This document shows, piece by piece, positions 1 to 64,000 of a stretch of 64,000 bases of DNA. The notes beneath the pieces are model-generated. The model saw only the letters and a program-made list of their open reading frames with translations, did no database searches and was not told the origin of the DNA. The stretch is from the NCBI GenBank assembly GCA_947503575.1, contig CANNDZ010000002.1:248001-312000 (forward strand), written 5' to 3'. The stretch comes from an uncultured Kordiimonas sp. (GTDB taxonomy: Bacteria; Pseudomonadota; Alphaproteobacteria; Sphingomonadales; Kordiimonadaceae). Positions within the stretch are counted from its first letter, which is position 1; each line of letters starts with the position of its first letter. Both the position numbers and the translations under genes were made by a program.

Positions 1-204
1 GATACTCGGATCATGACACAGGCCTGATCAGCGCTAAATTTGCCGCACAGCCCTCCGTGATAAATTTCGCGTAAATATTTCAGATAACCCCCGCCCCCTG
101 CTTTTAAGGATTTTTATGCACCCTTTATGCTAAGCGGCCATGCTCGCAATCTACTTTTGAGAGCGCGCTGGGTACATTGCTGTCATGTAAAGAAAGTGAT
201 TGTA

Positions 205-1227
205 ATGACCAACATTCCCCAAACCACCACCGATGGTGCCGCCCGTAGAGTGGGTTTTGAAATCGAATATGCCAACGTTCCACTGAAAGAAACCAGTGAA
301 CTCATTCAGAAGTTATTCGGCGGGCAAGCGGAAAAACGCAATGCCGCCGAGTGGGTGGTTAAAAATACGTGTTTTGGTGAATTCAAATTGGAAGTGGACG
401 CGGCACCAATTAAAGAAATTGCGACCGCGATCAATGACCAATCGCTTGAGGAAGACAAGCTCTTTGGCGAACTGGCAAGTAAGGCAACAGCCCTAGCGGA
501 TCAGGCCCTGACTAACGTCGGCCCTAAAATCGCGCCCCTTGAAATCGTCGCACCCCCCATTGCATTCGAAGACATCGACGCTTTAGATGCGCTGCGCCGG
601 GAACTCCATGAAAAGGATGCACTGGGAACCAAAGCATCATTTCATTACGCCTTTGGCCTGCACATAAACCCTGAAGCGGCGTCTCTTGAAGCATTGTATC
701 TGTTGAAGCACATGCAGGCGTTCTCTCTACTGCATGACCTTCTTCGGAACATCCACGGCGTTGATATCGCAAGGCGTATTTCTCCTTACATCGAACCGTA
801 TCCGGACGCCTATCTCGATAAGGTGGTGGACGACGCCTACGCTCCATCAATTGAGACGTTGATACGGGACTATCATTCCTACAACCCAAGCCGAAACAGT
901 GCCTTGGATATGCTGCCGGTCTTCGCATGGCTCAAGCCCGACTTGGTTAGAGAGCTTTATGGCGCTGATGAAAAAATAAACAGTCGGCCTACGTTCCACT
1001 ACCGGTTGCCAAATTGTGAGATTGCAAACCCTGGTTGGTCTTTGCGTACCGAGTGGCGGACTTGGGGTCTGGTGGAGAAAGTAGCCCATGATGATGCATG
1101 CCTATCGGAGCTCAAGGCACTGTGGCGCGAGCGAGATAGCTCTCTATTGCGCTCTTTTAAGGCGGGCGAGACAGATTGGGGCAAGCAGGTGCGCGGCGTA
1201 TTGGAGAAGTATGATGTTATCCACTAA
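205..1227 (+). CDS. Amidoligase family protein
   Basis: Predicted 340-residue amidoligase with a glutamine-synthetase-like fold, an ATP-dependent enzyme expected to form an amide bond between a carboxylate and an amine; the substrate is unknown. Visible family features are GFEIEY at residues 17-22 (the acidic strand that binds metal and ATP), LEVD at 62-65, EIVAPP at 113-118, GLHINP at 151-156 and RPTFHYRLPN at 261-270. I start it at 205 because the 26 codons before that ATG show no family similarity, although an in-frame ATG exists at 127. The stop overlaps the next gene by 17 bases, so the two are probably translated together. Pairing of this family with a class I amidotransferase is known from published comparative genomics. 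The protein is cytoplasmic, with no signal peptide. Confidence 0.8.
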   Translation: MTNIPQTTTDGAARRVGFEIEYANVPLKETSELIQKLFGGQAEKRNAAEWVVKNTCFGEFKLEVDAAPIKEIATAINDQSLEEDKLFGELASKATALADQALTNVGPKIAPLEIVAPPIAFEDIDALDALRRELHEKDALGTKASFHYAFGLHINPEAASLEALYLLKHMQAFSLLHDLLRNIHGVDIARRISPYIEPYPDAYLDKVVDDAYAPSIETLIRDYHSYNPSRNSALDMLPVFAWLKPDLVRELYGADEKINSRPTFHYRLPNCEIANPGWSLRTEWRTWGLVEKVAHDDACLSELKALWRERDSSLLRSFKAGETDWGKQVRGVLEKYDVIH

Positions 1228-2002
1228 AAACAAAAAAAGACCTCTTATCGGCATTACTATCGGCGCAAAATCCAGCACATTCACTATGCTCTGCCTCAGG
1301 GCCGCCGTGTATTTGGCAGGAGGCAGACCCATTCTGGTAGGCCCGGGAGTTAATATGGACAAAGTGCGCGAGGTTACCGGGCTAGTTGTTTCCGGCGGCA
1401 GTGACATCGACCCATCACTGTATGGCCATGAAAATACTCACAGCGTTGATATCGATTACGATCGCGATCTATTTGAAAAAGAATGCGTCACTATGGCTCT
1501 GACCTCAAAACTTCCGATGCTGGGCATCTGTCGAGGTTCGCAAATGATCAACATTGTATGCGGCGGCACTCTGCATCAGGACGCTGCATCACAATTTGAT
1601 GGTTTCATTCCGACTAATAGCGTTTGGGCGAAGGTTATAACACGGAGAAAAGTGACTCTGCAGGTTGGTACAAGGCTGTCCCGGATCATGAAAACGCCCG
1701 AGACGCTCTGGGTTAACAGTATCCACCATCAGGCCCATAATTTAATTGGACAAGGGCTGACGCCTGTTGCCTCAGACGCCCATGGCATTGTTCAAGGAAT
1801 CGAAAGCACCAGGCCAGATCATTTTATTGTCGGCGTGCAGTGGCATCCCGAATTCTTGCTGTATTCTCGGCGTCAAAGGTCCATCTTTGAAGCACTAGTT
1901 TCCGCCAGTCTAGGCAACAGTGCAGTTAGCACTTCATTTGGCAACAAGGTCTCGCAAAAACGGAACGAACCCGCAACATCGGGGCTTTTGGGCACTGGTT
2001 AA
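1211..2002 (+). CDS. Class I glutamine amidotransferase / peptidase C26 family (gamma-glutamyl hydrolase-like)
   Basis: A 263-residue protein of the peptidase C26 (PuuD-like) branch of class I glutamine amidotransferases, which hydrolyse gamma-glutamyl amide bonds. The nucleophile elbow is GICRGS with Cys107. The catalytic His-Glu pair lies in WHPE (His212, Glu214). SGGSDIDPSLYG at 61-72 and VNSIHHQA at 168-175 are typical of the family. ATG codons at 1211 and 1214 are both possible starts; longer in-frame starts would read through the upstream gene in another frame. The 17-base overlap with the amidoligase suggests one module in which one enzyme makes, and the other trims or deamidates, a glutamyl-type product. 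The chemistry is inference. Confidence 0.82.
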   Translation: MMLSTKNKKRPLIGITIGAKSSTFTMLCLRAAVYLAGGRPILVGPGVNMDKVREVTGLVVSGGSDIDPSLYGHENTHSVDIDYDRDLFEKECVTMALTSKLPMLGICRGSQMINIVCGGTLHQDAASQFDGFIPTNSVWAKVITRRKVTLQVGTRLSRIMKTPETLWVNSIHHQAHNLIGQGLTPVASDAHGIVQGIESTRPDHFIVGVQWHPEFLLYSRRQRSIFEALVSASLGNSAVSTSFGNKVSQKRNEPATSGLLGTG

Positions 2003-2093
2003 TTTCAGCAAACTCAGTTATCAATTCATTCGGTCAGTTTAAGGCCGAATATTGCACCGTAACGAACAGCGCAAACCGCAGGGAGACCTTAGA

Positions 2094-2789
2094 ATGAAAA
2101 CGAAAAAAAACATGGTTCTCGTAGTGGACGATGAGCCACCAATTCGCAAATTGCTCAAGATCACTCTTGAGTCTAATGACCTCAAATTCGAAGGCGCAGA
2201 AAATGGTGGTGAAGCAGTTCGTTTGACAGCCTCATTGAAACCAGACTTGATCATTTTGGACCTTGGGCTGCCAGACATGGATGGCAAGCAAGTGATCGAA
2301 CAGATTAGAGGATGGTCCGATGTGCCGATCATTGTTTGTTCTGTTCGGGATGGAGACGCCGAGATGATACAAGCGTTTGAGCTCGGTGCAGACGATTACG
2401 TTACAAAACCCTTCAATCCTGACGTTCTGATGGCGCGTGTGACTGCCAATCTTCGAAAGGCAGCAATCGAGGAAGCGGGTGAGCCCGAACTAACCAACGG
2501 ATCTATCGCGATGGACCTTGTCAAACATGAGGTTTCGATAAACGGCGAGCTAACCGCGTTCACGCCCAAGGAATATGATTTGCTTCGGTACTTTTTGGTC
2601 CACCGCGGCAAAATGCTGACTCACAGGCAGATCCTGCATGAAGTGTGGGGCCCAGCACATGGTGATGATATGCAATATCTGCGGGTTTACGTCAGTCAGG
2701 TACGTGAGAAAGTCGAGCCAGATCCGGTAAACCCTGATTACATCGTCACCGAACCTGGCGTCGGTTACCGGATGGAAGTCAAGGACTAA
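2094..2789 (+). CDS. OmpR/PhoB-family response regulator, KdpE-like
   Basis: A 231-residue two-component regulator. The receiver domain (about 7-120) has the acidic pair VVDDE and the phosphoacceptor Asp56 in LIILDLGLPD, with the switch Lys in the VTKPF motif. A winged-helix DNA-binding domain (about 130-230) follows, with the typical ending PGVGYRM. The receiver most resembles KdpE, the potassium-transport regulator, but neither kdpFABC nor a KdpD kinase is present, so its role is unknown. The start at 2094 is preceded by GGGAGACC; the earlier in-frame ATG at 2052 adds 14 unconserved residues. It lies 91 bases after the amidotransferase and could be co-transcribed with it. Confidence 0.85.
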   Translation: MKTKKNMVLVVDDEPPIRKLLKITLESNDLKFEGAENGGEAVRLTASLKPDLIILDLGLPDMDGKQVIEQIRGWSDVPIIVCSVRDGDAEMIQAFELGADDYVTKPFNPDVLMARVTANLRKAAIEEAGEPELTNGSIAMDLVKHEVSINGELTAFTPKEYDLLRYFLVHRGKMLTHRQILHEVWGPAHGDDMQYLRVYVSQVREKVEPDPVNPDYIVTEPGVGYRMEVKD

Positions 2790-3032
2790 GCCTGCCAAAC
2801 TGATTTCTATACCTGATTTGCATGTTGCGGAGGGGGCCGTGCTCTTCCGTGGCTGTTTGTCTGTAACACCAGTAAACCGTGACTGCGGCCAACAGTCAGC
2901 CAGACATGCCTCATCCTCTACTTACATAAATTTTATACAAAACAGGAGGCCTGCAAATCGACCTCTGACACATGGATTTCTATGATGGAAACGTGATCAA
3001 TGACGATCATTTTTAACCACAGGAGATACATA

Positions 3033-3209
3033 ATGTTACGGCTAGCCCTCATGTTTTTCATCGTCGCGGTCATTGCTGGATTATTTGGGTTTGGCGGTAT
3101 TGCTGCCGCGTCAGCAGAAATTGCCCAATTTACCTTTTTCATCTTTGTCGCCTTGTTGGTGATATCCTTGATCTTTGGTGTAATCGACCGGCGCGGCCCA
3201 AGGCTCTAA
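3033..3209 (+). CDS. DUF1328 small membrane protein
   Basis: A 58-residue hydrophobic protein of the DUF1328 (YtjA) family, of unknown function. Two predicted membrane helices (about 2-24 and 33-51) flank a small Gly/Ala/Ser turn. The family signature of a Gly-Phe-Gly-Gly turn after [10 protein letters not shown] is present. The start at 3033 is chosen for its Shine-Dalgarno AGGAGA at 3021; an upstream ATG at 3000 lacks one. The gene is followed by a strong terminator, so it is probably a single-gene unit. A paralogue lies at 20778. Confidence 0.85.
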
Positions 3210-3254
3210 CACTAAGATTTACTTTATGAAAACTGTGAATTTCACACACGTTTA

Positions 3255-3280
3255 ACCCCGGTGGCAACACCGGGGTTTTT
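3255..3280 (+). terminator. Rho-independent terminator after the DUF1328 gene
   Basis: Stem CCCCGGTG, loop GCAA, CACCGGGG, directly followed by TTTTTT. It lies 46 bases after the DUF1328 stop codon. Confidence 0.88.
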
Positions 3281-3360
3281 TGAGTTTTCGCGCTTCGCAA
3301 AGGAGCAGGCATGAGATGGGCGGTCGAGCCGCTATTTGATGCGCCTTAGTTGTTTGACGC

Positions 3361-3489
3361 ATGAAAAGCGGGGCAAACCAAATTGTTTATGTCGAGGCCG
3401 TTCAGGCGGCTAAAGTGTTCAAAATCGATGTGTCTGCAAAAAAGTCGGACAGAGACTTTTGCAAAAACAGCGAAGAAATACAGATTTAG
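3361..3489 (+). CDS. Possible small ORF, unknown
   Basis: An ATG at 3361 opens 42 codons ending at TAG 3487-3489. The translation begins MKSGANQIVYVEAVQAAKV and is soluble and mixed-charge, with no stretch suggesting random read-through. There is no convincing Shine-Dalgarno sequence and I recognise no family. It sits in the otherwise empty 3210-3593 spacer before the tRNA. It may be a genuine small protein, a gene remnant or chance. Confidence 0.2.
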   Translation: MKSGANQIVYVEAVQAAKVFKIDVSAKKSDRDFCKNSEEIQI

Positions 3490-3555
3490 GAGCTCTCTGC
3501 GACGTATGTTTCGGCTAACAGCTCGCCAACCCCCGCAGACCTCAGCCAGAAAACA

Positions 3556-3583
3556 AAAAGCCCCGCACTCGCATGATTGCAGG
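3556..3583 (-). terminator. Possible terminator after tRNA-Met
   Basis: Read on the minus strand, CCTGCA pairs with TGCGGG (one G-U pair), followed by GCTTTTTG. It lies just downstream of the tRNA 3' end. Confidence 0.5.
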
Positions 3584-3593
3584 ACTTGAAAAG

Positions 3594-3670
3594 TGGTAGC
3601 CGAGGAGGGACTTGAACCCCCGACACGCGGATTATGATTCCGCTGCTCTAACCAGCTGAGCTACTCGGCC
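3594..3670 (-). tRNA. tRNA-Met (anticodon CAT), elongator type
   Basis: Reverse-strand cloverleaf of 77 nt with encoded CCA. The acceptor stem GGCCGAG pairs with CTCGGCT (one G-U pair). The D arm is GCTC/GAGC, the anticodon stem GCGGA/TCCGC encloses loop ATCATAA (anticodon CAT), and the T arm GGGGG/CCCTC (one G-U pair) has loop TTCAAGT. The G-U first pair and anticodon arm match the usual alphaproteobacterial elongator tRNA-Met rather than initiator (which has a C-A first pair and GGG/CCC in the anticodon stem) or tRNA-Ile2. Confidence 0.93.
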
Positions 3671-4019
3671 TTATCACATTGAATAAAAGCCTTTGGCGCG
3701 TTTGCGAGCTTTAAAGAAACTCAAAACAACTGCACAGCCGCCAAAAGCTGGGCCGGTATATAAGAGGCCTGCATCGCCGTCAAGACGGTTTTTGCCAGGA
3801 ATTACCGAACAAGAGACACCCTGTCGCATCAGCCAACAGCATGCCACGTATGAAATATTGAACAGGACGTTATTGTCTTGACGCTTCCGCGGAGAGCCAC
3901 CACACTCCCGCAGGTCGGTGCTGGGTCTCGTATCACCGCACAAAAAAGAAAGGCGCGGCGCAAAGCCAAGTGCCTCAATCGGGTTCACACCTAACGACAC
4001 GAATTATTGGGAGAGTTTC

Positions 4020-7000
4020 ATGACCAGAAAACTATTGTCGCTGGCGCTGTGCGCCGGCCTAAGCACTGTTGCGGTCACTAGCGCTGCGCAGGCAGATACA
4101 CGCCTTGTCAAACAGGCAGATGTCTCTGCAGACCACATCGCCTTCATGTATGGCGGTGATATCTGGGTGGCCGGACGTGACGGCACAAACCCGCGCCAGC
4201 TGACAACACGGCAAGCACCAGAGATGATGCCGCATTTTTCACCAGATGGCCAAACCATTGCGTTTTCAGCGACTTACGACGGCAACACAGATGTTTATAC
4301 CATTCCGGTTTCAGGCGGACAGCCCACACGGCTGACCTGGCACCCTGGCGCTGATACGGTTTCTGGCTGGACACCAGACGGCGACAGCATCCTGTTTATG
4401 TCCCGGCGTGAGATGACCAGTGGCCGCAGCGCGCAAGCCTGGCACATTGACGCAGACGGTGGTTTCCCGACCAAAGTGATGGACGCCGTTATCATGGATG
4501 GTCGCTGGGACGCGGACGGCAAACGCCTGGCCTACCAGCCAACAAATACAGCCCACCGTGGTTCCAGCGGCTGGCGCAACCACAGGGGTGGCAGCACACC
4601 ACCGATCTGGATTCTTGATCCGGAATCAGGCGACTGGGAAGAGGTACCGCATGAGCGCGCGTCTGACACAAACCCTTTATGGGTCGGCGACGATGTGTAT
4701 TTCCTGTCAGACCGGTCGGGCATGAAAAACCTGTGGAAATATGATGCGGGTGCTAAGTCTGTGGAAATGGTAACCGACCAGAAAGTCTGGGATATTTCCT
4801 GGGCACGGTCCCATGGCACCGATATTTTGTTCACCACCACCGCAGGCGACATGGTGATGTTTGACACCCGCCGGGGGCGGACGCGGGCGGTCGATGTAAC
4901 GCTAACCCCTGACCTGCCGGAAGCACGGCCACAGTGGAAAAACGCCATGCCGAATATGACGTCGGCTGGCCTTTCGCCAACCGGCAAACGGGCACTTGTG
5001 ACCGCGCGCGGGGATATCTACACCGTGCCGCTGGAAGATGGCAGCACCAGAAATCTTACGCGCACAGGCGGCGTGAAGGAAAGCACCGCGTTGTGGTCCC
5101 CGAACGGCGACGAAATCGCTTACCTGTCGGATGCGACACGCAAATTACGGGTGATTATCACTGACCAGATGGGCGCGGAAAAGCGCAGCTTCGACCTGGG
5201 CGACGATGACTATACTCTGGTGGACTGGTCTGGCAACGGCGAGAAAATCATCATTGCAGACAACCACTTGGGCGTCTGGTCAATGGACGCAAACACAGGT
5301 GGCCTGACCAAAATTTACACGGACAATCGCCGCTCGGGTGTGGAGGTCAGCTTGTCGCCAGACGGCATGTGGCTCGCCTACACCAAAGCGCGGGCGAACT
5401 ATTTCAACGATATTTTCCTCTATAGTTTTGTAGATGGATCACACACGCAAATCACCGATGGCATGAGCCACGCGGTGTCGCCAGCGTTCAGCCCGGATGG
5501 CCACTATCTTTACTTCGCGGCATCAACGAACGCAGGGCCAACAGCGGTGGGTCTGGACATGTCAACGCAGGAACGTCCAATCCGGTTTGGTCTGTATGCC
5601 ACTGTGCTGGCTGAGGACGGAAAATCACCCTTATTGCCAAAAGCGGGCGATGAAAGCGCAAAAGAGGGGCAAAAAAAGGACGAAAAAAGCGATAAAAATG
5701 ACGAAAACGGTGAAGAAAAGGACGAAAATGCCACAAAAGTGGACATTGACGGCCTGACCGACCGGATCGTCGCGCTGCCCGTTGCCGAACGGTCTTATAG
5801 CAGCTTGTCGGTCGCCCATGATGGCGGGCTCTTTTTCCTCGAATTTCCGCAGCCGGGTGGCACCATCGAACCAAACGGTCGAAACGGTGGCAACGCCGCC
5901 AAACTAATGCGGTTTGACTTCAAGGACAAAAAAGCCGCGAAGGCAATGGACCGCATCACCGGATACAGCCTGTCGGCTGACGGCAAGATGGTGATTGTTT
6001 CAACACCAGAGCGAGCCCTGATGACAGCCAAGGCAGAAAAAGACATCAAGGCAGAAAAACTGAACACATCAGATGTGAAAGCCTACATCAATCCGCGCGA
6101 GGAATGGGCGCAGATTTTTGACGAAGCCTGGCGGCTGGAGCATCAGTATTTCTATGCTGAAAACATGCACGGCCTGGACTGGGATGGTGTGTACGACAAG
6201 TACCGCCCGCTGGTGGACCATCTTGCAACCCGCGCGGACCTCAACCGCCTGATCGTAGATATGATCAGCGAACTTGAAGTGGGGCACAACCGCGCAGGCG
6301 GCGGGGACCTCTACCGCGACGACAGTGTGGCCATTGGCCTTCTGGGTGCGGACCTCAGGGTAACGAACGGCAAGTACCAGGTGGCCCGCATCTATGACGG
6401 TGAAAACTGGAACCCGTTTGTCGCCGCACCCCTCGCGGCACCGGGCATCGGTGTAAAAGCGGGTGACTTCATCCATGCCGTCAACGGTGTGCCGGTGACT
6501 GGCGCGGACAACATCTATGCGCAGTTTGCCCAAACCGTTGGTAAGCAGGTGACCCTGTCGGTGAGTAACAACGGTGACGCCGATGATGCCCGCGACGTGG
6601 TGGTGGAACCCATCGCAAACGAACGCCAACTGCGGCATTGGGCGTGGGTAGAAGGCAACCGCAAGCGCGTGGAAGAAGCCACAAATGGCCGCGTTGGTTA
6701 TGTGTACCTGCCCAACACGGCAGGCGGTGGTTTCACCTACTTTAACCGCATGTTCTTCGCGCAAAGCGACAAACCGTCGATGATTATTGACGAACGCCAG
6801 AACGGCGGCGGCCAGGCGGCAAACTATATCACCGACATCCTGTCCCGGCAGTATCTGTCCAGCTGGATGGACCGCGACGGTCTGACGTTTGAAACGCCGG
6901 GCGGTGCCGTGTTTGGCCCCAAGACCATGCTAATTGACCAGGACGCTGGCTCTGGCGGGGACTTCCTGCCTTACAGCTTCAAGCGTATGGGCATTGGCAA

Positions 7001-7298
7001 ACTTATCGGCACCCGCACCTGGGGTGGCCTGATCGGCATTTCCGCCAACCCGCGCCTGATTGATGGCGGGTTCCTGACCGTGCCTTTCTTCCGCTTTTAT
7101 ACGCCAGACCATGAATGGCGCGTGGAAAACGAAGGCGTCGCGCCAGACATTGAGGTAACGCTGGACCCAACACAGGTAAACGCCGGTGTTGACGTGCAGC
7201 TTGAGCGCGCGATTGAGGAAATGCTGAACGAGCTGAAAACCTACCAGCCGATCAAGCGCATCACACCGCCTGCTCTACCGACAGAACTGGGCGGCTAA
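4020..7298 (+). CDS. Tricorn-type serine protease, secreted
   Basis: A 1092-residue periplasmic protease homologous to tricorn. A signal peptide (about 1-25, ending AQA) is followed by beta-propeller repeats rich in FSPDG-type motifs, a PDZ domain (about 773-850, starting GLLGADLRV) and a C-terminal S41/tail-specific protease domain. By alignment with tricorn the catalytic residues would be His756 in EVGHN, Ser978 in DAGSGGD and Glu1038 in ENEGVAPD; their spacing matches the archaeal enzyme. A Gly stands where tricorn has Ser745 beside the His. An unusual Lys/Glu/Asp-rich insert occupies about 540-575. The start at 4020 is preceded by GGGAGAG. It stands alone, is followed by a strong terminator, and probably degrades peptides in the envelope. 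Confidence 0.88.
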   Translation: MTRKLLSLALCAGLSTVAVTSAAQADTRLVKQADVSADHIAFMYGGDIWVAGRDGTNPRQLTTRQAPEMMPHFSPDGQTIAFSATYDGNTDVYTIPVSGGQPTRLTWHPGADTVSGWTPDGDSILFMSRREMTSGRSAQAWHIDADGGFPTKVMDAVIMDGRWDADGKRLAYQPTNTAHRGSSGWRNHRGGSTPPIWILDPESGDWEEVPHERASDTNPLWVGDDVYFLSDRSGMKNLWKYDAGAKSVEMVTDQKVWDISWARSHGTDILFTTTAGDMVMFDTRRGRTRAVDVTLTPDLPEARPQWKNAMPNMTSAGLSPTGKRALVTARGDIYTVPLEDGSTRNLTRTGGVKESTALWSPNGDEIAYLSDATRKLRVIITDQMGAEKRSFDLGDDDYTLVDWSGNGEKIIIADNHLGVWSMDANTGGLTKIYTDNRRSGVEVSLSPDGMWLAYTKARANYFNDIFLYSFVDGSHTQITDGMSHAVSPAFSPDGHYLYFAASTNAGPTAVGLDMSTQERPIRFGLYATVLAEDGKSPLLPKAGDESAKEGQKKDEKSDKNDENGEEKDENATKVDIDGLTDRIVALPVAERSYSSLSVAHDGGLFFLEFPQPGGTIEPNGRNGGNAAKLMRFDFKDKKAAKAMDRITGYSLSADGKMVIVSTPERALMTAKAEKDIKAEKLNTSDVKAYINPREEWAQIFDEAWRLEHQYFYAENMHGLDWDGVYDKYRPLVDHLATRADLNRLIVDMISELEVGHNRAGGGDLYRDDSVAIGLLGADLRVTNGKYQVARIYDGENWNPFVAAPLAAPGIGVKAGDFIHAVNGVPVTGADNIYAQFAQTVGKQVTLSVSNNGDADDARDVVVEPIANERQLRHWAWVEGNRKRVEEATNGRVGYVYLPNTAGGGFTYFNRMFFAQSDKPSMIIDERQNGGGQAANYITDILSRQYLSSWMDRDGLTFETPGGAVFGPKTMLIDQDAGSGGDFLPYSFKRMGIGKLIGTRTWGGLIGISANPRLIDGGFLTVPFFRFYTPDHEWRVENEGVAPDIEVTLDPTQVNAGVDVQLERAIEEMLNELKTYQPIKRITPPALPTELGG

Positions 7299-7347
7299 GC
7301 GGTCAGCGCCAACTAAGCGCCCGCGCTGATGAATATCTGAAAGATGA

Positions 7348-7373
7348 AAGCCCCGGTCCGCCGGGGCTTTTTC
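7348..7373 (+). terminator. Rho-independent terminator after the tricorn-protease gene
   Basis: AAAGCCCCGG, loop TCCG, CCGGGGCTTT, followed by TTC and TTTTTC, 49 bases after the stop codon. Confidence 0.9.
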
Positions 7374-7404
7374 TTTTTCATATAGTGTTCTGGCAAGGGT
7401 CCGA

Positions 7405-7451
7405 TTGACGATCCGATCTTTATACAATATATTGTACAATATGTTGTATAA
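7405..7451 (+). promoter_or_regulatory. Promoter plus 32-bp palindromic operator at the marR start
   Basis: TTGACG (7405-7410) and TATATT (7428-7433) are separated by 17 bases, as a -35/-10 pair. Over them lies a near-perfect 32-bp palindrome at 7420-7451, centred on TTGTACAA (7432-7439), with outer arms TTATACAA and TTGTATAA and a single mismatched pair. The predicted transcription start is at about 7440, beside the ATG at 7441, so the transcript may be leaderless. This is the expected place for MarR autorepression. Confidence 0.65.
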
Positions 7452-7923
7452 AGATACTGACAGCTTTCCGCAGGGGGATTTTTACCTGGCGCGAGCGAGC
7501 GCCAATTTCGCGGAATTCCTCGCCCAGCAAGCGCAGCAGGTATACACGCAAATGGGCCTGCGCTTGCCGGTCGCAGCCACGTCCACATTCGACCTGATTG
7601 CCGAAAAGGGGCAGCTTTCAATTGCAGATGTTGCACGCGCGCTGGGGCGGTCGCACCAGTCTGCATCGCAGCAAGTCAAAACTCTTCACAAGGCTGGTTT
7701 GCTCGAAGTCAAGACATCCGAGCAAGATGCGCGGGCCCGGCTTTATGTACTAACCGCGGATGGCCGCACCCAGCATGAGCTGCTGAAAAAGCTCAAAGCT
7801 CCCATCGAAGAGGCTTATCGCCAGTTGTTTGAAGAGCTGGGTTTCAATCTCACCAATGCTTTGGAGCAGGCGACCAGCGTCCTGTCGGCCAAGCCATTGC
7901 CCGACCGCATCGCGGAGCATTAG
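7441..7923 (+). CDS. MarR-family transcriptional regulator
   Basis: A 160-residue winged-helix regulator. The recognition region SIADVARALGRSHQSASQQ and the wing residues EQDARARLYVLTADG fit the MarR family. I use the ATG at 7441: a TTG at 7405 is in frame and has AAGGG upstream, but it coincides with the -35 box of the likely promoter, and the intervening codons form the palindromic operator. There is no Shine-Dalgarno before 7441, which fits a leaderless transcript. The stop is one base before the start of the next gene, so the regulator and the beta-lactamase-fold hydrolase form an operon, probably autorepressed and released by an unknown ligand. Confidence 0.82.
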   Translation: MLYKDTDSFPQGDFYLARASANFAEFLAQQAQQVYTQMGLRLPVAATSTFDLIAEKGQLSIADVARALGRSHQSASQQVKTLHKAGLLEVKTSEQDARARLYVLTADGRTQHELLKKLKAPIEEAYRQLFEELGFNLTNALEQATSVLSAKPLPDRIAEH

Positions 7924-7924
7924 C

Positions 7925-9112
7925 ATGTTAACCCGCCTGTTTACCGTAGTCGTTTTTCTCATCATTGCTCTGCCGCTGTATGCAGCCGAGCGCGACCTCA
8001 CGAGCGACCTGTCTGTGATCTTCAACGAACGATTTGGCACGCACGGGGCACAGGAACCCGGTGCGCTGGTCGCAGTGATGCGGCGCGACAAACTATTGCT
8101 TCAGGAGGCAATCGGCCTTGCCGAGCTAGAAACCCAAAAACCGCTAACTGCAAATACACAAATGCGCATCGCATCGCTCAGCAAACAATTTGTTGCAGTG
8201 GCGGTCCTGCAGGAAATGGAGCGTGGCACGCTCAAGCTGAACGATCCCATATCAAAGTTTTTGCCTGAGCTGGCGGACGCGGCGAGCGGTGTCACCGTTC
8301 AGCAGCTCTTGCATCACACCAGCGGCCTGCCGCACCATTCCCTGCTGTTCATGAATGAAGGCTTGGTGCCCTATAACCCGGGGCCTCCTGCAGGTTTTCT
8401 GTTTGCACCGGCAGGCAGCCGAGTGGGCGACTTTATGCCAACCAACGAGGATGTGGTGAGACTGCTCGCTGAGCATCCCAACCCGCGCTTTGCGCCAGGC
8501 ACCGGATGGGAATACAGCAATGCCGGATATATTCTTCTGGTGCAGATTCTTGAAGCCATAAACAATAAACCATTTCGGGATTTGGCGAGCGAAAGACTAT
8601 TTCATCCGCTCGGCATGTATGGAACCGGTGTGCTTGATGAAACGCGGCCCGGTCTTGACAATATGGCGCATAGTTACCGCGTGACAAAAGGCGGGTTTGA
8701 AGAGCGGGACTATAGCCCCTTCAACCTGTTGCATGGGGATGGTGGCATATTCTCAACGCTTAACGACCTGATCCGTTGGCGGCGGGCCTTCAAACCCGGC
8801 GTATTACTTAGGGCAGAAAGTCTAGCATTGATAAGCGCCAATGGGCGGCTCGCTGATGATGTGCCTATTTCCGGAACACCGCGCGGCAATGGTTATTCCA
8901 TGGGCTGGTTTACCGACACGTTAGCTGCCGACCAGATAAATGCGCCTATTCTGCTCCACGGCGGCGGTTGGCTGAATTTTCGCCATGCCATTTATTTCGC
9001 GCCGGATCAGGACCTTTGGGTCGTTGTACTAACCAATAGGAGTGACACCCGGCCCTATGAAACAGCAGAAGCCCTTATGAAAGTTGCGCTAGAGCAGTCA
9101 ACCGCAGAATAG
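7925..9112 (+). CDS. Beta-lactamase-fold serine hydrolase (class C / PBP4*-like)
   Basis: A 395-residue protein of the beta-lactamase/transpeptidase-like family with an N-terminal signal peptide (about 1-21). The three active-site motifs are SLSK at 84-87 (nucleophile Ser84), YSN at 197-199 and HGGGW from His345 in the place of KTG. This pattern is shared by esterases, D-amino-peptidases and AmpC-like proteins, so the substrate cannot be named, and antibiotic resistance should not be assumed. It starts one base after the marR stop and is likely controlled by it. Confidence 0.85.
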   Translation: MLTRLFTVVVFLIIALPLYAAERDLTSDLSVIFNERFGTHGAQEPGALVAVMRRDKLLLQEAIGLAELETQKPLTANTQMRIASLSKQFVAVAVLQEMERGTLKLNDPISKFLPELADAASGVTVQQLLHHTSGLPHHSLLFMNEGLVPYNPGPPAGFLFAPAGSRVGDFMPTNEDVVRLLAEHPNPRFAPGTGWEYSNAGYILLVQILEAINNKPFRDLASERLFHPLGMYGTGVLDETRPGLDNMAHSYRVTKGGFEERDYSPFNLLHGDGGIFSTLNDLIRWRRAFKPGVLLRAESLALISANGRLADDVPISGTPRGNGYSMGWFTDTLAADQINAPILLHGGGWLNFRHAIYFAPDQDLWVVVLTNRSDTRPYETAEALMKVALEQSTAE

Positions 9113-9254
9113 ATGCGGTCCGTCGGGGCTTTTTGTATCGGCAAAACCCATGTCAAACTGAAATCTCACGTGTCTTATCCGGGCTTGACCCCACCTTAAA
9201 GTGATACTGCAAATTGATCCCGGTATCCAAACAAAGGTGCAGTAGCAACATGGA

Positions 9255-9275
9255 CCCCGTGATCAAGTCACGGGG
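9255..9275. repeat. Short palindromic intergenic element
   Basis: CCCCGTGA, spacer TCAAG, TCACGGGG: a perfect 8-bp inverted repeat in the 190-base gap between convergent genes. There is no T-tract on either side, so it is not a normal terminator. It resembles the dispersed intergenic palindromes found in many alphaproteobacteria; only one copy was seen here. Confidence 0.5.
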
Positions 9276-9302
9276 TGACAGATAAGAAAGGGCATAACTC
9301 TC

Positions 9303-10133
9303 TTAAAGGGCATTTTTCAGCCACTCAAGCACGCGAGTGCGGGCGGCACTCATGTTCGCTTCCGTGCGGTCATCCACCAGCATGGAAGACCCATGTACAC
9401 CCTCGTCCACCACATAAAAGGCCGAGCCGTTTGCCACCATCACATCGCGCTGGTTTTGCGCGGACGGTATCTCCATTTCTGATGCCGGGCGCATCACAAG
9501 CTTGGGCACTGTCACACCATCAATCCACTGCGCAGCGCGGCAGTTGGCAAGCGGCCCGCCGGACGCAGGCGAGAAAGCCAAAACACCTGAAACTGCATTC
9601 GGGTTTTTTGCGGCAAGCTGGAACACCAACGCGCCAGAATAAGAACTGCCCCACACGATAACCCGCTCGGCCAGTCCCTTGTCCATCACATAATCAACCG
9701 CCGCCTGAAGGTCCGGGTAGGCGTCACAGTAACCGTTTGGTGTGCCCTCGGCCAAGCCTTCGACCGTGCGGTTGACAGAGCCAAAAGTACCACCCCCTGC
9801 GCGCTGGTCCCACGCGATGGCACGAAAACCGTTTTCATTCAGCCAGGGAGCGATTGGTGCGTATTCCCCACGACCATTGGCCCCACCCTGATGGAACAGC
9901 AGAACAAGCGGTGCGTCGGCATCCAAGTCGCCAAAATAGGATTGGCCATGGATGATTACACCGTCCAAAGTTTTGGCGGTAATAACGTCTGTCGGTTGCG
10001 ATTTATGGCCATCTACCGCCATGGCAGTGCTGGCGACCATGGCTGCCGCAAGCATCATGCATAAGGCTGCAGCCCCCGCCCTCATGACTGTGTCTTTAAG
10101 CGCACCGCATATCCATTGATGGCTTTGGTCCAT
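9303..10133 (-). CDS. Secreted alpha/beta hydrolase (dienelactone-hydrolase-like)
   Basis: A 276-residue alpha/beta hydrolase. An N-terminal hydrophobic stretch (about 17-39, AAALCMMLAAAMVASTAMA) suggests export. LLFHQGG at 78-84 is the oxyanion region, the nucleophile elbow is WGSSYSG with Ser164, and the likely catalytic His is in EGVHGSS near the C terminus. The start at 10133 is supported by AAGGGAGAGAG; the longer ATG at 10172 has none. It is convergent with the beta-lactamase-fold gene and monocistronic. The substrate is unknown. Confidence 0.8.
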   Translation of the reverse strand: MDQSHQWICGALKDTVMRAGAAALCMMLAAAMVASTAMAVDGHKSQPTDVITAKTLDGVIIHGQSYFGDLDADAPLVLLFHQGGANGRGEYAPIAPWLNENGFRAIAWDQRAGGGTFGSVNRTVEGLAEGTPNGYCDAYPDLQAAVDYVMDKGLAERVIVWGSSYSGALVFQLAAKNPNAVSGVLAFSPASGGPLANCRAAQWIDGVTVPKLVMRPASEMEIPSAQNQRDVMVANGSAFYVVDEGVHGSSMLVDDRTEANMSAARTRVLEWLKNAL

Positions 10134-10259
10134 TGCTCTCTCCCTTAAAACTCGGCGCCCGTTAGTTCTCAACGCTCCGAATAATTAAGTTATTACATAA
10201 CATAAAGAGAAGGTGAAAGCGAGTGCTTTACAGTTTACACCACATCCACAAAAAAAGCG

Positions 10260-10802
10260 TCAGGACGCAGCGTGCGCCGCCACCTTTGCCGCCTGCGGGA
10301 TAGGATCAAAAAAACGATGGTTCAGGCTTTTGACAGCAACGCTGTCTTCCGGGGGGCCGTCCTCTGGCACATCAGGCAGGTCATACAGGCTCATGATAAT
10401 AGGCTTGTCATCTTCCGCCGGGGCAAGCGGTAGCCGCAATTGCCGGGCGGAAAAGACAAAACCGCTGCTGGTTTCAAGCTGCAATTCCAATTCTGCCGCC
10501 ACCTGGTCACGAATGACCTGCATGGCAATTTCTACGTGCTGCGCAATATGAGGGCCGGGTTCAAACAGGCCGCGCAACAGGTTTTCCTTCACGTCGCGCC
10601 GCATCACCATATCCAGCCGGGTACCGCAATACAGCATGGTTGGCATGCAACTGTCCGTATCCCATTTGGCAACGGTCATGGTAGGCAGAAATGTGTGAAA
10701 ATCAGTTGTCGTGACAGCCGCCCTGGACGGCAGGCAAAAGCTACCACTAGCCATAGCCAGCCGTTGCCACGTCGCCAAAAACGCTTCAAACTCAGACAGC
10801 AT
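10260..10802 (-). CDS. PAS-domain (PAS_5-like) protein
   Basis: A 180-residue soluble protein. The order of an N-terminal LATWQRLA segment, a central FLPTMTVAKWD strand and MLYCGTRLDMVMRRDVKENLL resembles the stand-alone PAS_5 proteins common in alphaproteobacteria, whose role is unknown. I chose the ATG at 10802 because of GGGAAA upstream; an in-frame ATG at 10868 would add 22 residues without a visible ribosome site. No output domain is present. The Ala-rich tail ends near 10263. Confidence 0.55.
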   Translation of the reverse strand: MLSEFEAFLATWQRLAMASGSFCLPSRAAVTTTDFHTFLPTMTVAKWDTDSCMPTMLYCGTRLDMVMRRDVKENLLRGLFEPGPHIAQHVEIAMQVIRDQVAAELELQLETSSGFVFSARQLRLPLAPAEDDKPIIMSLYDLPDVPEDGPPEDSVAVKSLNHRFFDPIPQAAKVAAHAAS

Positions 10803-10926
10803 GCAGTTTCCCAATCGTGCCAATACCGGCAACCCGGCATTGTGTAGCTCTGACACAGAATTACACATTTTAGCGACAAAAATCTAGCACAATTGTCCCA
10901 GAAAAGAAAACCGATGTGATGCAGCC

Positions 10927-11271
10927 TTACCCCTGCGCCCGTGTTTTGCCCAGCATAACCTCGCGTATGTCACCGTCCGCTTGAAACGACAGAAAAAGCA
11001 GATATGGCGCGAGAAACATAATGCCACCAAACAGAGCCAGAACGCTGAGGCCAATGCCAACACCGGAAAACCCATTGCGCCACATGGTCCAGCTGGCGGA
11101 CAGTACCAGAAAGCTCATGAAATCGGTGTTAAACTGGCCTGGCCATGTCATGGCAACGATGTCACCAAAAAAGACAGGAGCCAGGTTCCAGCCATGGTTC
11201 AAGCCAACAATGCCGGTATAGACCAGAATATTAACGATCATCACAATCAAGATAAGTCGAAACAGCGTCAT
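10927..11271 (-). CDS. Small integral membrane protein, unknown
   Basis: A 114-residue protein with three predicted membrane helices (about 3-23, 48-66 and 70-95), a short charged tail and no recognised family. It follows the 149-residue membrane protein gene by 13 bases and is probably co-transcribed with it. The two genes look like partners, but nothing in the sequence gives a function. Confidence 0.65.
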   Translation of the reverse strand: MTLFRLILIVMIVNILVYTGIVGLNHGWNLAPVFFGDIVAMTWPGQFNTDFMSFLVLSASWTMWRNGFSGVGIGLSVLALFGGIMFLAPYLLFLSFQADGDIREVMLGKTRAQG

Positions 11272-11284
11272 TTGGTCTCTCTCC

Positions 11285-11734
11285 CTACGTTTCGGTGGTT
11301 TGTTTGTTCATGAAAAAGCCGAGCACAAGGGCAATGCCTGCGCCCCAAAGGATAGTGCCACCCGCCCCCGCCACCAGGTCTGGCGTGTGGCCATAAAGGC
11401 CGGGAAACCACGCTAATGCAATACCATCCAACAGCATTGCCGCCATCAGCATAACACCGGTACCAACAAATCTGTGGGCTGCGCCCAAGTGCGCGATACG
11501 GAACCCAGCCATCAGAAACGGGATGGTTCCGGGCACGATTAACGCATATAAAATGGCGCGGCTGCTGCCTTCGTAGGCTCCCATGGGGCCCATATATCGC
11601 AGCATCAGCGCGGCGATGAACCACAAGACGGCGCCAACAATCAGACAGGCCACAATTTGACCCGAACGCAAGCCAATTCTGCCCGCTGGTGCTGGTGGTG
11701 CTGGTGTCAGTGTCAGGTTGTTATCAGCCATCAT
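11285..11734 (-). CDS. DUF4345-like / small four-helix membrane protein
   Basis: A 149-residue protein with about four membrane helices (roughly 27-46, 58-78, 90-110 and 120-142) and a Pro/Ala-rich cytoplasmic N terminus. The layout resembles small DUF4345-type proteins, but this is tentative. ATG codons at 11734 and 11731 are preceded by AGGGGA; the longer frame to 11836 is unsupported. It is the first gene of a two-gene operon with the 114-residue membrane protein, divergent from the patatin gene. Confidence 0.6.
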   Translation of the reverse strand: MMADNNLTLTPAPPAPAGRIGLRSGQIVACLIVGAVLWFIAALMLRYMGPMGAYEGSSRAILYALIVPGTIPFLMAGFRIAHLGAAHRFVGTGVMLMAAMLLDGIALAWFPGLYGHTPDLVAGAGGTILWGAGIALVLGFFMNKQTTET

Positions 11735-11948
11735 GGGGTCCCCTATTTTGAAACAAATTCCCTTACCTGACCGTATAACGCCGCGCGTGCCGGGTTGGTT
11801 CGCCGACAATCGAAAAAAACTCAAATGGCAGATCAATTAGCTTTACCAGCATTGATTTCGCTACCAGCGCAGGTGCCACTGCCGTATAATGCCTGCGTAA
11901 TCCTGAGGCATGAAAATGAACAGGTAAAGCGGGGTCTTTGTATCAACC

Positions 11949-13199
11949 ATGATCAATCCAACCGAAAGCCGGGATGTTTGCCCGAGGGGCAGATACAGTA
12001 TCAAAACGCTGGTTTTTCTGGTGTGTATGGCCGTGATGGCAACAGGGTGCGCGAACACCATAAAGCATGTTCCCCTGAGTGCGACGGAATATGTAGCGGT
12101 TGATTTTTCCACCCTTATCCCCGAGCGCTGGTGGGCGGATGAAGCACCGCCAAACCTGGAAGAAATAGTTACGGCATCCTTGCGCCTGGCAAAATCACGC
12201 CAACAGCTTATCAACGCGGCACAAACAGATGCTGCACCGGTCGTGAATGCATTGGTTCTGTCCGGAGGCAGCGCAAATGGCGCGTTCGGCGTTGGCATTC
12301 TGGCTGGCTGGACCGAAAGCGGCACCCGACCTGAATTTGATTATGTGACCGGCATCAGCACCGGCGCAATGATTGCGCCGCTCGCGTTTTTGGGTGCCGG
12401 GTATGATGATGAGCTGATTGAAGCCTACACCACCATTACCAAAAAGGATGTGTACCGCTCTGAAGGGATCGTCGGTGCTTTGTGGGGGTCGTCCTTGGAA
12501 GACACCGCACCCCTGCGCGCGCTCATTGAACGCTATATTACGCCCGATGTTGTCCTCGGGCTTGCTGGGGAATACGAGCGCGGCAGAAGGCTGTCTGTGC
12601 TGACCACCCAGTTTGATGCCCTGCGCCCCATGGTTTGGGACCTGACAGCCATTGCCGCCAATCGCGGCGCGGACGCCGCACCGCTGATCCGGCAAATCAT
12701 ACTGGCATCCGCTGCCGTGCCGGGATTGTTTCCGCCCGTAGCCATTGAGTGGACGTATCAGGGCAAACGCTTCACGGAACTGCATGTGGACGGCGCGGTT
12801 AGCTCTCAGGTGTTTGCCTACCCGCCGCACATCAGGCTGACGGAGCTGGATAAGGCACTGGGCGTTTCGGTCAACCGCCAGCTGTTCCTGATCCAGAACG
12901 GCAATGCCATCAGCTATTATGAACCCGCGCCAGTGAAAACCATGTCGATTATGCGGCGCGCCATGGAAGGCCTGCTCCTTAATCAGATGAACCATGATGT
13001 TGAGCGCGTTTATTTTATTTCAGAGCGCGATGGCGTTGCCTTTAACATGATCGCAATTCCGGATGACTTTGAAGCCAATCGGGGCAGCGATTTCGACCCG
13101 GACTATATGCGCGAGCTTTATGAGATTGGCCGACGCCTTGCCCGCACGGGCGACTTTTGGAAAGCCGTACCGCCAACCATCGACACGCCTGTTGATTGA
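11949..13199 (+). CDS. Patatin-like phospholipase, probable lipoprotein
   Basis: A 416-residue patatin-like acyl hydrolase. The N terminus (about 20-34) is a lipoprotein-type signal ending ATGC, with Cys34 as the possible lipidated residue. The oxyanion loop is GGSANGAFG (106-114), the nucleophile motif GISTG with Ser137, and the second catalytic residue Asp281 is in DGAV; together these are the full Ser-Asp dyad. It probably acts on membrane phospholipids or acyl esters at the periplasmic face. No strong Shine-Dalgarno precedes 11949. It is convergent with the tetR gene. Confidence 0.83.
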   Translation: MINPTESRDVCPRGRYSIKTLVFLVCMAVMATGCANTIKHVPLSATEYVAVDFSTLIPERWWADEAPPNLEEIVTASLRLAKSRQQLINAAQTDAAPVVNALVLSGGSANGAFGVGILAGWTESGTRPEFDYVTGISTGAMIAPLAFLGAGYDDELIEAYTTITKKDVYRSEGIVGALWGSSLEDTAPLRALIERYITPDVVLGLAGEYERGRRLSVLTTQFDALRPMVWDLTAIAANRGADAAPLIRQIILASAAVPGLFPPVAIEWTYQGKRFTELHVDGAVSSQVFAYPPHIRLTELDKALGVSVNRQLFLIQNGNAISYYEPAPVKTMSIMRRAMEGLLLNQMNHDVERVYFISERDGVAFNMIAIPDDFEANRGSDFDPDYMRELYEIGRRLARTGDFWKAVPPTIDTPVD

Positions 13200-13222
13200 A
13201 CCGTGGCTTACAAACCGAGCCG

Positions 13223-13819
13223 CTATCCGCGGTGTTTGCCGTAGGCCAGCACCACGTCGATGGTGTGGTCCGTGAAGCGCGCAAGTTTTTCTGCCGGCTC
13301 ACCATCAATTTTCATGAGTTGCAGCGCCTGACTGGCCGACAGCAGAATACGCGCATCATCGCGGTTTTCCCGGTTGATGTTGTCCTCTGATGCCCACAAA
13401 ATATCGCTAAGCTTGCTGAGGATCGCATCCTGAAATGCCAGATATTTCTGGCGCATATCGGCATCAAACCGCGCGGCCCAGCCCAAATGCACCAGCACGT
13501 GGTTGCGGTGGGTTTCCACAATGTCCAGCGACTGCGCCGCCAGCATCCTGAGTGTGGCAGGCGCCCCGCCCTTCAACACCTCAATGCCGTCAAACATATC
13601 CAGATAGAAGGCGCAGATTTCTTCAATCACCGCATCCAGCAGGGCTTCACGCGTCGGGAAATACACAAACGTTGCGGGCGTCGACACCCCCACCCGCCGC
13701 GCGATGTCGGCATGTTTGGCCTCGCCAAAGCCTTTTTCCGCAAACAGGTCAATCGCCGCCGACAGCAATTGCTTGCGGCGTTCTTCGGGGCTTAATCGAG
13801 TGCGGGCGGCGCGCGCCAT
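13223..13819 (-). CDS. TetR-family transcriptional regulator, probably of alkB
   Basis: A 198-residue TetR-type repressor. The N-terminal helix-turn-helix (about 14-60) contains AAIDLFAEKGFGEAKHADIA and the recognition helix VSTPATFVYFPTREAL. The C-terminal ligand-binding half is divergent, as usual for the family. It is transcribed away from alkB, and an inverted repeat lies in the gap between them, so it likely represses alkB and perhaps itself in response to alkanes or their oxidation products. That role is inferred from position. Confidence 0.82.
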   Translation of the reverse strand: MARAARTRLSPEERRKQLLSAAIDLFAEKGFGEAKHADIARRVGVSTPATFVYFPTREALLDAVIEEICAFYLDMFDGIEVLKGGAPATLRMLAAQSLDIVETHRNHVLVHLGWAARFDADMRQKYLAFQDAILSKLSDILWASEDNINRENRDDARILLSASQALQLMKIDGEPAEKLARFTDHTIDVVLAYGKHRG

Positions 13820-13895
13820 ACGGCTTTTCCTTCAGGTGTGGCTCCCCCCTTGATAGCCAGAAAACACCATCTTCCTCAAGCGATAGTTCATCTAT

Positions 13896-13944
13896 TGATA
13901 ATTTTATCATTAATTCTTGACATACTGCGCCGGGCGCTTAGTGT
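13896..13944 (+). promoter_or_regulatory. Operator and promoter upstream of alkB
   Basis: Inverted repeat TGATAA-TT-TTATCA at 13896-13909, a plausible TetR site, lies directly upstream of -35 TTGACA (13917-13922), 16-base spacer and -10 TAGTGT (13939-13944). Transcription would start at about 13951, 45 bases before the alkB ATG. Confidence 0.55.
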
Positions 13945-13995
13945 GAGAAAAAGGAATGATGCAGCCGTGATACCACGGCGTGAGGGAGACATGTC

Positions 13996-15171
13996 ATGAC
14001 CGACACAACCGCACCTTATAAAGACACCAAAAGATACTGGTGGCCGCTGGCAACCATTCTGGCACTCCTGCCGGTGTTCGGGATCGCGCTGTATAAACAA
14101 ACCGGCGTGCCCCTGTGGCTGTGGCTGACGCCGATTTTCTTTTACGGCATTGTCCCCTTCATTGAAGTCGCGTTTGGCGAGGACGAAAGCAACCCGCCGC
14201 GCGAGGCCATCCCCGGCCTGCGGGACGATAAATTTTACCGTTGGTCGGCGTTTTCCGGCTTGCCGCTGGTATACACCAGCTGGGTTGTGGGTGCCTGGTT
14301 TATCGCGACCGAACCCTTCACCCTAAATGCCTATATCGCCACCACAGTGGCGGCGGGCCTTACCGGGGCCGGGTCCCTGAATGCAGGGCACGAGGTTGGC
14401 CACCGGCGCGACAAAGTCTCCATCAACTTTGCGCGGTTTTTCCTGTGCCTGTGCGGCATGGGGCATTTTCGCATTGAACATAACCTGGGCCACCATGTGC
14501 AGGTTGCCACGCCCGAGGACAGCGCCACCGCCATGATGGGCGAAAACTTTTTCGAATTCACGCTGCATGAACTACCGGGCGGGTACAAACGCGCCTGGAA
14601 TATTGAAAAAACCAGGCTGAGCCGCAAGGGCAAGTCTGCCTTTTCGTTTGAAAATGAAGTATTCACCAACACCCTGATCACGCTGGGCATGTATGGTGCC
14701 ATGACAGCGTTTTTTGGCCTGATTATTGTGCCCTATCTGCTGCTGGCGGCCTTGCTGTCGAACCTGATGTTATCCAGCGCGAATTATATTGAGCATTACG
14801 GCTTACAGCGGTCGAAGCGCGAGGACGGCAAATACGAACGGGTGCAACCGCACCACAGCTGGAACGCCAATCATGTGGTCTCAAACGTGATGCTGTTTCA
14901 TCTGCAGCGCCATTCCGACCACCATGCCCACGCCGAACGGCCCTATCAGTGCCTGCGGCATTTCGATACCGCGCCGCAACTGCCGGCAGGCTATTTCACC
15001 ATGTATCTAGCGGCGTGGATTCCGCCCATCTGGTTTAAGGTGATGGACCCACTGGTGGCAGAGCAAATGGGCGGTGACATGAACAAGGCCTACATCAAGC
15101 CGTCCAAGCGCGAGGCCATTTTCGCCAAATTCCACAAGCCGGAGCCCACAGTGGCCGTCGCGGCGGAATAG
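13996..15171 (+). CDS. alkB: Alkane 1-monooxygenase
   Basis: A 391-residue membrane di-iron hydroxylase that converts medium-chain alkanes to 1-alkanols using electrons from rubredoxin. All family histidine motifs are present: HEVGH from His132, EHNLGHH from Glu161, LQRHSDHHAHAERPYQ at about 300-316, and the AlkB signature NYIEHYGL. Several membrane helices lie between them. The start is preceded by GGGAGA. No rubredoxin or rubredoxin reductase lies nearby, so the electron donors must be encoded elsewhere. It is divergent from a tetR gene and ends at a strong terminator. Confidence 0.93.
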   Translation: MTDTTAPYKDTKRYWWPLATILALLPVFGIALYKQTGVPLWLWLTPIFFYGIVPFIEVAFGEDESNPPREAIPGLRDDKFYRWSAFSGLPLVYTSWVVGAWFIATEPFTLNAYIATTVAAGLTGAGSLNAGHEVGHRRDKVSINFARFFLCLCGMGHFRIEHNLGHHVQVATPEDSATAMMGENFFEFTLHELPGGYKRAWNIEKTRLSRKGKSAFSFENEVFTNTLITLGMYGAMTAFFGLIIVPYLLLAALLSNLMLSSANYIEHYGLQRSKREDGKYERVQPHHSWNANHVVSNVMLFHLQRHSDHHAHAERPYQCLRHFDTAPQLPAGYFTMYLAAWIPPIWFKVMDPLVAEQMGGDMNKAYIKPSKREAIFAKFHKPEPTVAVAAE

Positions 15172-15194
15172 GCAAGCCAGAGAGCATCAGAGCG

Positions 15195-15218
15195 AAAGGC
15201 CCCACCGGGGCCTTTTTT
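15195..15218 (+). terminator. Rho-independent terminator after alkB
   Basis: AAAGGCCCCACCGGGGCC followed by TTTTTT. The same 23-base sequence occurs at 17938-17960. Confidence 0.88.
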
Positions 15219-15219
15219 G

Positions 15220-17814
15220 TTATGCCATAAAGAGGCCAAATAGAATAAAGGACCACACCAAAACACCGACACCTACAGCCACCCATGAATGCCAGGTGAA
15301 TTCTGAATTCTTGGCAACAACATTAGAGTTTTCAGCGTTGATAGCCCGTATGTACTGCACAAACGGAATAGTAACCAGCATGCTGACAATCTGGAACAAG
15401 AACACCCAGTCGGGGATAGCCTCCACACGGTCGGCAGAATTAGTCACAATTTCGACTATCATGATGGTAAAGGCCGCCGGAGCGTATAACCACTGCAACA
15501 GGCGGCTGCCGCCATCTGGGCCTGCATGTGCAATGCGCGAGAACAGGCTAAAGTTCGTGATAATCAAAAACACAGCCCGCCAGAACGGCATAACAGCTTT
15601 GCCTTCGCCATCCCGCACCCATTGCCAGTTTTTATAAGCCCAAAAAAATGAATAGGCGCCAAAGGTGCTGATATACAGCACCACAAATTTGGTTACTGAT
15701 ATTGGGTAATAAAGGGCGTCAGTTCGCCAGCCCGCATCAAAAGATACCGCTTTGATAAACACGAAGATAATGAACAGGGCGAAACCGCCAACCGTTATGT
15801 AGGAGATAATCTCCACAGTTTCTTCGAATTCGGTTGCCAATGCCTCTAAATCGACACCCGGGCCATGCTGGTAAAGCTCAACACCATCTTCACCGTCGGC
15901 GATCTGTGCGTCCGCATTAAATTGGGCCAGCTCTTCCACATCTGCATAGTCCTTTTTGCCGACATAGACATACTTTTCACTGTACACATTGCCAGAAAAC
16001 TGACTGGCTTTGGAAAAGGAAAACACATCATTGTCGAGTGTTATGGTCTCTTCATTAAAGGACCATGTATCATCAACGATAAACCTTAGCTCATGGTGAA
16101 CAGTCGAGGGCCACGCAAGATCAAGCGGTGATGTGCGCGGCACCATGTCTGCGTCCGGCAGCACATCAGACACCTCGCCCGGCCAGACCAGAAAACGTCT
16201 CGCACCGTCATCTTCGTCAACTGCCCAAGCATCGGGAATTTTATAGCTTTCACTAATAGTAACCGTTCCTGCTTTATCATCTCGCCTGAAGGTCAATGGT
16301 TGCTCAACCGTTATGGAAGGATAGTTTGCCTGATAATATTCCAGATAGTTCGCCTGCAGACCCTCAATGCCATCATCCACCAGTGTTTTGATCAGGCGAT
16401 CCGCGCGATTACCCCAAAACACGGACTCCACCGTCATAAACACAGCACCATGTTCTTTCACCACATCATATGTTTCGATAACTGTGACTGATGGCGGTGT
16501 GTCTGGTTCCTTAAACTCGACAATTGTGCTGTTATCCCCATCAACAAGCAGCCCCGCGCCGAAATTGGCCTGTTGCATATTGCTCAGGTCACCAGTCTGG
16601 TCATCCTGCGTCGGGTCAAGCCACAGCGTTCTGCCCGCCAGCGACACTAGTGTAATCACATGATCAAATGTGTAGGCACTTGGCAAATGACGCTGGAACT
16701 GGGCATGGATTTCTGTGTCCACCAACAAAGGTTTTGCCCGAATCCCCAACCTATTCAGTATAGTGGCCAGCACCATTGTTTTGTCTTTGCAGTCACCAAA
16801 ACGCTGATCAAGAACAAGGGATGGGTCACGCGGCGCATAACCACCCATACCACCTTCCAATCCCAAATACCTTATGTTGCGCTGCACAAATGCAAGGGCC
16901 GCTCTGATACGGCCTTCTGGAGTCTCATGATCGGACGCTATTTTGTCAATTTCGGCCGCCAGTGCATCAGAAAGCTGATCAGGTACCTGGTAATAGGGCG
17001 TGTACAATTGCCCCAATTGGGTCCAGTTTGTCTGGTCGGTCACCTCAAAAAAAGCATTGCTTTTATGCCAGGCTGGCACGTCATCATCTGCGCGATGCCC
17101 CGCGATATTAATCTGGTCCCAAATAAAGCGACGGCGACCTGCCTGCTCCGTTTGTTCTGGTTCTGGCGCGTCCGCATAACCCGCCGTTTGATACGGCCTG
17201 TCGTTGGGAACATCAAATGATACATAGTATTTGCCAATTGGAACGCTGTAATTCAGACTGACCCGGTCACTCACATGATCGAAAAACACGGGGTTCTTGC
17301 CCCTTATAGTGTAGGCATAGTCCAATATATCACCGGGCCGAATATCCGCCAAAACAAGTGACGCGGTTACCGAACCATTAAAAATCAAACGGTCTGCTTC
17401 ATCTTCTTTCTGCAGTATTTTAAAGGCGCCCATATCCAGGCGGTCTTGGCTGATGCCACCTCGTATTACGGTGATATGATGGAAAATCAATCGTTCATAG
17501 GCAGGATCAAAGGATATTGATAACTGCGAAACCTCTTCCGCGCTGGAGATATCATTTATCTTAGAGACATAGCGACTGTAGTATTGTTCTTCGGTATCAT
17601 TATGAAGCCGCTGCCGGGCGATCAGCAGATAAGCTGGACCGCTTGTTGGTTTTCCGTCAAGGGACGCGGGGTCGTAGGTTTGCTTTTGCACCCAGGAAGC
17701 CGGATCAGCGCGGGTGACCAAAGGGTCTTGAGCCACAACCTCGACAACAAAAAACAGTGCAAGCGCACCAAGACGCAGCAACAAACCTGCTGCACCAACC
17801 CAACTTCGAACCAT
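15220..17814 (-). CDS. DUF3857 / transglutaminase-like membrane protein
   Basis: An 864-residue protein. A signal peptide (about 1-28) precedes a DUF3857 domain (about 60-240) and a transglutaminase-like cysteine-protease-fold domain with a complete triad: Cys342 in RFGDCKDK, His385 in TFDHVI and Asp400 in LWLDPT. A beta-rich region follows, and then a C-terminal block with about six predicted membrane helices. The periplasmic catalytic half is thus tethered to a multispanning domain. The start is supported by GGGGG upstream. Function and substrate are unknown; a role in envelope peptide or protein processing is a guess. It is monocistronic and divergent from the malic enzyme gene. Confidence 0.8.
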   Translation of the reverse strand: MVRSWVGAAGLLLRLGALALFFVVEVVAQDPLVTRADPASWVQKQTYDPASLDGKPTSGPAYLLIARQRLHNDTEEQYYSRYVSKINDISSAEEVSQLSISFDPAYERLIFHHITVIRGGISQDRLDMGAFKILQKEDEADRLIFNGSVTASLVLADIRPGDILDYAYTIRGKNPVFFDHVSDRVSLNYSVPIGKYYVSFDVPNDRPYQTAGYADAPEPEQTEQAGRRRFIWDQINIAGHRADDDVPAWHKSNAFFEVTDQTNWTQLGQLYTPYYQVPDQLSDALAAEIDKIASDHETPEGRIRAALAFVQRNIRYLGLEGGMGGYAPRDPSLVLDQRFGDCKDKTMVLATILNRLGIRAKPLLVDTEIHAQFQRHLPSAYTFDHVITLVSLAGRTLWLDPTQDDQTGDLSNMQQANFGAGLLVDGDNSTIVEFKEPDTPPSVTVIETYDVVKEHGAVFMTVESVFWGNRADRLIKTLVDDGIEGLQANYLEYYQANYPSITVEQPLTFRRDDKAGTVTISESYKIPDAWAVDEDDGARRFLVWPGEVSDVLPDADMVPRTSPLDLAWPSTVHHELRFIVDDTWSFNEETITLDNDVFSFSKASQFSGNVYSEKYVYVGKKDYADVEELAQFNADAQIADGEDGVELYQHGPGVDLEALATEFEETVEIISYITVGGFALFIIFVFIKAVSFDAGWRTDALYYPISVTKFVVLYISTFGAYSFFWAYKNWQWVRDGEGKAVMPFWRAVFLIITNFSLFSRIAHAGPDGGSRLLQWLYAPAAFTIMIVEIVTNSADRVEAIPDWVFLFQIVSMLVTIPFVQYIRAINAENSNVVAKNSEFTWHSWVAVGVGVLVWSFILFGLFMA

Positions 17815-17937
17815 ATAACCCCCTGTCTCAGTGCGATTAACCCGAAGCTAGAGTGGTTTTTTGATAAAATAAAGTGTTTAACGAACAAGTAAAAAGTCTC
17901 TTGGGCATGAACACGGCAGAAATATGAACTACGCAGC

Positions 17938-17960
17938 AAAGGCCCCACCGGGGCCTTTTT
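17938..17960 (+). terminator. Orphan terminator between divergent genes
   Basis: AAAGGCCCCACCGGGGCC plus TTTTT on the plus strand, identical to the terminator after alkB. No plus-strand gene ends before it: the flanking genes diverge (starts at 17814 minus and 18058 plus). It could end a short untranslated RNA, attenuate malic-enzyme transcription, or be a relic. Confidence 0.75.
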
Positions 17961-18057
17961 GGTTGCCCCCGCGCGCGCATGCCATTAGACCCTGCGGCTG
18001 GACAGGGACACCCCAAGCCCGTAGGCTCTCACCATCCGCGTCAAGGGAAAGGCTATC

Positions 18058-19677
18058 ATGGCTGACTTTAAACCGCTGAAGGGCTACCGCGCCCTTTATC
18101 ATCCGGCTTTTAATAAATCGACCGCGTTCACCCGCGAAGAACGCGAGGAATATGGCCTGCAAGGCTTGCTGCCCTATAAGGTGGGCGACCAGGACAACCA
18201 GCTTGCGCGCGTGCTTGAAAACCTGCGCCGCAAAGCCAACGATATTGAAAAATTTATTTTTCTGGCCAGCCTGCATGAACGCAACGAGCGGCTTTTTTAC
18301 CGTACGCTGACCGAACATATCGAAGAAATCATGCCGCTGATTTACACGCCAACCGTAGGGCAGGCGTGCAAGGAATTTGCGCATATCTTCCGCCGTCCAA
18401 AGGGGTTTTACATCACGCCCGAGGACAAAGGCAACATTCGCCGTATGCTGGATAACTGGCCGCGCCCTGACGTGCGGGTGATTGTGGTCACGGACGGCCA
18501 GCGTATTTTGGGCCTGGGCGACCTGGGAGCAAACGGCATGGGCATTCCCATCGGCAAGCTTCAGCTTTATGTCGCCTGCGCTGGCATTGTGCCGCGCCAG
18601 TGCCTGCCCGTCATGCTGGATGTGGGCACCAACAATGAAGAATTGCTGAACGACCCCTTGTATTTGGGATATCCGCACCGGCGGCTTGAAGGCGCTGCTT
18701 ACTATGAACTGGTCGACGAATTTATTCAGGCCGTGCAGGACAGATACCCACAAGCACTGGTGCAGTTTGAAGATTTCTTAACGCCTAACGCCTACGGCCT
18801 GTTGTCCAAATACAAAGATAAGATCCTGTGCTTTAATGATGACATTCAGGGCACGGCGTCCGTTAGCCTTGCGGGCGTTTATGCCGCCACGCGCGGCATC
18901 GGCGTGCCGTTTAAGGACCTGCGCGTCATGTTTTTGGGGGCGGGGTCTGCCGCCACCGGCATTGGCGACCTAATGGTCAATGCATTTGAAGCAGAGGGCC
19001 TGACCCACGATGAAGCAAGGCATCGCCTGAATTTTGTTGATGTGAACGGCTTGATTGTATCAGGGCGCGGCGACCTGATGCCGCACAACATGCCCTACGC
19101 CCATAAAGGCCCTCAGCTTGAGTTTATAGAGGCAATCCGCGAGATCAAACCGCATATCCTGATTGGGGCCACCGGCGCGCCTGGCACCTTTGATCAGGAT
19201 GTGGTGCAAGCCATGTGCGACGTGAACGAACGCCCGGTTATTTTTGCGCTATCAAACCCGACATCCCGGGCGGAATGCACGGCAGAACAAGCCTACAGCT
19301 GGTCGCAGGGGCAGGCGTTCTTCTCAAGCGGCAGCCCTTTTGGGCCGGTTGAATACGGCAGCAAGACCCTGCGCCCCGGGCAAGGCAACAATGCCTATAT
19401 TTTCCCCGGCGTTGGGCTGGGTGTGGTCGCGAGCGGTGCCACCCGCATTACGGACGCCATGTTCCTGATTGCAGCCAAAACCCTCGCGGACATGGTGAGC
19501 GAGCAGGACCTGACGGAAGGGGCGCTGTACCCCGCGCTAACCGACATTCGGGCCGTCTCTTTAGCCATCGCCGTGAAGGTTGCAGAAGAAGCCCATCGCA
19601 GCGGGCTGGCGACCGAGGCCATGCCAGACAACCTGGAGGCGGCGATTGCGGCAAGCATGTATGACCCGGTTTATTAA
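18058..19677 (+). CDS. maeA: NAD-dependent malic enzyme (oxaloacetate-decarboxylating)
   Basis: A 539-residue SfcA/MaeA-type malic enzyme that oxidatively decarboxylates malate to pyruvate. PLIYTPTVGQACKEF is the family entry motif with the catalytic Tyr, and NDDIQGTASV carries the metal-binding Asp pair. MFLGAGSAATGIGDLM is the Rossmann nucleotide loop, and ALSNPTSRAECTAEQA is conserved near the C terminus. The length matches the bacterial NAD form and not the ~760-residue MaeB. The start is preceded by AAGGGAAAGG. It leads an operon with the DoxX and DUF2147 genes. Confidence 0.93.
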   Translation: MADFKPLKGYRALYHPAFNKSTAFTREEREEYGLQGLLPYKVGDQDNQLARVLENLRRKANDIEKFIFLASLHERNERLFYRTLTEHIEEIMPLIYTPTVGQACKEFAHIFRRPKGFYITPEDKGNIRRMLDNWPRPDVRVIVVTDGQRILGLGDLGANGMGIPIGKLQLYVACAGIVPRQCLPVMLDVGTNNEELLNDPLYLGYPHRRLEGAAYYELVDEFIQAVQDRYPQALVQFEDFLTPNAYGLLSKYKDKILCFNDDIQGTASVSLAGVYAATRGIGVPFKDLRVMFLGAGSAATGIGDLMVNAFEAEGLTHDEARHRLNFVDVNGLIVSGRGDLMPHNMPYAHKGPQLEFIEAIREIKPHILIGATGAPGTFDQDVVQAMCDVNERPVIFALSNPTSRAECTAEQAYSWSQGQAFFSSGSPFGPVEYGSKTLRPGQGNNAYIFPGVGLGVVASGATRITDAMFLIAAKTLADMVSEQDLTEGALYPALTDIRAVSLAIAVKVAEEAHRSGLATEAMPDNLEAAIAASMYDPVY

Positions 19678-19692
19678 AAAAGGGCATATGAC

Positions 19693-20130
19693 ATGACAGC
19701 ACAATCGTCTTCTCTTCCGGTAACCCTGGGCAGGCTTCTACTTGCCCTATACTTCCTGCTGCCAGGCCTGATGAAGTTTGCCGCATTCGAGCGGCACATT
19801 GGTTTGATGGAACAGCACGGCATTCCCGCCGCTGGGTCACTGTTGATTATCGCAGGCGTTGCCAATGTTATTGGTGCGCTCATGCTTGCCACCAACCGGC
19901 ATGTGCGGCTCGCCTCTCTTGGTTTCATTGTCTACATCATCCTCGTTAATGTGATGCTGCATGATTTCTGGAACTTTGAAGGCATAGAAGGTCAGCATGA
20001 GACCCAAAACTTCTTTAAAAATCTGGGTATCCTGGCCGGTTTACTTGTCCTTGCGGGCGTGAGCGAGAAACGCAGCCTTTCACCGTCTGATTTATTTCAG
20101 TCAGACACGGCTATCACCAATGATCGTTGA
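19693..20130 (+). CDS. DoxX-family membrane protein
   Basis: A 145-residue protein with four predicted membrane helices (about 10-30, 47-67, 73-92 and 108-127). The N-terminal LGRLLLALYFLLPGLMKF and the conserved NVMLHDFWNF support the DoxX family. Its role is unknown; relatives are linked to quinone or redox homeostasis. It starts 15 bases after the malic-enzyme stop with AAAAGGG upstream, so it is probably co-transcribed. Confidence 0.82.
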   Translation: MTAQSSSLPVTLGRLLLALYFLLPGLMKFAAFERHIGLMEQHGIPAAGSLLIIAGVANVIGALMLATNRHVRLASLGFIVYIILVNVMLHDFWNFEGIEGQHETQNFFKNLGILAGLLVLAGVSEKRSLSPSDLFQSDTAITNDR

Positions 20131-20182
20131 AGCGGCCACTATGGCGGTGAAAGACGCACCGGTATACATTCAGGAGCGCTTG

Positions 20183-20671
20183 ATGACATGGCGTTTTGCC
20201 CTGATTTTTCTTTTTCTGTTTGAGGCGACGGCAGTTTCAGCCGCTGACCAGTCCGATTATTATGGCCTGTGGTGGAACGAGGACCGAACCGGCATTTTTG
20301 AACTTCGGCGCGCTGACCAAGGCGGTATCGAAGGCATCACCCGCTGGGGTGCAAAACCTGAAACGGACGAAAACAACCCGGACCCGGCGCTTAGGGGCCG
20401 TGACCTTAAGGATATCATCTTTCTGTGGGGGTTTGAGTATGAGCCAAAGAAAAACCGCTGGAAAGGCGGCAAGGTCTATGACCCGAACAATGGCAAAACC
20501 TACAGCGCAAAAATGCAACTGGAAGATGGCGGTGCGATCCTGAAGATGCGCGGCTACATCGGCATTTCACTGCTGGGCCGCACCGCCCGGTTTGAGCGGG
20601 TTTCTGAGGCGGACATACCAGACGCACTTTTGCGGGAGTCAACGTCTGCAAGGGTTCCCGGAGGTTGGTAA
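20183..20671 (+). CDS. DUF2147 exported protein
   Basis: A 162-residue protein with a signal peptide (about 1-20, ending VSA-AD) followed by a DUF2147 domain: YYGLWWNEDRTGIFEL, a DLKD...GFEYEP core, and GKVYDPNNGKTYSAKMQL leading to LKMRGYIGISLLGRT. Family members are periplasmic and of unknown function. The start at 20183 has AGGAG upstream. An in-frame ATG at 20120 overlaps the DoxX stop but would mask the signal peptide. It is the third gene of the malic-enzyme operon. Confidence 0.83.
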   Translation: MTWRFALIFLFLFEATAVSAADQSDYYGLWWNEDRTGIFELRRADQGGIEGITRWGAKPETDENNPDPALRGRDLKDIIFLWGFEYEPKKNRWKGGKVYDPNNGKTYSAKMQLEDGGAILKMRGYIGISLLGRTARFERVSEADIPDALLRESTSARVPGGW

Positions 20672-20777
20672 CTGCCTACCATTTATGCTCCCTTTATTCA
20701 TTCTGTGGGTCAATCATGTCGCAATCTAACGCTCTCTTGAGCATGATCGGTTTCATCATTAACGACAGGAGCTACTC

Positions 20778-20960
20778 ATGCTGAATTGGGCTTTGACATT
20801 TTTCATCCTTGCTATAATCGCCGGTGTTCTTGGTTTTGGCGGACTGGCCGGCACGTTTGTCTGGGCCGCAGAACTCTTGTTTACGGTATTTATTGTTCTG
20901 TTCGTCGCTGCACTCATTGTTAATCTGGTAAGCGGCAGGAAAACAACGCCGCCTGTCTAA
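20778..20960 (+). CDS. DUF1328 small membrane protein (second copy)
   Basis: A 60-residue DUF1328 protein with two predicted helices (about 3-24 and 32-53) and the turn [10 protein letters not shown]. It is a paralogue of the 58-residue gene at 3033. AGGAG sits just before the ATG. It is followed by a bidirectional terminator and is probably transcribed alone. Confidence 0.85.
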
Positions 20961-20984
20961 GAGGGCTTAAAATAACAGGCACCA

Positions 20985-21015
20985 AAAAAGGTAAGCTGCT
21001 AGCTTACCTTTTTGC
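20985..21015. terminator. Bidirectional terminator between the DUF1328 gene and mnmA
   Basis: AAAAAA, stem GGTAAGCT (20990-20997), loop GCT, AGCTTACC, then TTTTT. The A-tract and T-tract allow it to serve both convergent genes. Confidence 0.87.
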
Positions 21016-21046
21016 TTTTTCGGATTGTTTTTTTCGGAAAAGTTGA

Positions 21047-22198
21047 TCACGCGGCAGCGAGGCGTGGGTCGACGCTGATCGCACCAACAATCCAGCCACC
21101 ACCCAGCACCCGGTCACCCGCGTAAAATACAGCCGCCTGGCCGGGGGAAACACCTGATTCAGCCTCATCCAGCACAAGCCGCGCCCTGCCCGCCTGTTCC
21201 ATGAACAAGGTGGCTGGCACGCCGGGCCGGGTTGACCGGATTTTCGCGATAACCGATATGCCTTCATCAGGGATGTCTTCGCCGATCCAGCTTACGTCCT
21301 TTACCCAAATTTCTGCGGTTTCCAGTGCTTCTTTGGGGCCAACGATGACGCGCTTGGTGATGGGGTCCAGCTTCAACACATAAAGCGGCTCTTTCGTGCC
21401 ACCCACACCAATACCGCGGCGCTGGCCGATGGTGTAGCGCACAATGCCCTGATGCTCGCCGAGGATATTACCGTCCAGATCAACGATCTTGCCGGGTTCC
21501 ATCGCGCCGGGGCGCAGGCGCTCAATCACATCGACATACCGACCTTCCGGCACAAAACAAATATCCTGGCTGTCTGGCTTGTCCGCCACCGTCAGGCCAA
21601 AACGTTCTGCATGCTTGCGGGTTTCTTCTTTATCCAGCCCGCCAAGCGGAAAGCGCAAAAAGTCGATTTGTTCCTGTGTTGTCGCAAATAGGAAATAGCT
21701 TTGGTCTTTGCCTTGGTCCACACCGCGCACAAGCTGGGCCTTGCCATCCTCGCCGACAACACGCTGCACATAATGGCCGGTGGCCATGCAGTCAGCCCCC
21801 AGGTCTTTGGCAGTGGCCAGCAAATCCTTGAATTTAACGGTCTGGTTACAGCGCACACAGGGTATCGGCGTTTCGCCCTTTATGTAGCTGTCTGCAAATT
21901 CTTCCATAACCTGATTTTTAAACCGGCTTTCATAGTCCAGCACATAATGCGGGATGCCCATTTCTTCGGCGACCCGGCGTGCATCATGGATGTCCTGCCC
22001 GGCGCAGCAACTGCCTTTTTTCTGCACTGCAACGCCGTGATCATAGAGCTGCAGGGTAATGCCAACCACATCATAGCCTTGTTCTGCCAACAGCGCAGCG
22101 GTGACAGAACTGTCCACACCACCAGACATGGCAACAACCACCCGCGTTTCTGCGGGGGGGCGATCAAAACCAAGGCTGTTTGTTGGCGCGCTTGCCAT
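21047..22198 (-). CDS. mnmA: tRNA-specific 2-thiouridylase MnmA
   Basis: A 383-residue ATP-dependent thiouridylase that makes 2-thiouridine at position 34 of tRNA-Lys, -Glu and -Gln. The PP-loop SGGVDSS lies at 25-31. The two catalytic cysteines are Cys114 in IPCVRCN and Cys214 in [15 protein letters not shown] and [13 protein letters not shown] are typical. The start at 22198 follows AGGAG; the longer frame to 22291 lacks conserved sequence. It is a single gene, convergent with the DUF1328 gene. Confidence 0.95.
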
Positions 22199-22359
22199 CG
22201 GGTTGCTCCTGAGAATGCACGCAGTACGGCAAATTATGACCGTCATCGTCATGATTAGTTTCTGCCTGCCATATAAGGTCGTTTGCCCCATGAGGCAAGG
22301 GTTTCTGATCTGTGAAGCCCGGGTTTACGGCAGGTCATGCCCACTTCAGCAATCATGCC

Positions 22360-22488
22360 GGCAATTTTGGTGGGCAATTTTGACGGCTTTATGAGCCTGT
22401 AGGCGAGCAACAGAAATACAGGGTTGAAGCGAATCGTTGGTTTTTCTGCGTTTTCAAAAGTGGCAAACAAACTGGCCCGCTGCTTGCT
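22360..22488 (+). promoter_or_regulatory. Sigma-54 promoter with upstream GGCAATTTT repeats, before fliK
   Basis: TGGCCCG (22473-22479), four bases, then TTGCT (22484-22488) fits the sigma-54 -24/-12 consensus with one change. About 90-110 bases upstream are two direct GGCAATTTT repeats (starting at 22360 and 22373), the spacing expected for an enhancer bound by an activator such as FlbD. The rest of the 22199-22557 spacer shows no gene. Confidence 0.7.
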
Positions 22489-22557
22489 TAGTAGGGGGCA
22501 ACACGAATGGACAGGCCACAGAAATGGCGGAACATCGAAGAAGCAAGCAATGATTAG

Positions 22558-24426
22558 ATGAACCCTGTCGAAACACCGATGATGCAACTGATGCAGGCTG
22601 TTAGCGCCACATCTCCGCAATCTGCCGCCGCGCTGTTTGGTATCCAGGATACCTCCGGCGATGGCACTGAAAATTACTCGATGCTGTTTGACGGCTATCT
22701 GCAATCCGCAGAAGGCAGCGCCGCCACGAACGCGGCTACTGGTATTTTCAGCCTTTCTAAAGCGACCCAGCAGCCATTCAGTGCGGTGCCGGAAGATGCA
22801 ACTATCGCCGTCAACCCGCTTGATGCAGCGATGCGCACGGTCACCTCTGGTGGTTTGGTTACCGGTGAAGACGCTCAGGCGCTTCTGGGCCAAGCGGCAA
22901 TGCAAGACGCGAGCGTTACAGGTGAACCCCTTGATAGTTTCGCCCTTACGATTGATTACCGCGCGCTTCAGCAGCAAGTAGAGTTAACGCCTGCAAACCT
23001 GCAAGCCATGCAGGCTGTTACACCGGAAAACTTCGCCAAACTGCAGGACACCAGCCTTACGCAGCAAACCATGCAAGCAAACGGCATGTCTGCCGTGCCT
23101 GCACCCTTTGATGCATCAGCCCAGCCCGGGCATATGTTGCCAGCTAACGACCTGCTGTTCCTGTTTGGCGAAAATGCCCAATTGCCTGAGGGCCTGAGCG
23201 GCAGCGGTGCTGGCATACTGTTTAATGGCGCGCAGGATGCGACCACAGCCACGCAACAAATGACGCCCGCACCAGTGGCAAACGCGATTAACCAAGGCAG
23301 CACAGCGGCCTTAGGCCCGCAGGCAGCGCTTGCTGATACGGCAGCAGCAGTCGCGGACCCAGCGGTTAAGGATGCAATGGCACCCCAACCGCAAACGCTC
23401 GGAAACGACGGGAATGCGGACAAAGGCCTGATGCAGGACATGGCAAAAGGCAATGGTAAAGCACCGGAGGCGCAAGCCCCGATAACCGACCCAACAGCGA
23501 AAGCGGATGCCAAAGCCGAAGCCGATGGCCAGATACTTGCCGTTGAACAGAAAAAGATGGCAGCCACAAAACCCGGCGCGGGACCAGTAAACACAAGTGC
23601 GGCAAATGCTGTGGACGCAGCACCAATGGTTGCCGCGTCAGCGCAAGCACCCGCACGCCCTGCCCCAAGCCCAACGCAAAGCAACAGCCGTGACGGCTTA
23701 GGTGAAAAATCTGCAGCGTCAGCATCAATGGAACAATCACCTGCTGCCGCAACCAAGCAGGACCCTGTCGTGACCGCCCCGGCGCGCCCTCTTGCCCCAA
23801 CAATTGACTGGTCTTCCCCCTGGAGCACACCAGAACGCGCAGCAGGCTGGCCAGAAGGCTTTTCAACCGGACTAATTGCATCGGGCCTTAATGGCCTATC
23901 GGGGCAGAACAACCCGCTTGGCGGAATGGGGTTGATGGGCGGACGCCCTGATCCGGCCATGGGTCAACAGGTTGCCAAACAACTGAATTTAAATATTACC
24001 CGAGCGGTCAAGGCTGGTGACAACCAATTTGCGATGCGCATGGACCCGCCGGAGCTGGGTCGTGTGTCTGTAAAACTGACCTTCATGCAAAACGGTTTGG
24101 TGAAATCCCAGATTATGGCGGAACGGCCTGAAACGCTGGACCTGCTGCAACGCGATATACGTAGCTTGGAGCGCGCGATCGAAGCCGGCGGCCACAAGGC
24201 AGAACCTGGTGGGATAAGCTTCTCGTTGGATAGTGGTGGCCAGGAAAGCGCCGGTCGTGCCTTCGCTGAAGCCATGCAGGAAGATCAACTAAAAGACCAA
24301 CAAGCCAAACAGTCTGGCGGTGACATAGACATGGATGATGACATGACGGACATCACAAGCACCCTCGACCTGGATGAAATCCTGGCTCATGTAACGCCGG
24401 AAACCGGCCTGGATGTAAGAGTTTAG
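22558..24426 (+). CDS. fliK: Flagellar hook-length control protein FliK
   Basis: A 622-residue protein, the ruler and export switch that sets hook length. A long Ala/Gln/Pro-rich, low-complexity N-terminal part leads to the C-terminal Flg_hook domain (about 470-560), recognised by AMRMDPPELGRVSVKLTF and ERPETLDLLQRDIRSLERAI. The tail is acidic and ends after VTPETGL. It is placed first in a fliK-flgD-flgE operon behind a sigma-54 promoter, as expected for hook-stage genes in alphaproteobacteria. A second FliK-like gene lies at 37376. Confidence 0.88.
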   Translation: MNPVETPMMQLMQAVSATSPQSAAALFGIQDTSGDGTENYSMLFDGYLQSAEGSAATNAATGIFSLSKATQQPFSAVPEDATIAVNPLDAAMRTVTSGGLVTGEDAQALLGQAAMQDASVTGEPLDSFALTIDYRALQQQVELTPANLQAMQAVTPENFAKLQDTSLTQQTMQANGMSAVPAPFDASAQPGHMLPANDLLFLFGENAQLPEGLSGSGAGILFNGAQDATTATQQMTPAPVANAINQGSTAALGPQAALADTAAAVADPAVKDAMAPQPQTLGNDGNADKGLMQDMAKGNGKAPEAQAPITDPTAKADAKAEADGQILAVEQKKMAATKPGAGPVNTSAANAVDAAPMVAASAQAPARPAPSPTQSNSRDGLGEKSAASASMEQSPAAATKQDPVVTAPARPLAPTIDWSSPWSTPERAAGWPEGFSTGLIASGLNGLSGQNNPLGGMGLMGGRPDPAMGQQVAKQLNLNITRAVKAGDNQFAMRMDPPELGRVSVKLTFMQNGLVKSQIMAERPETLDLLQRDIRSLERAIEAGGHKAEPGGISFSLDSGGQESAGRAFAEAMQEDQLKDQQAKQSGGDIDMDDDMTDITSTLDLDEILAHVTPETGLDVRV

Positions 24427-24441
24427 AAAGCGGATAGACCC

Positions 24442-25098
24442 ATGATTGATGCAATTACAGCCGCAACAGCCAACGGCGCCGCCGGTGCCGACAGCAAAAA
24501 ACTCGCGGAAGACTTCGATGACTTTCTGACCCTGCTGACGACGCAGCTTCAGAATCAGGACCCGCTCGACCCAATGGACAGCGGGGAGTTTACGCAGCAG
24601 CTTGTTGCCTTTACGGGCGTGGAACAACAAATCCAGACCAACCAGAACCTTGAATTGCTGGCGAACCTGTCTCGCCTGCAAAATCTGGCTAGCAGCGGCA
24701 GCTATCTGGGTAGCGACGCGCTCATTTTCCGTGACCTGGGCGATCACACAGGCGACGGTATTACCTGGCGCTATGAAAACACCCTGCCCACCGAAGACCT
24801 GAAGCTGGAAGTGCGTAATGAGCAAGGCGCGCTGATATATAGCCAGTCTGGCAACACGGGCCTTGGTAGTCACGAATTCCAGTGGGACGGCATTGATGCC
24901 GCAGGCCTACCCGTAGAGCACGGAAATTACAGGCTTGAGATTGTTGCAGAAAATGAAGCAGGCGACAGCCTGACACCAGACATAATGGTCCGTGAAACAA
25001 TTCGCGGCGTCGATACCAGCGGGTTTGAGCCCGTCTTCACGATTGGCCCCAATGAGGCAGGTCAAACAGAAATTCTGGAGCTGATCTACAACGGTTAG
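24442..25098 (+). CDS. flgD: Flagellar hook capping protein FlgD
   Basis: A 218-residue hook-assembly scaffold that caps the growing hook in the periplasm and outside the cell. The N-terminal signature FLTLLTTQLQNQDPLDPM followed by FTQQLVAFTGVEQQ is diagnostic, and the FlgD Ig-like and tudor-like domains follow, with HEFQWDGIDAAGLPVEHGNYR. It lies 15 bases after fliK and is probably translated from the same transcript. Confidence 0.94.
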   Translation: MIDAITAATANGAAGADSKKLAEDFDDFLTLLTTQLQNQDPLDPMDSGEFTQQLVAFTGVEQQIQTNQNLELLANLSRLQNLASSGSYLGSDALIFRDLGDHTGDGITWRYENTLPTEDLKLEVRNEQGALIYSQSGNTGLGSHEFQWDGIDAAGLPVEHGNYRLEIVAENEAGDSLTPDIMVRETIRGVDTSGFEPVFTIGPNEAGQTEILELIYNG

Positions 25099-25223
25099 CC
25101 CGACAATAGGCCGGACCGAAGTGCCCGGCATATTACCCCAAGTGCCCGCCATAGCATAAAGGGGTGATTTGAGCAGAAAGCCTACAACACGTGAAAACGC
25201 AAAAGAGTGTAGGAGATTAAAAA

Positions 25224-26579
25224 ATGGCATTCACTGCTTTGGCAGCAGGTGTATCGGGACTTCAAGCCTTTACCGAAGGCGTTGGCGTCATTGCCGATAA
25301 CATCACCAACGTAAACACGATCGGATATAAAGAAACCCGGTCACGATTTTCAACTCTGGTAACAGAAACAGCAGCGCTGTCTTCTTATTCACCAGGTGGC
25401 GTTCGCGCCTTTTCGCAGACACTTGTGTCTAAGCAGGGCCTATTGCAGCCGTCCAGCTCACAAACGGACCTGTCAATTGACGGCGCTGGTTTCTTTGTTG
25501 TTCGCAACGCAGATACAGCGAATGACACATCGGGCGAATTTATTTACACCCGAGCGGGGGCTTTTACCCAAGATGCTGAAGGCTTCTTCCAGAACACTGC
25601 TGGGCATTTTCTGATGGGCTGGCCACTGGATACAGCGGGCGAAATTCCGTCAAACCAGAATGACTTGACTGAACTGCAGCCTATCAACATCAACACATTG
25701 AATGGTTTCGGTGACGCAACATCAGCTGTTGCCCTGCGGGCTAACTTGCAGGCCAGTACGCCAGTTACGGCAGGCTACACAACAGCTGGTGAAATGGCAG
25801 ATGGTACCTTCACCCCAGATTTTGAAACCAACCTTCAAATCTTTGACAGCTTGGGTCGTTCGCACACCGTTGTTTTGTCTGCTCTGAAAACCGGAACAAA
25901 CAGCTGGAACTATGAACTGACATTTGATGACGGGAGTGTTCTTGACGCGACCGATCACCCCAATGGCCTCATCGGTGATGGTACGCTTGTGTTTAATCCA
26001 GACGGTTCCCTGGACCTTGGCAGCTCATCTTTAAATGACCAGGTTACGGCTGCTGCGGTTACACTGCCTGGTGGCACATTAACCTTCAACTTTGATAATA
26101 CGGGTGCCACCTCCGTGGAGGACGGATCAATCGTCTTCGACTTTGGCACGGACGGTGAAGCAGATGGGTTTTCACAGTTCGACAGTATCTCTACCCTGAT
26201 TTCATCAGCGGCGGATGGTGCCTCGTTCGACAATGTGAACGGTGTGTCCATCGGTGAAGACGGTGTGGTTACGGCCCTGTTTGATAACGGCCTCACACTG
26301 GACGTGTTCCAGCTGCCGGTCGCAATTTTCCAAAACCCGGATGGTCTGACAAGACGCCAGGGCAATGCCTTTGGTATCTCTGACCTGTCGGGGGATTTTG
26401 CGCTGCAGCAAGCGGGCTTTGGCGGCGCTGGCAGCGTAGCGCCAAACTCGCTTGAACAGTCAACCGTTGATCTTGCTAACGAGTTCTCGGAACTGATCAA
26501 GGTGCAGCGGGCGTTTTCTGCCTCCACCCGAATCATCACGACATCAGATGAGATCCTGGAAGAACTGACCAGACTGTAA
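25224..26579 (+). CDS. flgE: Flagellar hook protein FlgE
   Basis: A 451-residue subunit of the hook filament. The N-terminal rod/hook motif (about 1-35) contains GLQAFTEGVGVIADNITNVN and TIGYKETR. The central domain has the FlgE repeat region DSLGRSHTVVLSALK, and the C-terminal Flg_bbr_C segment NSLEQSTVDLANEFSELI closes the protein. TAGGAG precedes the ATG. It follows flgD by 125 bases and is the last gene before a strong terminator. Confidence 0.95.
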   Translation: MAFTALAAGVSGLQAFTEGVGVIADNITNVNTIGYKETRSRFSTLVTETAALSSYSPGGVRAFSQTLVSKQGLLQPSSSQTDLSIDGAGFFVVRNADTANDTSGEFIYTRAGAFTQDAEGFFQNTAGHFLMGWPLDTAGEIPSNQNDLTELQPININTLNGFGDATSAVALRANLQASTPVTAGYTTAGEMADGTFTPDFETNLQIFDSLGRSHTVVLSALKTGTNSWNYELTFDDGSVLDATDHPNGLIGDGTLVFNPDGSLDLGSSSLNDQVTAAAVTLPGGTLTFNFDNTGATSVEDGSIVFDFGTDGEADGFSQFDSISTLISSAADGASFDNVNGVSIGEDGVVTALFDNGLTLDVFQLPVAIFQNPDGLTRRQGNAFGISDLSGDFALQQAGFGGAGSVAPNSLEQSTVDLANEFSELIKVQRAFSASTRIITTSDEILEELTRL

Positions 26580-26603
26580 AGTCATAGGTTTACTCTTTTG
26601 CAA

Positions 26604-26640
26604 CGGGCGGTTGGCATCACGCTGGCCGCCCGATTTTATT
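26604..26640 (+). terminator. Terminator of the fliK-flgD-flgE operon
   Basis: Stem CGGGCGGTTGGC (26604-26615), loop ATCAC, GCTGGCCGCCCG (26621-26632), followed by ATTTTATT. The stem contains G-U pairs. It separates flgE from sciP. Confidence 0.8.
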
Positions 26641-26688
26641 ATCACTATATTTCAATGCCTTATGAAAAATTAGATACAATTTTATCTA

Positions 26689-26721
26689 TTAGGTCTTTGT
26701 TAAACAGGCGCTCGCTAAAAT
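26689..26721 (+). promoter_or_regulatory. Candidate CtrA-dependent promoter of sciP
   Basis: TTAG-N7-TTAA (26689-26703) matches the CtrA box TTAA-N7-TTAA with one change. A -10-like TAAAAT follows at 26716-26721, 12 bases on. An AT-rich inverted repeat TAGATA-N6-TATCTA lies just upstream (26671-26688). Confidence 0.5.
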
Positions 26722-26777
26722 GGGCTACCAAACAAAAAGACCCAGGCACCCTTGCAGAAAAGGCATCCAGTTCCGGC

Positions 26778-27062
26778 ATGAATTCCGTCTCTAAAAATAT
26801 CGACCCCATGCAAGGTGATAACGACAATACTATCGTAGTGGACCTGCCCAGCCCGGACACCAAACGATGGGTTGCGCGCCGCAAGGCACAAGTCGTCTAT
26901 GCGGTTCAAGCCGGAGCCATCAGCCTGACCGAAGCCTGCGAACGCTACACACTGTCGGTTGAGGAATTCCTGGGCTGGCAGCGCGCAATAGAAAGCAACG
27001 GTCTACCCGGCCTTAGGGCAACGCGCATTCAAAAATATCGCGGCCACAAAGCAGAAACCTGA
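26778..27062 (+). CDS. sciP: SciP-type CtrA inhibitory protein (DUF1153)
   Basis: A helix-turn-helix protein of the DUF1153 family, about 94 residues from the chosen ATG. KRWVARRKAQVVYAV, ACERYTLSVEEFLGWQRAI and LRATRIQKYR are the family blocks. In Caulobacter SciP binds CtrA and blocks its transcriptional activity in G1 cells. The frame is open back to a TTG at 26598, but that passes through the flgE terminator, so a later start is needed. 26778 gives the usual family length, and 26808 is also possible. Its position between hook and basal-body genes is conserved in relatives as far as I recall. It is likely CtrA-regulated itself. Confidence 0.85.
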   Translation: MNSVSKNIDPMQGDNDNTIVVDLPSPDTKRWVARRKAQVVYAVQAGAISLTEACERYTLSVEEFLGWQRAIESNGLPGLRATRIQKYRGHKAET

Positions 27063-27133
27063 TAGTGTAGCTGCTCGACGTCCTGTCGGATTTAGGCGTC
27101 ACCCTACCTTCCCGCACCTCCATAAAAAATTAA

Positions 27134-27170
27134 TAGGCAACTTTTGCCTAGATTTAACGATCTGTTTACC
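27134..27170 (+). promoter_or_regulatory. Composite regulatory region of fliF: inverted repeat plus CtrA-like box
   Basis: A perfect inverted repeat TAGGCAA-CTT-TTGCCTA (27134-27150) is followed three bases later by TTAA-N7-TTTA (27154-27168), a CtrA box with one change. It lies about 72-108 bases before fliF. GGCAA half-sites also occur upstream of fliK, suggesting a common flagellar regulator, plausibly FlbD. Confidence 0.55.
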
Positions 27171-27241
27171 TTGTTGGCGTATCCCTCAGTCTACTACCCA
27201 TAGAAATTACATTGCCCGACTGATAATGACCGGATCGTACA

Positions 27242-28939
27242 TTGGATAGTTTTCTGCAGTTAATACGGAACCTCGGCACTGGCCGTTTGCTTCTGATTTC
27301 GCTCGTTGGCGCTGGTACGCTAGCCTTTTTGTTCATCGTGGGCGGCGGGATGCGCACATCCCCCATGACCCCCTTATACACAGACCTGGACCCTGCCGAC
27401 GCAGCGTCCATCGCACAGCGTCTGGAAGCCGATGGTATTCAATATGAAACCAGCGCCGGTGGCCGTATCGTCCGCGTGCCACAAGACCAAGTGGACAGAT
27501 TGCGGCTGTTGCTGGCAGGTGAAGGCCTGTCAGGTGGTGTGGTTGGCAAAGAAATCTTTGACCAGGAATCCAGTTTCGGTCGCACAAGTTTTGAACTGAA
27601 CGTCAACTATGTGCGCGCCATAGAAGGTGAGCTTGCCCGCACGATCAAAAACATCCGTTCTGTTTCAGAAGCGCGCGTGCACATTGTGATGCCAGAGCGC
27701 CGCCCCTTCCAGCGGGAAGCACAGGGCCCTTCCGCATCCATCCTATTGAAAACTAATGGTGCGCTGGGTCAATCTCAGGCGCTGGCCATTCAGGCGCTTG
27801 TGGCATCAGCCGTGCCCAGCTTATCGCCCGATCGGGTAACCATTTCAGATACAATGGGCCGCTTGTTGGTGGACGGAGCAGAAGAAGGCGACCTGGCCAG
27901 CCTGTCCAACCTTGAAGAAGCGCGCTTGTCGAAAGAACGGCAATATCGCCAGAAAATCGAACAGCTGTTGGCGCGCCGGGTTGGCAATGGCCGGGTACGC
28001 GCAGAAGTATCGGTGGATATGGACATGAGCCGCCAGACCACCAGCCAAACAATTTATGACCCCAACAATCAGGTGGTTCTGTCAACCAACACCCGCGAAG
28101 AAATCGCGCGGGAAAGCGACGGTGTTGGTGGCCAGGTTACTGTGGCAAACGCATTGCCCGATGCATCAGGCAATAACCCCAGCAACAGCAGCAACAGCCA
28201 AACCACAGAAGAAACCACAAATTTTGAAAACTCAAAAACCGAAACTGTGACCGTCCAGGAACCCGGTCAGGTCACGCAAATTCGTGTCTCGGTGCTGGTG
28301 GACGGCATCCGCACGCTGGATGTAGATGGTAACACCACCGCCTACGAGGACCGCGACACCACAGAAATACAGCAACTGCAACAACTGGTCGAAAGCGCAA
28401 TTCCCTATGACACCAATCGCGGTGACACGGTCGTGGTGCAAAGCATGCGTTTTGTTGACCCTGCCCCAATGGCAGAATCTGCGGCAGCCTTTAGCCTGTT
28501 TGGTCTGAACAAAGAAGATTTGGTCGATATTCTGTCCACAGGCGGGTCCTTCGTTGCCATTATTCTGGTGATCCTGCTTGTTGTTCGGCCACTGGTTATT
28601 CGCGTGATCGAGGCGATCCCTGATGCACCGCCACCGCCAGACCCTGCCCAACTTGAAAACAACGTGCCGGAAACACCGGCGATTACCGGACCGCAACAAA
28701 TCACGCCTGAACTGATGGCAGCCGCTGCGGAAGGTGATGAAAATGCCTCGGCGCTGGTTTTGGCGGCGCGGCAACAGGGACAACTGAGCCTTGATCAAAT
28801 GGGTACTGACACACGAATTGACGTGGCACAGGTAGAAGGCCGCATACAGGAATCTGCCGTTAAAAAAGTAGCCAACATTATCAGAGCAAACCCGGACGAA
28901 TCTGTTTCGATTGTCCGACACTGGCTCTACGCAGACTAA
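27242..28939 (+). CDS. fliF: Flagellar MS-ring protein FliF
   Basis: A 565-residue inner-membrane protein that forms the MS ring. The first membrane helix (about 15-36) is followed by the periplasmic ring-building region MTPLYTDLDPADAASIAQRL, the YscJ/FliF motif VRAIEGELARTIKNIRSVSEARVHI-type block (about 120-145), a Ser/Asn/Thr-rich loop, and the second helix at about 433-455. The C-terminal tail with SVSIVRHWLY binds FliG. The start is TTG at 27242 with no visible Shine-Dalgarno; the reading begins with the expected short polar segment. It is first in a long operon. Confidence 0.95.
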   Translation: MDSFLQLIRNLGTGRLLLISLVGAGTLAFLFIVGGGMRTSPMTPLYTDLDPADAASIAQRLEADGIQYETSAGGRIVRVPQDQVDRLRLLLAGEGLSGGVVGKEIFDQESSFGRTSFELNVNYVRAIEGELARTIKNIRSVSEARVHIVMPERRPFQREAQGPSASILLKTNGALGQSQALAIQALVASAVPSLSPDRVTISDTMGRLLVDGAEEGDLASLSNLEEARLSKERQYRQKIEQLLARRVGNGRVRAEVSVDMDMSRQTTSQTIYDPNNQVVLSTNTREEIARESDGVGGQVTVANALPDASGNNPSNSSNSQTTEETTNFENSKTETVTVQEPGQVTQIRVSVLVDGIRTLDVDGNTTAYEDRDTTEIQQLQQLVESAIPYDTNRGDTVVVQSMRFVDPAPMAESAAAFSLFGLNKEDLVDILSTGGSFVAIILVILLVVRPLVIRVIEAIPDAPPPPDPAQLENNVPETPAITGPQQITPELMAAAAEGDENASALVLAARQQGQLSLDQMGTDTRIDVAQVEGRIQESAVKKVANIIRANPDESVSIVRHWLYAD

Positions 28940-28996
28940 AGACGATACGCATTGGTCACCCATGTGTGGCCTGACGGGACAAAATGAGGACCTGAC

Positions 28997-30007
28997 GTGA
29001 GTATTGAAGTGGGTAAATTGAACGGCGCGCAGAAGGCAGCTGCCTTTATGCTGGCAATCGGCGAAGACTATGGTCGCACGATCTGGGAAGCGCTGAGCGA
29101 TGATGAAATTAAAGAATTGTCGCAGCATATGTCTAATCTGGGCGCTGTTAACGCTAATGACGTGGAAGAGCTGTTCATCGAATTTGCGTCTCAGGTTTCA
29201 ACTGTTGGCAACCTGAACGGTTCTTTTGAAAGCACCGAGCGGTTGCTGGGTAAAATGCTGCCCGGTGATCGGGTTCAGCAAATCATGGATGAAATCCGGG
29301 GCCCGGCAGGCCGCACCATGTGGGACAAGCTGGGCAATGTGAACGAGATGGTGCTGGCCAGCTACCTGAAAAATGAATACCCGCAAACGGTCGCGGTGGT
29401 GCTTCAAAAAATTAAAGCAGAGCATGCGGCGCGTGTACTTTCTGTCCTGCCTGAAGACTTTTCCATGGAAGTCATCATGCGCATGCTGCGGATGGAGTCA
29501 GTTCAGAAAGACATTCTGGATAAAGTAGAGCAAACGCTGCGCGTCGAGTTTATGAACAACCTTGCACGCACCAGCCAGCGCGATAGCCACGAAACCATTG
29601 CTGAGATTTTCAACTTCCTGGATCGTAGCGCAGAAAGCCGCTTTCTTGCGGCGCTGGAAGACCGAAACCGCGATAGCGCTGAGCGCATCCGCGCGCTTAT
29701 GTTCACCTTTGAAGACCTTGCGAACCTGGACCCAAGCGGGGTTCAAACGTTGCTGCGCAACGTCGACAAGGACAAACTGGCGCTTGGTATGAAGGGTGCG
29801 TCCGACACACTTCGGGACTTGTTCTTTTCCAATATGTCAGAGCGTGCGGCCAAAATCCTGCGCGAGGACATGGAAGCCATGGGGCCTGTGCGGTTGCGCG
29901 ATGTTGATGACGCCCAAATGGACATGGTGAATAAAGCGAAAGACCTGGCGGAAGCCGGCGAAATCCTACTGTCTGATAACAAAGGCGAGGACGAGTTGAT
30001 TTACTGA
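28997..30007 (+). CDS. fliG: Flagellar motor switch protein FliG
   Basis: A 336-residue rotor protein that couples the MS ring to the stator. The start is GTG at 28997, with GAGGA upstream. The middle-domain motif is [14 protein letters not shown] (EHPQ-type), and the C-terminal torque domain contains [11 protein letters not shown] with charged residues for stator contact and the [20 protein letters not shown] segment. It ends in ATGA overlap with fliH. Confidence 0.95.
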
Positions 30008-30675
30008 TGACAAGTCCGATCAAATATACATTTGACCAAGCGTTCGATGGTGGGGCGAAAACCCGCCATGACCTAGAGATTGAGCAACTGGTCAAAGACG
30101 CCGAAGATCGTCGCCAGCAATCCTATGCGCAGGGCGTGGAGGACGGTCGGGCGCAAGCGTTACAGGAAATCGAGGCCGCCACAAAAGACGCAGTTTTGCA
30201 GTTGGGGCAGTCGGCGCAGTCGCTATTTGACCAGCGTGAAGCACTGGAGTCTGGCCTGAAACAGGAAATGGTGCATCTCGCCTACGCAATTGCTTCCAAA
30301 CTTTCCAGCGCCCTGATACGGACCAAACCAACTGCTGAGGTGCAGGCGCTTATTGAAGACTGCCTCGCTACCGTATCGCGGGAACCGCGACTGGTTGTAC
30401 GGGTATCAGAAAATATCAGTGAAGCCATTACAGAGCAGTTAGACGCCATGAAAAGCGCAACAAGTTTTGCTGGCGACATTGTCTTGATTGGCGAGCCGCA
30501 GATGGGTGATCAGGATTGTCGTGTGGAATGGCCGGACGGCGGATCGGAACGCAAGCAAGACATGGTCAAGCATCAAATCGAAGATGCCGTTCAGCGGTTT
30601 GTTCTGACGGAACTTGAAGACCACATGGGCGCAGCAAGCTCGGACCCCGGCGACACAACAGAATTGGCAAGCTAA
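30007..30675 (+). CDS. fliH: Flagellar assembly protein FliH
   Basis: A 222-residue regulator of the FliI export ATPase. The N-terminal half is a charged, helical stretch (about 20-90, with YAQGVEDGRAQALQEIE), and the C-terminal half has the FliH-like MVHLAYAIASKLSSALI helix and the VVRVSENISEAI segment. The family is poorly conserved, so identification also rests on position between fliG and fliN. Translation overlaps the fliG stop. Confidence 0.82.
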   Translation: MTSPIKYTFDQAFDGGAKTRHDLEIEQLVKDAEDRRQQSYAQGVEDGRAQALQEIEAATKDAVLQLGQSAQSLFDQREALESGLKQEMVHLAYAIASKLSSALIRTKPTAEVQALIEDCLATVSREPRLVVRVSENISEAITEQLDAMKSATSFAGDIVLIGEPQMGDQDCRVEWPDGGSERKQDMVKHQIEDAVQRFVLTELEDHMGAASSDPGDTTELAS

Positions 30676-30737
30676 CGACACACAATCGGCCTGGCCGCTG
30701 CGGCCTCGCCAAAAGAATGAGACGATAAGGACACGTT

Positions 30738-31097
30738 ATGGCAAACGAAGGCGAAACCTCAGAAGACGTTGGTCTGGCAGACCTTTCCGGAGACGGTTCC
30801 AAAGCACCTGATCTGGCCCCTAAAGAGGACGGCCAGGTACGTTCGGCGCAAGAACTCGAACCAGTTTTTGATGTTCCCGTGCGCGTGCAGGCAGTCCTTG
30901 GGAAATCAACGCTGGAAGTAAGCCAACTGTTAAAATTGGCACCTGGTGCCGTTGTGGAACTGGACCGTAAAGTTGGCGAAGCCATCGATATTTATGTCAA
31001 CAACCGGCTGGTCGCGCGCGGCGAAGTCGTGCTGGTTGAGGACCATCTGGGCGTCACCATGACAGAAATAATCAAATTGGACGGGGCAACCGGTTAG
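30738..31097 (+). CDS. fliN: Flagellar motor switch protein FliN
   Basis: A 119-residue C-ring component. A short acidic N terminus leads to the SpoA domain (about 45-118): VPVRVQAVLGKSTLEVSQLL, GAVVELDRKVGEAIDIYVN and LVARGEVVLVEDHLGVTMTEI are classic FliN blocks. It forms the switch complex with FliG and FliM; fliM is not in this window. Confidence 0.94.
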   Translation: MANEGETSEDVGLADLSGDGSKAPDLAPKEDGQVRSAQELEPVFDVPVRVQAVLGKSTLEVSQLLKLAPGAVVELDRKVGEAIDIYVNNRLVARGEVVLVEDHLGVTMTEIIKLDGATG

Positions 31098-31124
31098 GCC
31101 GGTTTCAGGTAGGACGCGACGCTT

Positions 31125-31892
31125 ATGAGTACCGTTTTTGGCATGGCGACAGCATTTTTGCTGGTAATCGGAGCGATCCTTTTAGGGGGCTCTCCGCTTG
31201 CGTTCCTTAACCTGCAAGGCGTTATGATTGTTGTTCTGGGTACTTTTGCTGTTACAGCCATCAGCTTCCGGCTGCAGGAAATGATATCCCTGCCCGGCGA
31301 TATCTGGGTTTTGTTACGCCACGGCCAGCGCGACCCGAACGAAGAAGCCATCAAGGTTCTGAAAATTGCGGTTGAAGCCCGCAAACACAATGACATTCTA
31401 ATGCTGGAGCGCCTGTTGCCAAGGCTAAAAGATACGCCGTTTTTGATGAAAGCAATCCAGTTGGTCGTTGACGGTACGCAACCCGACGAAATTGAGCAAA
31501 TCATGCGCCGCGAAGCCAGCACGGCGAGCGCACGTCACATGCGGTCCGTCGACTTTTTACGCCGCGCTGGTGATGTTGCACCCGCGATGGGGCTTATTGG
31601 AACGCTGATCGGTTTGGTGCGCATGCTGGGCAATCTGGATAACCCGGCGGAAATTGGGCCATCAATGGCGGTAGCGCTGCTGACAACCTTTTACGGCGCT
31701 GTGCTCGCGCATCTGGTGTTCATCCCGCTTGCGGCAAAAACCGAACACTGCACCGAAGAAGAAGGGCTTGTGAACAATCTGTATGCGATGGGGGCTACGT
31801 CAATCCGACGCAAGGAAAACCCCCGCCGCCTTGAAATGCTTTTAAACACAATTCTGCCACCGGCAAAACGCGTCACCTTTTTTAAATCATAG
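31125..31892 (+). CDS. motA: MotA/PomA-type flagellar stator protein
   Basis: A 255-residue stator subunit with four predicted membrane helices (two near the N terminus, two in GDVAPAMGLIGTLIGLVRML and AVALLTTFYGAVLAHLVFIP). The length and these motifs resemble sodium-type PomA more than the ~285-residue proton-type MotA, so a sodium-driven motor is possible. No motB/pomB partner lies beside it, which is unusual. It is co-oriented with, and closely spaced to, fliN and flbD. Confidence 0.87.
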   Translation: MSTVFGMATAFLLVIGAILLGGSPLAFLNLQGVMIVVLGTFAVTAISFRLQEMISLPGDIWVLLRHGQRDPNEEAIKVLKIAVEARKHNDILMLERLLPRLKDTPFLMKAIQLVVDGTQPDEIEQIMRREASTASARHMRSVDFLRRAGDVAPAMGLIGTLIGLVRMLGNLDNPAEIGPSMAVALLTTFYGAVLAHLVFIPLAAKTEHCTEEEGLVNNLYAMGATSIRRKENPRRLEMLLNTILPPAKRVTFFKS

Positions 31893-31925
31893 ACGCTGAA
31901 CGGTAATATTGGACGGAGACATACC

Positions 31926-33317
31926 ATGAGACTTTTGATCGTTGGTACACTGGACGGACAGCTTGGCGCTGCCAGTAAAATTGCTATGGACCGCGGCGCA
32001 CAGGTAACCCACGCACCTGACATTGAAGCCGCATTGACTATCCTGCGTACACGCGGGGCAGACCTGTTGATGGTTGAGGTATCCCTGGACATCCCAACGC
32101 TTATCCCGCGGCTTATGGCGGAGCATTTCTCGCTTCCGGTTGTCGCCTGCGGCATAGGAACAGACCCACAAATCGCCGCAGCCGCCGTGCGCGGTGGTGC
32201 CAAGGAATATATTCCCCTACCACCAGATGCCGAGCTGATCGCAGCGGTATTGGAAGCGGTTTCCGAAGATAGCCAGCAATTTATTTATCGTGATGCGGTG
32301 ATGAAAGAAGTTGCCGCCCTTGCAGAACGCGTTGCACCGTCTGAAGCCAGCGTTTTAATCACGGGTGAAAGCGGAACAGGTAAAGAGGTGATGGCGCGCT
32401 TCGTCCATGAAAAAAGCCACCGCGCGAAAAAACCGTTTGTTGCCGTGAACTGCGCGGCTATTCCTGAAAACCTGCTGGAATCTGAACTGTTTGGCCATGA
32501 AAAAGGCGCCTTTACGGGTGCTGTGGCGCGCCGCATCGGTAAATTTGAAGAGGCCAACGGCGGCACGCTGCTGCTGGACGAGATTTCAGAAATGGACGTG
32601 CGGCTACAAGCCAAACTGTTACGCGCTATTCAGGAACGGCAAGTCGACCGGGTCGGTGGCTCCAAACCCGTAAATGTGGACATCCGCATCATCGCCACAT
32701 CAAACCGGAACCTGCAGGATGCTGTGAAAGAAGGCGAGTTCAGAGAAGATCTGTTTTTCCGCCTGAACGTGTTTAACCTGCGTGTGCCGCCGCTACGTGA
32801 ACGCCCTGCCGATATTGCAGCCCTTGCTGCGTTCTTTGCCGATAAATATGCCGACGTGAACCAGGTGGAAAAGCGCCCGCTGTCAAACGAAGCGCTGGTC
32901 GCTTTGAAGGCGCATGCGTGGCCCGGCAACGTGCGCGAGCTTGAAAATGCAATGCACCGCAGTGTGTTGCTGGCCAGCGGCCCGGACATTGGCGTTGGAG
33001 CGATTATGTTGCCGGACGCAAAGGGTAACCTGAGCATGCCGTCTACTTTGAGCGAGGTATCATCCCCCTCCGGCGGAGAAGACGCAGCACTGGCCAGCGA
33101 CGAAGAAGTGCAGGCTGGCCTGGTCGGGAAAACCGTTGCAGAAGTTGAACGCGACCTGATCATTGATACCCTGAAGCATTGTCTTGGTAACCGGACTCAT
33201 GCCGCCAACATACTGGGCATTTCGATCAGGACGCTGCGGAACAAGCTTAATCAGTATAATTCTGAGGGCGTTCCCGTGCCGCAACCCGGCGACACCGGCC
33301 AGCGTGCCCCCGTTTAG
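31926..33317 (+). CDS. flbD: Sigma-54-dependent flagellar transcriptional activator FlbD
   Basis: A 463-residue activator. An N-terminal receiver-like domain (1-115) lacks the usual phosphoacceptor: the position reads VEV, with Glu51. The AAA+ domain (about 140-370) has Walker A GESGTGKE, intact GAFTGA (194-199) that contacts sigma-54, and [13 protein letters not shown]-terminal Fis-type helix-turn-helix ends with [20 protein letters not shown]. In Caulobacter FlbD activates sigma-54 hook and filament genes and represses fliF. A sigma-54 promoter before fliK and repeats before fliF in this window fit that. Confidence 0.92.
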
Positions 33318-33382
33318 GCACACATCTTCACACCCGTTATCAACCCCGGGCCTTCAACGCCCCATGATGGTGAAAAAATCTG

Positions 33383-35503
33383 ATGAGTGAGTCAGCGTCT
33401 GAAGAGCAGCCAGCGGGAGGAGGCACCGGCAATGTAGCCGTCGCCAACTTCCTGAACGCGCTCAAGAGCACGGATATCGCCTTTGCCGCGGGCATTGTGT
33501 TGATCCTTCTGATGCTGATTATGCCGATGCCAAGCTGGCTGCTTGATATCATGTTGGCGGCCAGCATCACCTTCTCCGTGATGGTCCTGATGACAACCAT
33601 TTTCATCCAGAAGCCGCTGGAATTCAGCAGTTTTCCTACCATCCTACTGATTGCAACAATGTTGCGACTGTCGCTAAACCTTGCGTCCACCCGGCTTATT
33701 TTGTCCGAAGGCCACACCGGGACAGATGCCGCAGGCGATGTTATTCAGGCATTTGGTGAATTCTTGATGGGCGGCGAAGTCGTTATCGGCATCATCGTTT
33801 TCTCGATCCTCGTTATCGTCAATTTTGTCGTGATCACTAAAGGTTCAGGCCGGATCGCTGAAGTTGCGGCCCGCTTCAGTCTGGATGCCATGCCTGGTAA
33901 ACAAATGGCAATTGACGCAGACATGTCATCCGGTTTGATCGACGAGCAGGAAGCCATCAAGCGCCGTAAAGAACTTGAGGATGAAAGCACCTTTTTCGGG
34001 TCGATGGACGGCGCGGCAAAATTTGTGCGCGGGGATGCTGTTGCCGGTATCCTGATTACCGTCATCAATATCGTGGGCGGTATTATCATTGGCGTGGTCA
34101 TCAACGACCTGTCTTTCGCGGAAGCAGGCAGCCGCTATACAATCCTGACGGTTGGTGATGGCCTTGTCTCTCAAATCCCTGCCCTGATTGTGTCCACCGC
34201 CGCTGGTATGCTGGTAACCAAAGCCGGGGTTGACGGCCAAGTAGACAAAGCGCTTTTTGGACAGATGAGCGCTGCCCCCCGTGCACTGGGTGTAACCAGC
34301 GCCCTGCTGTTCACGATGGCCCTATTGCCTGGCATCCCGATGCTGCCTTTCATGCTGCTCGGTGGCACACTGGCCTACACCGCGTTCGCCGCATCGCAGC
34401 GACAACAGCAGGAATCTGACGCCGCCGACCGGGTGAAAGTCGAATCCGAACAAGCGGCCGCACCAGTTGAAGAACCAATTTCAGCAGCACTGGCAATTGA
34501 TCAACTCAGGCTAGAGCTGGGCTACGGCCTGCTGACGCTGATAAATGACGACAGCGGGTTCCGGTTAACTGATCAGATTAAAGCGCTCCGGCGTCAACTT
34601 GCCAGTGAAATGGGCTTTGTCATGCCGTCCGTGCGCATTCTGGATAATATGCAACTGCCGTCCAATAGCTATGTGCTGCGGGTCAAGGAAACCGAGGTAG
34701 GACGCGGTGAAATTCGACCTGGCATGTTGTTGATCATGGACCCTGAGGGCCAGCCTGTTCAAATCGCGGGTGAAGCAACAACAGAACCTGCCTTTGGCCT
34801 GCCGGCAACATGGGTTGACCCGGGCAGCCGGGAAGAAGCCAACTTCCGGGGCTACACGGTTGTTGATGCACCCACGGTCGTAACCACACATTTGACCGAA
34901 GTTATCAAAAACAATATGGCGGATATGCTGTCCTATGCAGAAACGCAAAAACTGTTGGAAGACTTGCCGGGCGAACACCAGAAACTGATTACCGATATTG
35001 TGCCGAGCAACATTACCACATCAGGTATCCAGCGTGTGTTGCAAGCCCTGTTGGTCGAGCGTGTGTCTATCCGCGACCTGCCAACCATTCTGGAAGGCAT
35101 TGCAGAAGCAACCGGCTTCACTCAAAACATTGTAAACATCACAGAGCATGTGCGTACACGGATTGGTCGTCAGCTTTGCTCGGCCTACGCCAACCCGGAC
35201 GGGTTGGTGCCACTGATTACTCTGTCGCCCGAGTGGGAACAAGCCTTTGCAGAAAGCCTGGTTGGCCAGGGGGAAGAAAAACAGCTTGCCATGGCACCAA
35301 CCAAACTTCAGGAATTTATCAACTCGGTGCGTCTTATCTATGATCAACAAGCTGAAAAAGGCGAACAGCCCGTCATGCTGACGAGCCCACTTGTGCGGCC
35401 TTATGTGCGCTCAATCATCGAGCGCTTCCGTCCGGCCACGGTTATCATGAGCCAAAACGAAATTCACCCGCAGGCAAAAATCAGGACCCTTGGCCAGATT
35501 TAG
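33383..35503 (+). CDS. flhA: Flagellar export apparatus protein FlhA
   Basis: A 706-residue component of the type III export gate. The N-terminal half (about 25-320) has seven or eight membrane helices, including the conserved MLRLSLNLASTRLILSEG block. The cytoplasmic half (about 345-706) docks substrates and chaperones, with VTGFTQNIVNITEHVRTRI-type conserved helices near the end. No Shine-Dalgarno is obvious before 33383. It is followed by flhF and flhG, a common order. Confidence 0.96.
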   Translation: MSESASEEQPAGGGTGNVAVANFLNALKSTDIAFAAGIVLILLMLIMPMPSWLLDIMLAASITFSVMVLMTTIFIQKPLEFSSFPTILLIATMLRLSLNLASTRLILSEGHTGTDAAGDVIQAFGEFLMGGEVVIGIIVFSILVIVNFVVITKGSGRIAEVAARFSLDAMPGKQMAIDADMSSGLIDEQEAIKRRKELEDESTFFGSMDGAAKFVRGDAVAGILITVINIVGGIIIGVVINDLSFAEAGSRYTILTVGDGLVSQIPALIVSTAAGMLVTKAGVDGQVDKALFGQMSAAPRALGVTSALLFTMALLPGIPMLPFMLLGGTLAYTAFAASQRQQQESDAADRVKVESEQAAAPVEEPISAALAIDQLRLELGYGLLTLINDDSGFRLTDQIKALRRQLASEMGFVMPSVRILDNMQLPSNSYVLRVKETEVGRGEIRPGMLLIMDPEGQPVQIAGEATTEPAFGLPATWVDPGSREEANFRGYTVVDAPTVVTTHLTEVIKNNMADMLSYAETQKLLEDLPGEHQKLITDIVPSNITTSGIQRVLQALLVERVSIRDLPTILEGIAEATGFTQNIVNITEHVRTRIGRQLCSAYANPDGLVPLITLSPEWEQAFAESLVGQGEEKQLAMAPTKLQEFINSVRLIYDQQAEKGEQPVMLTSPLVRPYVRSIIERFRPATVIMSQNEIHPQAKIRTLGQI

Positions 35504-35564
35504 GCAGGCGGCAGAACAGTAACAAAGGGTGCAGATGCGCCCATAGTAAAGGATTTGAAAGGTT

Positions 35565-36584
35565 ATGCGTCTTAAGACCTTTCACGCGAAATCGATGCAA
35601 GAGGTCATGGCCGATGTGCGCAATTCGCTCGGTCCTGATGCTATCATTGTGCAGATCGACGAAAGCGGCGTCGGCGTGCGCGTCACAGCTGCAACCGAGG
35701 GTACACCGACACCGGAACCTCCAAAGCAAGCGCCGACCCCGGTGCAGACACCATCAGACTTTGAAATTTCGCATCCTATACCAACAGCGAAAGAATATGA
35801 TTCAGCAGATATTGCCGCTGTTCTTAACCATCATGGACTGCCATTTGAAACGGCGGACCAACTGCGACAGGCGCTGTCCGCCGTACAGGCTGCAAGCCTG
35901 CCCGAAGCTTTTGCAGCAGCCCTTGATACTGTCATCAGATTTAACCCGCTGACAGAAAATACCACACGTCCCATCATGCTGGTCGGTCCACCGGGTGTTG
36001 GAAAAACCATCTCAACTGCAAAACTAACGGCAGATGCATTATTGCATGACCGAACCGTACATCTGGTCACTACCGATACAGTCAAGGCAGGCGGCGTGCA
36101 GCAACTTGATCATTTCGCTGAGTTGATGAAACAAACCGTATCAACGGCCGAAACACCAGACGAACTTGCAGCGGTATTGCGTGCCCGCAGTACACCCGCC
36201 GATGTAACACTGATCGATACAGCCGGAACGAACCCGTTCGACATGAACGAGTTGAAAACCCTGCTGCATTTTATTCAGGCTGTGGACGCCGAACCTGTGC
36301 TGGTAATGCCTGCCGGGCTTGACCCGCTGGATGCGCAGGAAATGGCAGGCGTGTTTGCCCGTATGGGCTGCCAGCGTTTTATTGCAACACGGCTGGATGC
36401 GGCCCGGCGGTATGCAGGTCTTATTATGGCAGCACGCCCGGGTTTCCTATCGCTTGCAGCCTTCAGTCGCAGCCCCTTTGTCGCTGACGGGCTAGAGCCT
36501 GCAACACCGGGCAATTTTTCCCGTCTTTTAACAGCGCTCCCCGGCCGCAACAGCCTTAATGAACGAAATGAGCACACGCCATGA
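35565..36584 (+). CDS. flhF: Flagellar biosynthesis GTPase FlhF
   Basis: A 339-residue SRP-type GTPase. A basic N terminus (MRLKTFHAKSMQEVMADVR) and a Pro-rich linker lead to the N and G domains. G1 is GPPGVGKTISTAKL (from about 141), and the DTAG motif is in TLIDTAGTNPFD (about 219). FlhF places the first flagellar components at the cell pole, so the organism is probably polarly flagellated. The last four bases overlap flhG. Confidence 0.9.
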   Translation: MRLKTFHAKSMQEVMADVRNSLGPDAIIVQIDESGVGVRVTAATEGTPTPEPPKQAPTPVQTPSDFEISHPIPTAKEYDSADIAAVLNHHGLPFETADQLRQALSAVQAASLPEAFAAALDTVIRFNPLTENTTRPIMLVGPPGVGKTISTAKLTADALLHDRTVHLVTTDTVKAGGVQQLDHFAELMKQTVSTAETPDELAAVLRARSTPADVTLIDTAGTNPFDMNELKTLLHFIQAVDAEPVLVMPAGLDPLDAQEMAGVFARMGCQRFIATRLDAARRYAGLIMAARPGFLSLAAFSRSPFVADGLEPATPGNFSRLLTALPGRNSLNERNEHTP

Positions 36585-37348
36585 CCGAGCAACCCTCTCC
36601 CGAAAGTCGCCTTATCACCATTGCATCTGGCAAGGGTGGTGTCGGTAAAACCTGGCTTTCCGTAACGCTGGCTCATGCGCTGGCAAGCGCGGGTGCCCGT
36701 ACTTTGTTATTCGATGGGGACCTTGGCCTTGCCAATGTGGACATTCAACTTGGCCTAATGCCAGAATCTGACCTGGGCGCTGTTTTATCAGGTGGTGCGT
36801 TGCTGCCGGACGTTGTCACCCATTATGCAGATAACGCCGGCGTCAGCTTTGACGTTATCGCTGGCAAGTCGGGTTCAGGCGCCCTCGGCTCCTTGTCATT
36901 GCAAGCGCTTGTCGGCCTGCGGGACGGGCTTAAAGACATGGCAGGTGGCTATGATCACGTGCTGCTGGATCTTGCCGCCGGCGTTGATCCGGCTGTAACA
37001 ACCCTATCTGATCATGGTGGTCGTATCATTGTGGTTATGACCGGCGATCCAACGTCGCTGACCGATGCTTATGCATTTATCAAGCTTGCTATTGGTCGCA
37101 ACCCCGGCGCTGACATCTCGATTGTGGTGAATAATGTAGCCACAAAAAAAGACGGTGAGAAAGCGTATGACGCTATCAAACGAGCCGCCGAAGGATTTTT
37201 AAAGATTTCGCCGCCGTTGGTGGGTATTATCAAAACAGACAGCAAAGTGGTAGACGCAATCCGCGCACAAATGCCATTGCTGGCGCGGCACCCCCAAGCG
37301 GAGGCTGCCCAAGATGTAAAGGCGTTGGCAGCCCGCTTAACAGCTTAA
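36581..37348 (+). CDS. flhG: MinD/ParA-type ATPase FlhG
   Basis: A 255-residue ATPase with the deviant Walker A SGKGGVGKT (16-24), FDGDLGLANVDIQLG and LDLAAGVDP. FlhG limits flagellar number by acting on FlhF and, in some bacteria, on a sigma-54 activator. It starts with an ATGA overlap with flhF. The next gene follows 27 bases later. Confidence 0.9.
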   Translation: MTEQPSPESRLITIASGKGGVGKTWLSVTLAHALASAGARTLLFDGDLGLANVDIQLGLMPESDLGAVLSGGALLPDVVTHYADNAGVSFDVIAGKSGSGALGSLSLQALVGLRDGLKDMAGGYDHVLLDLAAGVDPAVTTLSDHGGRIIVVMTGDPTSLTDAYAFIKLAIGRNPGADISIVVNNVATKKDGEKAYDAIKRAAEGFLKISPPLVGIIKTDSKVVDAIRAQMPLLARHPQAEAAQDVKALAARLTA

Positions 37349-37375
37349 CGCGGCCCCAACGTTGGGGAGGCGACC

Positions 37376-39649
37376 ATGAGCGACATCGCTGGCCCACCAG
37401 CCCCAAAGGATGTGCAGCCTTCCGTGCGCGCAACCGACAAAGCCGCCTATGTCGCAAAAGACCCCAACAACCAGCAGTCGCGGCCAGACGACACGCCGCG
37501 CGAGCGAACACCTCAAGACCAACAAGATCAGTTAAAAGCGCGCGACCCTGCCGTTTCCATTGCTGCCACAACGGCACACCTGCAACCAGGCCAGACATTA
37601 AAAAATGAAGTCGAGCGGATTGACGCTGAAGGCCGCCCCATCATAAAGGCTGAAACGGTTACAGTTGCACTAAAGCCCGATGCTGGCCTGAAACCACATG
37701 ACTCTGTGGAGTTGAAAATTGTTGAAGCTGACAAACGGCTGACAGCTGACCTTGTGCTGCGCAACGACCAGCCAATTGATCCCCCCATAAGGCTGTCGGT
37801 TACCGTTATAGAAATCCATGGGGGCGCGGACACGGCAAAAGCTGCGACCCATTTGCCAGAACCAACCGACAAACCGTACAAGGCCCCAGCCCCAACGGCA
37901 GCAATTGTATCAAAGGTGCGACCGGGTGCTGACAGTGTATCAACAGATGTTGCCATGCTGATTGCGAAACAACAGGCAGACGGAAAGCCGGCGACCACCC
38001 CGCCTGCCGCACCGGAGCCGCCATCAGCTGCCTTGCCGCGCGCCAGCAGTGCTGATCTCGCCACACTGATCCAGCAACAACAAGGCCAGGCGCCCGCTAA
38101 AACGCCGCCAGCCAGCACAACCGTGACACCAGCGGCAACCACACCGTTTGCTGCCGCGGAAGGGGCTGGCATAGGACCAGCAATCCCTGCTGTGTCGCTG
38201 GCAGGTGCGAACACTATTGTCCAACTGCTGGACCCTGCGGTGAGCCGGGTTTCGCCCGTTGAGATTGCTACTGTCCTGTCTGTAAAGCCATTAACAGCCG
38301 CTGAGGCACGGGGGTTGCCGGTTGGAACAACCACGCTGTCATCCATTGCCGGACAGACAGGTGAATTGGTGCGACTGGAGACAAGCAGAGGTGATTTTGT
38401 TTTGCCCGCCCAGCCCGCAAGCAGCCTTGCAGGCGAACTGATCCGGTTAGTTGTGGATACTGCAGCTGCAACGCAACCGAAACCAGATAGCCAAAATGCA
38501 CCAACACAATTGCAGGCGCAGTTTACCGCGACCGGGGCCGAGGGGCCTTCACAGCGCGTAACCGCGCTTTTCAACGCCCCTGTTGATGGGCAGCAGGCCA
38601 AGGCAGAACCATCCGCTACCATTCATGCAACCATCACATCCGTTCAAACCAATGGTGTTTTCCTGAGCCCGGACGGCCCCAAAACGGACTATAAGATACA
38701 AACAGATGCCGGCACTGTATTAGTGAGTGCACCGTCTGCGTTTCGGCCAGAAGTGGGGGGCACTGTTGCCCTGAATACCGCCGTCCACGCAACAGCATCA
38801 CCAGTAGTTGAAGGTCCGATATCCCAGCAGGTTCAAGGTGCGCTTCCTCAAAGCATACAGGCCCAAAGCGCACAGCCTCAAAACATGCCGCCCATTACGG
38901 TATCTGCTGACGCGGCCCTTGCGGCGGCGCAAACCATCCCACCGGCGACAATCGTACCTAACATGCTGTCGACATGGCCTGCGATGGAAGAGAGCGTTGC
39001 CGCCCTTGCAAGCGCTGGTACGTTGGTCGCTGGTGCAGACAGCCTTGCCGCCAAATCGGCGCAGGGCGGCGGCAAACTGACGAACAGTTTGTTGTTCTTT
39101 TTGGCTGCAGCGGGACGCGGCGGACCGACCGCGTGGTTGGGCCAAGGGGCCGAACGGGCGCTTGCAGCCGCATCTCCGGCCCTACTCAAAAGCCTGCAAT
39201 CGGACATTCGGCGCATGGCGTCCCTGCCAGGCGAAACCATTGGCGACTGGCGCCCCATAGTTCTGCCATTTGACGCCCGCCCCGGCGAAGTGCCGCTCGC
39301 TGCCTTGCTGGTACAAGCCCATGACGATATTGATCCAGACGAAGAAAATGGCCCAAGAAAAGACGACGGCGAAGACAACGACAAAAGCCAACGCTTCATC
39401 TTGCAGGTACAGTTTTCTGTGCTCGGTGATATTCAATTGGATGGCAATATCCGAAAAACACAATTTGACATGACCGTTCGCAGCGCTGGGCAGTTTTCAC
39501 TCGATCTGAAACAGGATTTGGAAAACCTGTTTACAAGCGCGCTGTCAGCAAACGGATATACGGGTGGTTTGGCCTTTCAAGAAAATGCCACCTTCCCCGT
39601 GGACGCAGCCGCGATGATTGAACAACACCTTCGGCAGCATCCATCGTAA
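37376..39649 (+). CDS. Large FliK-like protein, probable flagellar function
   Basis: A 757-residue Ala/Pro/Thr-rich protein. The first ~560 residues are low-complexity, with short ordered islands (for example KNEVERIDAEGRPIIKAET). The C-terminal ~85 residues (from about QRFILQVQFSVLGDIQLDG to RSAGQFSLDLKQDL) resemble the Flg_hook domain of hook-length control proteins. Gene order (27 bases after flhG) supports a flagellar role. A clear FliK already exists at 22558, so this may be a second ruler, a length modulator or an export substrate. No signal peptide is seen. Confidence 0.65.
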   Translation: MSDIAGPPAPKDVQPSVRATDKAAYVAKDPNNQQSRPDDTPRERTPQDQQDQLKARDPAVSIAATTAHLQPGQTLKNEVERIDAEGRPIIKAETVTVALKPDAGLKPHDSVELKIVEADKRLTADLVLRNDQPIDPPIRLSVTVIEIHGGADTAKAATHLPEPTDKPYKAPAPTAAIVSKVRPGADSVSTDVAMLIAKQQADGKPATTPPAAPEPPSAALPRASSADLATLIQQQQGQAPAKTPPASTTVTPAATTPFAAAEGAGIGPAIPAVSLAGANTIVQLLDPAVSRVSPVEIATVLSVKPLTAAEARGLPVGTTTLSSIAGQTGELVRLETSRGDFVLPAQPASSLAGELIRLVVDTAAATQPKPDSQNAPTQLQAQFTATGAEGPSQRVTALFNAPVDGQQAKAEPSATIHATITSVQTNGVFLSPDGPKTDYKIQTDAGTVLVSAPSAFRPEVGGTVALNTAVHATASPVVEGPISQQVQGALPQSIQAQSAQPQNMPPITVSADAALAAAQTIPPATIVPNMLSTWPAMEESVAALASAGTLVAGADSLAAKSAQGGGKLTNSLLFFLAAAGRGGPTAWLGQGAERALAAASPALLKSLQSDIRRMASLPGETIGDWRPIVLPFDARPGEVPLAALLVQAHDDIDPDEENGPRKDDGEDNDKSQRFILQVQFSVLGDIQLDGNIRKTQFDMTVRSAGQFSLDLKQDLENLFTSALSANGYTGGLAFQENATFPVDAAAMIEQHLRQHPS

Positions 39650-39809
39650 ATCTATTGCATAAAACGGTACTTTTTTCTGTTCTGACCGGTTAGCAAAAAC
39701 AACTTGCTTTTGATCAAGCCCAAGCTGATGGTTAGCGCCGTTCCGATGGATATTACTTTCTGGTGACTGTTGCTTTCTGATAGCCATCGCCTTTTTAAAA
39801 AGGAAATTT

Positions 39810-40712
39810 ATGGGTGTCGTTCTGGCATTTGCGGCCTGTGTCCTGATTTGGGGGTCCACATGGTACGGAATTGAGTTCCAGCTTGGTGTTGTTGCCAAGG
39901 AATGGTCCGTTGCCTACCGGTTTGCGCTGGCCGCCGTTCTGCTTCAGGGTTGGTGTTTGCTGCGAGGGTTAAGGCCGCATTTCAGCCGCCGCGCTCATGC
40001 CGCTGCCGCCGGGACAGGCATCTTTCTGTTCGGCCTCAACTATCTTCTGATGTACGCAGGCACAGAGTATTTGACATCCGGGCTGGTGTCTGTGGCGTTT
40101 TCCATGCTGTCGTTAATGAATATTCTGTCATCGCGCATTTTCCTGAAGGCCCCGGTACAATGGTCCGTCCTTGCCGCCGCGCTGCTGGGTATTGCGGGTC
40201 TAGCGCTGGTATTCAGCCAAGAGATTACGCAGTTTAGCTTGGGCGATACGACATTGATTGGCCTTGTGTTTTGCCTGAGCGGTACAGTGATCGCATCATT
40301 TGGCAATACAATCGCAGCCTCTGAAACGGCGAAAACACTGCCAATCTTGCCTTTTACCGCGCTTGGGCTTTTTTACAGCGCGGGCTTCAACTTCGTTATC
40401 GCGCTGGCATCTGGCGAGCCGATAAATTTTGACCCCAGCATGCCCTATGTTGTTTCACTGCTTTTCCTGACCGTTTTTGGGACGATTATCGCCTTTACAG
40501 TATATTTGTGGTTGATCAGCCAGGTTGGCGTTGCACGCGCAGGCTACGTGTCAGTTGTCATGCCGCTGGTGGCGCTGACCATATCAACCATCTTTGAAGG
40601 CTTTGAATGGTCTACAGCGGCATTGGGGGGATTGGTGTTAATTGTAACAGGCAATGCCCTAATGGTCGGCCTGAGGGCCAAGAAAAAGCCAGTGCCTTCC
40701 CTGGCGCCTTAG
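39810..40712 (+). CDS. EamA/DMT-family transporter
   Basis: A 300-residue inner-membrane protein with about ten helices in two EamA repeats; GSTWYGIEFQLGVV and the second-half LVILTISTIFEG-type helices are typical. It probably exports a metabolite, substrate unknown. AAAAAGGAA precedes the ATG. It is convergent with the aminotransferase gene. It interrupts the flagellar block and is not obviously related to it. Confidence 0.88.
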   Translation: MGVVLAFAACVLIWGSTWYGIEFQLGVVAKEWSVAYRFALAAVLLQGWCLLRGLRPHFSRRAHAAAAGTGIFLFGLNYLLMYAGTEYLTSGLVSVAFSMLSLMNILSSRIFLKAPVQWSVLAAALLGIAGLALVFSQEITQFSLGDTTLIGLVFCLSGTVIASFGNTIAASETAKTLPILPFTALGLFYSAGFNFVIALASGEPINFDPSMPYVVSLLFLTVFGTIIAFTVYLWLISQVGVARAGYVSVVMPLVALTISTIFEGFEWSTAALGGLVLIVTGNALMVGLRAKKKPVPSLAP

Positions 40713-40726
40713 GCTCCAGATGACCC

Positions 40727-42121
40727 TTACGATTGCGCCGACAAGGCCGCATACACATCATTGCAGGCTTCTTTCAACACAGAAGCAATCATGTCCATTT
40801 CTGCATGGCTGATAATAAAGGGCGGGCACATCACGACAACATTTCCTGTAGGCCGAACAATGAGACCGCGCATTAACGCCCCCTGCCCGACATGGTCACA
40901 AATCGCCATTTCTGTAGGATATTGCTCCCGCGTGTTTTTGTCTTTGGTCAGTTCAATCGCCGCCATAAGACCGCGCACACGCACTTCACCAACAAGGGGA
41001 TGATCTTCCAGCGCACCCTTCAGAACTTTTTCAAAATAAGGCCCTTTGTCGTTGCGGATCGCATCCACCATACCTTCCTCTTCGATCAACATCAGGTTCT
41101 TAAGCGCCACCGCACAGGTAACCGGGTGCCCGGACGTGGTAAACCCGTGCTGTAAAAGGCCCAGTTTGTTTTCCAACACGTCGGCTACGTCGTCGGAAAT
41201 TGCGGTTGCTGCCACAGGCACGTAAGACGATGACAGGCCTTTCGCCAGCGTCATAATATCGGCATTAAACCCGAAAGACTGTTGGCCGAACCAGTGACCA
41301 GAGCGCCCAAAGCCAGAAACAACCTCGTCCGCAATTAACAGCACGCCGTATTTGCGGCAGATGCGTTCCACTTCCGGCCAGTATGTTTCTGGCGGGATAA
41401 TAATGCCCATTGTCCCCTGAACTGGCTCACCAATGAAGGCCGCGACATTTTCCGGCCCCGCCTCCAGAATGGTGTCTTCGACTGACTTGGCCGCCGCAAG
41501 ACCAAAGTCTTGAGGGCTCATGTCGCCGCCTTCACGGTACCAATAGGGTGCTTTTGCATGCAAAACGTGCATCGAGTCTGCAAAACCGAACTGAGTGGCC
41601 ATGGCGTGATTACCGTTCAGGGCCGCTGTCGCAATCGTGCTGCCATGATACGCATAGTCCCGCGTGATGATGGCTTTTCGGTTGGGTTCACCTTTTTGCT
41701 GCCAGTAAACCGAAACCAGTTTAAGTGCTGTTTCCACCGCCTCGGACCCTGAATTGGACAGGAAAACCTTATTCATATGGTCAGGTGCCAGTGAGGAAAT
41801 TTTCTGCGTCAATGACGCCGCGTAAGGGTTCGTGACAGCAGAAAAGCTGTGATAATATGACAGCTTGCCCATCACATGGGCGGCAACATCCGCCAATTCT
41901 TTGCGCCCATAGCCAATATTAACGCAGCCCAAACCCGCCATAGCATCGAGAAGCTTGATCTGCTGACCTTTGACATAACAGCCCTCGGCAGAGTCAATGA
42001 TAAAGGGCGGCGATTGCTTAAGAGCATCCGGGTCAGTGAAAGAATGCAGATGATGCTGTCGGTCATAGGCCTGAAGCTGCTCCAGCGTCATAGAACTCAT
42101 AAAATCCGGTTGATGGTTCAC
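40727..42121 (-). CDS. Class III (omega-) aminotransferase
   Basis: A 464-residue PLP enzyme of aminotransferase class III, likely an omega-amino acid or diamine:pyruvate transaminase. NSGSEAVETALK (from about 123) holds the phosphate-binding segment, and Asp265 in LIADEVVSGFGRSG contacts the pyridine ring. Lys294 in LAKGLSSS is the Schiff-base lysine. Exact substrates cannot be told. It is convergent with the DMT transporter by 15 bases. Confidence 0.9.
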   Translation of the reverse strand: MNHQPDFMSSMTLEQLQAYDRQHHLHSFTDPDALKQSPPFIIDSAEGCYVKGQQIKLLDAMAGLGCVNIGYGRKELADVAAHVMGKLSYYHSFSAVTNPYAASLTQKISSLAPDHMNKVFLSNSGSEAVETALKLVSVYWQQKGEPNRKAIITRDYAYHGSTIATAALNGNHAMATQFGFADSMHVLHAKAPYWYREGGDMSPQDFGLAAAKSVEDTILEAGPENVAAFIGEPVQGTMGIIIPPETYWPEVERICRKYGVLLIADEVVSGFGRSGHWFGQQSFGFNADIMTLAKGLSSSYVPVAATAISDDVADVLENKLGLLQHGFTTSGHPVTCAVALKNLMLIEEEGMVDAIRNDKGPYFEKVLKGALEDHPLVGEVRVRGLMAAIELTKDKNTREQYPTEMAICDHVGQGALMRGLIVRPTGNVVVMCPPFIISHAEMDMIASVLKEACNDVYAALSAQS

Positions 42122-42206
42122 ATTTTATCCTTCCAAGGCGCGCGTTGCCGCAAAATCTTGTTTTCGCAATGCAAAGAGCGGGCCCAATCAATCATTCATA
42201 CTGGCA

Positions 42207-42623
42207 TTAAGGTGCCGCGTTCTTCTCAAACGCTTGAAGCCCCAATTCATCAAGTTCGTTTTGTTCCTGGCGCTGAATTTCCTTGCGTTTGCGCTCAAGC
42301 TGCCGTTTTTCCGCTATCTCAAGGGTTTTCAACTCCCGGAAAGCCTCGGAGACCACATCCTGCTTGTCGGTGATTTCTTCGTCTTTTTTGCGCAAGTCTT
42401 CATTGAGCCAGGCCTTTTTCTTGCGCGAGCCTTCAATGTAGGCCCCCAGCGTCATAGAAGAAATATCACTGTCCCGGATCGCTTGCTGGGCCTGCATCTC
42501 CGCGTTCAGGGCCTCAATCGATGCAACGATTTCCGTGCGCTCCCCCTGAAGCATCGCAAGTTCGCGGCGCTTTTCATCAAGCTGCCATTTCCGGAACCGT
42601 ATGATGCCCGCCAATTCAGCCAT
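42207..42623 (-). CDS. fliJ: FliJ-like flagellar export coiled-coil protein
   Basis: A 138-residue, highly charged helical protein. It is almost entirely predicted coiled coil (about 8-125), with the FliJ-like opening IRFRKWQLDEKRRELAML. FliJ is the stalk-like partner of the FliI ATPase and couples it to FlhA. It follows fliI by 15 bases. The family is defined mainly by shape, so the name rests on position. Confidence 0.85.
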   Translation of the reverse strand: MAELAGIIRFRKWQLDEKRRELAMLQGERTEIVASIEALNAEMQAQQAIRDSDISSMTLGAYIEGSRKKKAWLNEDLRKKDEEITDKQDVVSEAFRELKTLEIAEKRQLERKRKEIQRQEQNELDELGLQAFEKNAAP

Positions 42624-42638
42624 GATGCGCCAATTTCA

Positions 42639-44024
42639 TTATGCTTGTGCCTGCTGCGCGGCACTCGGCTGCAAAGCATTGAGGGCATCCGCCAGCATCT
42701 GCCCTGCGGGACCATTTTGCAAAATTGCCTGCAACTGTTCATACCCATCCAAAATTGATGTTTTATCGTCTTTCCATTGGCCTAGGTATTCTTCTAGTCC
42801 CTGGTTGTACTCGATCGCCGCATCCACTTCCGGGTTGCTGCCCATCCGATACGCACCGAGCCGGATCATTTCTTCCATATCGGCATAGGTGGATAGGAAG
42901 CGCCGCGCTTCCCGCACTAGCAGGTTCTGCCTATCGTCATTACAGCGCGGCATGGTCCGGGATACGGACTTTAGGATATTGATGGCAGGGTAACGCCCGC
43001 GTTCTGCGATGGCACGTTCCATTACGATATGGCCATCCAGAATACCGCGCACGGCGTCTGCGACCGGTTCGTTATGGTCGTCGCCTTCCACCAACACAGT
43101 GAACAGGCCGGTAATGTTACCGCTGCCGCGCGGGCCGGGACCAGCACGCTCCAGCAGCTTTGGCAGTTCGGTGAACACGGTTGGCGTGTAGCCCTTGCTG
43201 GTTGGCGGCTCACCGCCAGCCAAGCCAATTTCCCGCTGGGCCATAGCAAACCGCGTAACGCTGTCCATAAGGCACATAACTTCCGCGCCAGTGTCACGGT
43301 AATGTTCCGCAAGGCTCATGGTAAGATAAGCGGCCTGCCGTCTCATCAACGCACTTTCGTCGGACGTGGCAACCACAACGACCGACCGGGCAAGACCGTC
43401 CTCGCCCAGATCGTCTTCGATAAACTCCTGTACCTCCCGTCCCCGCTCGCCAATCAGGCCGATAACACTGATATCACTGGCAGAATGCCTGGCAATCATG
43501 GACAACAGCACTGACTTGCCAACACCAGAGCCAGAAAAAATACCCATTCGCTGCCCCCGGCAACAGGTGACAAACGTATTCAGCGCGCGAACGCCAAGGT
43601 CAACTTTTTCACCCACCCGTTGCCGGCTATGAGCGGGCGGCGGTGTACCCCGGAGCAATTTAGGCTGATGTCCATGACGGATGGGTCCTTTGCCATCAAT
43701 AGGTTCGCCCAGCGCGTTGACAACACGTCCAAGCCAGCCCTTTGACGGAAACACCATGGGTTCTGATTGGGTTACCAATGCCTTGCAGCCAACGCCGATG
43801 CCTTCAACGGCACCAAATGGCATCGCAAGGGCTGTTTGTTCCCGGAAGCCAATAATTTCAATAGGTACACGGCGGCGGTCACGCGTTTCGACCTCAAGGC
43901 GGGAACCGACAGAGATGTAGTTTCCGATACCGGCCAGTTCAACCAACAAACCACGCACACCCGTTACGCGACCGTAACGACGTTCAGTTTGGATGCGATC
44001 AATTTCCTTGATTAGGCTGCGCAC
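42639..44024 (-). CDS. fliI: Flagellum-specific ATPase FliI
   Basis: A 461-residue ATPase of the flagellar export apparatus, related to F1 beta. Walker A GSGVGKS lies at 165-171, followed by [13 protein letters not shown] and the [21 protein letters not shown] block. I start at GTG 44024 ([12 protein letters not shown]), which has GGGGG five bases upstream; a TTG at 44036 is also in frame. It leads a two-gene operon with fliJ and is divergent from ctrA. Confidence 0.95.
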
Positions 44025-44051
44025 GCATGCCCCCAATGACTATTTGCAAGA

Positions 44052-44072
44052 ATTATAGTAAACGCGGCTTAA
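44052..44072 (-). promoter_or_regulatory. Candidate CtrA-linked promoter of fliI-fliJ
   Basis: On the minus strand a TTAA-N7-TTAC element (one change from the CtrA box) is followed directly by TATAAT (44057-44052). A GATTC sequence (GANTC methylation type) lies at 44074-44078. Confidence 0.4.
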
Positions 44073-44143
44073 AGATTCGTAAAAATCCCCACCGTATCCG
44101 GACCTTTTGAGCAAGCTTTACTCAATTTTTCTTGGAGTTTTCG

Positions 44144-44167
44144 TTAACCTTAGTTAACATTCATTAA
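44144..44167 (+). promoter_or_regulatory. Three TTAA elements at 10-bp spacing upstream of ctrA
   Basis: TTAA occurs at 44144, 44154 and 44164, each start exactly ten bases apart (N6 spacers). CtrA normally uses N7 spacing, so autoregulation is possible but the geometry is non-standard. This lies about 150 bases before ctrA. Confidence 0.4.
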
Positions 44168-44317
44168 GTATGCGACCGTTTGCTTTGGGGGACGAGTATC
44201 GGAAACGCTTGAAAACAGGCCTTTTGCGCAGACAATCCCGGGCCAATATCGGGTATAGTAGCGCTACAATCCGGCTTTCAGGTACTTCGATTGTTTTAAC
44301 AAAGACAGGGACCAACC

Positions 44318-45025
44318 ATGCGTGTTCTCTTGATTGAAGATGACCCAACCATCAGCCGCAGCATCGAGTTGATGCTGAACTCCGAGGGTTTCAATATCTA
44401 TTGTACCGACCTTGGCGAAGAAGGCCTGGACCTTGGAAAGCTGTATGATTATGACATCATTCTGCTAGATCTGAACCTGCCGGACATGCACGGCTATGAC
44501 GTATTGAAAAAGCTCCGCACCGCGAAAGTCAATACGCCAATACTCATTTTGTCTGGCCTGAATGAAATGGAAAACAAAGTCAAAGGCCTCGGCTTTGGCG
44601 CAGACGATTATTTGACTAAGCCTTTCCACAAGGAAGAGCTGGTTGCGCGTATTCATGCGATTGTGCGGCGTTCCAAAGGGCATTCACAGTCAATCATCAA
44701 TACAGGCCCGCTGGCTGTTAACCTGGATACCAAAACGGTTGAGGTAAGCGGCAAGCGTGTGCATTTGACCGGCAAAGAGTATGCAATGCTGGAGCTGTTG
44801 TCGCTTCGCAAGGGCAGCACATTGACCAAAGAAATGTTCCTGAACCACCTTTATGGTGGCATTGACGAACCAGAATTGAAAATTATTGACGTTTTCATCT
44901 GCAAGCTGCGCAAAAAACTGGCCGCCGCCTCTACCGGACAAAATTATATTGAAACCGTATGGGGACGGGGCTATGTGCTGAGAAACCCGGCTGAAGAAGA
45001 AGGTCAGGAAGCTGCGGCTAGCTGA
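44318..45025 (+). CDS. ctrA: Cell-cycle response regulator CtrA
   Basis: A 235-residue OmpR-type regulator very close to CtrA of other alphaproteobacteria. The receiver (1-118) begins RVLLIEDD and carries phosphoacceptor Asp51 in [15 protein letters not shown]. The DNA-binding domain has the CtrA-specific block [19 protein letters not shown] and ends in [13 protein letters not shown]. It controls flagellar, chemotaxis and cell-cycle genes after phosphorylation through ChpT, which is also in the window. The C terminus ends AAAS, not the double Ala used as a ClpXP signal in Caulobacter. It is divergent from fliI and followed by a terminator. Confidence 0.97.
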
Positions 45026-45045
45026 TCAACCTTATCCTTTCAGAA

Positions 45046-45077
45046 TAAAAAAAGACCGGCATATGCCGGTCTTTTTT
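45046..45077. terminator. Bidirectional terminator between ctrA and cheR
   Basis: AAAAAA, then perfect palindrome AGACCGGCATATGCCGGTCT (45052-45071), then TTTTTT. It serves both convergent transcripts. Confidence 0.92.
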
Positions 45078-45119
45078 GTTTACCTACTGAAGGTGTCCGG
45101 CAATCATCCGGCTGACCTG

Positions 45120-45959
45120 TTACTTGAAGCCCATCAGTTCTTCGGCGTTGCCTTCGGTGGACACATACATGCCTCGCTGACCGCGTACCGGGCGTAATTT
45201 ATCAGTAATGCCTAAAACTGTTTCTGCGGCACCAAGGAACAAAGTGCCGTCTTTTGGAAGCACACCGTGCATCCGCTCCAACACATCTTTCTTGGTCGGC
45301 TGATCAAAATAAATCAGCACGTTGCGGCAATAAATGACGTCAAACGATCCAAGTATATTGAAATTGCTGAGCAAATTGAACGGACGGTAAGTGACCATAT
45401 TGCGAATGTCATCGTTCAGCCGCCAGACATCGCCTTCCTGCTTAAAATACTTAATCAGCATCTGGATCGGTAGACCGCGCTGCACCTCAAACTGGCTATA
45501 GGTGCCGGCTTTGGCCTTTTCCAAAACCTGTGTGCAAATATCCGTACCTACGATTTCGATATTCCAACCCTGCCACTTTGCCCAGTTTTCTTTTAACAGG
45601 ATGGCCAGCGAATAGGGCTCCTGCCCCGTAGAGGCCGCTGCACACCAGATCCTTAACTTGCGGTTCGGGCGCGCCTTTTCCATTGCTGGCAGCACATGGT
45701 TTTTGAAAATATCAAACGGCGTATTATCCCGGAAAAAGAATGACTCGTTAGTAGTCATCGCTTCCGTCACATCTTTGATGAGAGCCTCATCGCGGCTCAT
45801 ACGCAGCTTTTGGATAAGCGCATCCAAGGTTTCAAGGCCACGCTTGCGCGACAACGGCGTTAGCCGGCTTTCCAGCAGATACACCTTGTCCGGCGTCAAC
45901 ATCAGCCCAGACTTTTCCTTCAGCAAGCCAGCGAGGAACTCAAAATCCTGGTTCTTCAC
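45120..45959 (-). CDS. cheR: Chemotaxis methyltransferase CheR
   Basis: A 279-residue SAM-dependent enzyme that methylates glutamates of chemoreceptors. The N-terminal helical domain precedes the SAM fold; AAASTGQEPYSLAI is the glycine-rich SAM loop and YCRNVLIYF the conserved later motif. The start is GTG at 45959 with AGGAGG six bases upstream, overlapping the cheB stop (GTGA). It is last in cheA-W-Y-B-R. Confidence 0.95.
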   Translation of the reverse strand: MKNQDFEFLAGLLKEKSGLMLTPDKVYLLESRLTPLSRKRGLETLDALIQKLRMSRDEALIKDVTEAMTTNESFFFRDNTPFDIFKNHVLPAMEKARPNRKLRIWCAAASTGQEPYSLAILLKENWAKWQGWNIEIVGTDICTQVLEKAKAGTYSQFEVQRGLPIQMLIKYFKQEGDVWRLNDDIRNMVTYRPFNLLSNFNILGSFDVIYCRNVLIYFDQPTKKDVLERMHGVLPKDGTLFLGAAETVLGITDKLRPVRGQRGMYVSTEGNAEELMGFK

Positions 45960-47242
45960 GCGATTCCTCCTTCAAGCCGTCTGCTCGCTGCAGGGCCAAT
46001 ATCTGAAATGGGCAAAACCTCTGTGCACAACCCTGCGGTGGCGACCGCGCCAGGCATGCCCCATACGACGCTGGTGGCTTCGTCTTGCGCCAAAACAGTT
46101 GCGCCGTCTTTGGTTATTGCGCGCGCACCTTTAAGGCCGTCATGTCCCATACCCGTCAGGATGACCGCAAGGATGCGTTCGCCAAAAATTTTGCCTGCGC
46201 TGCGGAACAAGGGGTCAACAGCTGGGCGACAGAAGTTTTCTGGCGGTTCATCGGTCAGCTTAATCAAAACCTTACCGTCTTTGGCTTCCAGTTCCATGTG
46301 CCGTCCGCCAGGCGCTACATAAATCTGGCCAGGTTTTGGTTCCATACCATCCTTGCCTTCTTGCGTTGGCCAGCCTGTAGACTGATGCAAATGATCCGCC
46401 AAAATGGCCGTGAATGTCGCAGGCATATGCTGCGTTATCAGCACGGGAACCTTCGGCGGGCTTTTGAAGCCCGCAAAAAACTTCATTAAGGCCTGAGGGC
46501 CGCCGGTTGATGAGCCAACCAACAGGACACTTGGCCTCCGCATCGATCCTTTACGAAGCGTGATTGGCGCCCCGGCCACAGGTGCGAGTGCGGGCTCAGC
46601 ACCACGCCTGCCAGGCGCGCTGACAGAAACGTTGGCCGAGACGGCTGAGATGGTTGGGCTTGGGCGCGGAGCCGACACGAAACCCGCAGACGCTTGGGGC
46701 CGTGACGGTCGGGCAAAAGCAGGCTGGTTCGATGCAGGCTGACCTCTGTCTGTTGCATTATCGGGTAGCTCTTGGCCCAGCTTTTTACGGCGCCGGGAAG
46801 CCCACGCTTTTACCTTGTCAACCAACTCACGCCGGAAATCGATACTGGCGTTAACGGACCGCGCCGTTTCAGGCTTTGGCACATAGTCAACAGCACCCAT
46901 TTGAAGGGCCCGCAAACTGACTTCTGCATTTTTCCGGGTCAGGGTTGAAGCCATCACAACTTGCAAATCTGGCTGCATGTCAATCATCTTCGGCAGGGCC
47001 GTCATACCGTCCATTTCCGGCATTTCTATATCCAGAACAACTACTTCGATGTCATGCTGTGTTAGCTGACGCAAGGCTACGGCACCATTGTTGGCCGTGG
47101 CAACAACATCAATGTTCGGGTCTTCGGAAAGGTAGCGACACAGGAAACCACGGATGATCGCACTATCATCCACGACCATCACACGGTACGGACCGTTTTT
47201 TGTTCCCGATGTTGGTTGGGGTGTTGAGGCAGCAGAATTCAC
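45956..47242 (-). CDS. cheB: Chemotaxis methylesterase CheB
   Basis: A 428-residue receptor methylesterase/deamidase. The receiver (about 19-135) has Asp71 in VVVLDIEMPEMDG. An unusually long Pro/Ala/Ser linker (about 155-235) precedes the catalytic domain. Ser at about 243 in VGSSTGGPQA, His in ITQHMPATFT and Asp in TGMGHDGLKG form the triad. The start is GTG at 47242 with AGGAA upstream. Confidence 0.95.
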   Translation of the reverse strand: MNSAASTPQPTSGTKNGPYRVMVVDDSAIIRGFLCRYLSEDPNIDVVATANNGAVALRQLTQHDIEVVVLDIEMPEMDGMTALPKMIDMQPDLQVVMASTLTRKNAEVSLRALQMGAVDYVPKPETARSVNASIDFRRELVDKVKAWASRRRKKLGQELPDNATDRGQPASNQPAFARPSRPQASAGFVSAPRPSPTISAVSANVSVSAPGRRGAEPALAPVAGAPITLRKGSMRRPSVLLVGSSTGGPQALMKFFAGFKSPPKVPVLITQHMPATFTAILADHLHQSTGWPTQEGKDGMEPKPGQIYVAPGGRHMELEAKDGKVLIKLTDEPPENFCRPAVDPLFRSAGKIFGERILAVILTGMGHDGLKGARAITKDGATVLAQDEATSVVWGMPGAVATAGLCTEVLPISDIGPAASRRLEGGIA

Positions 47243-47262
47243 ACTGAAATTCCTGAAATAAA

Positions 47263-47628
47263 CTAAATAAGGCCAACCTGGGTGAATTTGGCTTCAATGA
47301 TCTCGCGGTCGAAGGGCTTCATGATGTATTCATTGGCCCCAGCCTCAATCGCCATGCGGATATGGGACATGTCATTTTCCGTTGTGCAGAAAACAACAAT
47401 CGGTTGCTGAATACCGTCCTTCGCGCGAAGAGCTTTCAGGAATTCAAGACCGTCCATCACTGGCATGTTCCAATCGAGCAGCACAACATCGGGCAAGTTT
47501 CGCTCACAGGCGTCCAGTGCATCCTGGCCGTCAACAGCTTCTTCAATTTCGAAGTTGATCTCTTCCAATATTCGCCGGGCAACCTTTCGGATTACCTTCG
47601 AATCGTCAACGACAAGGCATAGTTTCAT
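47263..47628 (-). CDS. cheY: CheY-type chemotaxis response regulator
   Basis: A 121-residue single-domain receiver. The acidic pair is VVDDS, Asp52 is the phosphoacceptor in VVLLDWNMPVMDGLEF, and the switch Lys is in YIMKPFD. It would carry the signal from CheA to the FliM/FliN switch. It is 58 bases after cheW and 20 before cheB. Its resemblance is to the alphaproteobacterial cheY2 type rather than the enterobacterial one. Confidence 0.93.
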   Translation of the reverse strand: MKLCLVVDDSKVIRKVARRILEEINFEIEEAVDGQDALDACERNLPDVVLLDWNMPVMDGLEFLKALRAKDGIQQPIVVFCTTENDMSHIRMAIEAGANEYIMKPFDREIIEAKFTQVGLI

Positions 47629-47686
47629 CTGCGATTATCTCCTAACCCGCGTAGAGTAAACGTTTCTTATTGGCTTCCGAATGGCA

Positions 47687-48172
47687 TTAAGCCGCTTTAC
47701 TACTGCTTTCAAATGCCAGAAGCCGGTCCACATCAAGAATTGGTAACAATTGATCCTTAAGACGATAAATCCCGATGCTGACTTCCCTCCAGCGTGGATC
47801 AAGCGTCACTGGATTTTTCTCGAAAAGTTGGTCTTCCAGCGACAATACTTCACCAACCTTATCAATCTGCAGACTGTATGGCTCTTCGTTGTGCTCTACA
47901 ACAACAGACATGCTTGACTTGCCTTTTTCAAGAGGCGGCAGGCCAAGCCGCCGACGCAGGTCAATGGCAGTAACAATACGACCGCGCAAATTTAGCACGC
48001 CCGCGACCCAGTCTGGTGCCCGTGGGATGAGGGTAATTTGCTGGGTGTTCAAAACGTCGTGGACAGCAAGAACAGGAATACCAACCATCTGGCCATCCAG
48101 CATGACCGTCACAAAATCCTGAACCCCGGTTGTCACCAGGCTCAGATCATCGCGTACAACGATATCGTTCAT
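47687..48172 (-). CDS. cheW: Chemotaxis adaptor CheW
   Basis: A 161-residue CheW-domain adaptor linking receptors to CheA. FVTVMLDGQMVGIPVLAVHD, ITLIPRAPDWVAGVLNLRG and RIVTAIDLRRRLGLP are the family blocks. It starts with an ATGA overlap with the cheA stop codon, so translation is coupled. Confidence 0.95.
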   Translation of the reverse strand: MNDIVVRDDLSLVTTGVQDFVTVMLDGQMVGIPVLAVHDVLNTQQITLIPRAPDWVAGVLNLRGRIVTAIDLRRRLGLPPLEKGKSSMSVVVEHNEEPYSLQIDKVGEVLSLEDQLFEKNPVTLDPRWREVSIGIYRLKDQLLPILDVDRLLAFESSSKAA

Positions 48173-51100
48173 GCTGCGTCTCCCTTAATTTTGAACTGCT
48201 GCGAAAGGCTGCGCAACAAAGTGTCTTTGTCAAATTTAGCAACATAGTCGTCAAACCCAGCCTCGAAACCACGATTGACATCCCGCTCATTTGATAGCGC
48301 CGACAAAGCAACAAGCCGTGTGTGTGCCCATTCCGGGTTATCACGAACAGCCTGTGCAAGCTCATAACCCGTCATGTCCGGCATTTCGATATCAGAGATA
48401 ATCAGATCAAAGTGATTGCCTGCTTCCAGCCGGTCCAGCGCAGCCTCGGCGCAATTCACAGCGGTGACATTATATCCGGCAACGGTCAGGATCGGACGCA
48501 GCATGTTACGGAAAAAGTCACTGTCATCGACAACAAGAATGTTTTCTGCACTGCGCGAAACGCTGGCTTCTTCGCTCATATCCTTGCTGCCCAGCCATTC
48601 TGGGAAGGCCAGACCAAGATAATGCGTTACATCGATCACTTCAGAAGCTTTACCGTTAATAACCGCAGAGCCGATTACGCCGTCTTTGTCAGACGCTAGT
48701 TTGATCTCCAGCTCATCTTCGACAATATCGAGAATTTCATCCACCGCGAGACCCATGGTGAACTGGCGGTCCGTAAACACCAACACAGGCTGGTTACCAT
48801 TCTCGCGCAAATTCATTGACTGATCTGCCAGGATAAGCGGCATCAAGGCGTCACGATATTGGACCATCAGGCGGCCATCTGAAGTTTCAACTGTTGATAT
48901 GTCGATTTCTTCAAGGCGCGCTACCAACGACAATGGCACTGCTCTTGGGTGGGTTTGACCCGCACGGAAAAGCAGCATGCTCTCCTTATCGCTTGCCGCA
49001 GCACGGCGAACCAGTTCTTCGTCTTCCTCGTCCTCAGCGGCGGCAACGCCCTGACTTGCAAGGGCTGCAATACCGTTAGGGTCAAGGATCATAATAACGC
49101 TGCCGTCCCCGAGGATGGTGTTACCTGAATAGATGTCCAGGTCTTTCAGGATCGGCGCTACCGGCTTGACCACAATTTCTTCGGTATCAAAGACCTGATC
49201 CACAACAATACCGAATGTAAAGGTGCCAACCTGTGACACGATAATGAAGTCGTCAGTCGTTGTGCGGTCTTCGTTTTCGGCGATTTCGTCAAAGCCCAGA
49301 ACTTCGTTTAGATACACCAACGGCAACAAACGGTTCCTGAGACGGAGCACGGGCGTATCATTGATCATTTCGATTTTGTGGTCGTTTTCGCCGGCTCTTT
49401 CAGCGCTTGCAGCCCGCACCAGTTCCAGAACACTGATTTGAGGGATCGCATAGCGCTCGTCTTGCGCCTTGACGATCAGGCCAGCAACAATCGCCAGTGT
49501 CAGCGGAATCTTGATTGAGAAGTTGCTGCCTTTGCCAACGGTGGAGACCATATCAATGGTTCCGCCAATTTTTTCAATGTTTGAACGCACCACGTCCATA
49601 CCCACACCACGGCCAGACACACTGGTAACTTGCTCCGCCGTTGAAAATCCGGGGTGGAAAATAAATTTCTGGATTTGCGCCTCGGACATACCCGCGAGCT
49701 CGCCCTCTGAGGCAAGACCTTTTTCAAGGATTTTTTTGCTCAGCTTCTCTGGGTTGATCCCCCGACCGTCATCCTTGATTTCGATGATGATATGGCCACC
49801 TTCATGGTATGCATTCAGGACGATTGTACCCATCTCGGGCTTACCACTCGCTATCCGCTCGGCTGGCGATTCGATACCATGGTCCGCAGAATTCCGCACC
49901 ATATGTGTTAGCGGATCTTTAATCAGTTCAAGAACCTGCCGGTCCAGTTCCGTGTCGGCACCGAGCATCTCAAGCTCGATTTTTTTATCAAGCTCAACGG
50001 TCAGGTCACGCACAATGCGTGGCAGTTTTGCCCATGCGTTGCCGATTGGCTGCATGCGCGTTTTCATAACATTTTCTTGCAATTCGGTAGTGCACTGGCT
50101 CAGCCGCTGTAGCGGAACACCCAATTCGGAATTATCCATGTTGCGTGTGATCTGCAGTAACTGGTTTCTGGTCAACACCAGCTCGGAAACCATGTTCATC
50201 AGGTCTTCCAGCAGATCTACATTCACCCGTATCGACTGAGTGGAACGCCGCGTTTCCTTACCAGCCTGCGGTTGCTCGGCACCAGGCTTCGCTTTGCCTG
50301 CGGTTGCTTTTGGTTGGGCAACTTCTTTAGACGCGTTAATCACCGCCTCGCGCACAAGTTCAAACATCATGACAGCTTCGTCGGCAGTGTCTGCATCTAC
50401 CTGGCACTCGACCAACACGGTTTTCACAAGGTCAAGCATCGCGTCGAACTGAGGTTCACCAAAACCGGCAACGGTTACCAACTGGCGCCCCACAGCATCT
50501 GCTGCATCCATATCATCTTTAAAGAGGGCCAGCATCAGCCCCATGAAGCGGCCTTTGCGCTGCTCAGTGTCTGTGCCTTCAAAAAACTTAGCGAACTTGT
50601 CTTCATTTTCGACGCGCTGGCTAACCAGATGTGCTGCAACCGCGATTGTGTCTTCGCCGCCAATCCGGTCAAACAGACTGGCACTGCTATCTTTGCCAGA
50701 TGGTTGCGATACAGGGGTTTCTTGCACATCGGTATCGCCTGGCCCTGGCGCATTGGCGAATGCTGCTTCAAGCTCTTCCAGCGATACTTCGCCGGCTTTT
50801 AGCGGCCGACCCAAAACTGGCTCGATAATCTCTCCGTCCACGGTATCGGGTTCGGGGTCTGGCGCGGCAGCGGGCGCATCATTGCCTTCAGCGATGGCGT
50901 CAAGGCGGCCAATAAGCTCACTGTCGTCGCCTTCAGGCTCTTCTTCTGTGGCTTCAAGGCCTGCCAGAATTTCCTTGATTCGGTCCAGGCTTTCCAAAAT
51001 CACTGTTACGGCACTTTCAGAAACCTGCAATTCGCCGTCCCGGAATTTACCCAGAACATTTTCTGATGCGTGCGCGACCGATTCCAGTCGCGGTAGACCG

Positions 51101-51258
51101 AGGAAACCACAGGTCCCTTTAATGGTGTGAACAAGCCGGAATATATTGTCCAGAACTTCCTTATTGTTGGGGTCCTGTTCAAGCTTCACAAGCTCAACGT
51201 CAACAACGTCAATGCTTTCGCCTGTTTCAGTCAGAAACTCATTTAATAGATCGTCCAT
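48169..51258 (-). CDS. cheA: Hybrid chemotaxis histidine kinase CheA with a truncated-globin-like insert
   Basis: A 1029-residue CheA. Domains from the ATG at 51258 are: Hpt (about 1-105, phosphorylated His44 in VHTIKGTCGF), acidic linker, a truncated-globin-like segment (about 193-310), dimerisation helices (about 337-400), HATPase (about 430-586; N box HMVRNSADHG, G box DDGRGIN), two CheW-like domains (about 590-735 and 760-890) and a C-terminal receiver (about 905-1029; Asp956). The globin-like part opens LFDRIGGEDTI and contains KFFEGTD, but has Gly at the expected proximal-His position, so ordinary haem binding is doubtful. The P2-type docking region seems to be replaced. An ATG at 51300 is in frame; 51258 has GGGAAG upstream. 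Confidence 0.93.
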   Translation of the reverse strand: MDDLLNEFLTETGESIDVVDVELVKLEQDPNNKEVLDNIFRLVHTIKGTCGFLGLPRLESVAHASENVLGKFRDGELQVSESAVTVILESLDRIKEILAGLEATEEEPEGDDSELIGRLDAIAEGNDAPAAAPDPEPDTVDGEIIEPVLGRPLKAGEVSLEELEAAFANAPGPGDTDVQETPVSQPSGKDSSASLFDRIGGEDTIAVAAHLVSQRVENEDKFAKFFEGTDTEQRKGRFMGLMLALFKDDMDAADAVGRQLVTVAGFGEPQFDAMLDLVKTVLVECQVDADTADEAVMMFELVREAVINASKEVAQPKATAGKAKPGAEQPQAGKETRRSTQSIRVNVDLLEDLMNMVSELVLTRNQLLQITRNMDNSELGVPLQRLSQCTTELQENVMKTRMQPIGNAWAKLPRIVRDLTVELDKKIELEMLGADTELDRQVLELIKDPLTHMVRNSADHGIESPAERIASGKPEMGTIVLNAYHEGGHIIIEIKDDGRGINPEKLSKKILEKGLASEGELAGMSEAQIQKFIFHPGFSTAEQVTSVSGRGVGMDVVRSNIEKIGGTIDMVSTVGKGSNFSIKIPLTLAIVAGLIVKAQDERYAIPQISVLELVRAASAERAGENDHKIEMINDTPVLRLRNRLLPLVYLNEVLGFDEIAENEDRTTTDDFIIVSQVGTFTFGIVVDQVFDTEEIVVKPVAPILKDLDIYSGNTILGDGSVIMILDPNGIAALASQGVAAAEDEEDEELVRRAAASDKESMLLFRAGQTHPRAVPLSLVARLEEIDISTVETSDGRLMVQYRDALMPLILADQSMNLRENGNQPVLVFTDRQFTMGLAVDEILDIVEDELEIKLASDKDGVIGSAVINGKASEVIDVTHYLGLAFPEWLGSKDMSEEASVSRSAENILVVDDSDFFRNMLRPILTVAGYNVTAVNCAEAALDRLEAGNHFDLIISDIEMPDMTGYELAQAVRDNPEWAHTRLVALSALSNERDVNRGFEAGFDDYVAKFDKDTLLRSLSQQFKIKGDAA

Positions 51259-51344
51259 GGCCACTTCCCGGCGATTTTGCGCCTGTATAATTGCGTTCAA
51301 ATGCCCCCAACACCTGTGGTGCAGGGGTCACCTTGGCGAAAAAG

Positions 51345-51361
51345 GGTTAAAATCGTGTAAA
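51345..51361 (-). promoter_or_regulatory. Candidate CtrA box upstream of cheA
   Basis: On the minus strand TTTA-N7-TTAACC, one change from TTAA-N7-TTAAC, about 90 bases before the cheA ATG. No clear -10 was identified, so it could also act as a repressor site. Confidence 0.45.
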
Positions 51362-51443
51362 ACTTTTTGGGTAAACTGAAAGAAGCAACAGGAAAGTTAT
51401 TTGGCCCGAGCGAGACCAATTAAAAGGATGACTTGGCTAGGTA

Positions 51444-52085
51444 TCAGGCGATTGCTTTTACCTGTGCAAAGATGCGAATTTTTTCGGCGTCTATGTCTTC
51501 AATCTGCAGTGTGCCACCTAGTTCGGCAGCCACCATACACGCAAGATGCGCTGGCGCAGACCTAGGCTCCAGGTCTTTTTCTTTAACCCGACCCTGCAGG
51601 GCCGAACGAATATCATCTGAGAAAATCACGCGGCTACCCGTAGCCTCGACGGACAAGGTAACCGTGTCATCTGCGGCTTCGCCGTAGCTTACAGAAAGCA
51701 AACCACCGCGCACCAGAGTTTCAGCGCTGACCAGACACATATTCAGCAAAAGCTTCACTCCGCCCTTGGAAAGTTCCGAGGTCGAAACGTTCCAGCTTAA
51801 TTCAACTTTGCTGCCCGCCAGAAAAGCACGCAGGGACTTCTCCGCCTCTCGGGTATCAAGATGGGCGGAAAAACCACCCGCCGCACCAAATGCCAACCGA
51901 AAAAATTGCAATTTATTGCTGGTCTGCGCTGTCGATTTTTCTATCAGGTCAAAAACCGCATCCCGCATGCTTTCATCCTGCTCGCCAGCCAGCAACTCCA
52001 GCCCATTGTTAATGGCGCCTACCGGGCTCACGAGATCATGGCACAACCGCGAACACAGCAACGCTGCAAAATCCAGTTTCGACAT
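51444..52085 (-). CDS. chpT: Histidine phosphotransferase ChpT
   Basis: A 213-residue phosphotransferase of the ChpT family. It resembles a histidine-kinase core: a helical hairpin with His16 in CHDLVSPVGAINNGLELL, and a degenerate ATPase-like C-terminal domain. In Caulobacter ChpT carries phosphate from CckA to CtrA and CpdR. GGGGGA precedes the ATG. It lies upstream of cheA in the same orientation, with a 185-base gap. CckA is not in the window. Confidence 0.92.
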   Translation of the reverse strand: MSKLDFAALLCSRLCHDLVSPVGAINNGLELLAGEQDESMRDAVFDLIEKSTAQTSNKLQFFRLAFGAAGGFSAHLDTREAEKSLRAFLAGSKVELSWNVSTSELSKGGVKLLLNMCLVSAETLVRGGLLSVSYGEAADDTVTLSVEATGSRVIFSDDIRSALQGRVKEKDLEPRSAPAHLACMVAAELGGTLQIEDIDAEKIRIFAQVKAIA

Positions 52086-52177
52086 GACAGTCCCCCATAT
52101 ATTAATCAGGCCAGTCTATTAATTCAGTCCTGGCCAGCCCCCACAGTATCTCCGCCGCTATTTTTGCGAGATTCTGC

Positions 52178-52204
52178 TGTATAGGCAACAGCTTTTATGG
52201 TTAA
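52178..52204 (-). promoter_or_regulatory. Candidate promoter of chpT with a CtrA half-site
   Basis: On the minus strand TTAACCAT begins at 52204; after a 15-base spacer from TTAACC comes TATACA (52183-52178). TTAACCAT is the half-site form of the CtrA motif; the second half is not convincing. The distance to the chpT start is about 93 bases. Confidence 0.42.
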
Positions 52205-52260
52205 CACAGCCCAAGTAACCATTCTACGCGCATGCGCCCACACAGTTAGAGATATTTATT

Positions 52261-53094
52261 ATGCCAGATACATCCCCCGATACGCTTGAAGCACTAGTAC
52301 CAGACCTTATCGAGACTATGCTTGAAGCCGGCCGTGTGGTGATGGAGGTCTTTGAAACGGACTTTGAAGTCTTCGGCAAAGACGACAAGTCGCCCGTAAC
52401 CGAAGCCGACAGACGCGGTGAAGCCATAATTAATGTAGCGCTTGCCCGCATCGCGCCGGATATCCCGATCGTCGGCGAGGAAGCCAAATCAGAAGGTCAC
52501 TGCCCGGATATCTCTGGCGGTGTATTCTGGCTTGTTGATCCCTTGGATGGCACCAAGGAATTTGTCAAACGCGGGTCAGACTTCACCGTTAATATTGGTC
52601 TTATTCGCGACGGTACGCCGATTGCAGGTTTTGTGCTCGCGCCAGCGCTCAAAAAGCTATACTGGGGCATTGTCGGTAAAGGGGCATGGATTGCTGACGT
52701 TCCAGCCACGGGCATCAGCAATACCCAACCAATTGCAACGCGCGCGGCGGACCCCGACAACCTGACCATCGTCGCCAGCAAGTCGCACCGCTCCCCGGAA
52801 CTGGAAGCGTGGCTTGCCCATTTCCCAAAAGCGGACCATGTGTCCATTGGCTCCAGCCTGAAGCTGTGTTTGCTCGCAACCGGCGAAGCTGACCTGTATC
52901 CAAGGCTTGGCCCAACCTGCGAGTGGGACACCGCAGCGGCACATGCCGTCTTGGTGGCGGCAGGTGGCCATGTCGATGTCACGGGCGGCACACCACTGAC
53001 ATACGCCAAAAACCTGGCCACCTTCCTAAACCCCTGGTTCCTGTGCCGCGCAGACGCAGACTTTGACGTCCCGGACATCGGCTCCCCTGCCTGA
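52261..53094 (+). CDS. cysQ: 3'(2'),5'-bisphosphate nucleotidase CysQ
   Basis: A 277-residue member of the inositol monophosphatase superfamily, which hydrolyses PAP (from sulfate assimilation and acyl-carrier-protein turnover) to AMP. Metal-binding motifs are IVGEEAKSEG, WLVDPLDGTKEF (DPxDGT) and CEWDTAAAHAVL (WDxA). It is divergent from chpT and alone on its transcript. Confidence 0.9.
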   Translation: MPDTSPDTLEALVPDLIETMLEAGRVVMEVFETDFEVFGKDDKSPVTEADRRGEAIINVALARIAPDIPIVGEEAKSEGHCPDISGGVFWLVDPLDGTKEFVKRGSDFTVNIGLIRDGTPIAGFVLAPALKKLYWGIVGKGAWIADVPATGISNTQPIATRAADPDNLTIVASKSHRSPELEAWLAHFPKADHVSIGSSLKLCLLATGEADLYPRLGPTCEWDTAAAHAVLVAAGGHVDVTGGTPLTYAKNLATFLNPWFLCRADADFDVPDIGSPA

Positions 53095-53199
53095 TTACCC
53101 TACCTGGAAGGCAAATGTTGAACCCAGCAGCGTTTCGCGTATCATCCCGATACTGCAATACCCCATAAATCAGGGGTAAACTTTCGGGGGAAACAGAGC

Positions 53200-53763
53200 A
53201 TGACACTTTTAGCCATCGGTGTTGCTACAACAATCGCTTTTCATCTTATACCCTATTACGCCATCGGGTTTCGCGATGGCATGATCGCCAAGCTTGGCAA
53301 AGGGGCATATCGCGGTATTTTTTCCCTCTTCTCGCTTGGCAGTTTTGCTGCCATCGTTTTCGGGTGGCGTGCGGCTGACCCCATGCTTGTCTATGATGCG
53401 CCGCTCTGGGGCATGCATGTTACGCCGCTTTTTGTGCTGGTGGCCTTTATTCTGTTTTTCTCAAGCGGCGCACCAACCAACATCAAACGTATTGTCCGCC
53501 ATCCTCAGATGACGGGTATTTTCATTTGGGCAATTGGTCATCTATTTTCAAACGGGGAAGACCGCTCGCTTATTCTGTTTGGTGGCTTTGCCGTATGGGC
53601 GACCCTGGCCATCGTTGGTGCGAACAAGCGCGACAAAGTATGGGAAAAGCCTGAAAAACAGCCACTTTTCAAAGACATTATCACGGTATCAATTGGTGCC
53701 GGCCTGTTTGCTGTCTTCATGTATTTCCACGAAGCCATCATCGGCGTCAGCCCGTTTGTTTAA
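53200..53763 (+). CDS. NnrU-family membrane protein
   Basis: A 187-residue protein with about five membrane helices and the family sequence RIVRHPQMTGIFIWAIGHLFSNG. NnrU proteins occur near denitrification genes in some species, but none are seen here. The related isoprenylcysteine methyltransferase-like fold is also possible. GGGGGAAACAG precedes the ATG. It is convergent with tolB. Confidence 0.87.
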   Translation: MTLLAIGVATTIAFHLIPYYAIGFRDGMIAKLGKGAYRGIFSLFSLGSFAAIVFGWRAADPMLVYDAPLWGMHVTPLFVLVAFILFFSSGAPTNIKRIVRHPQMTGIFIWAIGHLFSNGEDRSLILFGGFAVWATLAIVGANKRDKVWEKPEKQPLFKDIITVSIGAGLFAVFMYFHEAIIGVSPFV

Positions 53764-53766
53764 GGC

Positions 53767-55131
53767 TTATCGACTGGTGACAGGTAGTGGCGGCGACCAT
53801 GCTGGGTCTGACGCATCATACGGTGTGGTCACCTTCCGCTCGTTATAACCCGTAAGGTCAACCGACCACAGAGATGGCTTGCCACCGTTGCCCTGCGCGT
53901 CGTAAGGCGGTGTGCGGAAGAACATCAAAACCCGCCCGTTTGGCGACCATGTTGGCCCTTCGTCCTGGTAAGCATCGGTCAACAAGCGTTCACCCTTACC
54001 ATCAGTGCGCATGACACCAATACGGAACTTGCGGTCACCGATTTTTGTGAAAGCAATCAGGTCACCGCGCGGTGACCAAACAGGGGTCGCGTAGCGCCCG
54101 CGACCAAAAGAAATGCGGTGCACATTACTGCCATCAGGGTCCATCACATAAAGCTGCTGGGACCCACCCCGGTCAGAGTTAAACACAATCTTGCTGCCGT
54201 CCGGCGAAAAGGACGGGGAGGTATCAATGCCTGGATCATTGGTTAGGCGGGTTACGTCCCGCGTGCGCAAATCCATTAAGTAAATATCTGAATTTCCGTC
54301 CTCCGCCAGCGACATAATAACTTTGTTGCCATCGGGCGAAAAACGCGGCGCAAAGGTCATGTTTGGGAAATCGCCCAACACTTCAAACCGGTTCGATAGA
54401 ATATTGAACAGATACACCCGTGGTTTGTTATCGAAATAACTCAGGAATGTAATTTCCTGCCGGTTGGGGCTGAAGCGCGGCGTTAACACCAAATAGCTAC
54501 CGTCGGTTAGAAACTGTTGGTTTGCGCCGTCCTGGTCCATAATCGCCAGTCGCTTAATCCGATTCAGCGGGTCGCCCTGCTCAGCGATATAAACAATGCG
54601 CGTGTCAAAATACCCGGCTTCGCCGGTCAGGCGTGTATAAATACGGTCTGAAATCACATGCGCAATACGTCGCCAATTCGACGCAGGAGTGTTATACCCA
54701 ACGCCTTCCATCTGAACCTCACCAACCACATCCCACAAGCGGAACTCCACCCGCAGGTTACCGTTAGCAAGAATTTGCAAACGCCCTGTCACCAGCGCTG
54801 CTGCAGCCAGTGGACGCCACGCATTAAACCTCGGGCGTGTTGGCGCTGCGGTAATTTGTTCGATGAAGGCATTCTGGTCGATGGCACGAAACAGGCCGGT
54901 GGATACAAGATTGGCTGTCACAACTTCTGTGATGCTTGCGCCGATATCTGACAAGTTGCCAGTTGGGGTTTCAACGTCCTCAACCGGCACAAAATCAGGG
55001 ATAGCGATTGGCACCGGGTCGGGGCTACCGCGCGTAATATCAATGCGCAGCTGGGCATTTGCCATACTCCAGCCCGGCATAGCAAGAACCAGAAAAAACA
55101 AAAGATTTCTCAGCGCATGTGTGAAAATCAT
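53767..55131 (-). CDS. tolB: Tol-Pal system beta-propeller protein TolB
   Basis: A 454-residue periplasmic protein with a signal peptide (about 1-26, ending ANA) and an N-terminal domain around [14 protein letters not shown] six-bladed propeller follows, with repeated FSPDG-type turns and [12 protein letters not shown]. It links TolA to the Pal lipoprotein at the outer membrane. The frame is open far upstream into tolA, but 55131 is the ATG before the signal peptide. It is the last gene of the tolQRAB operon; pal does not follow. Confidence 0.94.
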
Positions 55132-55150
55132 ATCGATACTACGTCCCGTT

Positions 55151-56026
55151 TTAGCCACCTTCAAAGGATGACGGATAAAAATTGAAGTCAATATACTGCT
55201 GGCCACTTTCCAGATACTTGGCCGCCTCATCCAAAGGCTCACTGCGCAACACAGCCCGGCGCGCGCTTTCGGCAAACACTCTAAAAAACGCCCGGTTTGG
55301 GTCGTTGAGATCACCCGCACCAATAAATTCAGGTGCCCGTGAATAATACCCATCCGGGCGCAGCCATATACGAATACTGACCTGCATGTCCTGGATGCCC
55401 TTGGCACCCGCTGGTATCCGCCAGTTTTGCTCCACTTTAGCCTGAATGGCGTCCCTCAAGGACGCGGTGGACAGCCGTCCGCGCAAGCCCGCAAAAACGT
55501 CTGGCTTTTTTGCAGGTTCTTTTTGTGCTGGTTTTTTCTTTTCTTCAACAGGCTCCGGCGTCGCTTCCTGTTGTTCTTTTATCGACTTGTCCAGAAGGGC
55601 GGTAATACGTTTTACCTTCAGCCGCGATGGCGGTTTGGGTTTCGCGCGCGGCGTTACCCGGTTAGCCAACTGGCGGTTTGCCGACACCTGTGGTTTGGGC
55701 TTTGGCTTCGGCTTAGGCATTGTTTCAGCCGGTTTCACCTGATCCAGTGTGGGAACTGCCTGATCATCCACCGCAGGGGCGACTTCAGCCGCAGCAAGTG
55801 TCGGTTGCGGTTTGCTTTGGGCTTGTTCGGGTTCTTCCTGAGGGGCTTCTGGTGCCGCCACCCGCGTTTTTTCCGCAATCTGCACAAACTCGATCGCGAT
55901 GGGAGGTGGCGGTTCGGGCATGTCACGCGCAAGCTTTGGCAAGCCAACAAACGCAGCAACAGCAATGCCCACATGCAAAGCACCTGACAGCAACCAGCCT
56001 GTTTGCTCTATCTTCATGACCGCCAC
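55151..56026 (-). CDS. tolA: Tol-Pal system protein TolA
   Basis: A 291-residue inner-membrane protein with one N-terminal helix (about 10-29) and a long Pro/Lys/Ala-rich helical region with [11 protein letters not shown]-terminal TonB/TolA-type domain (about 200-291) contains [13 protein letters not shown]. It bridges TolQR energy to the outer membrane. The start is GTG 56026 or ATG 56017; they differ by three residues. It is 39 bases after tolR. Confidence 0.9.
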
Positions 56027-56065
56027 GTTTTTGCTCTCGCCACTTTGTCAGCCTGCGTTTCAAAC

Positions 56066-56503
56066 CTATTTTTGTTCTGCAACCAATGCGACCCGCGTAA
56101 AACCAGCCCGGTTTACCACACCGATCACCTGCATCACCTGGCCATAATCAAGCGTCGTGTCACCACGCACGTAAATGCGCGTATCCCGCCGGTTACCTGC
56201 AATTGCTTCCAGGCGGGGCACCAGTTCATCAATCCCGATAGGAATGTCCGCAAGAAATATGGCACCATTTTGATCAATGCTGACCTCTAATGGTTTGCTG
56301 TCCTGCGGTAAAGGCCGTGCCGCTGCTTTTGGCAAATCCACCTGAATGCCCGCTGTCAACAAGGGGGCTGCCACCATAAAGACAATCAGCAGCACCAGCA
56401 TCACATCAACGAACGGCGTAACATTAATTTCTGCCATGGGCCGGTAGCGCCCGCGCCGACCGCCACCATTGCCTCTGCCACCGCCTGTTACTGACGCACC
56501 CAT
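56066..56503 (-). CDS. tolR: Tol-Pal system protein TolR
   Basis: A 145-residue ExbD/TolR-type protein. After a Gly/Arg-rich N terminus, the single membrane helix VDVMLVLLIVFMVAAPLL carries the functional Asp. The periplasmic domain includes IYVRGDTTLDYGQVMQVI. Its ATG overlaps the tolQ stop (TAATG). Confidence 0.94.
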   Translation of the reverse strand: MGASVTGGGRGNGGGRRGRYRPMAEINVTPFVDVMLVLLIVFMVAAPLLTAGIQVDLPKAAARPLPQDSKPLEVSIDQNGAIFLADIPIGIDELVPRLEAIAGNRRDTRIYVRGDTTLDYGQVMQVIGVVNRAGFTRVALVAEQK

Positions 56504-57249
56504 TAGCTGCCCCGCTCATCAAGCTGCCGGGACAGAATGGCGGCAAACTCGTCTGCAAAGCCTTCCAACCGGCTTGCATAACGCCCCAGATCGGTTGAGA
56601 GCTTATTGTAAGCAATCACCGCCGGGATCGCTGCAACCAAGCCCAGCGCCGTTGCAAGTAGCGCTTCTGCAATGCCGGGAGCAACGGTTGCCAGCGACGT
56701 ATCAGATGCCGTCGCAATCGCGGTGAAGCTGTTCATAATACCCCACACCGTGCCAAACAAACCGACAAACGGCGCTGCCGATCCAATTGTTGCCAAATAC
56801 CCAACCTGTCCTTCAAGGCGGTCCATTTCCCGCCCTGTGGTGACATGCATCACTTTGTTGATCCGGTCCTGTACCGTTACCTTGTCAAACCGGGAAACGG
56901 TGGACCCCAAACTGCGTTGCCATTCGCGCATTGCAGCGACAAACACGGCAGCAAGCGGATGGTTAGGTGCCTGCTTAATGCCGCTATACAGTTCGTCCAG
57001 TGAACTGCCGGACCAGAAAACATCCTCAAATTCGTCAGCCTTCCCGCGCGCATCCTTGAGTCGTTGCCATGTGTTGAAAATGATCGACCAACCCCACACA
57101 CTGGCGGCCATCAACATGATCATGACCATTTGCACAATGATGTCGGCCTGCAAAAACATGCCAAGAACTGAAAAGTCGACGGCATTGCCCCCAAGTTCCG
57201 CAGCTTCAACCGCTTGGGTCACCGGGGCATTGATCGTCTGGTCCTGCAT
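56503..57249 (-). CDS. tolQ: Tol-Pal system protein TolQ
   Basis: A 248-residue MotA/TolQ/ExbB proton-channel protein with three membrane helices (about 30-50, 155-175 and 195-215) and the conserved YLATIGSAAPFVGLFGTVWGIM and GIAEALLATALGLVAAIPAV segments. It forms the motor with TolR and helps outer-membrane constriction at division. It is 26 bases after ybgC. Confidence 0.95.
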   Translation of the reverse strand: MQDQTINAPVTQAVEAAELGGNAVDFSVLGMFLQADIIVQMVMIMLMAASVWGWSIIFNTWQRLKDARGKADEFEDVFWSGSSLDELYSGIKQAPNHPLAAVFVAAMREWQRSLGSTVSRFDKVTVQDRINKVMHVTTGREMDRLEGQVGYLATIGSAAPFVGLFGTVWGIMNSFTAIATASDTSLATVAPGIAEALLATALGLVAAIPAVIAYNKLSTDLGRYASRLEGFADEFAAILSRQLDERGS

Positions 57250-57275
57250 ACAACTCTCCTTGGAACAGGAATTTG

Positions 57276-57749
57276 TTACTCTGTAGCGCTTTGCGTCTGG
57301 TTATACCAGCCCTGCCAGCACGCCCGCGCATCGGCTGGCCAGCGGCGCGGCCGTCCATCTGGGCCGATGATCGCGACCAGCAGCTCGGCCTCGGCGACCA
57401 GCGCATCGTCGCATGTAATCCATTGTTTTACTTCAATCGCAGCAGCGCGCACTTTTGTGACCATACTATGGCCAAGCAGGATATCGCCTATTTTTGCCTG
57501 CCGATGATAGGAGACAGCAATTTTGCTAACCACGTATGTTAGCGGGCCGCCGTCCGCTTCCGGAATTGCAAAAAGATGGTCAACATCAGCGGCTGACCCC
57601 CGGATGCTTTCGGTGCGTACGCGCTCAAAAAAGCTGACGTAGCGCGCATGATACATCATGCCGCCAACATCGGTGTCTTCATAATAAACCCGCATGGGAA
57701 AATGAAAAATGCCGTCTTTCCAGGCACCTTCGCTTATACGCCCAATCAT
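57276..57749 (-). CDS. ybgC: YbgC-type acyl-CoA thioesterase of the Tol cluster
   Basis: A 157-residue hotdog-fold thioesterase. [20 protein letters not shown] contains the catalytic Asp of the 4-hydroxybenzoyl-CoA thioesterase type. It is usually the first gene of the tol operon, and here it overlaps ruvB by four bases, fusing the Ruv and Tol clusters into one transcript. Confidence 0.93.
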
Positions 57750-58795
57750 TTACTTCCCCCTAACAAGTCCATTTGCGTTGCTGAGTCTGACGACTTAGGC
57801 GGCGTTAGCCCTATGTGTTTCCAGCCATCGGGCGATAGCATACGCCCACGCGGTGTGCGCTGTACCAAACCCGTCTGCATCAAATAGGGTTCTATGATGT
57901 CTTCTATGGCGTCGCGTGGTTCCGACAAAGCCGCCGCTAGTGTTTCAATACCGACGGGACCGCCCGTGTAAGTATCACCAATGCACATCATGTAGCGCCG
58001 GTCCATTGTATCCAGGCCCAGGTTGTCAACTTGCAAGCGCGTCAGCGCGGCGTCTGCCGCCACCGCATCTACTGTGTCTTTTTCAGCCACCAGCGCAAAA
58101 TCGCGTACCCGGCGTAATAGCCGCCCGGCAATACGCGGCGTACCGCGGGACCGCGCCGCCACCTCTCGGGCACCATCATCGCTGATAGAAAGGTCAAGCA
58201 GCTTGGCGCCCCGGCGGACAACTTCCGTGAGTTCATCCGTTGTATAAAAATCAAGCCGGGTCGGGATACCAAACCGGTCCCGCAAAGGTTTTGTAATCAG
58301 GCCAGACCGCGTTGTTGCGCCCACCAGCGTGAATCTTGGCAGGTCAATACGTACCGAGCGGGCAGCCGGCCCTTCGCCGATGATCAGATCAAGCTGAAAA
58401 TCTTCCATAGCGGGATAAAGAATTTCTTCCACAGCCGGATTAAGCCGGTGGATTTCGTCGATGAATAAAACATCGCGTTCCTGCAAATTGGTCAATAGCG
58501 CAGCCAAATCCCCCGCTTTGGAGATAACCGGACCCGACGTTGCGCGAAAGCTTACGCCCAATTCCCGCGCGACAATTTGCGCCAGTGTGGTTTTACCAAG
58601 GCCTGGCGGGCCAAAGAACAGCACATGATCCATTGCTTCACCGCGCGCACGTGCCGCTTCGATGAACACATGCAGGTTTTCGCGTGCCTGTTGCTGGCCT
58701 ATAAATTCCTTTAACGACTGCGGACGCAATCCGGCGTCGATAACGTCGCCTAATGCTTCCTTGCCATCAATCAGCCTGTCGTCCGGGTCGGTCAT
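57746..58795 (-). CDS. ruvB: Holliday junction branch migration ATPase RuvB
   Basis: A 349-residue AAA+ helicase motor of recombinational repair. Walker A is [17 protein letters not shown], Walker B is [15 protein letters not shown], and the arginine finger region is [20 protein letters not shown]-terminal winged helix with [13 protein letters not shown] follows. It overlaps ruvA (ATGA) and ybgC. Confidence 0.97.
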
Positions 58796-59412
58796 ATATT
58801 GCTCAGTTCCTTGAGGGCGGCTGGCACAATAGCCGCAACATCCGCATCATCGCCCAAATCAGCCAGCACTTTGGCAACGGCACCGTGCGCATCCACCGGC
58901 TTATACCCCAGGTTGGACAACGCCGATACGGCATCTGCAATCACGCTATTGTCCGCTGTATGCGGCGCACCCGGTGCAGGGGCTTCAACACCCCTTGGCT
59001 TGAACACCAAGCCTGTCACCTTGTCCTTCAATTCCGTCACAATACGGGTCGCGACCTTGGGGCCAACCCCTTTGGCACGCGCAACCGCCGTTTTATCCTG
59101 GGCGGCAATAGCGTTTTGCAAATCGGTTGGCGATAGTGTGGACAAAATCGCCAGCGCAACTTTCGCCCCCACGCCTTGCACGCTGGTCAGCAACCGGAAC
59201 AGGTCACGTTCCTGAATGTCCGCAAAGCCAAACAACGAAATCGCATCTTCACGCACGACGGTTTCAATGTGCAATTTCGCAGCTTCGCCAGCGCGCGGCA
59301 ACGCAGACAAAGTGCGCGACGAACCGCTGACCAAATAGCCAACACCACCCACATCCATGATCACCCAGTCTTCGCCGCTACTGTCAACCAGCCCTGTGAG
59401 TTTTGCGATCAC
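58792..59412 (-). CDS. ruvA: Holliday junction DNA-binding protein RuvA
   Basis: A 206-residue protein with an N-terminal OB fold ([26 protein letters not shown]), the tandem helix-hairpin-helix region ([18 protein letters not shown] and [18 protein letters not shown]) and a C-terminal RuvB-interacting domain. It overlaps ruvC and ruvB by four bases each. Confidence 0.97.
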
Positions 59413-59906
59413 GCCAGTTTGCTCCCGATACTTGCGTTTGTTCCCATATGATGCGCGTGGCAGATTGCAACCGCAAGCGCATCTGCTGCATCAGGGCCAT
59501 TTATTTTTACGCCCGGCAGCAGGATTTGAACCATCGCGTCCACTTGCTCCTTGGCGGCGTGGCCTGCCCCAACAACTGACTTTTTCACATGGTTGGGTGT
59601 ATATTCTGCAACACTTATGCCTGCCTGCGCTGGCACCAACAGCGCAATGCCGCGCGCCTGCCCCAGCTTCAGCGTAGATGTCGGGTTCTTGTTAACAAAG
59701 GTTTCTTCAACGGCGCATGATTGCGGCTGCCATTCCCGAAGCACCGTAGACAAACCTGCATGTAATTCCACAAGTCTGTCCGCCAGTGTATTTTTAGGGT
59801 TGGAGGTAACAACACCGTTTGCGACATGGCGCAGGCGCGAGCCTTCCGATTCCACAATTCCCCAGCCGGTTTTTTGCAATCCCGGATCAAGCCCCAACAG
59901 GCGCAT
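59409..59906 (-). CDS. ruvC: Holliday junction resolvase RuvC
   Basis: A 165-residue RNase H-fold endonuclease. Catalytic acids are Asp7 in [14 protein letters not shown], Glu in [12 protein letters not shown], and the Asp pair in [16 protein letters not shown]. The 24-base gap to yebC and the four-base overlap with ruvA mark a single operon. Confidence 0.96.
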
Positions 59907-59930
59907 GCGTGTCCCCCCGATTGATGCGAC

Positions 59931-60686
59931 TTACCCTTCGTCCGCCATGGCTTCCATAACATCCGCAGGGATGTCGTAGTTGCCAAACACAGTTTGAACG
60001 TCATCATTGTCTTCAAGGGTATCGATCAACCGCATCATTTTTTCTGCGCCGTCTTTATCTAGGCTGATCGGTTCTTTTGGCTTGAAGATCAGCTTCGCAC
60101 TTTCGGGTTCACTGCCCAGTGCATCGGTCAGCGCCGAGACAACGGCATGCAAATCCGTGGCATCTGTGTAAATTGCATGGCCTTCATCGTCGCTTTCAAC
60201 CTCGTCCGCGCCCGCTTCCAGCGCCGCTTCAAACATGCCATCTGCATCTGCTGCATCGGCCGGGTACGTGATTTCACCAACCCGATCGAACATGAAACCA
60301 ACAGAACCGCTTTCGCCCAAATTGCCGCCCGCTTTGCTGAAAATGGTACGAACGTCAGACGCCGTGCGGTTGCGGTTGTCTGTTAGTGTTTCCACAATTA
60401 CGCCAACACCGCCCGGGCCGTAACCCTCGTAGCGCATTTCATCGTAGTTTTCGGCATCGCCGCCATCTGCCTTGGCGATGGCACGTTCGATGTTGTCTTT
60501 CGGCATGGACTGCGCTCTTGCCGTTGCAACCGCGAGCCTTAGGCGCGGGTTGCTGTCCATATCGCTGCCACCCATTTTTGCGGCAACGGTGATTTCCCGA
60601 CTAAATTTTGAAAACATTTTGGAGCGCTTTTTGTCCTGTGCGCCCTTGCGATACATAATATTTTTGAATTTGGAATGGCCAGCCAT
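59931..60686 (-). CDS. yebC: YebC/PmpR-family translation or transcription factor
   Basis: A 251-residue conserved protein beginning [20 protein letters not shown], with [14 protein letters not shown] and [19 protein letters not shown]. YebC members bind DNA or, by recent work, assist ribosomes at proline stretches. It is first in yebC-ruvCAB-ybgC-tolQRAB. Confidence 0.95.
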
Positions 60687-60864
60687 GACACCCTCTGGTT
60701 CTGTTCCTAATTTTATTTTGGTCGTGCAAGCCGCGCGGCACTGTTTCCGCTCGACTGCATTTGCGCCTTTATTAGCAGATTTAGCGCTGTTGAACAGGGC
60801 AAATTGACCCTATAGTCTAACAATGTAATGGTCTGGCATTCTGGGCATTTGGAGCATGGTGGCA

Positions 60865-61305
60865 ATGGCCGAACATCAAGGTAGCTGTTATTGCGGCAAC
60901 ATTACCGTGACGGTTAAAACCGAGGAACCCTTCCTGACGGCAACGCCGCGCCAGTGCGACTGCGATTTTTGCCGCATGAATGCAGCAGCCTGGGCATCTG
61001 TGCCGGATGCAGTGCTTGAAATTGAAATTCAGAATGAAGCGGCAATAAACCTGTTTGAACAAGGCAGTGACACTGCGCGCTTCTGGCTTTGTCAACGCTG
61101 CGGTGTTGTCCCTGCGGTCACCTGTGATATTGATGGCCACCGCAAAGGGGCCGTGAACGCCAACTGTATGCTGGAACACAAAGATTTCCCGGCTGCACGG
61201 CAGGTCAGCCCAAAGGAACTGTCCGCTGATCAGAAAAAAGACCGCTGGTCAGACGTATGGATAAACAAAGTCGTGATCAAAGACTGTTGGGATGTTGGGC
61301 TTTAA
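60865..61305 (+). CDS. GFA/CENP-V-family zinc protein
   Basis: A 146-residue protein of the glutathione-dependent formaldehyde-activating (GFA) family. Zinc ligands are in CYCGN, CDCDFCRMN and CQRCGV. The family binds glutathione or aldehyde adducts, but activity is not shown for most members. I start at 60865; the ATG at 60856 adds three residues. It is convergent with the acetyltransferase gene. Confidence 0.8.
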   Translation: MAEHQGSCYCGNITVTVKTEEPFLTATPRQCDCDFCRMNAAAWASVPDAVLEIEIQNEAAINLFEQGSDTARFWLCQRCGVVPAVTCDIDGHRKGAVNANCMLEHKDFPAARQVSPKELSADQKKDRWSDVWINKVVIKDCWDVGL

Positions 61306-61312
61306 CTGGCCA

Positions 61313-61726
61313 CTATACTTCTCTTGAAAAGACTATCATATCTGTGCATTGCATGCCGTTCTCAAAGATAGGTTCAGCATAATTGCGCAGGAAAAAACCC
61401 TCTTCCACCCGGTCTTTTACAAAGCCCGCTTTTTCATAAAAGCGAATCTGATCCAGACTTGAGTTACCTGTTCCAACCTCAACCCTCTTTGCGCCCAAAT
61501 CCCCCGCGCGCTCAATGGCGTTATAAAGCAGAATTTTGCCAAGGCCTTTTCCTTGCCAATCTGGGTGTACCGCAATGTTTTTTAATTCCATCAAATCTTG
61601 GCTATGCGACAGCAACACATAAACGCCGATCGGGGTTCCCAAATGCATTGCCCCAACAGTAATCCCTTGTTTTGTGTAGCCGCGAACTAACGCTTCTGAT
61701 GGGTCTGCCAGAAGCAACAGCTCCAT
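61313..61726 (-). CDS. GNAT-family N-acetyltransferase
   Basis: A 137-residue acetyltransferase with the acetyl-CoA loop VHPDWQGKGLGKIL and the later AGFVKDRVEEGFF. The substrate is unknown. The frame stays open 26 codons upstream of the ATG to a TAA at 61805-61807, and that stretch (for example VFYKTVDEIEPF) looks like the missing first strand and helix, but it contains no ATG, GTG or TTG. The gene may use a rare start or be slightly truncated. Confidence 0.75.
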   Translation of the reverse strand: MELLLLADPSEALVRGYTKQGITVGAMHLGTPIGVYVLLSHSQDLMELKNIAVHPDWQGKGLGKILLYNAIERAGDLGAKRVEVGTGNSSLDQIRFYEKAGFVKDRVEEGFFLRNYAEPIFENGMQCTDMIVFSREV

Positions 61727-61843
61727 GAAGGGCTCGATTTCGTCTACCGTTTTATAGAAAACACCATCGATGGAAACGGTCCTTTTCGCTGTTGTCAGAT
61801 TGCGTTAGGTTACGCCTGAGGGCAATACAGTAGGGATCGTTCC

Positions 61844-62242
61844 ATGGTAAAATCAATCAGTTTTCTGGCGGGATTGGCGCTTCTCTGCTTGCCAACCACC
61901 GCCCAAGACGCACCCATAAAGGCAACGCCACTGTTGAATGCGCATATCACAGGCGTGCCAAACCACAGCCTATTGATGACCCGGGTTGAGATAGCGGCAA
62001 ATACGGTGTTGCCAATGCATTATCACCCCAATGAGGAATACCTGTATATCCTTGAAGGTGTCGCCTATCTGCGCATTGAAGGACGCGAAGACCAGCTATT
62101 AAGAGCCGGAGAAGCCGCCGTTATCCCGGCAGGTGTGCTGCACACAGCCGTTACCACTGATAGCAGAGCAACAGCTTTAACAACCCGCGTGCATCCCAAA
62201 GGACAGCCCGTTCGGCTAATGCCCGAAGATAAAAAGGACTAA
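61844..62242 (+). CDS. Exported cupin-domain protein
   Basis: A 132-residue protein with a signal peptide (about 1-20, ending TTA) and a single cupin barrel. MHYHPNEEYLYILEG carries the His-His-Glu metal motif, and GVLHTAV the second-motif His. Ligand and activity are unknown. It is four bases before the SDR gene and so shares its transcript. Confidence 0.83.
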   Translation: MVKSISFLAGLALLCLPTTAQDAPIKATPLLNAHITGVPNHSLLMTRVEIAANTVLPMHYHPNEEYLYILEGVAYLRIEGREDQLLRAGEAAVIPAGVLHTAVTTDSRATALTTRVHPKGQPVRLMPEDKKD

Positions 62243-62246
62243 CCCT

Positions 62247-63020
62247 ATGTTTACACTGGAAGGCGAGACATTTTTGGTAAGCGGCGCATCGCGTGGCATC
62301 GGTAATGCAATTGCGAGCGTTCTGCTGGATATGGGCGCAAATGTAGTGGGTGGCTATTCATCGGCACCGGGACAGTTGAAGCAGCTATCGGCGGAGTTTG
62401 GCAATGACCGTCTGCTGCCGGTGCAAATGGATTTGTCAGAGCCGGGCGCAGGCGCGCGCCTTTGGGACGCCGCGATTGCGTTTAAAGGAAGTATTGATGG
62501 CTTGGTCAACAACGCAGGCATTGCGCCTTCAACCGCCTACGATGCGCCGGATGATATATGGCAAGCAGATTGGGCCAAAACCATGCAAGTGAATGTGCAG
62601 GCAGTTGCCGATTTGTGCCGCGCTGCGATCCTGCACTTTGAAGCTGAGCGGAGTAAAGACGGAGACTTCAAAGGTCGTATCGTCACAGTCGCCAGCCGTG
62701 CCGCCTTTCGCGGCGACCAGCCAGACAGCTTGCATTATGCCGCTAGCAAAGGCGCGTTGATTGCGCTGATGCGCTCCATTGCGCGCGGGTTTGCAGGCAA
62801 AGGTATCTATGCCTTCACCATTGCACCCGGATGGGTCGATACCGACATGGCGGAGGTGGTGAACCAACCTGGAAACGAATGGATGCTGAAAGAAATCCCG
62901 ACCGGAGAACTGGTCCCACCAAAACAGATCGGCAACATGGTTGCCTTCATGCTGTCTGGTCTGATCGATCAGTCAACCGGCACCAATGTAGATATCAACG
63001 GCGCCAGCTACGTGCGCTAA
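62247..63020 (+). CDS. Short-chain dehydrogenase/reductase
   Basis: A 257-residue SDR with the cofactor loop SGASRGIG, NNAG, a catalytic Ser in VASRAAF and Tyr-x3-Lys in LHYAASKGAL. The C terminus ends VDINGASYVR. The substrate is unknown; the coupled cupin gene may share a pathway. AAGGAC precedes the ATG. Its stop codon overlaps the opposite-strand stop of the ABC-F gene. Confidence 0.9.
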   Translation: MFTLEGETFLVSGASRGIGNAIASVLLDMGANVVGGYSSAPGQLKQLSAEFGNDRLLPVQMDLSEPGAGARLWDAAIAFKGSIDGLVNNAGIAPSTAYDAPDDIWQADWAKTMQVNVQAVADLCRAAILHFEAERSKDGDFKGRIVTVASRAAFRGDQPDSLHYAASKGALIALMRSIARGFAGKGIYAFTIAPGWVDTDMAEVVNQPGNEWMLKEIPTGELVPPKQIGNMVAFMLSGLIDQSTGTNVDINGASYVR

Positions 63021-64000
63021 CGGGATAGGCTATCCTTTAGTTCTTCAAGCTCAAGCCAGCGCATTTCCTTTGCGTCCAACATATCGCGCTTTGCTGTTAA
63101 CTCATCAGAAATACGCGCAAACGCATCCGGGTCTTTACTGTATAAGTTGGGATCAGACAATTGTTCTTCCAGCTCAGAAATCTGCATCGAAAGGGTTTCT
63201 ACCTCGGCAGGTAATGTGTCTAGAGCGTGCTGATCCTTAAAGGATAACTTCTTTTTGTTCTTTTTACCGGCCGACAACGGAACGACTTTGGACTTTTGCT
63301 TGCGCCCCATATCAAAAGCGGTGTCCGTTTTTTGACTATTGGCGCGCTGGGTGCGGTAATCACTATAGCCACCGGGGTATTCCATAATGGTGCCGTCCCC
63401 TTCCAGCACAATGGTGCTGGTGACCACACGGTCCAGAAAATCCCTGTCGTGAGATACCAGCAAAATGGTGCCGTTGTAATCCGCCAACACTTCCTGCAAC
63501 AGATCAAGCGTATCCATATCCAGATCATTGGTGGGTTCATCCAGCACCATCAAATTGGATTTTTTGGCAAAGTTGGCCGCAATCAACAACCGGTTGCGTT
63601 CCCCGCCTGACAAGCTGGATACCGGCGTGCGCGCCTGGCTTGCATCAAACAAAAACTCTTTCAAGTAGGTCATCACATGGCGGGTTTCATCGCCAATATG
63701 TATCCAGTCACCGCCACCACCGGTCAAAACATCTATCACGGAAATGTCGTCTTTCAAGGCAGCACGCTTCTGGTCAATAATGATTGGTTGCAGGTTGCTA
63801 CCAAGCTGCACAGTGCCCTCGTCAGGTGTCACCTCCCCAAGCAGCATTTTCAGCAACGTCGACTTGCCCGCGCCGTTCGGGCCAATAATACCAATACGGT
63901 CACCGCGCGCGATCCGGGTAGAAAACCCGGTAAACAACTGGCGGCCTTCATAAGCTTTTGAAATATTCTTGGCTTCAATGACCCGCACGCCGGACTTCTT
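63017..64000 (-). CDS. ABC-F family ATPase (partial, N-terminal part outside the window)
   Basis: The visible 328 codons run off the window edge, and the frame is open at 64000. They contain one ATPase domain: Walker A GIIGPNGAGKSTLLK, signature LSGGERNR, Walker B LMVLDEPTNDLDMDTL and the switch SHDRDFLDRV. A C-terminal coiled coil follows (PAEVETLSMQISELEEQLSD). This layout is typical of Uup-type ABC-F proteins that act on ribosomes or DNA. The first ATPase domain would lie beyond the window. Confidence 0.9.
   Translation of the reverse strand, partial: KKSGVRVIEAKNISKAYEGRQLFTGFSTRIARGDRIGIIGPNGAGKSTLLKMLLGEVTPDEGTVQLGSNLQPIIIDQKRAALKDDISVIDVLTGGGGDWIHIGDETRHVMTYLKEFLFDASQARTPVSSLSGGERNRLLIAANFAKKSNLMVLDEPTNDLDMDTLDLLQEVLADYNGTILLVSHDRDFLDRVVTSTIVLEGDGTIMEYPGGYSDYRTQRANSQKTDTAFDMGRKQKSKVVPLSAGKKNKKKLSFKDQHALDTLPAEVETLSMQISELEEQLSDPNLYSKDPDAFARISDELTAKRDMLDAKEMRWLELEELKDSLSR

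Follow-up and report, generated by a model that had tools for sequence, protein, structure and literature searches.

Proteins of two kinds already known come close to the domain considered here. One kind consists of chemotaxis receptors (MCPs) that carry a truncated globin; the portion of PMC6194562 consulted describes Cc_4972 of Corallococcus, an aerotaxis receptor that combines Bac_globin, PAS and MCP domains. The other consists of non-haem globin sensor domains, for which the consulted portion of PMC11617747 lists the N-terminus of RsbR, pXO1-118 and the N-terminus of MabR; RsbR_N is also named in the excerpt of PMC9237108. CheA is described in the abstract of a survey of CheA architecture as a histidine kinase without a sensor (input) domain (PMC10782961). 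For the 13,673 CheAs of that survey, the auxiliary domains given in the consulted text are P2/CheY-binding, CheY-like and CheC/CheX, the F5-type layout is given as two CheW domains plus a receiver, and the word "globin" occurs nowhere in the main text. No description of a globin in CheA was found in open-licence PMC full texts, among the matches listed, and no CheA-globin fusion appears in the excerpts of PMC13401364 and PMC4720485. An earlier note, made from the sequence of the present locus alone, had called a haem-free globin in a chemotaxis kinase unusual, and knew of no described case. For a haem-less trHb1-type globin in a CheA linker this agrees with the open-licence literature, among the matches listed; it has to be extended, since the domain belongs to a wider set of alphaproteobacterial fusions, some of which have both the proximal (F8) His and the B10 Tyr.

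The window, the whole 64,000-nucleotide stretch of DNA that was analysed, comes from a marine bacterium, an uncultured Kordiimonas sp. Its CheA globin appears haem-less but preserved, and relatives elsewhere keep apparent haem-binding versions. The features of the che cluster are as follows.

48169..51300, minus strand: cheA, a 1043-aa open reading frame from TTG; a probable ATG start at 51258 gives 1029 aa
50971..51252, minus strand: P1 (Hpt), phosphotransfer domain, Pfam PF01627, 59.5 bits, residues 17-110
50683..50958, minus strand: P1-globin linker, residues 115-206, containing LGRPLKAGEVSLEELEAAF; zero Pfam families at E<=1 and no P2
50329..50682, minus strand: haem-less group-I truncated-globin domain, residues 207-324
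50059..50238, minus strand: P3 dimerisation domain (H-kinase_dim), Pfam PF02895, 56.5 bits, residues 355-414
49498..49917, minus strand: P4 ATPase domain (HATPase_c), Pfam PF02518, 67.5 bits, residues 462-601
49066..49482, minus strand: P5 (CheW-like), Pfam PF01584, residues 607-745, with a second CheW stretch also matched
48211..48540, minus strand: C-terminal receiver (Response_reg), Pfam PF00072, residues 921-1030
47687..48172, minus strand: cheW, Pfam CheW, 111.7 bits, sharing 4 bases with the end of cheA
47263..47628, minus strand: CheY-like receiver, Pfam Response_reg, 103.3 bits
45956..47242, minus strand: cheB, Pfam CheB_methylest, 198.6 bits, plus Response_reg
45120..45959, minus strand: cheR, Pfam CheR, 204.1 bits

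The gene order is cheA, cheW, cheY, cheB, cheR. Within CheA, Pfam gives the order P1, linker, globin, linker, P3, P4, P5, second CheW and receiver, with all four core domains (P1, P3, P4 and P5) over the cut-off. Two CheW domains, a receiver and the absence of P2 place the protein in class F5, a class assigned here by layout and not by published phylogeny. Neighbours on either side of the cluster are a histidine phosphotransferase (PF10090; 51444-52085, minus strand), which we take to be ChpT-like, an OmpR-type regulator (44318-45025, plus strand) that presumably resembles CtrA, and an ATPase (42639-44036, minus strand; called from the open reading frame list) that we assume to resemble FliI. 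In the window LGRPLKAGEVSLEELEAAF lies upstream of the globin; the CheA linker of L035, which has no globin, contains two similar stretches, and the CheA linkers of L189 and L190 have repeats of their own. The LGRPLKAGEVSLEELEAAF stretch is possibly a docking peptide in P2-less CheAs.

Profile searches identify residues 207-324 as a truncated globin, which confirms the earlier observation of a truncated-globin-like domain at 50329..50682. When excised, the segment scores 26.0 bits against Bac_globin (PF01152), over the cut-off of 21, whereas within the whole CheA it scores 19.1 bits, so that a scan of the complete protein at the cut-off misses it. The segment shares with truncated haemoglobins (trHbs) the sequence profile, the Gly-Gly motif and the CD1 Phe. 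Its model has a predicted 2/2 globin fold and matches truncated haemoglobins, in line with the earlier suggestion that the fold is retained. NCBIfam returned zero matches for the segment, and RsbR_N gave no Pfam match at E<=10. Protoglobin (the globin-coupled sensor family, PF11563) was rejected at 12.2 against a cut-off of 25 bits. A P2 fold, which would have spoken against the globin call, was also rejected: Pfam gives no P2/CheY-binding match at E<=10 in CheA or in the segment, and none at E<=1 in the P1-side linker. P2 and RsbR are absent from the best 50 fold matches of the model as well, an absence that says nothing by itself. Chance or a frame artefact was dismissed because the gene is one unbroken frame in the window and the domain is found in all 29 genomes of the window's family; in 27 of these it lies in a single unbroken frame of 1025-1117 aa, and in the remaining two (G017 and G008) the CheA frame is cut at contig ends.

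A second globin-like match, at about residues 776-871 in the second CheW region, scored 36 bits in the window CheA with the first of our own profiles. A single-sequence search, against a database of about 45 proteins, found nothing at this place in the window CheA; many relatives gave weak matches there, of which the best (13.8 bits, E 1.7e-4) belongs to the second frame of L032. Two later profiles built from linker and P5 globins gave no match at this place. We attribute the 36-bit match to a chance similarity that the first profile had picked up, and no second globin is claimed in this protein.

The positions that matter for haem binding are encoded at four codons.

50629..50631, minus strand: H224, at B7, an invariant His of the clade
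50620..50622, minus strand: S227, at the B10 (distal Tyr) position
50581..50583, minus strand: F240, the CD1 Phe, kept
50488..50490, minus strand: G271, at the proximal His (F8) position

The ordinary haem ligands are lost, and the earlier assignment of Gly for the proximal His, Ser for the B10 Tyr and a kept CD1 Phe was correct. A survey of related CheA proteins, which the earlier note had proposed, extends this to the whole clade. In 36 kordiimonad-type rows, a set that includes duplicates (the window is L082, and other genomes may repeat) and contig-end fragments, F8 is Gly in 22, Ala in 11, Met in two and Ser in one, and His in none; B10 is Ala in 17, Ser in 14, Gly in two and Cys in one of the 34 rows with the residue; CD1 Phe is present in 35 of 35. 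By comparison, F8 His and B10 Tyr are each found in 9/9 haem-type CheA globins, a set picked by its F8 His, and in 22/22 free trHb rows, a set that excludes L001 (B10 Val) as well as some fused globins. Over all non-CheA globin rows, F8 His is present in 27/29, the exceptions being two CheW fusions, and B10 Tyr in 24/29. L001 (G000:C3:139467-139796) is a stand-alone truncated globin of the window's genome, with an F8 His and 40.8 bits; the globin tree sets it well apart from the CheA domain.

These substitutions suggest a haem-free domain. It is very improbable that the globin still binds haem, or another tetrapyrrole, through a non-standard ligand: the CD1 Phe is kept, Met and Cys residues are present, and some other proteins ligate haem without a His, but the sole conserved His is H224 at B7 (34/34 kordiimonad-type rows with the residue), a position that is Asp or Glu in 8/9 haem-type CheA globins and 21/22 other trHb rows. 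The small residues at F8 and B10 and a short E-F loop, which has 3 residues in the model of the window domain against 9 in that of the haem-type L043, also speak against such binding. Other haem-less lines differ in how the site is changed. Both B10 and F8 are Phe in L032, L037, L039, L157, L158 and L161, the F region is shortened in L162-L165, and L029 has Gln at F8 with the B10 Tyr kept.

Conservation of the domain bears on whether it still has a function. The domain could be a passive spacer or a relic on its way out, a former sensor whose fold merely fills a linker that tolerates it. Mean identity over 276 pairs is 0.95 for P1, 0.90 for P3, 0.84 for P4 and 0.66 for the receiver; at 0.57 the globin has the lowest value of the folded domains of CheA and does not exceed the P1-side linker (0.62) in overall conservation, and the following linker stands at 0.31. 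More decayed copies also exist (L167 and L192, both below Pfam detection), and the domain is absent from the close relatives L027 and L028. All of this would fit a relic. Since L027 and L028 retain a full CheA, the globin is dispensable to the chemotaxis proteins in some lines. However, the domain is present in every family genome and almost free of indels, its gap fraction rounding to 0.00 (against 0.05 in the P1-side linker) with a one-residue gap in L026. Globin dN is below that of both linkers in 8/8 close pairs, and two of these pairs, those with a globin dS below 1, give globin dN/dS values of 0.055 and 0.129 (own NG86 script; among the other six pairs, globin dS is infinite in two and above 1 in four). 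In addition, D217, H224, G254, D262, A267, M311 and E314 are invariant in kordiimonad-type rows with the residue and are not conserved in haem-type trHbs; decay does not make new invariants, and these point to a new or changed function. A mere spacer is quite unlikely on this evidence. The comparisons argue instead for selection to keep the globin, with a constraint that is moderate, because the domain changes more quickly than P1, P3 and P4 and by identity is no more conserved than the P1-side linker.

The position of the domain would also allow a different role. The globin lies between P1 and P3, where P2 usually sits, as the earlier note had stated. Conceivably it takes over the function of P2, binding CheY or CheB and so delivering them to P1. 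The shared position, the lack of P2 in the window CheA and the new invariant charged residues, which could form an interface, are consistent with this docking role. On the other hand, Pfam finds no P2 or CheY-binding match at E<=1 in any of five globin-free relatives scanned (5/5), so docking does not need the globin, and haem-type versions in the same place suggest a sensory origin. We consider docking unlikely. The same five relatives bear on history: because they too are without P2, the globin appears to have joined a P2-less linker instead of replacing P2, so the earlier remark holds for position only. Sequence alone cannot choose between a sensory and a docking role.

The fusion is not confined to the window's family. 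In a class sample of 385 genomes, 142 CheA-like rows (a hand count at >=287 bits with the window P3-P4 as query) include 19 with an in-frame globin, a match being counted if it shares contig and frame length. The linker copy has F8 His in 7/19 (G087, G334, G236, G119, G123, G151 and G109, the last with B10 Phe) and lacks it in 12/19. Both F8 His and B10 Tyr are kept, at the same place in CheA, in L043, L145, L149, L153, L155, L156 and L160, and the linker copy of L154 has F8 His with B10 Phe. Two further haem-type CheAs, on cut contigs (G224 and G255:C237), fall outside the 142-row list. Bac_globin scores 38-69 bits in six haem-type CheAs scanned, and 122.7 bits for the two copies of L149 combined. 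Pfam places Bac_globin over its cut-off in 8/10 CheAs scanned as one set, the failures being L167 and L192. L167 (G166, one of the 12 without F8 His) is known from our own profiles, and L192 (G351, a twentieth) is a very degenerate globin-like stretch at 20 bits with an own profile; these two calls are weak, since Pfam matches neither. The gap between P1 and P3 is mostly 71-148 residues in globin-free CheAs versus 175-257 in globin-bearing ones, and the globin-free CheAs with longer linkers (L035, L187, L188, L189 and L190) have a low-complexity look on reading. In a wider phylum sample, 76/398 genomes have a match; most of the strong ones, many from one family, are not CheA, because their frames are of about 120-320 aa, and one new CheA fusion was found, in G766.

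Several related observations were made along with this survey. Two CheAs have an additional truncated globin, which keeps F8 His and B10 Tyr, inside P5/CheW: at L149:4978-5337 (G087) and at residues 656-779 of the CheA frame of L154 (G109). These genomes belong to different families, and in each of them the insert interrupts the CheW profile at about positions 62-69. L159:2679-3884 is a CheW with a C-terminal globin without F8 His (Bac_globin, 41.4 bits), L168:3546-4643 is a CheW with a C-terminal globin-like domain without F8 His (own profile only), and L147:3465-6329 is an MCP with N-terminal Bac_globin plus PAS, the type published for Corallococcus. G496:C14 and G605:C275 have tandem truncated globins in single frames of 289 and 316 aa; they belong to family f188, of the same phylum, which is rich in such genes. 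The haem-less CheA of L032 and L039 (G406 and G328) is split in two frames, by a stop in L032 and a frame change in L039, and is whole in L037, of the same clade; the breaks may be either real or assembly errors.

Trees of the CheA core, with the linker globin outside the columns used and the P5 inserts removed, suggest a history with several changes. Two versions were built, one of 77 rows, from which L142-L144 (duplicates) and L022 and L025 (partial) were dropped, and one of 63 rows, with 14 more rows out (long branches, near-copies and the partial L043). The rows were partly gathered by their globin, so their proportions are not frequencies, and rows were labelled haem-type on the presence of F8 His, which includes L154. 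Globin presence requires at least 10 changes on the 77-row tree and at least nine on the 63-row tree. Among globin-bearing rows, haem-type and haem-less states interleave and require at least six changes on both trees. The backbone is weak, and the starred branches alone force three changes for the haem-type group and five for the haem-less group; one clade with support 100/98 unites the haem-type L153 and L155 with the haem-less L166. Because the states interleave, haem was probably lost repeatedly, which is the simplest reading. Repeated insertion of a globin is a possible alternative, because a common origin of all linker globins is neither demonstrated nor rejected by the globin tree (AU p 0.18). 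For the same reason, one ancestral haem sensor is our inference.

These data lead us to favour, with confidence slightly better than even, a cis-acting sensor module that was originally haem-based and is kept in this CheA as a haem-free regulatory globin. On this reading, an alphaproteobacterial CheA of the F5 type and without P2 would have gained a group-I truncated haemoglobin in the linker between P1 and P3, and this globin probably began as a haem-based gas sensor that influenced the kinase in cis. The kordiimonad/iodidimonad line would then have given up haem ligation but kept and refitted the globin fold, with small residues at B10 and F8, a shortened E-F loop and a new set of invariant residues. 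The haem-less globin is most likely still regulatory. Its two ends are tied to the phosphodonor P1 and to the dimer/kinase core, so a shape change driven by a ligand or partner could alter access of P1, and in this way the domain may change the reach of P1 to the kinase core or to response regulators. The input may be a non-haem ligand or a protein partner, as is likely for RsbR and other non-haem sensor globins. More tentatively, and with less than even confidence, some CheAs may carry a sensor of their own, a linker globin joined in two genomes by a P5 globin, for a direct, receptor-free response to O2, NO or CO, and several lineages, the window's among them, may have independently made it a haem-free regulator with a different input. 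The earlier interpretation of the domain, as a haem-free sensor or docking module, is partly supported overall.

The occurrence of haem-type and haem-less globins side by side in the P1-P3 linker of alphaproteobacterial CheAs suggests a cis-acting input to this kinase. The CheA globins form a natural series for asking what the globin fold does after haem loss, and the haem-type CheAs make a receptor-free effect of gas on autophosphorylation directly testable. By fold, the closest relatives are the group-I truncated (2/2) haemoglobins of PF01152 (1dlw, 1dly, 1idr and cyanoglobin), with which the window domain has in common the profile, the Gly-Gly motif, the CD1 Phe and the predicted 2/2 fold; unlike them, it is without F8 His and B10 Tyr, has a short E-F loop in the model and is fused inside CheA. 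Cc_4972 likewise has a truncated globin built into a chemotaxis signalling protein, but that protein is a receptor, whereas the window's is a kinase. Judged by alignment and predicted fold, the domain resembles the non-haem sensor globins of RsbR, pXO1-118 and MabR, being a globin fold that is part of a signalling protein and has no haem ligands, and it may, like RsbR, sense a ligand or partner and change the output. Those domains sit in other regulators, whereas this one is of the trHb1 type and lies in the linker of a chemotaxis kinase.
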